The notes beneath the pieces were generated by a model. It had not been told where the DNA came from. It saw only the letters and a program-made list of their open reading frames with translations, and did no database searches. The translations under genes were made by a program, and so were the position numbers. From NCBI GenBank assembly GCA_902786285.1, contig CADABX010000015.1:1-34563 (forward strand): DNA of 34,563 nt, read 5' to 3'. Source of the stretch: Oscillospiraceae bacterium (GTDB lineage: Bacteria; Bacillota; Clostridia; Oscillospirales; Acutalibacteraceae). Of this stretch, positions 1 to 34,563 are shown in pieces; the stretch's first letter is position 1; each line of letters starts with the position of its first letter.

Positions 1-38
1 TTTTACTGTTTTGTCAAGTCTTTTTTGAATATTTCTTC

Positions 39-74
39 AAAAAAACAGGCCACCCACTTTTTGTGAGTGTCCTG
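39..74 (-). terminator. Rho-independent terminator of the GH20 gene
   Basis: Read leftward, a 12-pair stem (46-57 against 63-74, one A/G mismatch and one wobble) with an AAAAA loop is followed by seven T. It lies about 45 bases after the GH20 stop codon, the expected place for ending that single-gene transcript. Confidence 0.8.
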
Positions 75-118
75 TTCCTTATCTTAATGATATTGCCCCG
101 CGGGGTGCTTTTCTGCTT

Positions 119-1684
119 TCAACTGTCGACTGACGACTGTTGACTCTGCCGCGCTTTGCGCGCAACCTTGCGGTCGTCCAGCGCTTTCTTTAAGCCGAGT
201 GCGTGGAGGTTGCGCTTCCAGAACCACGCCTGATAGCCCCAGTTGCGGATGAAGGATGGCAGCGCCTGCTTTTTTGTTGCGTGCGGGAGAGAGACGGCGT
301 CGAGCAGCCGGAAATAGGCCGGCAGCTTTTTGAGAAACGCGGCGTAGTTCTTTTTTTCGGGCGGCGTCCACGCCGTTTCGCTGAACGCGCCCATGCGTGG
401 AAACGCGCAGTAGCCGGCCTTTTGCATCGACGGCACATATTCCGTCCATAAGCAGCACTCTGCGCCGAACGGCTGCGCGCCGTTTTTGGCCGGGTCGTGG
501 GTGTAGCAGTTTTTCAGTGTGACCATCCCGTAGGGCAGATCGAAGTAGTAGCTGTGATAGTCTGCGTCCACAACGTGCGACAGATCGGCGTTTTCGCCGG
601 GCAGCACATCCCAGTGCTGGCGGATGACGGACGGGTCGATCCCGTCGCCGAGCTGCGCATTGTGCCACGCGAATACCTGAAAGCCCTTTTGCTGCAAATG
701 GGCTGTGATGCGCCCGATGTACCATTCGTAAAGCTGCGACGGCGATGTAAAGCCCAGCTCGCGCATTTTCTTTTGGCAGTTGGGACAGTTGTCCCAACGC
801 ATCGTGGGCACCTCGTCGCCGCCGATGTGGAACATCCCGTCGGGAAAGAGCGCGGCCGCTTCGTCGAGCACGGAGAACATGAAATCGAACGAAGTTTCCT
901 TGCCGACGCAAAGGATATCGTGCTGTACGCCGGAGTTGGTGGCAACGGGCAGCTCGCGGTCGAAGCAGGACAAAAACGGATACGACGCGATGGCGGATAC
1001 CACATGACCGGGCGAATCGATCTCGGGGATCACCCGGATAAACCGGTCGTGCGCATACTGCACAATGTCGCGGATCTCGTCCTTCGTGTAATAGCCGCCG
1101 TGCGGATGGCGGCCGAAATTGGTATAGGCGCGCATGGAGCCGATCTGCGTGAGCAGCGGCCAATTGTCCAGCTCGATCCGCCAGCCGTGGTCGTCGGTCA
1201 GATGCCAGTGGAACCGGTTGAGCTTGTGCAGCGCCATGGCGTCAAGCAGTTGCCGCACCGCGTCGGGCGCAAAGAAATAGCGGCTGACGTCGAGCAAAAA
1301 GCCGCGGTAGCTGTACTGCGGCGCGTCGGCGATCTCCATGGCGGGCAGGGCGCCGTCCGTTTGCAGCAAAAGCTGTTTCAGCGTCTGCACACCGTAAAAT
1401 ACACCGGCGCTGTCGTGGCCGGTAACGGCGACGCGGTTTTCCTCCACAGTCAGCGTGTAGCCCTCAGGCGCGGAAACGCTTTTGTCCACCCGGAGAACCA
1501 GGTGTTCTTTGCCGGTGCCGACGAGCTCGAGCTCCAGCGGTTTTTCCAAAAAGCGCAGCAGCTCTTCTTTGGCAAGGCGGCTTTCGTCGTCCGCGTGCAG
1601 ATTGCAAAGCCGGGTCAGGCGAAACACCGGCCTGTCGCCGTGCAGGCGCATTTCGGCCGGTTGGGGGATGACGGAAAACTCCAT
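119..1684 (-). CDS. Glycoside hydrolase family 20 beta-N-acetylhexosaminidase
   Basis: A 521-residue enzyme expected to remove terminal beta-linked GlcNAc or GalNAc by substrate-assisted catalysis. The GH20 N-terminal domain spans about residues 1-120 and the barrel follows, with FHWHLTDDHGWR near 158-169, PEIDSPGH near 220-227 and the catalytic Asp-Glu pair in HIGGDE (D290, E291). No signal peptide is visible, so it probably acts in the cytosol on imported oligosaccharides or recycled wall fragments. I chose the ATG at 1684, with AAGGAGA just upstream, over an in-frame start further out; the protein then begins MEFSVIPQP, typical of the family. It is a single-gene unit with its own promoter (1713-1741) and terminator (39-74). 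The last nine residues (QSQQSSVDS) are encoded by a short tandem repeat (121-148) and are unlikely to be part of the fold. Confidence 0.93.
   Translation of the reverse strand: MEFSVIPQPAEMRLHGDRPVFRLTRLCNLHADDESRLAKEELLRFLEKPLELELVGTGKEHLVLRVDKSVSAPEGYTLTVEENRVAVTGHDSAGVFYGVQTLKQLLLQTDGALPAMEIADAPQYSYRGFLLDVSRYFFAPDAVRQLLDAMALHKLNRFHWHLTDDHGWRIELDNWPLLTQIGSMRAYTNFGRHPHGGYYTKDEIRDIVQYAHDRFIRVIPEIDSPGHVVSAIASYPFLSCFDRELPVATNSGVQHDILCVGKETSFDFMFSVLDEAAALFPDGMFHIGGDEVPTMRWDNCPNCQKKMRELGFTSPSQLYEWYIGRITAHLQQKGFQVFAWHNAQLGDGIDPSVIRQHWDVLPGENADLSHVVDADYHSYYFDLPYGMVTLKNCYTHDPAKNGAQPFGAECCLWTEYVPSMQKAGYCAFPRMGAFSETAWTPPEKKNYAAFLKKLPAYFRLLDAVSLPHATKKQALPSFIRNWGYQAWFWKRNLHALGLKKALDDRKVARKARQSQQSSVDS
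121..148. repeat. Short degenerate tandem repeat in the 3' end of the GH20 gene
   Basis: Two imperfect copies of a roughly 14-base unit built on ACTGTYGACT lie head to tail here. They encode the low-complexity C-terminus of the GH20 protein and supply codons next to its stop. This looks like intergenic repeat material that has been drawn into the reading frame. Confidence 0.5.
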
Positions 1685-1712
1685 GGGCGGTCTCCTTTCG
1701 GTTGATGGCTCT

Positions 1713-1741
1713 ATTATAGCGGATCCGGCGGCGAAAAGCAA
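1713..1741 (-). promoter_or_regulatory. Sigma-A-type promoter of the GH20 gene
   Basis: On the minus strand a TTGCTT -35 box and a TATAAT -10 box are 17 bases apart, about 30 bases before the GH20 start codon. It is back to back with the SRP RNA promoter, about 50 bases away. Confidence 0.75.
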
Positions 1742-1790
1742 GCGGGGCGCGCACGCTGTTTGGGCAAACAGACTTTTTCGCCGAAACCTC

Positions 1791-1819
1791 TTGATTTTAT
1801 TGCCGCAATCGTATATAAT
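1791..1819 (+). promoter_or_regulatory. Sigma-A-type promoter of the SRP RNA gene
   Basis: TTGATT (1791-1796) and TATAAT (1814-1819) are separated by exactly 17 bases. Transcription would start near 1826. It is the only promoter I see ahead of SRP RNA, dnaX, ebfC and recR. Confidence 0.8.
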
Positions 1820-1861
1820 ATCTAGGCATGCAACAGCATGCAGGGAAGTTCACTTTGGTTT

Positions 1862-1978
1862 GGTCATGCGGCGGTGGGTTCTGTGCGACAGAACACCACG
1901 AACCATGTCAGGCGGGGAACCGAGCAGCATTAAGCGGAACGTCTGTGCGACACAGCCAATGCCTGCCGCCGTATGACC
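1862..1978 (+). ncRNA. ffs: Signal recognition particle RNA (4.5S/scRNA)
   Basis: This RNA pairs with the Ffh protein to target membrane and secreted proteins to the translocon. The hallmark is the conserved apical hairpin: CAGG, then CGG-GGAA-CCG, then AGCAGC (about 1909-1928), which is the GGAA tetraloop plus the asymmetric internal loop that binds Ffh. The molecule is closed by a 13-pair helix, 1862-1874 against 1966-1978, with a single wobble. The promoter predicts a transcript starting near 1826, so a 5' extension of about 35 bases is present, including a hairpin of GCATGC repeats (1826-1841). It is shorter than the Bacillus long form, and I see no clear Alu domain. Its position just upstream of dnaX is the usual Firmicutes arrangement. 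Mature ends are approximate. Confidence 0.9.
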
Positions 1979-1982
1979 GAGC

Positions 1983-2001
1983 AAAAGGGACTCCCTTTTT
2001 T
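1983..2001 (+). terminator. Short terminator after the SRP RNA
   Basis: A seven-pair hairpin (AAAAGGG, loop ACT, CCCTTTT) runs into a short T tract, ten bases before the dnaX ribosome binding site. As no other promoter is visible before dnaX, it is probably leaky, so that most transcripts stop as SRP RNA and some continue into dnaX. Confidence 0.65.
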
Positions 2002-2024
2002 ATCATCCGAAAGGAGTGTGCGCC

Positions 2025-3782
2025 ATGTATCAGGTCTTGTACCGCAAATATCGTCCGCAGGTCTTTTCCGACGTGGTCGGGCAGGATCATATCACGCGCA
2101 CGCTGCAGCAGGAAATTGAAAGCGGCAAGCTGTCGCACGCCTATCTGTTTACCGGCTCACGCGGCACGGGCAAAACCACCTGCGCAAAGATTCTTGCCAA
2201 GGCGGTCAACTGTTTGCACCCCGAAAACGGCAACCCGTGCAACGAATGCGAGGTCTGCCGCGGGATCGATTCCGGCGCGATCCTCGACGTGGTCGAGATC
2301 GACGCGGCGTCCAACAACGGCGTCGACAACATCCGCGACATCCGCGACGAAGCGTCGTTTGCGCCGGTCAACTGCCGCTATCGCGTCTATATTATCGACG
2401 AAGTGCACATGCTGTCCATCGGCGCGTTCAACGCGCTGCTCAAAACGCTCGAGGAACCGCCGGCGCATGTGAAATTCATTCTTGCCACAACGGAGGTCCA
2501 TAAACTGCCCGTCACGATTCTTTCGCGCTGCCAGCGGTTCGATTTCCACCGCGTCTCGCCCGAAGCGATGCTCTCGCGCATGCAGACCATCGCGTCGCAG
2601 GAGGGCTTCACGCTCGACGACGACGCGGGCATGCTGATCGCGCGGCTGGCCGACGGCGGCATGCGCGACGCACTGTCCACGCTGGACCAGTGCATCGGCC
2701 GCGACCGTCACGTCACGGCGAAGCTTGTGACCGACGTTGCCGGCATCACCGGCCGCGACCATCTGTTCAGTCTGGCTGCTGCGCTCGCGTCGCACGACAC
2801 GGCGAGCGCGATGGAGCAGCTCAACGATCTGCACAGTCAAAGCCTCGACATGGAGCGGCTGTGCGGCGATCTGGTGCAGCATTTTCGCAACCTGATGATC
2901 GTCAAAACCGTGCGCCGCGCCGAAAACGTGCTGATCTGCACCGCCCAGGAGCTCGAACAGTACCGCGCCCAGAGCGCGACGATGACGCTGGAAACGATTT
3001 TGTATGCGATCGATCTGCTGCAGGAGACCGCCGTCACGATGAAAAAAGGCGTGGACCGCCGCGTGGAAATGGAGCTGGCGCTGATCCGCCTGGCCGATCC
3101 CGCCCTGTCCACAGATACGAACGCGCTGATGACCCGTATCGCGGCGCTGGAACGTGCCGTTCGAACCGGTGTTTCTGCTTCAACCGCGCCCGCGCCGCAG
3201 CCGGAGTCTGCACCGGAGTCTGCGATTACGGCCCGGCCGGAGCCGCAGCCGGAACCGGCCGCAGCGCCCGCAAAGAAACCGCCGCAATGGGAAACGCCGC
3301 TGGCCGTCCGCCAGCCGGAGACTTTAACACCGCCCGCACCGGAGCCGATGCCGGAACCCGAAGCCGCCGCATTTACGGAGCCTTCCGCCGCGCCGGAGCC
3401 GGCTGTGCCGGCGCCGCAGCAGCCATCCGCACCGCAAAACGCCGTGCGCGAGGACGAGCTGTTCCCGGCGTGGCCGCAGGTGCTTTCGGAGCTGCAGCAG
3501 TTCAATATGCCGCTCTGGGGCGTGCTGAACGATTCCGCGGCCTATGAACGGGGCGATTTCATTTTGATCAAAAGCGACAACGCGGCGGTATCGTCGTTTA
3601 TCCGCATCAGCCAGAACGCGCGCGATGTGAAGGAAGCGATCGAGCGTGTGACCGGGCGCAAATATCGGCTCGGTATCTACAGCCGGCCGGCAGCACCCGC
3701 TGCCGCGCCGCAGGAAGAAAAGCAGGACCCGCTGGACACGCTGTTGCAAAAAGCGCAGCAGTTCGGGGTATTACAGGAATAA
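2025..3782 (+). CDS. dnaX: DNA polymerase III subunits gamma/tau
   Basis: The clamp-loader ATPase of the replicative polymerase, 585 residues. It starts MYQVLYRKYRP, the usual DnaX N-terminus. Walker A is GSRGTGKT (44-51), three zinc-ligand cysteines lie in CNECEVC (C72, C75, C78), Walker B is VYIIDE (121-126) and the SRC sensor is at 167-169. Domain III follows, then a Pro/Ala/Glu-rich linker of about 90 residues (roughly 385-475) and a C-terminal tau-like region. The ATG at 2025 is preferred to an in-frame GTG at 2016 because AAAGGAG sits nine bases before it. It is the first coding gene of the dnaX-ebfC-recR replication and repair operon. No correctly phased slippery heptamer for making a short gamma form was found. 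Confidence 0.97.
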   Translation: MYQVLYRKYRPQVFSDVVGQDHITRTLQQEIESGKLSHAYLFTGSRGTGKTTCAKILAKAVNCLHPENGNPCNECEVCRGIDSGAILDVVEIDAASNNGVDNIRDIRDEASFAPVNCRYRVYIIDEVHMLSIGAFNALLKTLEEPPAHVKFILATTEVHKLPVTILSRCQRFDFHRVSPEAMLSRMQTIASQEGFTLDDDAGMLIARLADGGMRDALSTLDQCIGRDRHVTAKLVTDVAGITGRDHLFSLAAALASHDTASAMEQLNDLHSQSLDMERLCGDLVQHFRNLMIVKTVRRAENVLICTAQELEQYRAQSATMTLETILYAIDLLQETAVTMKKGVDRRVEMELALIRLADPALSTDTNALMTRIAALERAVRTGVSASTAPAPQPESAPESAITARPEPQPEPAAAPAKKPPQWETPLAVRQPETLTPPAPEPMPEPEAAAFTEPSAAPEPAVPAPQQPSAPQNAVREDELFPAWPQVLSELQQFNMPLWGVLNDSAAYERGDFILIKSDNAAVSSFIRISQNARDVKEAIERVTGRKYRLGIYSRPAAPAAAPQEEKQDPLDTLLQKAQQFGVLQE

Positions 3783-3807
3783 TCAAAGATCTGAAAGGAG
3801 TACCGAT

Positions 3808-4140
3808 ATGAAAGCAAGAATTCCCGGCGGCCAGGGCGGCGGCCAGATGGCCATGATGAAACGCATCCAGGAGATGCAGGCTCAGATGGAACAAAAGCAG
3901 GCCGAGATCGAAAGCACGGCGTTCACCGCCTCCGCAGGCGGCGGCGCGGTGGAAGTGACCGTGACGGGCGCCCACGAGGTCAAGGATATCAAGCTGCAGC
4001 CAGACGTGGTCGATCCCGAAGACATCGAAATGCTCGCCGATCTTTTGATCGCGGCGACGAACGAAGCGATGCGCAAAGCGGACGACGCGATGGAACAGGC
4101 GATGGGCGCGTTTAAAAGCGGCCTGAATCTTCCGTTCTGA
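3808..4140 (+). CDS. ebfC: YbaB/EbfC family nucleoid-associated DNA-binding protein
   Basis: A small homodimeric DNA-binding protein of 110 residues. Members of this family coat DNA loosely and are almost always encoded between dnaX and recR, as here. The N-terminus is Gly- and Met-rich and leads into a charged helix (about 15-35, [20 protein letters not shown]), followed by the sheet region with [22 protein letters not shown] and the helix [13 protein letters not shown], which is the family signature. A good ribosome binding site, AAAGGAG, lies nine bases before the ATG. Its TGA overlaps the ATG of recR, so the two are likely translationally coupled. The molecular role of the family is only partly understood. 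Confidence 0.95.
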
Positions 4141-4742
4141 TGGCAGGCTACAACATCGCCTCGCTGTCGCGGCTGGTGGAACAGTTTGAGCGCATGCCCG
4201 GCATCGGCCACAAAAGCGCCCAGCGGCTCGCGTTTCATGTGCTCTCCATGAGCGACGCGCAGGCCAAGCAGTTTGCCGAAACGATCCTTGCCGCGCACGA
4301 CAATATCAAACAGTGCGAACGCTGCTGCAACCTGAGCGAGGAAGCGCTGTGTCCGATTTGCAAAAACGACGCGCGCGACCAAAGCGTCATCTGCGTGGTA
4401 GAGGATCCGCGCGACGTGATGGCGTTTGAGCGCACCCACGAATTTGACGGCACCTACCATGTTTTGCACGGCGTCATTTCGCCGATGAACGGCGTGGGGC
4501 CGGAGGATATCACGATCAAAGAGCTGCTCGCGCGGCTTTCCGACGGCACGGTGCAGGAGGTCATTATGGCGACCAACCCGACCGTGGAGGGCGAAGCGAC
4601 GGCGATGTATATTTCGCGGCTGTTAAAGCCGATGGGCATCGCGGTCAGCCGGCTTGCCTACGGTGTGCCGGTCGGCGCCGATCTCGAGTATGCCGACGAG
4701 GTGACGCTCACACGGGCGCTCGAGGGCAGGCGGATGCTGTAA
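4140..4742 (+). CDS. recR: Recombination mediator protein RecR
   Basis: RecR works with RecO (and RecF) to load RecA onto single-stranded DNA during gap repair. The 200-residue length is normal. The helix-hairpin-helix segment lies around residues 18-38 ([15 protein letters not shown]), the zinc finger uses C59, C62, C71 and C74, and the Toprim domain begins at about 82 ([15 protein letters not shown]). The C-terminal part with [19 protein letters not shown] is typical. The start codon overlaps the ebfC stop codon. Immediately after the stop codon begins the inverted-repeat element at 4751-4924, so recR is probably the last gene of the replication unit or is separated from smpB by that element. 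Confidence 0.97.
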
Positions 4743-4750
4743 TGCAATGC

Positions 4751-4924
4751 GGAATGCGGAATTCGGAATGCGGAATTGCGGTCGCGGGATTTCGTGCGGC
4801 AATCCGACCTTCTGCGCCGCGGCGCAAGGGATCGGCTGCCGGAAAGGGATCATTTTCCAAAACGGTTTTGGCGCATCGCGCTTTGCGCGGCGCCCATCAA
4901 TTCCGAATTCCGAATTCCGAATTC
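4751..4924. repeat. Inverted-repeat element built from GGAATTC units, between recR and smpB
   Basis: The left arm (4751-4778) consists of tandem CGGAAT[TG]-type units. The right arm (4898-4924) consists of four ATTCCGA-type units and is nearly its reverse complement, and it is trailed by two copies of ATTCATA. About 119 bases lie between, including the perfect palindrome TGCGCCGCGGCGCA and a second GC-rich hairpin. No convincing gene is inside. The arms can fold back on each other, so the element could be a small non-autonomous repeat, and in RNA it would form a long stem. It fills the whole recR-smpB gap and ends about 15 bases before the smpB ribosome binding site. No target-site duplication is obvious. 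Confidence 0.65.
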
Positions 4925-4947
4925 ATAATTCATAATTAGAAAGGGCG

Positions 4948-5424
4948 GTGACCGAAGTGGCGGCAGCAAACAAAGACGTTCCGCGTGTGGCGCAGAACAA
5001 AAAAGCCTATCACGATTTCTTTGTGCTGGAAACGTATGAAGCCGGCATCGCGCTGTTCGGCACCGAGGTCAAATCCATCCGCAAAGGCAGGGTCAATCTC
5101 AAGGATAGCTGGTGCAACATCGTCGGCGGCGAAATCTTCGCCAACGGGATGCACATCAGCCCCTATGAGCAGGGCAACATCTTCAACCGCGACCCCATGC
5201 GGCCAAAGAAGCTGCTGATGCACAAAAGGGAGATCGCCCGGCTCTATGCCGAAGTCAAGCAGCAGGGGCTCACGCTCATTCCGCTGTCGGTCTATTTTGT
5301 CAACGGCCGCGCAAAGCTGGAAGTCGGCCTTTGCAAAGGAAAAAAGAACTATGACAAACGCGAAGCCCAGGCCAAAAAGGACGCGCAGCGGGATATCGAC
5401 CGCGCGACCCGGCCGAAGCTTTGA
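4948..5424 (+). CDS. smpB: SsrA-binding protein SmpB
   Basis: SmpB binds tmRNA and delivers it to stalled ribosomes for trans-translation. The length of 158 residues is normal. Conserved blocks are [38 protein letters not shown], a HISPYEQGN segment, LLMHKREI, and the C-terminal Lys-rich tail ([23 protein letters not shown]) that enters the decoding centre. Start choice is uncertain: GTG at 4948 has a GAAAGG close by, while GTG at 4957, three codons later, is better spaced from GGCGGTGA. The gene is directly followed by ssrA with only five bases between the stop codon and the 5' end of the RNA, so its partner RNA is very likely cut from the same transcript. Confidence 0.96.
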
Positions 5425-5429
5425 GATAT

Positions 5430-5775
5430 GGGGACGAAAGGATTTCGACGGGGATCCGGAAGCACGAGAAGCGGGTAGTGGTGCGGTACCACTATAAAAA
5501 TCGCAACCTTAAATTGAACTGACAATACTACAGTTTTAAAGGCTGCTTAACGCAGCCCGTCTGTGCGCTGAGGACTGCGGCAGCGTAACAGGCGTCGATC
5601 AGCAGTGAACGTGAACAGCGGAGCGACTCGGCCGCCGTCATGCATCAGGGCCTACTGAACCGCTGAGCCTGTCAACCGGCGCAGCGGGAAGGGAATTGCA
5701 AACGATTGACTGCACCCGGAGAAACTTGTGTGGATGGGTTTTCGGACGCGGTTTCGATTACCGCCGTCTCCACCA
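5430..5775 (+). ncRNA. ssrA: Transfer-messenger RNA (tmRNA)
   Basis: This RNA rescues stalled ribosomes and adds a degradation tag. The 5' GGGGACG pairs with CGTCTCC near the 3' end, giving a seven-pair acceptor stem with the G3-U wobble used by alanyl-tRNA synthetase, then A and an encoded CCA (5773-5775). The T-arm TTCGATT loop lies just before. The tag reading frame ends GCT GCT TAA (5542-5550) inside a GGCTGC/GCAGCC hairpin, the normal place for the tag stop codon. In that frame an upstream TGA (5515-5517) limits the tag to TDNTTVLKAA or, if the resume codon is GAC, DNTTVLKAA after the charged alanine. It ends in LKAA rather than the usual LAA. A strong terminator follows at 5781. I see no promoter of its own. 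Confidence 0.95.
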
Positions 5776-5780
5776 ACACG

Positions 5781-5815
5781 GGGCTGCAGCCGGCAAAGCT
5801 GCAGCTCTGCTTTTT
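5781..5815 (+). terminator. Rho-independent terminator of ssrA
   Basis: A ten-pair stem (5781-5790 with 5798-5807, one wobble) and a seven-base loop are followed by TGC and five T. It begins five bases after the CCA end of the tmRNA. Confidence 0.8.
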
Positions 5816-5849
5816 GAAACGGATTTTCAATCACAGGAGGATGATCACT

Positions 5850-6947
5850 ATGAAAACCAACAAAACCTGGAAAGTGCTGACCGCGCTGCTGCTGTGCGCG
5901 CTGATCGTGGTCGGCTGTCTGTATGCGCTCGGCGTGGGCTGGAAAACGCAGCCGGCTTCGTCTGCTTCCGGCGAAGAGATGCTTTCGCTCTGGACCGAAG
6001 ACGCCGCGTCCAAGAAGGCACTGATCGAGTATATCGACGCTGTGACGGATGAAGGCGGCGCGGAGTTCATTCCGGTGGAAAAGCGCGTTGCCGTATTCGA
6101 TCTGGACGGCACGCTGTTTTGCGAAACCGACCCGAACTACTTTGACTACTGCCTTTTGAAATACCGCGTGCTCGACGACCCGGATTACAAGGACAAGGCG
6201 TCCGACTTTGAAAAGGAAGTCGCAAACAAGATCAAGGAGCAAAACGAGACCGGCGCGTCGTTTGAAGGGCTGGAGGTCGACCACGGCAAAGCCGTTGCCT
6301 CCGCGTTTTCCGGCATGACCGTGGATGAATTCAACGCCTATATCCAGGAATTCAAAAAGCAGCCCATGCCCTCGTTTGACGGCATGACCCGCGGCGACGG
6401 CTGGTATCTGCCGATGCTGCAGGTGGTCGAATATCTGAAAGCCAACGATTTCACCGTCTATGTGGTCAGCGGCACCGACCGCTTCATCGTCCGCGGCATC
6501 GTTGACCAGTCGCCGCTCGATCTGCCCAACGGCCAGATCATCGGCTCCGACGAAACACTCGTGGCGCCGGATCAGGGCGACACCGACGGCTTGCAGTACG
6601 TCTATGACGACGATGACAAGCTGGTGCTCGGCGGCGAGTTCATCGTCAAAAACCTCAAGATGAACAAGGTCACCGTCATCATGCAGGAGATCGGCGTGCA
6701 GCCGGTGCTCTCCTTCGGCAATTCCACCGGCGACGGCAGCATGGCAGAATATGTCACGAGCGGCAACCCGTATAAGAGCTTGGCGTTCATGCTGTGCTGC
6801 GACGATCTGGAACGCGAAAACGGCAACGAGGAAAAGGCACAGAAGATGGTTGACCTGTGCGCCGAATTCGACTGGGTGCCGGTTTCGATGAAGAACGACT
6901 GGACTACGATCTACGGCGACGGTGTGACCAAAAAAGCCGCGCAGTAA
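5850..6947 (+). CDS. Exported or lipid-anchored HAD-superfamily phosphatase
   Basis: A 365-residue protein of the haloacid dehalogenase superfamily, most likely a phosphatase acting outside the membrane. Residues 1-28 are a hydrophobic leader; VVGC (20-23) resembles a lipobox, so it may be a lipoprotein, with a simple membrane anchor as the alternative. The catalytic motif is DLDGTLF (84-90, nucleophile Asp84). Later motifs are VVSGTD (motif II Ser) and SFGNSTGDGSM (motif IV region with Asp). A cap domain lies between motifs I and II. The reading frame stays open into the tmRNA gene, but the true start is the ATG at 5850, nine bases after AGGAGG; an ATG touching the AGGAGG at 5841 is too close. 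It sits alone between two terminators. The substrate cannot be told from sequence. Confidence 0.82.
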   Translation: MKTNKTWKVLTALLLCALIVVGCLYALGVGWKTQPASSASGEEMLSLWTEDAASKKALIEYIDAVTDEGGAEFIPVEKRVAVFDLDGTLFCETDPNYFDYCLLKYRVLDDPDYKDKASDFEKEVANKIKEQNETGASFEGLEVDHGKAVASAFSGMTVDEFNAYIQEFKKQPMPSFDGMTRGDGWYLPMLQVVEYLKANDFTVYVVSGTDRFIVRGIVDQSPLDLPNGQIIGSDETLVAPDQGDTDGLQYVYDDDDKLVLGGEFIVKNLKMNKVTVIMQEIGVQPVLSFGNSTGDGSMAEYVTSGNPYKSLAFMLCCDDLERENGNEEKAQKMVDLCAEFDWVPVSMKNDWTTIYGDGVTKKAAQ

Positions 6948-6970
6948 TCTGCAGGAGCAACCGGAACGGA

Positions 6971-7003
6971 CAGCGAAGTCCCTGCGGCTTCGCTGCTTTT
7001 TTT
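6971..7003 (+). terminator. Rho-independent terminator after the HAD phosphatase gene
   Basis: An eight-pair stem CAGCGAAG/CTTCGCTG with a nine-base loop is followed by C and seven T. Confidence 0.85.
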
Positions 7004-7053
7004 CGCCTGCCGGCACAAAAGGGCGGTTTTTGCCGATTTTTGCCGGATGGCGG

Positions 7054-7082
7054 TTGATTCCGGCGGCGCTTCATGGTACAAT
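7054..7082 (+). promoter_or_regulatory. Sigma-A-type promoter of the ZIP transporter gene
   Basis: TTGATT (7054-7059) and TACAAT (7077-7082) are 17 bases apart, giving a start near 7089 and a leader of under 30 bases. No riboswitch or obvious metal-regulator operator is visible in that short leader. Confidence 0.75.
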
Positions 7083-7115
7083 AGACACCACAAAACAAGA
7101 GAGGATAAAAACGGT

Positions 7116-7895
7116 ATGAATTACAACATTCTTTTGTGCGTGTGCATCCCGTTCGCCGGAACGGTACTGGGCGCATCGATGGTTTATTTTTTGAAGGATC
7201 AGATCTCCGACGGCGTGCAGAAAGTGCTGTCGGGCTTTGCGGCCGGCGTCATGGTCGCCGCGTCGATCTGGAGCCTTTTGATTCCGGCGCTGGCGCAAAA
7301 CGAAGACCGCGGCGCCGTCGCCTGTGTGCCCGTGGCGGCCGGGTTTTTGATCGGCATCGGCTTTTTGCTGCTGCTGGATATCGTCACACCGCATATGCAT
7401 GTCGACAGCCAGGAGGAGGGTCCGCGCCGCGGACTGAAGCGCACGACGCAGCTCATTCTCGCCGTCACGCTCCACAACATCCCCGAGGGCATGGCCGTCG
7501 GTGTGGTGTGTGCAAGCTGGCTGAGCGGCCACAACAACATCAGTGCCTCCGCCGCGCTGGTGCTCGCGATCGGCATCGCCATCCAGAACTTCCCTGAGGG
7601 CGCAATCGTCTCCATGCCGCTGCGCGCCGAAGGGGTCAAAAAAAGCCGCACCTTTCTTTACGGCTCGCTTTCCGGCATCGTGGAGCCGATCGCCACGGTG
7701 CTGACGCTGCTGGCCGCCCGGGCGGTGACCGCCGTTTTGCCGGTGCTGCAGGCGTTTGCGGCCGGCGCCATGATCTATGTTGTGGTTGAAGAGCTGGTGC
7801 CGGAAATGGCCAAAGGCAAACACTCCAACCTCGGAACGATCGCGTTTTCGCTCGGCTTTGTGCTGATGATGATTCTGGATGTGACGCTCGGCTAA
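7116..7895 (+). CDS. ZIP-family divalent metal transporter
   Basis: A 259-residue membrane protein of the ZIP (zinc/iron permease) family, probably importing zinc or another divalent metal. About eight transmembrane helices can be traced. The two family signatures in the metal channel are present: HNIPEG (120-125) in helix 4 and QNFPEG (157-162) in helix 5, close to the ZupT/GufA branch. A short loop with HMHVDSQEE (93-101) could bind metal on the way in. The start at 7116 is preferred over upstream in-frame codons because a GAGAGG site precedes it and the protein then starts at the first membrane helix. It is a single-gene unit with promoter 7054-7082 and terminator 7957-7991. Its metal preference is not evident. 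Confidence 0.9.
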   Translation: MNYNILLCVCIPFAGTVLGASMVYFLKDQISDGVQKVLSGFAAGVMVAASIWSLLIPALAQNEDRGAVACVPVAAGFLIGIGFLLLLDIVTPHMHVDSQEEGPRRGLKRTTQLILAVTLHNIPEGMAVGVVCASWLSGHNNISASAALVLAIGIAIQNFPEGAIVSMPLRAEGVKKSRTFLYGSLSGIVEPIATVLTLLAARAVTAVLPVLQAFAAGAMIYVVVEELVPEMAKGKHSNLGTIAFSLGFVLMMILDVTLG

Positions 7896-7956
7896 CCCGA
7901 AAAAAGCGACAGACGACAAAAGTAAATCGCCGCAGCCGGATATGGCGGTTGCGGCA

Positions 7957-7991
7957 GCGGACGGACTTCAACCGGGGTCTGTCCGCTTTTT
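7957..7991 (+). terminator. Rho-independent terminator after the ZIP transporter gene
   Basis: A ten-pair stem (7957-7966 with 7977-7986, one wobble) is followed by five T. Confidence 0.8.
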
Positions 7992-8024
7992 GCTTTTGTT
8001 GTGCGGATATTTTTCGTATACAGC

Positions 8025-8053
8025 TTGATTTTCCCGCCGCAAGCGTGTAGAAT
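8025..8053 (+). promoter_or_regulatory. Sigma-A-type promoter of the secreted metallophosphoesterase gene
   Basis: TTGATT (8025-8030) and TAGAAT (8048-8053) are separated by 17 bases, about 50 bases before the start codon. Confidence 0.75.
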
Positions 8054-8101
8054 ATGAAAAAAGATATCTTTTGATTAAGATATAAAAAAGGAGTATGCAG
8101 A

Positions 8102-9235
8102 ATGAAACAGACTGTCAAACGTTTTTCCACCGTGCTGCTCGCGCTGCTGCTGACGCTGACCATGATCGTGTCGGCTGCGGTGGCGTTTGCCCAAAGCGGC
8201 GTGTTCGCCGAGGAAGCCTACACCGACCTTGTCACATTTTCCGACTGCCAGAGCTTCGGCCCCGGCGCGTTCAACAATTTCGGCAAGGTGCTGCGCGTGA
8301 TGCACGACGACGGTTTGCCGCAGCCGGACGCGCTTTTGGTGGGCGGCGACTATTCGCGACTGCTCAACGACTACGCCACGCCAGGCATCATCCAACTGCG
8401 CGACCAGTATACGGCGGTCTATGAAAACGGCGACCCCGACGCGATCATCACCGCGCAGGGCAACCACGATTCGCGCATCCCGGCGTTTTATCCGACCGGC
8501 ATGTATGACATGGGCACCTACTGCTTCTATCTGATCAACGAGGACGACTATCCGTGGCTGCAGCTTTTACGCACGCAGGGCAAAAAGACGGTTCAGAAGA
8601 CCGCCCAAAACATCAAGACCGCGCTGGACGCCATGATTGAAAACGGCGACACCCGTCCGGTGATCTTCATCACCCATGTGCCGCTGCACCACACCACCCG
8701 CACCCTCGGCGGCGACAACATGTATGCGAAGTATCTGTTCGACGTGATCAACGAGGCGGCAAAACAGCTTGACATCATCTTCCTGTTTGCCCACAACCAT
8801 TCCGGCGACTACGACGATTATATCGGCGGCTCCGTCAACTTTATGGCGCCGGGCGACACCGTGCGCATCCCCGATCCCGACCACCGCAGCGCGGACACCT
8901 ATCTCGAGGAAACGCTGAACTTCACCTATACCAACTGCGGCTATATCGGCTACACCAAAAACAACAACACCGAAACCTCCACCAACGCCCTGACCCTCGG
9001 CGCGATCCGCTTCTTTGCCGACCGGTTCGTCTTCCTGAAGTACACCGAGGACGGCCTGTTCCGGCAGGACACGGTGGAAAGAAAGCACCCCGCAACCGAC
9101 GAACAGATGCAGCAGGCGGCCACAATCAGCAATATGAAGCACAATAACGAACAGGTCTGGAATCTGGAAAAGAAGATTTTCGAACCCATCGTCCGCTTCT
9201 TCCTCAAGCTGCTGGCGCTGCTCGGCGTCAAATAA
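8102..9235 (+). CDS. Secreted calcineurin-like metallophosphoesterase
   Basis: A 377-residue exported phosphoesterase. Residues 1-30 are a clear signal peptide (KR, a long Leu-rich core, then AVAFA). The dimetal site motifs are in order: SDCQ (D48, with Gln50 where His is more common), GGDY (81-84), GNHD (120-123), THVPLHH (around 191-197) and AHNH (230-233). It could cleave phosphomonoesters or phosphodiesters; the substrate is unknown. The C-terminus ends in an amphipathic or hydrophobic helix (about 355-377, FEPIVRFFLKLLALLG), a tail type also seen on two other exported proteins in this window, perhaps for membrane association. AAGGAG precedes the ATG. It is flanked by its own promoter and by a strong terminator at 9249-9284. 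Confidence 0.88.
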   Translation: MKQTVKRFSTVLLALLLTLTMIVSAAVAFAQSGVFAEEAYTDLVTFSDCQSFGPGAFNNFGKVLRVMHDDGLPQPDALLVGGDYSRLLNDYATPGIIQLRDQYTAVYENGDPDAIITAQGNHDSRIPAFYPTGMYDMGTYCFYLINEDDYPWLQLLRTQGKKTVQKTAQNIKTALDAMIENGDTRPVIFITHVPLHHTTRTLGGDNMYAKYLFDVINEAAKQLDIIFLFAHNHSGDYDDYIGGSVNFMAPGDTVRIPDPDHRSADTYLEETLNFTYTNCGYIGYTKNNNTETSTNALTLGAIRFFADRFVFLKYTEDGLFRQDTVERKHPATDEQMQQAATISNMKHNNEQVWNLEKKIFEPIVRFFLKLLALLGVK

Positions 9236-9248
9236 GTTTTTCCCGATA

Positions 9249-9284
9249 AAAAGAAGGTTGACTGTTTTCAGTCAACCTTCTTTT
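9249..9284. terminator. Bidirectional terminator between convergent genes
   Basis: A perfect stem of about 15 pairs (9250-9264 with 9269-9283) has a TTTT loop, A tracts on one side and T tracts on the other. It serves the rightward phosphoesterase and the leftward four-helix-bundle gene, which converge here. Confidence 0.9.
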
Positions 9285-9321
9285 ATGTATCTGCAAATGA
9301 TTGATCCGCTTTTTGGAGCGT

Positions 9322-9666
9322 TTATTTGTTGTTTTTAGCGGTGTTTACAGAAGCAACCAATAATCTGCGTATGGTTCCACACTGATTGAATAACAGTTTT
9401 GTTGTCGCTTCGTTCAGAAAACCGGCTTTTTGAAAAAGTTCCAACCAGTATTCCGTTTCATAAGTTTCCTTCAGGGCGATTTGTAGTTTTGATATAAAAT
9501 CCGCTTTGCTTTGGGCGTAATTGGCTTCGCGAATATTTGCGCCGATGCTTGTTGAAGAACGCTCGATCTGATTTACAAGTGCATAGTGCCCTTTGATTGC
9601 GTCAACTGCGGATAATACAGCAACGGAAAAATTCATGGATAAATCAATCAGCTTGTTTTCTCTCAC
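9322..9666 (-). CDS. Four-helix-bundle protein of the S23/IVP (23S intervening-sequence protein) family
   Basis: A 114-residue, all-helical protein resembling the family first found in 23S rRNA intervening sequences, and sharing its fold with the Avd accessory protein of diversity-generating retroelements. Recognisable elements are the opening LIDLSMNFSVAV, the central QIERSSTSIGANIREANYAQSKADF and ALKETYETEYWLELF, and a final helix ending in NTAKNNK. I start it at GTG 9666, eight bases after GGAG; a longer in-frame ORF runs back through the hairpin array and is probably not translated. The gene is visibly more AT-rich than its neighbours, suggesting horizontal acquisition. It is not inside an rRNA gene. 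The function of free-standing members is not established; RNA binding is a guess. The hairpin array at 9696-9855 ends only 30 bases before its start. Confidence 0.82.
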   Translation of the reverse strand: MRENKLIDLSMNFSVAVLSAVDAIKGHYALVNQIERSSTSIGANIREANYAQSKADFISKLQIALKETYETEYWLELFQKAGFLNEATTKLLFNQCGTIRRLLVASVNTAKNNK

Positions 9667-9695
9667 AATACCACTCCATAAACAAGTTTGATGAA

Positions 9696-9855
9696 ATATT
9701 GCTATCGCAATATGAAATAATTTGCTGCGGCAAATTGTGAAATATCTCGCTGCGCTCGATATGAAGTGAAATGAATCCTGCATACGCCGCAGGCGTATTT
9801 CATTGCTTAGCAATTTCATATTCTGAAAGAATATTTCTTGAATCCGCAAGGATTC
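9696..9855. repeat. Array of seven short, different hairpins separated by GAAAT/ATTTC spacers
   Basis: Seven inverted repeats follow each other: 9696-9713, 9719-9736, 9742-9762 (imperfect), 9782-9798, 9802-9814, 9818-9834 and 9840-9855. Most have 5-7 pair stems and 3-4 base loops. Stem sequences differ from one hairpin to the next (for example ATATTGC/GCAATAT, AATTTGC/GCAAATT, ATACGCC/GGCGTAT). The constant part is the spacer: GAAAT between the first three and TTTC(A), its reverse complement, between the last four, so the array is itself roughly symmetric about 9763-9781. GAATCC (9773-9778) can also pair with GGATTC (9850-9855). It is not a CRISPR, since the palindromes vary and the spacers are constant and only about 5 bases. 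It lies directly upstream of the S23-like gene. Confidence 0.85.
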
Positions 9856-9893
9856 ATTTCATGGAAGGACCTTCCTTGTGGACGGTCTTTCGC

Positions 9894-10076
9894 TCAAAAC
9901 CGGCGGTCGCGCGGGACGCGGTCGGTGATCTTGTTAAAGATCCGGTGCAGCACGAACATCAGCTTGTTGTCGAGGTTCAGCCAGTAGACCGCCTGCAAAA
10001 CACCGAACACGAGCGTACCTGCCGCGAGCAGAACGCCAAGCAGTTTTATCAGTAACAAGAGAATCTTTTTCATCAT
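9894..10076 (-). CDS. Small single-pass membrane protein at the end of the dehydratase operon
   Basis: I do not recognise this 60-residue protein. It begins MMKKILLLLIKLL, has one strongly hydrophobic segment (about 5-32) and a short basic tail (ITDRVPRDRRF), so it is probably a single-pass membrane peptide with a cytosolic C-terminus. AAGGAGG lies a few bases before the start, which supports real translation; the second Met codon at 10073 is an alternative start. It begins ten bases after the stop codon of the 512-residue dehydratase-family gene and is the last gene of that leftward operon. It might tether the soluble enzyme to the membrane, but that is only an inference. Confidence 0.6.
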   Translation of the reverse strand: MMKKILLLLIKLLGVLLAAGTLVFGVLQAVYWLNLDNKLMFVLHRIFNKITDRVPRDRRF

Positions 10077-10085
10077 GCGTCCTCC

Positions 10086-11624
10086 TTACCAGCCCTTGGA
10101 ATCGTCGAAGTCCAGCAGCGACGGATCCAGCGGTTCTTCGCCCATCACGGTGAACATGAAGTCGTTGAACTGTTTGCGCATCTCGCTGCGCGGAATGGCA
10201 CGCGGATCGATCAGATCGTGGGAGATCCACACCAGCGGGATATTCCGTTCGTTGGCAATGTCCTGGATCATGCCGGTCATCGCCTTGCTGCCCTTGCAGG
10301 TGAGGTTGTCGTAATAGACGATCATGTCGCAGTTGAAGCGCTCGTATTCCTCGAACAGCTCGAGCATATTCTCATATCCGCCCACCAGGTGGCGGCGCAT
10401 GATCGCCTGCTCCCAAAGCTGCGCCACGCCCCACAGCGCTTCTTCCCGGTCGTCTTCATTGATGAATTCGTGGTGGCTCATGTTGTTGAGCACCACAACG
10501 GTGTTGACGCCCCAGCACTCATACATCCACGTGGAAAAGTGCATGTAATAGGACGCCGGCGCGCCGCACACCAGCGTGCGGTGGCGCGTTTTGGGACGGA
10601 CGTTGATCTTTTCGCGGACGCATTTTTCGCAGATCTTCAGCATCTCGCGGCCGATTTTGGCGCAGTTTTCGTTGAGACCGCTGGAGAACGAGAGCTGGAA
10701 CGAGCGATAGAGGAGATTCGGCACGCTCGGCACGGGGTAGTAGGGCGATTTTGCCAGCTCCCACAGTTCGTGCTGGATGCGCGTTTCCTCGTTATACTGC
10801 CGCACGGTTTTCATAAACGCGTCCCAGTCAAAGGTCTCACCAGTGCAGTCCTCAATGAATTTGATGACCTCCTTGACATGCGCGATGGCGTATTCGCGCG
10901 TGTCCTCGTCCTTCCAGCGCATCGGCGTGCAGCCCTGAATCGACGGCACCTTGAGCCGCCGCTCCACCACGGACGAGTTCATCACAGACGAGTCGCACGG
11001 CGCGTTGCTGGTGATCAGACAGGCGCCGTAATACGGCAATTGGTCGTCGATCGCCACGCCGCACACGATGGAGGAGTTGCGGCAGGAATCGGAGGGCAGT
11101 CCGTAGGAGTCGATGATATCCGTGAAATAGTGTCCCGCGTGCTGGTCGTTGGCTGCGGCAAGGATGCCGAAATACGGCTCCTCCACGGCGTTTTGCAAAT
11201 TCGGAAAGCCGCCGATCAAAATCGGAGAGGTGTCCTGCTCAAAGATGACCGTCTTTTTGGCAAGGTCGGTTTTGCCGAACCGCTCGTCGGTTTTGATGAT
11301 CTTGATCAGCGCCTCCACGTTGCTCTTTAAAAGGAACTGCATATACTTGTGGGCGATCAAAAGCGCTTCGCCGTGGGCGTCGTCGATCGTGCGGTCCACC
11401 ATGCTGCCGCTGGCAAGATAGGGCGCCATCCAGTGGTAGTAGGTCAGCGCCTTGAACGCGCGCACCGGGTCGGCCTTCAGCAGCTCGCCGCTGATCTTTT
11501 TTTCGGTGAGCCATTCGCGGAAATCGACCCACGAATCCCTGAAGCCCTTCCATTTGCGCCAGCGGGCAAGCTCATAGCCGTTGTAAAAGCGGTTGCGGGT
11601 GCCGCGATCCTGTTTCTTTGCCAT
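10086..11624 (-). CDS. 2-hydroxyacyl-CoA dehydratase family protein, long subunit (512 aa)
   Basis: Related to the HgdB/HgdA, FldB/FldC and BcrB/BcrC subunits, which hold a [4Fe-4S] cluster and accept single electrons at very low potential from an ATP-driven activase. Several Cys residues lie in places typical of the family (for example LPSDSCRNSSI, ITSNAPCDSS, LVCGAPASYY) and the two-lobed layout is recognisable, including a late CDMIVYYDNLTCKGSK segment. At 512 residues it is about 100 longer than textbook subunits; the extra length is mainly N-terminal. Start at ATG 11624 with AAGGAGG upstream, two bases after the stop codon of the partner subunit. Whether it is a true 2-hydroxyacyl-CoA dehydratase, a benzoyl-CoA reductase-like enzyme or a double-cubane-cluster-type reductase cannot be decided by eye. 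Confidence 0.85.
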   Translation of the reverse strand: MAKKQDRGTRNRFYNGYELARWRKWKGFRDSWVDFREWLTEKKISGELLKADPVRAFKALTYYHWMAPYLASGSMVDRTIDDAHGEALLIAHKYMQFLLKSNVEALIKIIKTDERFGKTDLAKKTVIFEQDTSPILIGGFPNLQNAVEEPYFGILAAANDQHAGHYFTDIIDSYGLPSDSCRNSSIVCGVAIDDQLPYYGACLITSNAPCDSSVMNSSVVERRLKVPSIQGCTPMRWKDEDTREYAIAHVKEVIKFIEDCTGETFDWDAFMKTVRQYNEETRIQHELWELAKSPYYPVPSVPNLLYRSFQLSFSSGLNENCAKIGREMLKICEKCVREKINVRPKTRHRTLVCGAPASYYMHFSTWMYECWGVNTVVVLNNMSHHEFINEDDREEALWGVAQLWEQAIMRRHLVGGYENMLELFEEYERFNCDMIVYYDNLTCKGSKAMTGMIQDIANERNIPLVWISHDLIDPRAIPRSEMRKQFNDFMFTVMGEEPLDPSLLDFDDSKGW

Positions 11625-11626
11625 GT

Positions 11627-12820
11627 TCAGCCCTCCTTCGCAATCTTTTTCATTTCCAGCGCCTCCACAAACGCCTGGAACCGCGTGCGCAGCTGGCCGG
11701 TGGAGGTGTTGACGTAGTCTTTTTCGATGCCCATGCACGGCAGTCCGTATTCCGGCTCCATCACATGCTGGCAGTACATGCGCTCATATTCCCAATATTC
11801 GCAGAATTTCATCTGCTGCACAATCAGCCCGTCGGCGCTGTAATCTTCCGCGAGCTGCTTGAGATACTGTTTTCTGCCCTGCACCTTTTCGGGGTTCATA
11901 AACCGCGGACATTCGTTGGTGTCGATGTAGTGCCGCGCGATGGCGTCGAGCGCGGTTTCGCCGTCGCGCACTTCGATCTCTTCGCGGCCCGGGAGCGAGC
12001 CGAAGCAGTAGCGGTCCGCCACAACAAAGGCGCCGCAGTCTTCGATCAGCTTGGTGAAATCCGGGTCGTCGTTTTCGCCGCCGGCGAGCACCACACGCAC
12101 GCGGTACCACGGCGTGTCGTCGGGCTGCCGGGTTTTCAGTTCCTCGAGCGTTTCTTTGAGATAGGGCAAAATCAGATCGTGCGGACAGCACTCGCTGACA
12201 AGCTCGATCAGATGAAATTCATAGCCGGTCAGCGGGGGATTGTCCTGCTTGCGGTAATCGCCGATCGCCGTAACGACGCGGCACAGTTCGTTGTGTTTTT
12301 CAATCGCTTCCAGCAGCTTTTCCTCGCTCACATCGATGCCGTAAACGCTTTGCAGCCGGTCGAGGATGTGCTTTTTGAGCTGGCGGGCGTAATGCCTGAC
12401 GGCGTAGTCCTTGGTGACAAACGGCGCGTCGATGTGGGAGACAAAGAAGTCCTCGTTCTGGTCTTTGACAAGGTTCAGCATCTCAAAATGCTCGTGGGCG
12501 CGGTGCATCATGCTGCAGGTCTCCGTGCTGAGCAGCGCCGAGAAAAAGTTGTAGCCGCCCTCGATCGCGCGTTCGAGAATGCTGCGTGAATACATGCAGG
12601 TTTTTTCCGACATATAGTAGGTGGCGATCGACGTGTCGGCGATGCCCGGCGCGCGCAGCCGCACGGAAAAGCAGCCGCTAAGGTTCATCAGCACCTCCGG
12701 CACAAAGTAGCACGAATAGCCGAGCGCCTTTTGTCCGGCGTCCAGCGCCTGCGTGACCAGTTCGTTTTTGACGTCGGCGAGCAGATGCTCAAAGAAGACG
12801 CGGTGTTTCAAATCCTTCAT
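11627..12820 (-). CDS. 2-hydroxyacyl-CoA dehydratase family protein, short subunit (397 aa)
   Basis: Second subunit of the same family, 397 residues, close to the usual size for HgdB/HadC-type proteins. N-terminal cysteines that could bind the Fe-S cluster are C37 (GYSCYFVPE), C50 (LSGCFS) and C75 (SEKTCMYSR). Late segments VVLAGGENDDPDFTKLIEDCG and GLIVQQMKFCEYWEYERM match the second Rossmann-like lobe, where family members keep another Cys before an E-rich stretch. The start codon overlaps the activase stop codon (ATGA), and the next gene begins two bases after this one ends, so all three should be made in fixed proportion. It most likely forms a heterodimer with the 512-residue protein. 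Substrate unknown. Confidence 0.88.
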   Translation of the reverse strand: MKDLKHRVFFEHLLADVKNELVTQALDAGQKALGYSCYFVPEVLMNLSGCFSVRLRAPGIADTSIATYYMSEKTCMYSRSILERAIEGGYNFFSALLSTETCSMMHRAHEHFEMLNLVKDQNEDFFVSHIDAPFVTKDYAVRHYARQLKKHILDRLQSVYGIDVSEEKLLEAIEKHNELCRVVTAIGDYRKQDNPPLTGYEFHLIELVSECCPHDLILPYLKETLEELKTRQPDDTPWYRVRVVLAGGENDDPDFTKLIEDCGAFVVADRYCFGSLPGREEIEVRDGETALDAIARHYIDTNECPRFMNPEKVQGRKQYLKQLAEDYSADGLIVQQMKFCEYWEYERMYCQHVMEPEYGLPCMGIEKDYVNTSTGQLRTRFQAFVEALEMKKIAKEG

Positions 12821-13614
12821 GCCGTTTTCCCGCCTTTCTTTCGCGCAAACTCCGCGGCGCCCAGCGCGCCCATGAGCTGCGGATCGGTTTTGAGTTCGAC
12901 CACTTTAAGCTTCAGCACCTTTTCAATGGCCTTTTTCAGCCCTTCGTTTTTGGCGCAGCCGCCGGTTAGGGTGATCTGATTGATCGCCCCGGCCTTTTTC
13001 GCCATCACAAAGCAGCGCTTGGCAACGGCCATCTGGATGCCGGCGGCGATCTCTTCGGGCGCTTTGCCCTCGCCGACCAGCGCGATGACCTCCGATTCCG
13101 CAAACACCGTACACTGCGCGGTGATGGGGATCACGTTTTTCGCTTTGAGCGACAGGGTGGAAAATTCCTCGAGGCTCATCTCAAACGAGTGCGCCATCGC
13201 TTCGTAAAACCGACCCGTGCCGGCAGCGCATTTGTCGTTCATGGCAAAGTTTTTCACGGTGCCGTCGGGCGCCACGGCAATGCCCTTGATATCCTGGCCG
13301 CCGATGTCGATGATCGCCTTGACGGTCGGATCGGTGACGTGGACGCCCATCGCGTGGCACGAGATCTCGGAGATGTTTTCGTGCGCAAAGGGCACACGGT
13401 TGCGGCCGTAGCCCGTGCCGACGATATAGGCGAGATCCTCCGGCTTTGACAGCGCCGGAACCTGCGCGATGCATTGCTCCATGGCAAGGTGCGAGGACTG
13501 CGCGGCGTTGATCTTGCTGCGCAAAATGGTGGACGCTGCGATGCGCCCGGTTTCGTCAAGAATGACTGCTTTCGTGTAGGTGGAACCCACGTCGCAGCCG
13601 CCGTAATATTTCAT
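12817..13614 (-). CDS. Acyl-CoA dehydratase activase (HgdC/BcrD-type ATPase)
   Basis: A 265-residue ASKHA-fold ATPase that, as a homodimer bridged by one [4Fe-4S] cluster, drives an electron into the dehydratase-family partner on ATP hydrolysis. The phosphate-1 motif DVGSTYTK is at 8-15, IDIGGQDIKG is at 102-111 and the adenosine motif TGGCAKN is near the C-terminus. The two cluster ligands are present: C129 in NDKCAAGTGRF and C168 in AQCTVFAESEV. Its length and motifs are complete, so it should be active. It is three bases downstream of the CooT-like gene and overlaps the next gene by four bases. Activase and acceptor genes being adjacent is normal; nickel-protein genes directly upstream are not. 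Confidence 0.94.
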   Translation of the reverse strand: MKYYGGCDVGSTYTKAVILDETGRIAASTILRSKINAAQSSHLAMEQCIAQVPALSKPEDLAYIVGTGYGRNRVPFAHENISEISCHAMGVHVTDPTVKAIIDIGGQDIKGIAVAPDGTVKNFAMNDKCAAGTGRFYEAMAHSFEMSLEEFSTLSLKAKNVIPITAQCTVFAESEVIALVGEGKAPEEIAAGIQMAVAKRCFVMAKKAGAINQITLTGGCAKNEGLKKAIEKVLKLKVVELKTDPQLMGALGAAEFARKKGGKTA

Positions 13615-13617
13615 AGC

Positions 13618-13806
13618 TTACTGTTCCTTTATCAAGATAATATTTTCCATCAGATCGATGTCGAGGATCTCGCCTTTGAATTCCGTGCGGTTGCCCAACA
13701 GATCGTAGCACACGACCTTGCCGTTTTGCGGGATCACACGGGCGATGTTTTTGCAAAGAAAGACGTTTTGCGTGTCGTCTTTTTTATAGACCGATGACAA
13801 ACACAT
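13618..13806 (-). CDS. CooT-family nickel-binding protein
   Basis: A 62-residue protein beginning MCLSSVYKK, the signature of CooT, a small dimer whose Cys2 helps bind nickel and which is linked to maturation of Ni-containing CO dehydrogenase. The rest (NVFLCKNIARVIPQNGKVVCYDLLG, then GEILDIDLMENIILI) fits the short SH3-like beta barrel of the family. The start at 13806 with GGAGG six bases upstream removes an Arg-rich in-frame extension that is not family-like. It lies one base after the preceding gene and three bases before the activase gene. CooS or ACS is not encoded in the window, so its client here is unclear. Confidence 0.85.
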   Translation of the reverse strand: MCLSSVYKKDDTQNVFLCKNIARVIPQNGKVVCYDLLGNRTEFKGEILDIDLMENIILIKEQ

Positions 13807-13807
13807 G

Positions 13808-14023
13808 TTAAGCCTCCGTTTCCGCAATCGCCTGGCGGATCTTTGCGGCGGACTGCTGCAAAAGCGCAATCGCTTCGCCGAGCGCGGCGGCCGCTGTTTC
13901 GCCAAGCGCGGGCGCGGTTTCGCGCAGCTCTTCGGCGTGGTGGTCGCTGTGGTCGGCCATATACCGCAGCAGCGCGAGCGCTTCTTCTTTGGATACGCCG
14001 GGAATGTTTGGTTCAGGTGTCAT
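13808..14023 (-). CDS. Small His-rich helical protein of unknown function
   Basis: I do not recognise this 71-residue protein. It is predicted to be almost wholly helical, with a motif rich in possible metal ligands near the N-terminus (YMADHSDHHAEEL, about 21-33), followed by an Ala-rich helical pair (LGETAAAALGEAIALLQQSAAKIRQAI). The H-x-x-HH-x-x-E pattern, and its place between CooC and CooT genes, suggests a metal-binding or metal-shuttling helper, which is inference. Its start lies inside the end of the preceding gene (11-base overlap), with AGGAGG about 12 bases upstream. Confidence 0.7.
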   Translation of the reverse strand: MTPEPNIPGVSKEEALALLRYMADHSDHHAEELRETAPALGETAAAALGEAIALLQQSAAKIRQAIAETEA

Positions 14024-14744
14024 GTTTTTTTCGTTCCTCCTCTTTTTTGAAATGCAGCGCCCGCAGCCCGTCCACTTCGTCGCAGATCGGTTTCATTTTG
14101 CAGGACGCGCAGTCCAGACTGTTCATTTCAAACGTATGCTGCACCGCCTCGGTGATCTGTTTCGCTTTGCGCGCCAGCGCCGTCAGCGCGGTGTGGTCGA
14201 CCGACGGGTCGGTGATAAAAACAGTTTTGACCGCCGCCACGTCCGGCTGCGCTTTGAGCAGCGCAATCAGGCTGCAGCCGACGTTCAGCAGTGACAGCGG
14301 CGGCGATTGCTGCAGCGCAGCTTTTGCCACGCGCACCTGCTCTTTGCCGGCGGACGGGGAGATGCGGATATGATAGCCTTTGGGATAGAGCCGAAACTGG
14401 CAAAAGGCGATGTCCTTGAGCGTTTCATAGCGCAGCGTTTCTTCGTCTTCGTCTTTGAGCTGCACAATCGTCAGATGGGAAAACGCCGTGTCCTGCGTCA
14501 GCTCACAGAGATCTTTGCCATACAGCGCCACTTCGTCCTTTGCGTCCGGCACAGCGCCGAACAGCGTGCAGTTGACGCTTTGCTTGCCGCTGCCGCCGAG
14601 CTCATACGCCATGTCGCCGCGAAACAAAATCGCGTTTTTGTCGCCGGGCTCTGCGCAAAGGGCCGGATCGAACCCGCAGGCCTTGTCCGGCGTGTCCGGC
14701 AGCAGGGCGCGTATGGCGGCGATCAGATCCTCATACAGCTTCAT
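14013..14744 (-). CDS. Uncharacterised Cys-containing protein in a CooC/CooT operon
   Basis: A 243-residue soluble protein that I cannot place with confidence. The middle region (YELGGSGKQSVNCTLFG, about 47-63, and the later TLKDIAFCQFRLYPKGYHIRI) gives a weak impression of acetyl-CoA synthase/CdhC-like sequence. The C-terminus has a likely metal or Fe-S motif: LDCASCKMKPICDEVDGLRALH (C215, C218 and C224 by my count), close to the end. Its start overlaps the CooC gene by 14 bases and it overlaps the next gene by 11, so it is firmly part of the operon. A role as a metal-cluster carrier, a scaffold or a small redox partner would fit. Treat any family name as provisional. Confidence 0.65.
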   Translation of the reverse strand: MKLYEDLIAAIRALLPDTPDKACGFDPALCAEPGDKNAILFRGDMAYELGGSGKQSVNCTLFGAVPDAKDEVALYGKDLCELTQDTAFSHLTIVQLKDEDEETLRYETLKDIAFCQFRLYPKGYHIRISPSAGKEQVRVAKAALQQSPPLSLLNVGCSLIALLKAQPDVAAVKTVFITDPSVDHTALTALARKAKQITEAVQHTFEMNSLDCASCKMKPICDEVDGLRALHFKKEEERKKHDT

Positions 14745-15504
14745 CGTTTATCTCCCGCAGCAGTGCGTCCAGCGCTTTCTTTGCGCCGCCATACAGCGGC
14801 GACGAAGCGGACAGCGAAAACACGCTTTCGCCCTGCATATCGTGTGCGGCCTGTTCGGGGTCGTCGCCGATCACCGCCAGCACGGGCGGCAGACCTTCGA
14901 TTCCGTCCGGGTCAAAGCCGTCTCTTGTGCGGTTAAAGATCACGCCGCAGTGCTTTGCGGCCGCAAGGCGGGATGCAACGTCGCGGATGGTCGAGATCAC
15001 GCGGATGCCCTTTTGGCTCGGGTCGCTGACCAGCACCAGACAGTCCACCGTTTCCATCACGCGGCGGTTGATCTGTTCGATCCCGGCCTCGCCGTCGATG
15101 ACCACAAAGTCGTAGTTGCCCGCAATCATTTCGAGCACCTGCTTGAGATAGGCGTTGACCTTGCAATAGCAGCCGGCGGCTTCGGGACGGCCGATGGCAA
15201 GAAACGAAAGATTGCCCCGTTCGGTGATGCAGTCGAGCAGATGAAACTTCGCTTCGCTCAGCAGCGCCACCGCGTCCGCCGTTTCGCCCTTGTCAATGCT
15301 TTGGGCGATGCGCAGACGGATGTCGTCGAGCGTCATCGGCGGTTCGATCCCGAGCGCGGTGGACAGCCCGACGGCCGGGTCGGCGTCCACGGCAAGGATG
15401 CGCTTTTGGGGGTATTGCTCCGACAGCAGCCGGATAAACGCGGCGGACAGCGACGTTTTGCCGACGCCGCCTTTGCCGCAAAACGCAAAGATCGTGGTTT
15501 GCAT
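14731..15504 (-). CDS. CooC-type nickel-insertion ATPase
   Basis: A 257-residue P-loop ATPase of the MinD/CooC group. CooC proteins bind nickel as dimers and use ATP to mature Ni-Fe-S enzymes such as CO dehydrogenase and acetyl-CoA synthase. Visible features are the deviant Walker A GKGGVGKT (10-17), the switch DADPAVGLSTALG (40-52), the metal-binding CxC at C112 and C114 (GCYCKVN), and the later Walker B FVVIDGEAGIEQINRR. These positions match characterised CooC proteins closely. The start at 15504, with GGAGG upstream, is preferred over an upstream in-frame Met. It is the first gene of the leftward eight-gene operon, behind the promoter at 15579-15607. No CooS or AcsB gene is in the window, so the enzyme it serves here is open. 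Confidence 0.88.
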   Translation of the reverse strand: MQTTIFAFCGKGGVGKTSLSAAFIRLLSEQYPQKRILAVDADPAVGLSTALGIEPPMTLDDIRLRIAQSIDKGETADAVALLSEAKFHLLDCITERGNLSFLAIGRPEAAGCYCKVNAYLKQVLEMIAGNYDFVVIDGEAGIEQINRRVMETVDCLVLVSDPSQKGIRVISTIRDVASRLAAAKHCGVIFNRTRDGFDPDGIEGLPPVLAVIGDDPEQAAHDMQGESVFSLSASSPLYGGAKKALDALLREINDEAV

Positions 15505-15578
15505 AGGTACCTCCGGTTTGGATAAGTTGCGAACAATCATTTGGAATGAAAGAACAATTTTTAGATATTATTGCCTAT

Positions 15579-15607
15579 ATTATAGTACGGATCGCGCAGG
15601 AATGCAA
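15579..15607 (-). promoter_or_regulatory. Promoter of the CooC/CooT/dehydratase operon
   Basis: On the minus strand TTGCAT and TATAAT are 17 bases apart, about 75 bases before the CooC start codon. The 235-base divergent gap to the GH3 gene holds nothing else I can name beyond a weak rightward promoter candidate. Confidence 0.7.
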
Positions 15608-15743
15608 GGTGCTGCAATGATTTTGTGAAGCCGCGAGTTTTTACATTTTGTTCATATTTTGCGCGTAGTTTTGTTGGACATCTGTTGGATGAACGATGCT
15701 AAAATAAGGAAGAACTGAACGATTATGAAAAGAGGGCTTGCTT

Positions 15744-18215
15744 ATGAAAACAACGAAGCAGGTGCGCGACCGCGCCGCCGCGCTGGTCAAACAGATGACG
15801 ACGGAAGAAAAACTGCGCCTGATGGTGGAAACCGCCGAGGCGGTGGAACGGCTCGGCATCCCGAAATACTACCACGGCAACGAAGCGCTCCACGGCGTGG
15901 TGCGCCCGGGCCGGTTTACCGTTTTTCCCCAGGCGATCGCATTCGGCGCCATGTTTGACGACGCGTTTCTGGAAACGATTGCGCAGGCGATCTCCACCGA
16001 AGCGCGCGCAAAGTACTTTTTCGGCGAAAAGGAAGAAAACGGCGGCAAACCGTATGACGGACTGTACAACGGGCTTTTGACCTTCTGGTCGCCCGATCTG
16101 AACTTGGCGCGCGATCCGCGTTGGGGCCGCACGGCGGAAACGTATGGCGAAGATCCGTACCTTGCCGGCAAAAACGGCGCCGCGTTTGTCCGCGGTTTGC
16201 AGGGCGACGACAAAACCTTTCTCAAAGCGATTGCCACGCCCAAGCACTTTACCGCCAACAACGAGGAGCACAACCGCTTTTCCTGCAACGCGGTCATGAG
16301 CGAAAAGACCTTCCGTGAATATCATCTGGAGCCGTTTCGTATGGCGGTGCAGGAGGGACACCCGGAGGCGGTGATGGCGGCGTATAATGCGGTCAACGAT
16401 GTGCCATGCCACGAAAACCGGCGGCTGCTGACGGAGATTTTGCACGGCGAATGGGGCTTTGACGGCTATGTTGTGTCCGACTGCGGCGGCGTTATCAGTT
16501 TGTGGGAATCCCACCATACGCAGCCGGACGAGGTTTCTGCCGCGGCTGCAGCGCTGAACGCGGGCGTCGATCTGGAATGCAGCGACCATTTATATAAACG
16601 ACACCTGAAAGAGGCGTTGGAAAAAGGCATGGTGACACAGGAACGCATCGACGAAGCCGTTACGCGTGTGTTGTGCGCCCGGATCAAGGCCGGTCAGCTC
16701 GACGATCCGAAGACGCTCCCGTGGTACAAAACGCCGTTTTCCGTTGTCGGCTGCGAAGCGCACGGACAGCTCGCCTATGAAGCGGCGGTCAAGTCCGCGG
16801 TGCTGCTCAAAAACAACGGGATTTTGCCGCTCAAAGACAGCGGCATCACAGTTGCCGTTTGCGGCAACAACGCCGACGAAGCGCAGTTCGGCGACTACAG
16901 CGGCGTGCCGGTACATCCGCCTGTCACACCGTTGCAGGGCATTGCTTCTTATGAAAACGTGAAGGTGCTCCACACGCCGTGGCACTATACAGAAACGGGC
17001 GAAAGCTTTCAGACGGTGCCGGCGGCTTATCTGTTTCACGGCGGCAGACCCGGTATCGCAGGCAGCTATTACAATAACGCCGCCTTTGCCGGAGCGCCGA
17101 AAACGCGCACCGACGCGATCCTCGAATTCAAATGGGACGATCAGATGCCCGATCCGCTGATCGCGTCCCCGCAGTTTTCCATCGTGTGGCAGGGCGAAAT
17201 CGAAGCGCCCTATACCGGCGTCTACCGCTTTGACGTGCGTGCCGCCGGCACAGCCAAGTGTACGCCGCCCGAACTGGTGCTTGACGGCGGCAATGTCAAA
17301 GCCGGCGACAGCGTGCGCCTGAGGCGCGGCGCGCGCATCGGCTTTGTGCTGCGGTATGTGAAAAACGAAGAAAAGCCGGCGGTCTCGCTCGTGTGGCAGA
17401 TCACGCCGGACGAAAGCGCGGACGATGCGTTTTGCGCCGAAACGGAAGCCGCCAAAAACGCCGACGCGGTCATCGCCGTGGTCGGTCTCGGCCTGCAGTA
17501 TGAGCGCGAGGGCCGCGACAAGCTCGATTTGTCGCTCCCGCGCGAGCAGCTTTCGCTGCTGGAAAAGCTGTATGCGGTCAACCGGAATCTGATCGTTGTG
17601 CTCGAAAACGGCAGCGCCCTGGCGATCCCCTGGGTCGCCGCACACGCGGCCGCGATTCTGGAGGTCTGGTATCCGGGCGAACGCGGCGGCACGGCGATTG
17701 CCGATCTGCTGTTTGGCAAGGTTTCTCCGGCCGGCCGGCTGCCGCTGGCGTTTCCGAAACGAACCGCGGATCTGCCCGCGTTTGACGACTATGAGATGGA
17801 ACACGGCCGCAGCTATATGTACCGCAAAATTGAGCCGCTGTATGACTTCGGCTTCGGGTTGTCCTATACGACCTTCTCCTACCGCAATCTGCGCCGGACG
17901 CCGGACGGTGTTGCTGTCACCGTGCAAAACACCGGCGGCTGCGCGTCGGACGAAGTGGTGCAGCTTTATATCGACGCCGCAGGTCTGCCCGGTCAGCCGA
18001 AGCTGCGGCTCAAAGGCTTTCGACGGATCCATCTGCAGCCGGGCGAAGCGAAAGAGGTCGCTTTCCCGCTGAACGACGAAAGCTTTTCGCTGTTTGATGA
18101 TCGCGGCGTGCGCCGCGTTTATCCCGGCGTCTACCGCATCTATGCGGACGGCTGTCTGCCCGGCGACCATAGCTGCTGCATCACAATCGAACGCGCCGAA
18201 GAACGAAAACTGTGA
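15744..18215 (+). CDS. Glycoside hydrolase family 3 enzyme with PA14 insert (beta-glucosidase type)
   Basis: An 823-residue enzyme expected to release terminal beta-linked sugars such as glucose or xylose. Order of domains: GH3 N-terminal barrel (about 15-290) with KHFTANNEEHNR and the nucleophile Asp246 in VSDCGG; the GH3 C-terminal alpha/beta domain starting at about 350 (SAVLLKNNGILPL) and interrupted by a PA14 module (about 430-565, SPQFSIVWQGEIEAPYTGVYRF), which in related enzymes shapes the sugar-binding site; then a fibronectin-III-like domain ending at the C-terminus. There is no signal peptide, so it is cytosolic. The ATG at 15744 is chosen over a TTG six bases earlier; AAGAGGG precedes it. 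A weak promoter (TTGGAC, 20 bases, TAAAAT at 15700-15705) lies upstream. The secreted GH3 gene follows after 66 bases. Confidence 0.93.
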   Translation: MKTTKQVRDRAAALVKQMTTEEKLRLMVETAEAVERLGIPKYYHGNEALHGVVRPGRFTVFPQAIAFGAMFDDAFLETIAQAISTEARAKYFFGEKEENGGKPYDGLYNGLLTFWSPDLNLARDPRWGRTAETYGEDPYLAGKNGAAFVRGLQGDDKTFLKAIATPKHFTANNEEHNRFSCNAVMSEKTFREYHLEPFRMAVQEGHPEAVMAAYNAVNDVPCHENRRLLTEILHGEWGFDGYVVSDCGGVISLWESHHTQPDEVSAAAAALNAGVDLECSDHLYKRHLKEALEKGMVTQERIDEAVTRVLCARIKAGQLDDPKTLPWYKTPFSVVGCEAHGQLAYEAAVKSAVLLKNNGILPLKDSGITVAVCGNNADEAQFGDYSGVPVHPPVTPLQGIASYENVKVLHTPWHYTETGESFQTVPAAYLFHGGRPGIAGSYYNNAAFAGAPKTRTDAILEFKWDDQMPDPLIASPQFSIVWQGEIEAPYTGVYRFDVRAAGTAKCTPPELVLDGGNVKAGDSVRLRRGARIGFVLRYVKNEEKPAVSLVWQITPDESADDAFCAETEAAKNADAVIAVVGLGLQYEREGRDKLDLSLPREQLSLLEKLYAVNRNLIVVLENGSALAIPWVAAHAAAILEVWYPGERGGTAIADLLFGKVSPAGRLPLAFPKRTADLPAFDDYEMEHGRSYMYRKIEPLYDFGFGLSYTTFSYRNLRRTPDGVAVTVQNTGGCASDEVVQLYIDAAGLPGQPKLRLKGFRRIHLQPGEAKEVAFPLNDESFSLFDDRGVRRVYPGVYRIYADGCLPGDHSCCITIERAEERKL

Positions 18216-18281
18216 GTGTGGAAGCAAGCAGACCAACCGCTGTCCGGCAAGGACGGCGCAAAATAAAACGGGGTGAAAACT

Positions 18282-20885
18282 ATGAAGAAAAAACTGATAT
18301 CCATCGTTCTGACACTGGCGTTAATCGTCAGCAGTGCGGCGTGCTTTTCCATGAACGCCGGCGCGCTGTATTACAACGACGGCCACAAGCTTTCCCGCGC
18401 GATCACGCAGGAGGGGCTTGTGCTGCTCAAAAACGAAAACAACGCTTTGCCGATCGCCCGCGGCGCGTCGGTGGCGTTGTTCGGCGACGCACAGTGCGTG
18501 GGCCCGAAGGACAGCGACGACACCTGGTTTATGAAGGGCTATATCCCTTACGGCTACGGCTCCGAAACCCAGTGCGGCGACTTCGGTGATTATCCGATCG
18601 ATCCGCTGACCGCGCTGACCGACGCCGAAAAGAACGGCGAGATCTCCATCTATCACAAGACGAGCGAGGCGTTCCATGCCACGCTGCAAAAGGGCGAAAC
18701 CTATCTCCCGTCCGACGCGGACGTGGCCGCCGCAGCAGAGAACGCGAAGACCGCCGTCTATTTCATCAGCCGTTGGGCCGGTGAAGCGTTTGACCTCAAG
18801 CGCGACGACTGGTATCTGCATGACAGCGAAAAAGCGCTGCTGCGCCAGCTGACAAAAGCGTTCGACAAGGTGGTCGTTGTGCTCAACACGCCGTCCGTCA
18901 TCGACACGTCCTGGGCGGTCGGCGAGATCGACGGCATCGATGTGGATGCGGTGCTGTTCGTCAGCTATACCGGCATGCAGGGCGGCGTCGGCATCGCGGA
19001 TATTTTGCTCGGTCACGCGAATCCGTCGGGCAAAACCAACGACACCTGGGCCAAGGATATCGCCGATTATCCCACGACCGCCGGCTGGGATCAGCAGCAT
19101 CAGGCTTATGAAGAGGATATCTTTGCGGGCTACCGCTGGTTTGAGACCTTCGATCCCGACTATGAAAAGGTGAACTACCCGTTCGGCTACGGTCTGTCCT
19201 ATACGACGTTCAGCATCGAAACGAAGAACTTTACCGAAAAAGACGGCGCCGTCACCGTGGACGCCGTTGTGACCAACACGGGCGACAGAGCCGGCAAGCA
19301 GGTCGTTGAAATGTATGTCAGCGCGCCGCAGGGCAAGCTCGGCAAGGCCGGCAAGGTCCTTTGCGACTTCGCAAAAACGAAAATGCTCGCACCGGGCAAA
19401 TCCGAAACGTTTACGCTGACCGCCAAACTGGAAGACCTCGCGTCGTTTGACGATCTTGGCAAAACCGGCAACAAGGCGTGCTATGTGCTCGAACAGGGCG
19501 ACTACCGGTTCCTCGTCGGCGACAGTGTGCGCAACGTCAAAGAGGCCGGCAAAACGACCGTCGGCAAGCTGACCGTGACCCAAAAACTCACGTCTCTTTG
19601 CCCGACCGATCTCGAAAAGCGCCTTTGCGCAGACGGCTCCTATGAAACGCTGCCCGTGCGCGAAAAGGCGATGAACTACGTCCACACCGAAACGCCGAAG
19701 GCGTCCGTCAAAGAAGGCAAAAAGATCGCCGGCCACCGGCTGTCCGAAGTCGTGTTCGGTACGATGACGATGGACGATTATCTCTCGCAATGGAGCGACA
19801 AGGAGCTTGCGACCTTCTTTGTTTCCTACGAAGGCAACCAGGTGGGACCGAGCGACGCGCTGTGCGTCAAATACGGTCTCAACCGCTTTTCGCAGGGCGA
19901 CGGCGGCACCGGTCTTTGCTTCATGGGCACGACCTATCCCTGTACCGCGATCCTCGCCTCCACCTGGAGCGACGCGTTGGTCGAAGCGTTCGGTTTGCAG
20001 CTCGGCACCGAGCTTTACAAAAACAACGTCGGCATGTGGCTTGGACCTGCGGTCAATATGCACCGCAATCCGCTTTGCGGCCGCAACCTCGAATACTATT
20101 CCGAAGATCCCTATCTGACCGGCCGCTTTGCAACGATCATCGTCAAGGCGATCCAGCGCAACGGCGTTGCCGTTTGCATCAAGCACATGTGCTGCAACGA
20201 AAAAGAGGCGGGCAAAATCTGGAGCGATTCCCAGGTCTCCGAGCGCGCGCTGCGTGAGATCTATCTCAAACCCTTCCAGATGGCGATCACCGAAGGCCAC
20301 GCGGAAGGCATTATGACGTCCTATAATATCGTCAACGGTGTGCCCACGAGCGAATATACCGATCTTTTGCGCGGCATTGTCCGCGGCGAATGGGGTTATG
20401 AGGGCTTTATCACGACCGACTGGGGCAACTGCAAGAACCAGGTCAAAGAGATCAACGCCTCCAACAACGTCCACACGCCCTATGACCACTGCGATATCAA
20501 CCTGATCTATGACGCGATCGACAAGGGCGAAATCACCCGTGCAACGCTTGAGGAGGGCGCAACGCAGATCCTTTGGACCTTGGTGCGCACCCCGCGCTAT
20601 TACCGCGCCAACGCCTGTACGATCGGCCACCGCTATGACGCATACGGCCGCTGCAAGGTTTGCCACAGTCCCGACCCGGCCGTGCGCCGCAACCTTGCAA
20701 AGAACCTTGCAAAGCTCGCACCCGAAGCGGGGATCAATCCGAAATCCGTCGTGACCTTCGGCTACCGCGACTTTACCGACTTTATCGGCAGAAACACCGA
20801 AAGCTTTTGCGCCGATATCATGGCGGTCTTCAAACTGGTCTACAACTTCTTTACCCAGCTCATCGGCCGCGCCATGGCGCTTTGA
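18282..20885 (+). CDS. Secreted glycoside hydrolase family 3 enzyme with reversed domain order
   Basis: An 867-residue exported GH3 enzyme. Residues 1-27 form a signal peptide (KKK, hydrophobic core, then MNAGA). The C-terminal alpha/beta domain comes first (QEGLVLLKNENNALPI near 45-60), then a fibronectin-III-like part (about 300-400), then the catalytic barrel with CIKHMCCNEKE and the nucleophile Asp713 in TTDWGN. This order is the reverse of standard GH3 and is known from some rumen-type clostridial beta-glucosidases. After the barrel comes a small Cys motif (C779, then C791 and C794 with GHRYDAYGRC), a pattern common in clostridial surface proteins, and then a hydrophobic tail (about 845-867). 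The ATG at 18282 with GGGGTGA seven bases upstream is preferred over GTG 18273. Confidence 0.9.
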   Translation: MKKKLISIVLTLALIVSSAACFSMNAGALYYNDGHKLSRAITQEGLVLLKNENNALPIARGASVALFGDAQCVGPKDSDDTWFMKGYIPYGYGSETQCGDFGDYPIDPLTALTDAEKNGEISIYHKTSEAFHATLQKGETYLPSDADVAAAAENAKTAVYFISRWAGEAFDLKRDDWYLHDSEKALLRQLTKAFDKVVVVLNTPSVIDTSWAVGEIDGIDVDAVLFVSYTGMQGGVGIADILLGHANPSGKTNDTWAKDIADYPTTAGWDQQHQAYEEDIFAGYRWFETFDPDYEKVNYPFGYGLSYTTFSIETKNFTEKDGAVTVDAVVTNTGDRAGKQVVEMYVSAPQGKLGKAGKVLCDFAKTKMLAPGKSETFTLTAKLEDLASFDDLGKTGNKACYVLEQGDYRFLVGDSVRNVKEAGKTTVGKLTVTQKLTSLCPTDLEKRLCADGSYETLPVREKAMNYVHTETPKASVKEGKKIAGHRLSEVVFGTMTMDDYLSQWSDKELATFFVSYEGNQVGPSDALCVKYGLNRFSQGDGGTGLCFMGTTYPCTAILASTWSDALVEAFGLQLGTELYKNNVGMWLGPAVNMHRNPLCGRNLEYYSEDPYLTGRFATIIVKAIQRNGVAVCIKHMCCNEKEAGKIWSDSQVSERALREIYLKPFQMAITEGHAEGIMTSYNIVNGVPTSEYTDLLRGIVRGEWGYEGFITTDWGNCKNQVKEINASNNVHTPYDHCDINLIYDAIDKGEITRATLEEGATQILWTLVRTPRYYRANACTIGHRYDAYGRCKVCHSPDPAVRRNLAKNLAKLAPEAGINPKSVVTFGYRDFTDFIGRNTESFCADIMAVFKLVYNFFTQLIGRAMAL

Positions 20886-20929
20886 GCTGCAGAACGTCCA
20901 TACTTTCCGTGTGATAAGGAGTGCATTGT

Positions 20930-22537
20930 ATGACACAACGAATCATTGCCTTTCTGATCAGCATGTTTTTGACGCTCGCGTTTACCATGAACCGTGCGTT
21001 TACGGGCGAAAACAACCCGAACCATGAGATCACGATCCAAAACAACCGCTTTGCCGCCGAAAACTCGTTTATTGCGCAAAAGCGCGAAAAAAGCAAACTG
21101 CCTACGTTCAAAAAGGAACGAAACAATCTGCCGCAGCCGACGTGGCAGGGCCACGACGACGCGATCGAGTGCTACTATAAAGCATGGGAGTTGGCGTTCA
21201 AAAACTTGAAAAAGCCCTCCATGTTCTCGGGCTATGTGTCGAATTACATTGACACTGCGTTCGACGGCAATCTGTACATGTGGGATTCCGTGTTTATCCT
21301 CATGTTCGGCCGCTACGGCGCGCGCTCGTTCAATTTCCAGGGCACGCTCGACAATTTTTATTCCCACCAGTACAAGGACGGCTACATCTGCCGCGACATG
21401 GAGCAGGACACCTGCAAGGAGCGGTTCACCCGCTTTGACCCGTCTGCCACCGGCCCCGACGTGATGCCGTGGAGCGAATGGGAATACTTCAAAAACTTCG
21501 GCGACACCGACCGGCTCGCCCGGGTGTTTCCGTGTCTGATGGCCTATCACGAGTGGATGCAGGAATTCCACACCTGGCCCGACGGCACCTATTGGTCCAG
21601 CGGTCTCGGCTGCGGGATGGACAATCTGCCGCGCACCCAGCCCGGCTATGATCCTGCGTCGTCCCACGGTCACATGGTGTGGATCGATGCGTGCCTGCAG
21701 GAGCTGATGGACTGCCGCATCCTTTGCGAAATGGCAAAGGTGCTCGGCCGCGAAGACGATGTGAAGGGTCTTGCCGAAGAGCGCGAACATCTGCTGCAGG
21801 TGGTCAACGACAAGCTGTGGGACGACAAGACCGCGTTTTACTATGACCTTTGGAAAAACGGCGAATTCAACAACGTCAAGCACCTCGGCGCCTACTGGGC
21901 GCTGCTTGCCGAAGCGGTGCCGGAAAGCCGGGTGGATCGCTTCCTTGCGCACCTGACAAACGAAAAGGAATTTGCAACGCCTGTGATGCTGCCGGCGCTG
22001 TCTGCCGACCATCCCGCCTTCAGCCCGACCGGCGGCTACTGGTGCGGCGGCGTCTGGGCGCCGACGAGCTATATGGTGCTCAAGGGCCTGGACACCTACG
22101 GCAAATATGAGCTGTCGCACAAGATCGGCATGAACTATCTGCAAAACGTTGTGTCCGTGTTCAACGACACCGGCACAGTGTATGAAAACTATGCGCCGAT
22201 GTACGGCGCCGACGGCAAACCGCACCAGGGCGACGTGTCGCATGCCGATTTTGTCGGCTGGACGGGCATCGTGCCGATTTCGGTGCTGTTTGAATACGTG
22301 TTCGGCATCAAGCCCGACGCCGAAAACAACACCATCCGCTGGAACATCGATCTGACCGATTCGTTCGGTGTGGACAAGTATCCGTTCGGCAAGGACGCCA
22401 CGCTGTCGCTGCAATGCGCCGCACGGCAAAGCGAAGCCGACGAGCCGCAGGTCACGATCACGTCCGACAAGCCGGTCACCGTGCAGATCTTATGGAACAA
22501 CGGCACGCAGTCCAAAACCGTGACCGCGGGCAAATGA
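20930..22537 (+). CDS. Secreted (alpha/alpha)6-barrel glycosidase, GH63/mannosylglycerate-hydrolase-like
   Basis: A 535-residue exported enzyme with the (alpha/alpha)6 toroid of the GH63/GH37 superfamily. The first 25 or so residues are a signal peptide or membrane anchor (RIIAFLISMFLTLAF). Family-like segments include GNLYMWDSVFILMFGRYG, a WSEWEYFKNFGD segment, GTYWSSGLGCGMDNLPR (with the likely catalytic Asp), GGYWCGGVWAPTSYMVLKGL and VGWTGIVPISVLFEY. Members remove alpha-linked glucose, mannose or related sugars; the exact linkage cannot be read here. The ATG at 20930 lies nine bases after ATAAGGAG. It is the last gene of the three-gene unit beginning with the cytosolic GH3, closed by the terminator at 22558-22584. 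Confidence 0.82.
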   Translation: MTQRIIAFLISMFLTLAFTMNRAFTGENNPNHEITIQNNRFAAENSFIAQKREKSKLPTFKKERNNLPQPTWQGHDDAIECYYKAWELAFKNLKKPSMFSGYVSNYIDTAFDGNLYMWDSVFILMFGRYGARSFNFQGTLDNFYSHQYKDGYICRDMEQDTCKERFTRFDPSATGPDVMPWSEWEYFKNFGDTDRLARVFPCLMAYHEWMQEFHTWPDGTYWSSGLGCGMDNLPRTQPGYDPASSHGHMVWIDACLQELMDCRILCEMAKVLGREDDVKGLAEEREHLLQVVNDKLWDDKTAFYYDLWKNGEFNNVKHLGAYWALLAEAVPESRVDRFLAHLTNEKEFATPVMLPALSADHPAFSPTGGYWCGGVWAPTSYMVLKGLDTYGKYELSHKIGMNYLQNVVSVFNDTGTVYENYAPMYGADGKPHQGDVSHADFVGWTGIVPISVLFEYVFGIKPDAENNTIRWNIDLTDSFGVDKYPFGKDATLSLQCAARQSEADEPQVTITSDKPVTVQILWNNGTQSKTVTAGK

Positions 22538-22557
22538 TCTTTGTCACACACCGCACA

Positions 22558-22584
22558 GCCGCACCCCGGCCGTGCGGCGTTTTT
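22558..22584 (+). terminator. Rho-independent terminator of the GH3-GH3-GH63-like unit
   Basis: A perfect seven-pair GCCGCAC/GTGCGGC stem with a seven-base loop is followed by G and five T. Confidence 0.85.
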
Positions 22585-22618
22585 GCTGTAAAAAAATGCA
22601 AAAACTGCAGGCGGACGA

Positions 22619-22646
22619 TTGCTTTTTTTCGCCGCGGCGGTATAAT
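22619..22646 (+). promoter_or_regulatory. Promoter of the GH127-like/GH99-like unit
   Basis: TTGCTT (22619-22624) and TATAAT (22641-22646) are 16 bases apart, about 35 bases before the start codon. It separates this unit from the preceding three-gene unit. Confidence 0.75.
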
Positions 22647-22681
22647 AGAGAAAAGAGCTTGGCACAGGAGGCGGCTTTCGT

Positions 22682-24379
22682 ATGTATGAACACTTCGATC
22701 CGATGGGCGCGATGCGTCTGGTGCACCACTATATCACCAATATGGTCGATCCGGCCGAGGACAATTTGCCCTACTGGCTGCTGCTGCCCAACAAAAAGCC
22801 CGCCGAAGCCGCCCACTGCCGGGTGGACGATGCGGAGCTGGTCGGCTCGTGGTATGAGGGACTGACCGACGCCATGGCGATGCTCGGCACCGACGAGGGC
22901 GAAGACGTGCGCCAATCGTTTCGCCGCCACCTGATGCGTGCCTGGGGCGCACACGGGCTAAGGTTTTGCAGCGATTATCCGTGGACCCACACGATCCACG
23001 CGTCGTTTCACGAAATGGGCTATATTCTGCCCGCGCTCAACCGGATCACCAAGGAATTTCCCGACGACGAAGAAGCCGAGCGCCGCACGCGCGAACTGAT
23101 CAAAGGCATGCGCAGCCTTGTGATCGAACGCAAGGTGCGCACCTTCTGGTCGGGCGATTATACCGAGACCGAGCCGCTCTATGAATTTCCGAACGACGTC
23201 TATCTGTGGGACGGCGGGTTCGATCTGTCGCGCCACACGGGACGCGGCGAACAGCCGATCCGCAACGCGCTGATGCTGCCCGCGCTGGTGGAACGGTATG
23301 AGCTGAAAAGCGACGAAACGGCGCTCGATCTTGCGGTCGGCCTTGCCAACGACGTGCTCGGCCCGTCGCGCTATTTCAACTATAAAATGGAATTTTTCGG
23401 CCATGTCCATTCCGCGGCGTGGTTCGCCTACGGGCTGCTGCGGCTCTATCGGGTGACAAAGGACAATCGCTATCTCGAAAAGGGGAAGGGCATCTACGAC
23501 TATATCCGCAGCATCTCGTCGTCGTTCGGCTGGGTGCCGGAATACGCCCAGTGGCACCCGATGGCGGAGGAGCACTGCGAAACGTGCTGTGTGCGCGACA
23601 TGATCCTTTGCGCCCGGGAACTGACGAAGCTGGACTTTGACGCGTATTGGAACGACGTGAATTTGTTTTCCCGCAACCAGCTTGTGGAAAACCAGATCCG
23701 CTACACCGGCTATGTAACGGTGGACAACACCCGCCCGGATGCAAACGGCATCACCTACCATGATATCGACAAACGGATGCTGGGCGGCTTTACCGGCGGG
23801 AGCGAGCCGAACGCGATTTCGCTGCAGCGCTTTCGTTCCGTGGCAGGCTGCTGTGTGGGCACGGCGCCGTCGGCCCTCCGCTGCGCGTGGGATAGCGCGA
23901 TCACACAGGAGGAGGGCGGCTTTGTTGTCAACATCCCGTGCGACAAGGAGACGGAATCGCTCGTTTTGCGCTCCGATTTGCCGGACACGGGCAGTTTGAC
24001 GCTGACCGCAAAGCGCGACTGCACGGCAGGCTTTCGGCTCTACGGCTGGATGCAGCTGAACCTTCGCTTTTTGCTGAACGGCAAGCCGCTGACGCTTACG
24101 GCCGATCACGGCGTCGCCGTTGCCGCACTGCACGCCGGCGACCGGCTGGAGCTGCGGTTTGATTTGCAGACGCAAGAGAAGCACGAAACTGTGCGCGGCA
24201 CGGATTTCACGGTGGTCTGGCGCGGCTGCGATGTGGTCGATCTGCTGCCGAAAGGCGACCACGTGCGGCTGTATCAGCGCGATCTGTCCAAGCCCAAGGT
24301 CTATCCCACGGCGGACGACGTCGTCTATACCGGCGCGGCCAACTACGGACCGACCCAGCAAAAAACACAGTTGAAATAA
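22682..24379 (+). CDS. GH127-like (DUF1680-type) glycosidase
   Basis: A 565-residue soluble protein resembling the GH127/GH146 group of beta-L-arabinofuranosidases, which use a zinc-bound cysteine as nucleophile. The helical (alpha/alpha)6 domain fills about residues 80-400 and a beta-sandwich follows. The zinc-site pattern is present: HCETCC with E300 and C302 (and C303), and the AGCCVGTAPS motif with C390 and C391, matching the Glu, Cys ... Cys-Cys arrangement of the characterised enzyme. Sequence outside these motifs looks divergent, so the sugar may not be arabinofuranose. No signal peptide is visible, so it acts on imported oligosaccharides. AGGAGGCGG precedes the ATG. It is followed after 30 bases by the GH99-like gene. 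Confidence 0.78.
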   Translation: MYEHFDPMGAMRLVHHYITNMVDPAEDNLPYWLLLPNKKPAEAAHCRVDDAELVGSWYEGLTDAMAMLGTDEGEDVRQSFRRHLMRAWGAHGLRFCSDYPWTHTIHASFHEMGYILPALNRITKEFPDDEEAERRTRELIKGMRSLVIERKVRTFWSGDYTETEPLYEFPNDVYLWDGGFDLSRHTGRGEQPIRNALMLPALVERYELKSDETALDLAVGLANDVLGPSRYFNYKMEFFGHVHSAAWFAYGLLRLYRVTKDNRYLEKGKGIYDYIRSISSSFGWVPEYAQWHPMAEEHCETCCVRDMILCARELTKLDFDAYWNDVNLFSRNQLVENQIRYTGYVTVDNTRPDANGITYHDIDKRMLGGFTGGSEPNAISLQRFRSVAGCCVGTAPSALRCAWDSAITQEEGGFVVNIPCDKETESLVLRSDLPDTGSLTLTAKRDCTAGFRLYGWMQLNLRFLLNGKPLTLTADHGVAVAALHAGDRLELRFDLQTQEKHETVRGTDFTVVWRGCDVVDLLPKGDHVRLYQRDLSKPKVYPTADDVVYTGAANYGPTQQKTQLK

Positions 24380-24409
24380 AAACGCTTGACAATTTCGGAG
24401 GAATCTATT

Positions 24410-25519
24410 ATGAAGCATTATGACGTTGCGGCCTATATCTGGCCGTCATACACCGGCAAAGAAAAACGCGCCCTGCAGTTTTGGGAGCAGGGGATCGGCG
24501 AATGGCAGACCGTGCTGAAAGCCGAAGCGCGCACAGACGGGCAGATTTTGCCGCGCAAGCCGTTGTGGGGCACTGTGGACGAAGCGGACCCGCAGGTGAT
24601 GGAATATCAGATCAACGAAGCGACCCGCCACGGCGTCAATGTCTTCATCTACGACTGGTACTGGTACGATCGCCGGCCGTTTTTGGAACAGTGTCTCGAT
24701 GAGGGCTTTCTCGGTGCGCCGAACAACGAACAGATGCGGTTCTATCTCATGTGGGCCAACCACGACGCCGGCTACGTGTGGGACAAACGGCAGCCGGACA
24801 ACGACGAGATCATCTGGTTCGGCTCGCAGCCGCGCGCGGAGTTTGACCGCGTTTGCCGCCGGGTGATCGACCTGTATTTTAAGCGGCCGAACTACTATAC
24901 AATCGACGGCTGCCCGGTGTTTATGATCTATGAGATCTCGAACCTTGTGCGCGGTCTCGGCGGTGTGGACAACACGCGCGCCGCGCTGGAATCGTTCCGG
25001 CAGGCCGTCAAAGACGCGGGTTTCCCGGGCCTGCATTTACAGGCGACGATCTATGCCGAACACGCGGTCAATGTCAGCGGCGTGGACGGCGCGCGCGAGG
25101 GCAGCACCAAGGATCTTGTCCGGATGCTCGGCTTCGATTCCGTGACCCATTATCAGTTCTGCCACTTCTTGGACTGCAACCGGGACTATCTCGATCTTCT
25201 GCCCGATCTGCAAGCCGAATGGGACCGCATCCGCCGCGACTACAGTGTGCCGTATTATCCGCACATCTCGGTCGGCTGGGACAACAATCCGCGCTACAAC
25301 CACCTGACGATGCCGATCATCCGCAACAACACGCCCGCCGCCGTCAAAAAGGCTCTCGAAATGGCGAAAGCCTACGCCGACCGGTACAACGACGTGCCGC
25401 TCATCACGATCAATTCGTGGAACGAGTGGACGGAGATGAGCTATCTCGAGCCGGATGACGTATACGGCTACGGCTATCTGGAAGCGGTGCGCGACGTGTT
25501 TTTGGGCAATACGGACTGA
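24410..25519 (+). CDS. GH99-like (WbsX-type) domain protein
   Basis: A 369-residue cytosolic protein with a GH99-like TIM barrel, the group also annotated as WbsX glycosyltransferases. Typical segments are the opening YDVAAYIWPSYTG, GVNVFIYDWYWYD, FYLMWANHD, YYTIDGCPVFMIYE, and near residues 333-341 the NSWNEWTE motif that defines the family; it may contain the catalytic acids. Characterised GH99 enzymes act on alpha-mannosides, so action on a mannose-containing glycan is possible, but many WbsX proteins are untested. CGGAGG lies seven bases before the ATG. It is co-transcribed with the GH127-like gene and closed by the terminator at 25533. Confidence 0.82.
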   Translation: MKHYDVAAYIWPSYTGKEKRALQFWEQGIGEWQTVLKAEARTDGQILPRKPLWGTVDEADPQVMEYQINEATRHGVNVFIYDWYWYDRRPFLEQCLDEGFLGAPNNEQMRFYLMWANHDAGYVWDKRQPDNDEIIWFGSQPRAEFDRVCRRVIDLYFKRPNYYTIDGCPVFMIYEISNLVRGLGGVDNTRAALESFRQAVKDAGFPGLHLQATIYAEHAVNVSGVDGAREGSTKDLVRMLGFDSVTHYQFCHFLDCNRDYLDLLPDLQAEWDRIRRDYSVPYYPHISVGWDNNPRYNHLTMPIIRNNTPAAVKKALEMAKAYADRYNDVPLITINSWNEWTEMSYLEPDDVYGYGYLEAVRDVFLGNTD

Positions 25520-25532
25520 TATTGAAAAAACA

Positions 25533-25562
25533 GGCAGCAGACCGGCGCGGTTTGCTGCCTTT
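25533..25562 (+). terminator. Rho-independent terminator after the GH99-like gene
   Basis: An eleven-pair stem (25533-25543 with 25549-25559, one wobble) and five-base loop end in three T. The T run is short, so termination may be partial. Confidence 0.7.
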
Positions 25563-25597
25563 GATTTGTAAAAGAACAATAAAATTCCGGAAAATAC

Positions 25598-25626
25598 TTG
25601 TGCTTTTTCTGTAAGTGTTTTATAAT
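25598..25626 (+). promoter_or_regulatory. Promoter of the phosphoesterase/symporter/kinase unit
   Basis: TTGTGC (25598-25603) and TATAAT (25621-25626) are 17 bases apart, leaving a leader of about 90 bases. Within the leader I see no riboswitch. Confidence 0.7.
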
Positions 25627-25720
25627 GTTAGCCAGAAAGCAATGCACTGCGGCGCCGCGCGTTTCCAAAACGCCGCACACCTCGGAACTGATTTGAAAAA
25701 GAAGAAAGGAGCCTGAACCC

Positions 25721-26911
25721 ATGCATCAAACCTCAAAAGCGAAAAGAACCCTTCTTTGCATCCTCGCCGCGCTGTTCCTGCTTTGCGCCCTTCCTTTTGC
25801 CGGCTTTGCACAAAGCGAAGACGCCCGCCTGATATTTGATGACAACGGCGATTTCACCATCCTGCACCTGACGGACTGGCATTGCGGCTATCCGCTGCCC
25901 GCCCTGCATAAACAATTGGTGCTGGAGTCTCTTGCCGAAGCAAAGCCCGATCTCGTCGTGCTGGGCGGCGACCTTTCCGAGGCTGCAAACGAAGATCAGC
26001 CCGCCGCCATCAAAGAGATCTGCGAAATCTTTGTGCAAGCCGAAATTCCGTTTGTGATCACCTTCGGCAACCATGACTATATGCACGGCTATACGATTGA
26101 TGAAATGTTCTCGTTCTATCAGAAATTCGGCGGCGCCTATTTCATCGGCACGGATGAGCAGCCCGATCTCTTCGGCTGCGGCACCTGCAGCATCCCCGTT
26201 TACGCACACGACGGCAGCCGTGTGGCCTATAACATCTACTGCTTTGATTCCGGCGATTCGGTTGCGGGCAAGGGCTATGATTCCGTGCACGCCGATCAGA
26301 TCGAATGGTATCGGGAAAAGGCGGAAGAACTGAAAGACGCGAACGGCGGAGAATTCGTGCCCGCGGTTGTTTTTCAGCATATCATTGTTCAGGAGATCTA
26401 TGACAAGCTGTTTCCGGCGGCTCAGAAATACAGCGTCGGCGTCAGAGAATATGACACGCAGAACTACGATTTGCTGCCGATCCCGAATCTGTCCAACATC
26501 AAGGACGGCTATATTTTTGAAAAACCCTGTCCCGGGTATTACAATCACGGTCAGCTTGACGCCATGAGCAAAAACGGCGATGTACGGGCGATTTTCTGCG
26601 GCCATGACCATTACAACAGCTTTACGGTTGAAATCGACGGCGTCGATATCGTCAATACGCCCAGCGTGAAGCCGCACATCTTTTTGAGAAAAATCAACTG
26701 GGGTTCCCGCGTCATCACGCTGCATGAGGACGGATCCTATGAAAGCCGGGTCCTGACGGCCCTTGAGCTTGCGGATCGGGAAGGCTCCGCCATTACTGCA
26801 ACCGGCGATGTTTCACGTTTTGAATTCTTCCTCGTGAAGATTTGGAAGGCGTTCGCCGACGTTTCCATGTTCCTTTGGAAAGCGGTAACCGGATTCACCT
26901 TCCGATTCTGA
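25721..26911 (+). CDS. Secreted calcineurin-like metallophosphoesterase
   Basis: A 396-residue exported phosphoesterase. Residues 1-30 are a signal peptide (KAKR, Leu-rich core, AGFA). The full metal-site set is present: TDWH (D52, H54), GGDLSE (82-87), GNHD (116-119), FQHIIV and CGHDHYN. This matches the group that includes secreted purple-acid-like and diadenosine-type phosphatases, but the substrate is unknown. The final 30 residues (FLVKIWKAFADVSMFLWKAVTG) form a hydrophobic, aromatic tail like those on two other exported proteins here. GAAAGGAG lies about nine bases before the ATG. It is the first gene of a four-gene unit with a second phosphoesterase, a GPH-type symporter and a PfkB kinase. 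Confidence 0.9.
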   Translation: MHQTSKAKRTLLCILAALFLLCALPFAGFAQSEDARLIFDDNGDFTILHLTDWHCGYPLPALHKQLVLESLAEAKPDLVVLGGDLSEAANEDQPAAIKEICEIFVQAEIPFVITFGNHDYMHGYTIDEMFSFYQKFGGAYFIGTDEQPDLFGCGTCSIPVYAHDGSRVAYNIYCFDSGDSVAGKGYDSVHADQIEWYREKAEELKDANGGEFVPAVVFQHIIVQEIYDKLFPAAQKYSVGVREYDTQNYDLLPIPNLSNIKDGYIFEKPCPGYYNHGQLDAMSKNGDVRAIFCGHDHYNSFTVEIDGVDIVNTPSVKPHIFLRKINWGSRVITLHEDGSYESRVLTALELADREGSAITATGDVSRFEFFLVKIWKAFADVSMFLWKAVTGFTFRF

Positions 26912-26970
26912 ACGCAGCTGAAACTACAGCCAGGATCATGAACGTGACCCGTTTTAGAAAGGAGTTTTGC

Positions 26971-28326
26971 ATGAAACCATTGAAATTCTATCTGATCACG
27001 GATACCCATTATTTCAAAAATGCGCTCGGCGCGTTCGGCGACGCCTATGAGGAGTTTATGGACGGGGAGCAAAAGTGCTTTGCCGAAACCCAGGCGATCA
27101 ACGAGGCCGCGTTTGACTACCTGACCAAAGCGACAGAGGCCGACATCATCCTGATTGCCGGCGATCTGTCGTTCAACGGCGAAAAGGAAAGCCACATCGC
27201 GTTTTCCAAGCTTTTGCACGATGTGCAGGCAAAAAGCGGCAAGCGCATCTATGTGGTGACCGCCGGCCACGATTTCAACGAGCATCCGTTTGCCTTTAAC
27301 GAAAGCGGCCGGATCGAACCGGCGGGCACAAAGTTTTCGGAGCTGTATGACTTTTATCGGGATTTCGGCTACGACAGCGCCATCGCGTTCAACAAAGAAC
27401 ACCTGTCCTATGTGGCGCAGCTTGCCGACGGTGTGCGGCTGCTGGTGATCTGCAACGATATCGACGGTCAAAAGCACATCGCCTATGACGACGACTTTTT
27501 GTCCTGGATCGAAGCGCAGGCGAAAAAGGCGCAGGCGGACGGCCAGATGATGATCGCCATGGAGCACTATCCCGTTTTGCCCGGCCAGCCGATCCTTGCG
27601 CTGATCGGCGACGCGTGGCAGGCGGAAAGCAAAAAGCTCGTGGAAACGCTCGCCGACAACGGCGTGCATCTGATCTTTACCGGCCATATGCACAACCAGA
27701 GCATCAACGAAGCGGTCACGGAAAAGGGCAACCGATTCTATGACGTGTGCACCGGCTCCGCCATCGGCTGGCCGGCGTATCTGCGGCTGGTCACGGTGCA
27801 GGATGAGAAGACTGTGGAAATCGAAAGCATCCCGGTGCCCGATTTCGATTGGGACAAACAGGGCCTTGACAGCAAAGCCTATCTCATCCGGCAGTTTGAG
27901 CGGATGATCCGCGGCTATCTCGATTCGATGGCGAACGATACGCCGCGGTTTATGCGAAAGCTGCATATCAAGCAGTCTCCCGCGGTCGAAAAGATTTTGC
28001 GTATGGTCGGCAAGAAACTGAACAAGATGACCGTCGGCCAGTTTGCGCATCTGCTGCTGATCCGGGCCGATCCGCAGATCAAAAACACGCTGTTTGTAGA
28101 TTTCGCCGTGGATATTGTGCGCACGCTGTTTGAAGGCAACCAGCCGTTTGTGGAAGGCACGCCGGGCGGCGACACGCTGCTCAAGGCCTTCCGCCGTCTG
28201 CGTCCGTTTGTCCGGCATCTCAAGGACGCGCAGGGCAACGAGCTGGATTTTTACGAGACGATGAAGCACACCGTCGGCAACTACGGCATCGACGATTACA
28301 ACGCCGTTTTGAAGCTGTCCGATTAA
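26971..28326 (+). CDS. Cytosolic calcineurin-like metallophosphoesterase, variant GHD motif
   Basis: A 451-residue protein whose N-terminal 270 or so residues form a calcineurin-like domain: TDTH (D11, H13), AGDLSFNG, then TAGHD where most members have GNHD, MEHYPVLPG, and FTGHMHNQ. The missing Asn of GNHD normally binds both phosphate and metal, so activity may be altered. The C-terminal 180 residues (from about DFDWDKQG) are helical and unassigned. No signal peptide is seen, unlike the paralogue directly upstream. The start at 26971 follows AAAGGAG; an in-frame extension overlaps the preceding gene and is rejected. It may process a phosphorylated sugar brought in by the adjacent symporter, which is inference. 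Confidence 0.87.
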   Translation: MKPLKFYLITDTHYFKNALGAFGDAYEEFMDGEQKCFAETQAINEAAFDYLTKATEADIILIAGDLSFNGEKESHIAFSKLLHDVQAKSGKRIYVVTAGHDFNEHPFAFNESGRIEPAGTKFSELYDFYRDFGYDSAIAFNKEHLSYVAQLADGVRLLVICNDIDGQKHIAYDDDFLSWIEAQAKKAQADGQMMIAMEHYPVLPGQPILALIGDAWQAESKKLVETLADNGVHLIFTGHMHNQSINEAVTEKGNRFYDVCTGSAIGWPAYLRLVTVQDEKTVEIESIPVPDFDWDKQGLDSKAYLIRQFERMIRGYLDSMANDTPRFMRKLHIKQSPAVEKILRMVGKKLNKMTVGQFAHLLLIRADPQIKNTLFVDFAVDIVRTLFEGNQPFVEGTPGGDTLLKAFRRLRPFVRHLKDAQGNELDFYETMKHTVGNYGIDDYNAVLKLSD

Positions 28327-28347
28327 ATGGAGAGAAGGAGAAGCATC

Positions 28348-29877
28348 ATGAAAAAAGAAAACACCGCAGTCAAAGCGCCCGCCGGCGCACTGCCGCCCGA
28401 ACAGGGCAAAAACGTCACCACATTCGAATATATCTGTCTGAGCCTTGCGCGCATCGGCGGCATGTTCGGCACCACCCTCACGGGTACGCTCGCCGCCGCG
28501 TTTTTGCATGAGCTGTATTTCGGCCCGGTCGGTGTGGACGCCGAGGGGATCGCGAAGATCATGGCCGTGCAGACCACGCTGACCACGATTGTCGGCGTTG
28601 TGATCGGTCTGGTGGCCGGCATCGTTGTGCAAAAATGGAAAAGCCGCTGGGGCCGCTACCGCCAGTGGTATATCATCTGTCTGGCGCCGATCTTTGCGCT
28701 GACCGTTTTGTACTTCTATGTGCCGCAGGGCTGGACGGTGCAGCAGATGACGCTGTTCCGCTACGGGATCGCGCTGTGCCAGACGATCTTCAACGCGTTC
28801 AACAACTTCGGCCAGAATGTGGCCCAGGTGATTTCGCCCAACCCGAAGGAAAAAAAGACCGTTGCCACGGTCTGGCAGTTGTCCTATTATCTCGGCTACG
28901 GCGCCGCCTATCTCGGCACGTTTGTCTACGGCCTGTTTTCCGACGACAAAAACAAGATGTATATGACCCTCGCCGTTGTGGCGGCGATTGTGACGGCGTT
29001 CGGCAATCTGATGTGCGGCCTGTTTTGCAAAGAGCGCATCGAGCTGCCGAAAAAGGACAAGGTCAAGATCTCCAAGGAGCTGTTCCGTCTGTTTTTGGAC
29101 CGCAACTACCGCGCCTATCAGTATATGCAGTGGTCCACGGTGCTCGCCGCCATCGGTCGCTTCACAACCTATCTTGTCGCCATCACCGTCGGCTCGTCCA
29201 AAAACCTGTTGCTCACCATCCCGTCGGCAGCCGGCACCGTGGTCGGCAATGTGCTGACTGCGAAGCTTTCCAAAAAGCATGAGCCGACAAAGCTACTCAA
29301 ATTCTGCGGTATTTTTGCGCCCGCGGCCGCTGTCGTCGTGTTCCTGGTGTGCTATGTGGAATCCAAATTCGGCCTGATGTTCTTCTCCGGCTGGAACAGC
29401 ATTTTCTTCTATTTCTTCTACTTCGTGTTCGGCGTCGGCATCGGCATTCAGGAGCTGTCCACGTCCCACTTCAACGTGGAGTATTTCGACTATCTTGAAT
29501 GGAAGACCGGCGACCGGATGGAAGCTGTCCAGGGTATCATCCCGGGCTGGATCCAGACCTTCCTCAACTACCTCAAGGAGCTGGCCATCCCGTTTATCAT
29601 CGCGTGGGTCGGCTACGAATCCTCCGCGGAGGGCGATCTGGTCAAAACCATGCAGGCGAAGCCCGACTATATGAGCACCTGCCTGTGGCTGCTGGCGTTT
29701 GTGCTGTTCGGCTATGCGCTCAGCCGTGTGATCAGTGCGCTGGTACTCAAGTTCTTCTATGACATCGAAGGCGAAAAGAAGGAACAGATGTACCGCGAGC
29801 TCGAAGAGATGCGCGCCGCCCGCCACCAGGAAAACAAAGCGCTTGCCGGCGAACCGGCCGAAATGCCAGCCAATTGA
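28348..29877 (+). CDS. GPH-type sugar:cation symporter (MFS superfamily)
   Basis: A 509-residue integral membrane protein with about twelve transmembrane helices, of the glycoside-pentoside-hexuronide symporter branch of the major facilitator superfamily. It should import a mono- or oligosaccharide with sodium or protons. Recognisable features are the first helix region YICLSLARIGGMFGTTLTG, the loop KWKSRWGRYRQW after helix 2 (the family's R-W-G-R-R/Y-Q/K-P-W-type signature) and the long C-terminal cytosolic tail rich in Glu and Arg. AGAAGGAG lies seven bases before ATG 28348. Lying between a phosphoesterase gene and a sugar kinase gene, it is the likely import route for the products of the secreted glycosidases encoded upstream. 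Confidence 0.88.
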   Translation: MKKENTAVKAPAGALPPEQGKNVTTFEYICLSLARIGGMFGTTLTGTLAAAFLHELYFGPVGVDAEGIAKIMAVQTTLTTIVGVVIGLVAGIVVQKWKSRWGRYRQWYIICLAPIFALTVLYFYVPQGWTVQQMTLFRYGIALCQTIFNAFNNFGQNVAQVISPNPKEKKTVATVWQLSYYLGYGAAYLGTFVYGLFSDDKNKMYMTLAVVAAIVTAFGNLMCGLFCKERIELPKKDKVKISKELFRLFLDRNYRAYQYMQWSTVLAAIGRFTTYLVAITVGSSKNLLLTIPSAAGTVVGNVLTAKLSKKHEPTKLLKFCGIFAPAAAVVVFLVCYVESKFGLMFFSGWNSIFFYFFYFVFGVGIGIQELSTSHFNVEYFDYLEWKTGDRMEAVQGIIPGWIQTFLNYLKELAIPFIIAWVGYESSAEGDLVKTMQAKPDYMSTCLWLLAFVLFGYALSRVISALVLKFFYDIEGEKKEQMYRELEEMRAARHQENKALAGEPAEMPAN

Positions 29878-29907
29878 CGCAAAATTCCCCGAAAGAAGGA
29901 ACCTCCT

Positions 29908-30795
29908 ATGAAACATTACGAATCCGTCATCATCGGCCACATCACCGAGGATATCAACATCGACCACGAAGACAACAGCGTGCGCATCTGCGGCGGCGCG
30001 GTGCTGTATTCCAGCGCCTCCGCTGCGGCCCTCGGCCACAAGGTCGCCGCCGTGACCAAGCTGAAAAAGGAGGACGCCGAGCGCCTTGCGCAGTTCCGGC
30101 TGCCGCAGGAGGATATCTATGTGTCCTACTGCGACAGCTCCACCACGATCCGGAACAAATACTATACCGCCGACAAGGAGCGCCGCGACTGCGTGTGCCT
30201 GTCGCGCGGCACCCCGTTTACGCTCGACGATCTGCCTGCGGACATCACCGGCGACATCTATCACTTTGCCGGTCTCATCTACGGCGACTATGCCGACGGG
30301 ATGATTGAAGCGTGCGCCGCAAAAGGCGCCGTGGCCGTGGACGTGCAGGGCTGTTTGCGCCACGCCGACCCGAAAACGGGCGACATGTATTTTGAGGACT
30401 GGGCGGACAAGCAAAAGCTTTTGCCGTATATCACCTATCTCAAGACCGACGCGGCGGAAGCCGAAATCCTCACCGGCACCGCCGACCGCGCCGAAGCGGC
30501 AAGGATTTTGCACGGCTGGGGCGCCAAAGAGATTCTCATCACCCACAACACCGAGGTGCTTTGCTTCGACGGCAAGGAGATCCATACCTGCCCGATCAAG
30601 GCGCGCAACCTCAGCGGACGCACCGGCCGCGGCGACACGACCTTTGCGGCCTATCTGACCGAACGGCTCCAAAGCGATCCGGCGACGGCGCTGCGCTATG
30701 CCACGGCGACCGTGTCGCTGAAAATGGAAACGCCGGGCGCCTTCAAGGGCACCCGGGCAGATGTGGAACAGTATCTCAAAGATTTTTACGATTGA
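29908..30795 (+). CDS. PfkB-family carbohydrate kinase
   Basis: A 295-residue ribokinase-like kinase that phosphorylates a sugar or nucleoside at the expense of ATP. The N-terminal GHITEDINID and GGAVLYSSASAAALGHKVAAVTK match the first PfkB signature region. The C-terminal signature is SGRTGRGDTTFAAYL, in which RGD stands where GAGD is usual and the Asp is the catalytic base. The protein is of ordinary family length. It ends the four-gene unit and is followed by a strong terminator. Together with the symporter it would trap the imported sugar in the cell. The substrate is not evident; ribose, fructose, inositol-like and nucleoside kinases all belong to this family. Confidence 0.9.
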   Translation: MKHYESVIIGHITEDINIDHEDNSVRICGGAVLYSSASAAALGHKVAAVTKLKKEDAERLAQFRLPQEDIYVSYCDSSTTIRNKYYTADKERRDCVCLSRGTPFTLDDLPADITGDIYHFAGLIYGDYADGMIEACAAKGAVAVDVQGCLRHADPKTGDMYFEDWADKQKLLPYITYLKTDAAEAEILTGTADRAEAARILHGWGAKEILITHNTEVLCFDGKEIHTCPIKARNLSGRTGRGDTTFAAYLTERLQSDPATALRYATATVSLKMETPGAFKGTRADVEQYLKDFYD

Positions 30796-30811
30796 TCCGA
30801 TACAAACGAAC

Positions 30812-30836
30812 GCCGCCGGTTTTGCCGGCGGCATTT
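30812..30836 (+). terminator. Rho-independent terminator after the PfkB gene
   Basis: A perfect eight-pair GCCGCCGG/CCGGCGGC stem with a TTTTG loop is followed by ATTTT and more T-rich sequence. It stands between convergent genes and may also slow leftward transcripts, although the T tract on that side is poor. Confidence 0.85.
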
Positions 30837-30847
30837 TGCGTTTTCTT

Positions 30848-32056
30848 TTATTTTGCGGCGGGCACCTGCAAAACCAGATCGGTCAGCGGGAACGAGCAGC
30901 ACGGGTGGATGCAGCCGAACTGCGCGTCGGCGAGCCGCCGGTATTCGAGCTGCTTCGGCACATAGACCTTGCCGCGCAGCAGATGGGAATGGCAAAAGCC
31001 GCATTCGCCGCTGCGGCAGCGGGCGGGCACGGCGATGCCGTTCTTTTCCAGCGTCTGCATCACAGAGTCGCACGAACGGCCGGTGACGGTCTTGGTTTCG
31101 TCCTGGATCGTGACCGTGATCTGCACGGTGGCGGGCACATCGGACGGGTAATCGTCCTGCGTTTGCGGATTGTGGAATTCGCCGAACATCTCGTGGCGGA
31201 TGTATTTGCGTTCGAGCTCCAGCTTTTCGAGCTCCTTGTCCAAAAACGCATACATCTGCTGCGGGCCGCAAAGGAATACGGAATAGGGCTTGTCTTTCGG
31301 CGCGTATTTTTGGATCAGCGCTGCTGTGAGAAAACCCTGTTCGGCGCCGGGCAAAGCCGAAGCGGCGTCGGCGTCGCTGAGCACATGGACGACCCGGACC
31401 TTGTCGGTCTTTTTCGTCAGCGCGTCGAGTTCGTCAAAGAACAGAATGCTGTCCTTGTTGCGGCTGCCGTAAAGCAAAATCATCTTGAAATCCTCGTCGC
31501 CGTCCGCAATGGCATTCGCCATCGACAAAAACGGCGTGATGCCGGAGCCGCCGGCAAGGCAGACCACCGTTTCGGCGTCGCGCAGGGGCTGATACTCGAA
31601 ATTGCCCGCCGGTGCGGAAACGGTCACCTCGGTGCCTTCTTTCCAGTTGTCAAGGATATACTGCGATACCAGACCGCCGTCCACGCGCTTGATCGTCAGC
31701 TCATATTTGCCATCCAGCGCGTCTTTCGGCGAAGAGGAGATGGAATACGCGCGGGTGACGGGCATGCCGCCGATCGTTTCAAACACGGTCAGATATTTGC
31801 CGGCGCCGAAATAGGCGAGCGCCGTTGTGCCGCGCGCGGGGTCGGGAACGAGCGTATAGCTGCAGCAGTCGTCCGCACGTTTGGTCACGGCGGCCACCTT
31901 GAGATACTGCGCCCTCGGGTGCAGCGCTTTTGCGATTATGCGCGACGAATCGGTGCCTGCCGGCAGATCGGCCGGTGCGGCGGAAAACCGGGCCTGCCGC
32001 GCCTTGAGCATCGGCAGAAACTTTTTCGCTTTCAGCGTTTTGATCGGACTTGCCAT
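30848..32056 (-). CDS. Flavin-dependent NAD(P)H reductase fused to a 2Fe-2S ferredoxin domain
   Basis: A 402-residue electron-transfer protein. Residues 45-160 form the FAD-binding barrel (RAYSISSS is the flavin motif), about 160-300 the NAD(P)-binding domain (AGGSGITPF, LYGSRNKDSILF, VFLCGPQQMY), and the C-terminus carries a plant-type 2Fe-2S ferredoxin with ligands C347, C352, C355 and C382. It would pass electrons from NAD(P)H to a partner oxidoreductase or the reverse, like the reductase parts of oxygenases or HCP-reductase-type proteins. GGAGGG precedes ATG 32056, and the gene starts one base after the end of the CrtI-like gene, so the CrtI-like flavoprotein is its probable partner. It is soluble and the last gene of its operon. 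Confidence 0.92.
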   Translation of the reverse strand: MASPIKTLKAKKFLPMLKARQARFSAAPADLPAGTDSSRIIAKALHPRAQYLKVAAVTKRADDCCSYTLVPDPARGTTALAYFGAGKYLTVFETIGGMPVTRAYSISSSPKDALDGKYELTIKRVDGGLVSQYILDNWKEGTEVTVSAPAGNFEYQPLRDAETVVCLAGGSGITPFLSMANAIADGDEDFKMILLYGSRNKDSILFFDELDALTKKTDKVRVVHVLSDADAASALPGAEQGFLTAALIQKYAPKDKPYSVFLCGPQQMYAFLDKELEKLELERKYIRHEMFGEFHNPQTQDDYPSDVPATVQITVTIQDETKTVTGRSCDSVMQTLEKNGIAVPARCRSGECGFCHSHLLRGKVYVPKQLEYRRLADAQFGCIHPCCSFPLTDLVLQVPAAK

Positions 32057-32057
32057 C

Positions 32058-33632
32058 TCATTTTCCCTCCTTCAGTGCCTTGATCGTGAGCTTGGCGGCT
32101 TTTTCGCCGGTGTGATAGGCGCAGCCGTAGCCGTCGCCGCGTTCCTGCGACGCGCCGCAGAACAGGAAGTTTTCAAACGGCTGGTCGCCGATAAACTGCA
32201 CCGTGCGCGGGATCATGCTGTCCCACATGTTGAGCATATAGCCGTAGGGCGTGCCGTGCGGGGTGTTGAGATAGCGGGAAAACGTGGGCGGCAGGGCGAT
32301 CTCGATCTCTTCGATATACGGCATGATCGAAATGTTCAGCGCCTTTTCGCACGTCTCGATCATATCCTTTGCAACTTTGGTTTTGAACTTTTTATAATCC
32401 TGCGGCCGGATATCCCGCATCACGTCGCCGAAGGTCATGGTGGTCAAAAAGAGCTGGCTCGTGCCCTTCGGGGTGCAGTCGGGGATGATCTCGTTCAGGC
32501 AGTTGATGATGCAGTAGCCGCTGAAAAAGTCGTGGCACGCTGCATACTGTTTGTCGGAATCGCTTGTCGGCGCAATGAACACGGAATAGTCCGTGATGCC
32601 GAGCTCCTCCTTTGTGCGGTTCATGCCGAGATAGACCGTGGTCAGCGAAACGGCGACGTCGCGCGCGTTGGTCATCTGCAGCTGCTTTTGCGGAATGTCT
32701 TTTTTGTCGAACAGATCGTTCCACACAAAGTTCGGCGACGCGTTGCAGATAAAGCGTTTGCCGTACACTTCCTTGCTGCCGTTGACAACCACGCCGGCGG
32801 GCTTGCCGTCTTTTGTGATGATCTTTGTTACTTCCGAATTGTACCAGATGTCGCCGCCATTGTCACGGATCACCTTGTCGATGGCAAGGCTCATCTCGTG
32901 GCTGCGCAGCTTGGGGATGCCTGTGCCGTTTTTGATATAGCCGTGCAGCATCGCCATATAGTAGCAAAAGTCAAACTTCGACGCGGGCACGCCCATATAG
33001 CACCAGTAGGTGTTGAAAATGTCCTGCGCCTTTTTCGGCATGCCGAGCGCGTCCAGGCCCTCCTGCAGGGTATGCGACACCATACGCATCACGTCCGGCA
33101 TATATTTGAGCGCCTTGAAAATGCCGCCCATATTGTCGCCGTCGCCCAGTGCGTCGAAGGCTTTATACATCTTTTCGGCCAGATCGAACGCTTTCATGGC
33201 GCTTTCATACGAGCCGGGCACCAGCTCGTCGAGCTTGCGCGAAAACGCCTCAAAGCCGACCGGCATACGGGCGTCAACGCTTACGCGCACGCCGTTTTCG
33301 TTGACAAAGGCATCTGTGTCGTCCTCTTTGGCCGGGACGATCAGACGGAATGTGGATTCGTGCTTGCACCAGTCGACCTCGGCGCCGAGCCGGTTAAACA
33401 TCTCTTCCACCATGCCGGGTTCTTCGGGCGTGCCGATGCCGGACAATTCATGCAGCGACGGCTCAAACTCAAACCGGCCGCGTACAAACGAGGACGCCGA
33501 GCCGCCGGGGATGTTGTGGCGTTCCAGCAAAAGCGTGGAAAGCCCCGCTTTGGCGCAGGTTGCCGCGGCGGCAAGACCGCCGTTGCCCGCGCCGATGACG
33601 ATGACATCATACTGTTTCAATTGTTTCACCAT
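32058..33632 (-). CDS. CrtI-like FAD-dependent oxidoreductase (phytoene desaturase/carotenoid isomerase family)
   Basis: A 524-residue flavoprotein with the dinucleotide fold at the N-terminus (DVIVIGAGNGGLAAA, GAGNGG at 14-19), followed by LLLERHNIPGGSASSF, the motif next to the FAD ribose, and FEPSLHELSG. The C-terminal FAD motif is seen as FLFCGASQERGDGYGCAYHTGEKAA. Family members desaturate, isomerise or saturate lipid-like polyenes such as phytoene or retinol. No other carotenoid gene is nearby, so a carotenoid role is doubtful; a hydrophobic, perhaps membrane-derived, substrate is more cautious. Its start lies inside the VTT gene (26-base overlap) and its end abuts the flavin reductase gene. 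Confidence 0.88.
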   Translation of the reverse strand: MVKQLKQYDVIVIGAGNGGLAAAATCAKAGLSTLLLERHNIPGGSASSFVRGRFEFEPSLHELSGIGTPEEPGMVEEMFNRLGAEVDWCKHESTFRLIVPAKEDDTDAFVNENGVRVSVDARMPVGFEAFSRKLDELVPGSYESAMKAFDLAEKMYKAFDALGDGDNMGGIFKALKYMPDVMRMVSHTLQEGLDALGMPKKAQDIFNTYWCYMGVPASKFDFCYYMAMLHGYIKNGTGIPKLRSHEMSLAIDKVIRDNGGDIWYNSEVTKIITKDGKPAGVVVNGSKEVYGKRFICNASPNFVWNDLFDKKDIPQKQLQMTNARDVAVSLTTVYLGMNRTKEELGITDYSVFIAPTSDSDKQYAACHDFFSGYCIINCLNEIIPDCTPKGTSQLFLTTMTFGDVMRDIRPQDYKKFKTKVAKDMIETCEKALNISIMPYIEEIEIALPPTFSRYLNTPHGTPYGYMLNMWDSMIPRTVQFIGDQPFENFLFCGASQERGDGYGCAYHTGEKAAKLTIKALKEGK

Positions 33633-34344
33633 CCGTTTCCTGTGTTGTGGTTTGGTTTTGCTTTTTCTTTTTGCGTTTGCTCATAAACACGGATGCCGCG
33701 ATTGCAAACAGCAACGCGGGCAGCGCGTAAAGATACGACAAAGGATTGCTCAGATCGCCCTTGGCGCCCAAAAGCGTCCAAAGCACGTTGAGCACCAGCA
33801 GCCCAAGATTGGCCGCCGTGAAGTAGCGCCAAAACGGGATGCCCATGGCGCCGAAGATCAGCGAGCTCAGGTCCGACGGCATAAACCCGCCGGCTTTAAA
33901 CACGAATACCACGGCAAAGCTGTTGGCGTCGGTAAAATCGTCGAGCTTGCGGATCGCCTTGAAGCGGCCCTTGAGCGCGTCGACCATCTCTTTGCCGGTG
34001 AACCGGCCGAGGAAATAGGGCAGCACCAGGCTGCACGCCGTGGCGATGCAGTTGACGAGCACCGCCGTCCAGAAATGCTCGAACACGATCCCGGACACCA
34101 CAAACAGCACCGCCGGCGGAAAGACGAGGGCAAACGATTTGACCACGGAAAAGCCGATCAGGATCAGCGCCACGGTCAGCGTGCCGCCGGTCAGATATTG
34201 GGTGAGCGTGCCTGCCGTTTTGACCGAGATGTGGTTTTTGGCCAAAAAGATCACACAGACCGTCAGCATGGCGAGCATGAATACGAACGACAAAATCTGC
34301 AGCACACGCACGAGTTTGCCATAGCGTTTTTCGTTGTTTTCCAT
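33607..34344 (-). CDS. TVP38/TMEM64 (VTT-domain, DedA-like) membrane protein
   Basis: A 245-residue polytopic membrane protein of the VTT/DedA-related superfamily, some members of which act as lipid scramblases or transporters. About five or six hydrophobic segments can be traced. The VTT core is FPPAVLFVVSGIVFEHFWTAVLVNCIATACSLVLPYFLGRFTG, read here as two helices flanking a re-entrant loop, followed by FVFKAGGFMPSDLSSLIFGAMGIPFWRYFTAANLG. The tail is a basic cluster (KRKKKKQNQ). ATG 34344 follows GGAGGG and is preferred to an in-frame start further out. It is the first gene of a three-gene operon with the CrtI-like oxidoreductase, suggesting that the pair act on a membrane lipid; that link is inference. 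Confidence 0.88.
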   Translation of the reverse strand: MENNEKRYGKLVRVLQILSFVFMLAMLTVCVIFLAKNHISVKTAGTLTQYLTGGTLTVALILIGFSVVKSFALVFPPAVLFVVSGIVFEHFWTAVLVNCIATACSLVLPYFLGRFTGKEMVDALKGRFKAIRKLDDFTDANSFAVVFVFKAGGFMPSDLSSLIFGAMGIPFWRYFTAANLGLLVLNVLWTLLGAKGDLSNPLSYLYALPALLFAIAASVFMSKRKKKKQNQTTTQETDGETIETV

Positions 34345-34415
34345 CCGCTTCCCTCCGTATGCCCGCAGGCGGTTCGGCATTGTTCACAAATTTATCATTT
34401 TTTTACCACATAAAT

Positions 34416-34444
34416 AGTATAACTTCTATTTTTCCGCTTGTCAA
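34416..34444 (-). promoter_or_regulatory. Consensus sigma-A promoter of the VTT/CrtI/reductase operon
   Basis: On the minus strand TTGACA and TATACT are separated by 17 bases, about 70 bases before the start codon. It is the closest match to consensus in the window, suggesting strong basal expression. Confidence 0.85.
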
Positions 34445-34532
34445 TGCGCCAACAAAAAAAGCTGCCGTTGGGACCCCTTCCGTAAGGAAGTATACGCCCT
34501 GAAATGGATTCTTTTCCGCAAATAACTGCGTT

Positions 34533-34563
34533 AAAAAATTGCGCAGGCGTCAGCCTTGCGCAA
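34533..34563 (-). terminator. Leftward terminator at the right edge
   Basis: Read leftward, a hairpin of ten pairs (TTGCGC and AGGC against GCCT and GCGCAA, one bulged A, TGAC loop) is followed by six T. It should end a leftward gene that lies beyond the window. Between it and the promoter at 34416-34444 (34445-34532) there is a small CTTCC/GGAAG hairpin and an A-rich tract; I recognise no gene there. Confidence 0.7.

Follow-up and report, generated by a model that had tools for sequence, protein, structure and literature searches.

Why should a run of small hairpins, each different from the next and joined to it by a nearly constant short word, stand directly upstream of a gene for a small helical protein? 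The question is raised by a contig of an Oscillospiraceae bacterium (CADABX010000015.1, assembly GCA_902786285.1), analysed here over a stretch of 34,563 nucleotides that we call the window; the genome is referred to as G000. A sequence-only reading of the window had described such an array beside an S23/IVP-like gene and had proposed that the two form a compact mobile or RNA-based unit. To our knowledge, proteins of this family (PF05635, 23S_rRNA_IVP) are widespread and have no assigned function.

Anatomy of the array and its gene

The protein encoded in the window matches PF05635 at 85.5 bits against a cut-off of 33.8, which bears out the family assignment made from the sequence, and it matches TIGR02436 at 94.5 bits (cut-off 24) and the solved homologue 2rld with an E value of 3.2e-22. 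PF05635 is the sole family matching the gene at E 0.01, and no catalytic family is among the matches. The array is real, and its position, first given as 9666-9860, is corrected to 9691-9875 on the minus strand by a gapless hand parse on the S23 sense strand, placed by script. The features of the unit are as follows.

9322..9666, minus strand: S23 / 23S_rRNA_IVP four-helix-bundle gene, 114 aa, GTG start (PF05635, TIGR02436, 2rld)
9691..9875, minus strand: hairpin-decorated inverted heptamer array, whole
9863..9875, minus strand: outer 13-nt palindrome GGAAGGTCCTTCC, adjoining the end of the upstream gene (hand parse)
9797..9862, minus strand: first half of the array, four marks (ATGAAAT 9856-9862, AAGAAAT 9833-9839, ATGAAAT 9813-9819, ATGAAAT 9797-9803) with hairpins between them (9840-9855, 9820-9832, 9804-9812) (hand parse)
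9773..9796, minus strand: hairpin 9784-9796 and 11-nt turn 9773-9783, site of the orientation flip (hand parse)
9691..9772, minus strand: second half of the array, four reverse-complement marks (ATTTCAC 9766-9772, ATTTCAC 9737-9743, ATTTCAT 9712-9718, ATTTCAT 9691-9697) with hairpins between them (9744-9765, imperfect; 9719-9736; 9698-9711) (hand parse)
9249..9284, no strand assigned: perfect 16-bp inverted repeat, 3' of the S23 gene, possibly belonging to the unit

On the S23 sense strand the order is thus the palindrome, four times a spacer with its hairpin, the 11-nt turn, and four reverse-complement spacers with hairpins. The parse returns the seven hairpins counted earlier, to which the outer palindrome is added, and the flip in spacer orientation noticed halfway along the array appears as the change to reverse-complement spacers after the turn. 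The spacer had been taken as a constant 5-base GAAAT; GAAAT is indeed the constant core, and the spacer is better read as a heptamer around it, because the parse is then gapless and the length is that of the plain heptamers in related units; a spacer of 5 nt between longer stems is possible too. Each half-array has four clear marks, against a commonest count of five per arm in the survey described below. The intact S23 gene begins with its GTG 24 nt past the end of the array, which is therefore directly upstream as stated before, the gap having been given as 30 bases. Array and gene are AT-rich in a GC-rich setting, as was also claimed (GC 0.384 and 0.397, respectively, and 0.575 for the window). 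The RNA fold of 9660-9900 on the sense strand has z = -4.38, and none of 200 shuffles is as stable. A consensus scan of 9230-9960, which takes in the sequence before the window S23 gene, detects no promoter-like site. The inverted repeat at 9249-9284 may be a terminator; it is absent from the terminator-like sites found by a scan.

The S23 homologues 2rld and 2gsc are each listed with five chains in the PDB, and PMC4990558 cites the Xanthomonas protein as a homopentameric toroid. S23 is probably a ring-forming protein.

The window site in relatives

On the minus strand the unit is preceded by a 550-aa gene and a small gene, both conserved in relatives. The S23 gene and the array are missing after these genes in all seven relatives with a readable flank (L124-L129 and L131, judged by eye; 457 bases are left in L125); the sequences of L130 and L132 end before the position of the unit. 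The gene on the other side of the window unit is not a neighbour at this place in the relatives examined, and for that reason the site demonstrates absence rather than an exact empty junction.

Other S23 units and S23-less arrays in the same genome

Four PF05635 matches are present in G000, all adjoining distinctive repeats by eye, and one of the genes is truncated. The canonical S23 copy (L001) is flanked on either side by tandem heptamers; in L002 the left-hand heptamers are of GGAATTC type and those to the right are their complement; the truncated gene (L004) is preceded by a hairpin array with a GTGATAT-type spacer; and the window copy is of the ATGAAAT type (first three judged by eye).

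Arrays equally common far from S23 genes had been named as a finding that would speak against a link, and in part such arrays are found. In 400,541 bases of G000, picked to take in all S23 contigs, 21 period-7 arrays were detected, four in S23 units and 17 away from S23. Several of the S23-less arrays are inverted pairs about 150-240 bp apart with a GGAATTC heptamer, and some have the end sequence of L002. The window contains one such pair, with a right-end sequence resembling that of L002:

4746..4937, no strand assigned: S23-less inverted pair of plain heptamer arrays, AATTCGG type (4746-4776 and 4899-4937; period-7 scan)

Because several have ends in common with an S23 unit of the same genome, we read the arrays away from S23 as S23-less derivatives of S23 units, which S23 itself may have moved.

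Repeats beside S23 genes in the genus and order

PF05635 is present in 30 of 39 genomes of the genus and order, G000 included. Of 102 PF05635 hits, 94 S23 units (93 loci, one with two units) were analysed and eight were left out. A scan for periods 4-15 over approximately 340 nt upstream and 300 nt downstream of S23 detects period 7 in 50 of the 94 units, period 14 in 39, and no other period in any; far-flank controls give 10 of 164 at period 7, three at period 14 and one each at periods 6 and 11, and shuffles give none. An inverted-array test, which calls for an exact 6-mer at least three times together with its reverse complement at least three times, either on opposite sides of the gene or one after the other on the same side, is passed by 59 of the 94 units, among them the window unit as class U (TGAAAT at least three times, then its complement at least three times). 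Of 784 control placements over 380 kb of G000, in stretches containing S23 units, 3 pass the same test, and of 1880 shuffles none does. By one or other of these strict tests, 73 of the 94 units have repeat arrays, in keeping with the suggestion that arrays would recur beside S23 homologues. Among the 21 units failing both tests, some have arrays by eye (L004, L018, L029, L061) and several do not (L032, L084).

Four architectures can be distinguished by eye. Plain heptamer arrays, inverted and flanking the S23 gene, are the commoner form. Plain heptamers also occur with both halves upstream of S23 (e.g. L027, L050, L062), hairpin-decorated arms occur flanking S23 (e.g. L052, L087, L089, L090), and decorated arrays with both halves upstream are found in the window and in L046, L049, L051, L053, L067 and others. 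In the branch to which the window belongs, successive heptamers are thus separated by a short hairpin of free sequence, and the two inverted half-arrays both stand upstream instead of flanking the gene. Three cases are intermediates joining the array forms: L104, an S23-less array of G000 at about 18.6-18.9 kb, has plain heptamers outside and hairpins inside, and in L069 and L020 S23 stands between two direct copies of a palindromic array.

The proposition that spacers in decorated units are always exactly 7 nt is not upheld. A raw, uncontrolled count over all units of hairpins that exactly occupy the interval between two copies of a word does not favour 7 in particular, giving for spacer lengths 4 to 11 the values 13, 72, 22, 118, 39, 128, 47 and 110; the counts at 9 and 11 largely repeat that at 7, because a stem shortened by one pair adds 2 to the spacer.

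At several loci (L034, L048, L055, L059 and several of L139-L148) a hairpin by the left arm overlaps the preceding gene's stop codon, giving the impression of an inverse copy of that gene's end; such a hairpin was met once without an S23 unit (L147).

Distribution across bacteria

A scan of named genomes with the canonical S23 alignment confirmed at least 577 relatives, and the best 80 loci were analysed. Period-7 arrays are present at 60 of these 80 and period 14 at 52, other periods occurring 0 to 2 times; far flanks have 8 in 146. With phyla assigned from record titles, period-7 arrays among the best 80 loci extend over about a dozen phyla, as follows (arrays/loci).

Bacillota 20/25; Bacteroidota 16/18; Chloroflexota 5/6; Verrucomicrobiota/Kiritimatiellota 4/4
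Acidobacteriota 3/4; Planctomycetota 3/5; Hydrogenedentota 2/2; Deltaproteobacteria 2/2
Cloacimonadota 1/1; Pseudomonadota 1/1; Cyanobacteriota 1/1; Spirochaetota 1/2; CPR 1/5
Fibrobacterota 0/2; Synergistota 0/1; phylum not named 0/1

With the window protein as query, matches are found in 29 of 299 genomes of its phylum, and of 29 loci examined 19 have arrays and 10 fail; two of the 19 are also in the genus and order set. One canonical S23 protein gives no match in 50,697 phage records.

Matching arms and orientated marks

Arms were compared in the 37 units having both above threshold, units with one arm being left out and L069 being dropped for its doubled arms. The left arm matches the reverse complement of its own right arm with a mean of 0.875, against 0.541 in direct orientation and 0.563 for the right arms of other units; the inverted match is better than the direct one in 37 of 37 units, and none of 2000 permutations reaches the mean. 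The heptamers differ between units, while the arms within one unit match. When each left arm is ranked against all right arms, its own partner comes first in only 21 of 37 units, because similar heptamers are common to many units.

The marks were analysed in 80 named loci and 11 genus loci, which yield 62 left and 58 right canonical arms at threshold. AG is common to the canonical heptamers (A 0.90, G 0.99) and keeps one orientation with respect to the gene; the pooled heptamer information is 4.88 bits, compared with a mean of 3.29 when unit orientation is randomised and 2.92 when columns are permuted. The in-phase AG marks per canonical arm have a mode of five (49 of 120 arms), with four in 10 arms, six in 24 and none in nine. 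In the other clusters AT marks were counted, again with a mode of five per arm (27 of 63), four in 17 and none in 12.

Filled and empty sites

Searching plasmids with a canonical S23 protein gives 30 matching records, most of them cyanobacterial, and the first four plasmid S23 loci examined have heptamers on both sides in every case. At four places on Nostocales plasmids, plain-heptamer units have been gained or lost as pieces of about 0.4-0.5 kb. Site 1 is empty, reading ...AAAAAGTAAT/TAACAAATA..., in L253, L254 and L262 (97.9, 97.7 and 97.7% identity over matched parts), and is filled in L252 and L255, where heptamers, S23 and heptamers stand directly behind the stop codon with TAAT on both sides. 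The insert in L252 is 428 bp, the left arm in L255 is two heptamers shorter than that in L252, and L256 retains the left arm and a stretch resembling the S23 start. Site 2 is filled in L249 and L250 and empty in L257 and L258, less cleanly, with about 12 host bases replaced. Site 3, between a stop codon and the next start, is filled in L260, L261 and L270 and empty in L263-L266, and site 4 is filled in L259 and empty in L267-L269 with an inexact junction. No constant target-site duplication is seen over sites 1-4, TAAT being present at site 1 and nothing clear elsewhere. All of this filled and empty evidence comes from plain-heptamer units on cyanobacterial plasmids, the decorated form not being among them. 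On three of the Nostoc plasmids (L264, L266, L270), S23-less heptamer elements have been inserted repeatedly in the gap between the first two complete genes.

The gap between serS and glyA was examined in 15 of 30 genomes of the window's genus. An S23 unit is present there in G000, G011, G015, G019, G043 and G018; G009 and G006 have a heptamer array lacking S23, of which one arm was seen in G009 and two in G006; others, e.g. G012, G022 and G003, have neither or a mere trace. The right heptamer arm in L146, downstream of serS, contains a further nested insert, which has short inverted ends of its own.

Among 27 pairs of S23 proteins at least 80% identical, 19 have no detected flank homology, some of the flanks being short and at contig ends. 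The decorated units L049 and L053, from different families of the order, are 92.9% identical and both have GTGAAG. A spacer or heptamer word is common to 15 of 21 unlinked S23 pairs with identities of at least 75%, compared with 73 of 784 pairs below 45%; this sharing of words between related units would already follow if gene and array had descended together as one unit. The earlier proposal of a compact mobile unit accordingly stands for the general kind, arrays with S23 being mobile by the evidence of the serS-glyA gap, the plasmid sites and the unlinked pairs, and it needs widening in that the hairpin form is just one of four architectures.

A probable mobile unit, and the alternatives

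We consider it rather probable that array and S23 gene together represent one of the copies of a small mobile (selfish) unit, which has inverted heptanucleotide arrays as its ends and S23 as its sole gene, and in which a pentameric S23 ring would bind the marks on a single strand. This reading draws on the anatomy of the units, their recurrence beside S23, the matching of their arms, the filled and empty plasmid sites of plain-heptamer relatives, and the S23-less relatives in G000. The coincidence of five marks with five subunits suggests that one subunit reads one mark, although a mode of five could simply be the typical array length. TRAP is a ring that binds RNA at evenly spaced marks, one per subunit. 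In a similar manner a pentameric S23 ring would bind about five marks per arm, spaced 7 nt apart on one strand; the likeness to TRAP lies in this proposed reading of evenly spaced marks, which we infer for S23, whereas the fold and the subunit number differ. Single-stranded DNA or RNA is the presumed substrate because hairpins alter the spacing of marks on a duplex and leave it unaltered along a single strand from which they are looped out; hairpins would thus be tolerated, the marks staying 7 nt apart. With inverted arms, each DNA strand would have one site near its 5' end, and a pair of rings might grip the two ends of the unit during its copying or insertion by enzymes of host replication or repair.

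The arrays might instead be a regulatory RNA of S23 itself, the protein binding its own transcript to control translation or stability, with gene and operator being passengers of ordinary recombination. The strong RNA fold of the window array, the position of upstream heptamer arms in flanking units, which end about 9-136 nt before the matched S23 domain, and the resemblance of AG-type marks to those of RNA-binding rings such as TRAP would all fit such a role. An operator does not account for the equivalent arm downstream of the gene in flanking units, nor for S23-less inverted heptamer pairs elsewhere in the genome with ends in common with an S23 unit; moreover, plain-heptamer units are cleanly missing from close relatives, and the arrays of several decorated units, the window unit not among them, seem by eye to lie upstream of promoter-like sequence. 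On balance we judge a purely regulatory array unlikely.

It is also improbable, in our estimation, that the arrays are independent small repeats mobilised in trans by a host enzyme, S23 being a passenger that survives inside. Many arrays lack S23, no catalytic family matches the S23 gene, related arrays have been inserted repeatedly in one intergenic gap (L264, L266, L270), and the four Y1_Tnp matches in G000 could act in trans. Against a mere passenger, arrays are kept beside S23 across phyla, their heptamer core and its orientation being linked to the gene, and related S23 proteins have words in common without detected flank homology. Neither candidate enzyme is associated with S23: Y1_Tnp occurs in 17 of 30 S23-positive and 4 of 9 S23-negative genomes, and reverse transcriptase (PF00078) in 6 of 30 and 3 of 9, respectively.

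The sequence-only reading had also linked the protein to Avd of diversity-generating retroelements, a link that comes down to family resemblance: the L001 protein weakly matches Avd models below their cut-offs (PF22296, 28.7 of 40 bits; NF033474, 24.9 of 80), the window protein matches none at E 0.01, and PF00078 has no match in G000 (a genome about 90% complete) and does not track S23 in relatives. A diversity-generating retroelement is therefore rejected, and a part for S23 acting with reverse transcriptase on the hairpin array is very improbable and largely refuted for G000, where a reverse transcriptase in the missing part of the genome or outside PF00078 would revive it.

To return to the mobile unit, a wider form of it is attractive and more tentative, and we would sooner expect it to fail than to hold in full: S23 units may be a phylum-wide class of minimal mobile elements without a recognisable transposase, in which each end is read as a single strand by a pentameric ring that counts about five marks at heptad spacing; the rRNA intervening sequence (IVS) would be a copy that landed in rRNA, many unexplained heptamer repeats would be remains, and the hairpins of the window would betray the reading of a single strand. 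Such units would explain both a protein family without known function and many unexplained repeats. The tie between S23 and inverted heptamer arrays provides testable substrates for the PF05635 family and connects rRNA intervening sequences to repeats found between genes in many phyla; it points to mobile elements that may move without a nuclease of their own, and the hairpin-decorated form is a natural experiment on single-strand reading by S23.

Comparison with known systems

RAYT genes adjoin REP-BIME palindromes that carry a constant tetranucleotide tag, are inverted within a cluster and have many gene-less copies. The likeness to the units described here lies in the gene beside short palindromes with a constant tag, the inversion and the gene-less copies; the gene here is S23 and not an HUH nuclease, and the arrays have period 7 rather than a tetranucleotide tag. 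Identity with RAYT/REP is rejected, as the window gene matches PF05635 alone and Y1_Tnp does not track S23. A CRISPR array is likewise rejected, in agreement with the earlier reading, the constant parts being about 7 nt and the variable parts palindromes, in place of long identical repeats with unique spacers.

Cyanobacterial STRR and SDR repeats are tandem heptamers and hairpin repeats embedded in heptamers, and Beggiatoaceae have tandem TAACTGA heptamers between genes (PMC4679880); tandem intergenic heptamers, and hairpins within heptamers, are what these have in common with the present arrays. A link of the Beggiatoaceae repeats with S23 is not seen in PMC4679880, from which the terms '23S', 'four helix' and 'intervening' are absent.

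The nearest kin of S23 units is the IVS of Coxiella 23S rRNA, which looks like the same anatomy inside rRNA (PMC4990558): it is 428 nt long with 28-bp pairing ends and one S23 ORF, has tandem heptamers upstream of the ORF in a number varying between strains, and is termed a selfish element by its authors. IVP ORFs also occur in CPR rRNA insertions, according to PMC11270868. The S23 ORF is shared with the units studied here, and complementary ends with heptamers surround it in the 37 flanking units that have both arms; the window has both inverted halves upstream. The IVS is situated within rRNA and excised by RNase III, and the heptamers described for it stand upstream of the ORF; the present units are intergenic, have inverted arms, and occur also as decorated forms and S23-less copies. 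The open literature searched, which is weak evidence because it leaves out most subscription papers, yielded no description of a general association of S23 with heptamers outside rRNA; heptamers beside S23 were met there in PMC4990558. Against the known S23-bearing intervening sequence, what seems to be new is that the association is general outside rRNA, that the heptamer arms are inverted, and that a decorated form and S23-less copies exist.

A location of the window unit inside an rRNA gene is rejected, an Rfam search at gathering thresholds finding no rRNA in the window; nor was any found in the 20 searched of the 80 named-genome S23 loci. Rfam places a tmRNA gene at 5430-5775 and a small SRP RNA gene at 1872-1971 of the window.

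G000 also carries a second repeated palindromic family, of TGTAGCGCCGATCAGTGATCGGC and CCCCAACGCGCACTGCGTGCGCTGGGG types, at L095 11551, L096 8699, L103 14752 and 15090, L105 11040 and L111 448.
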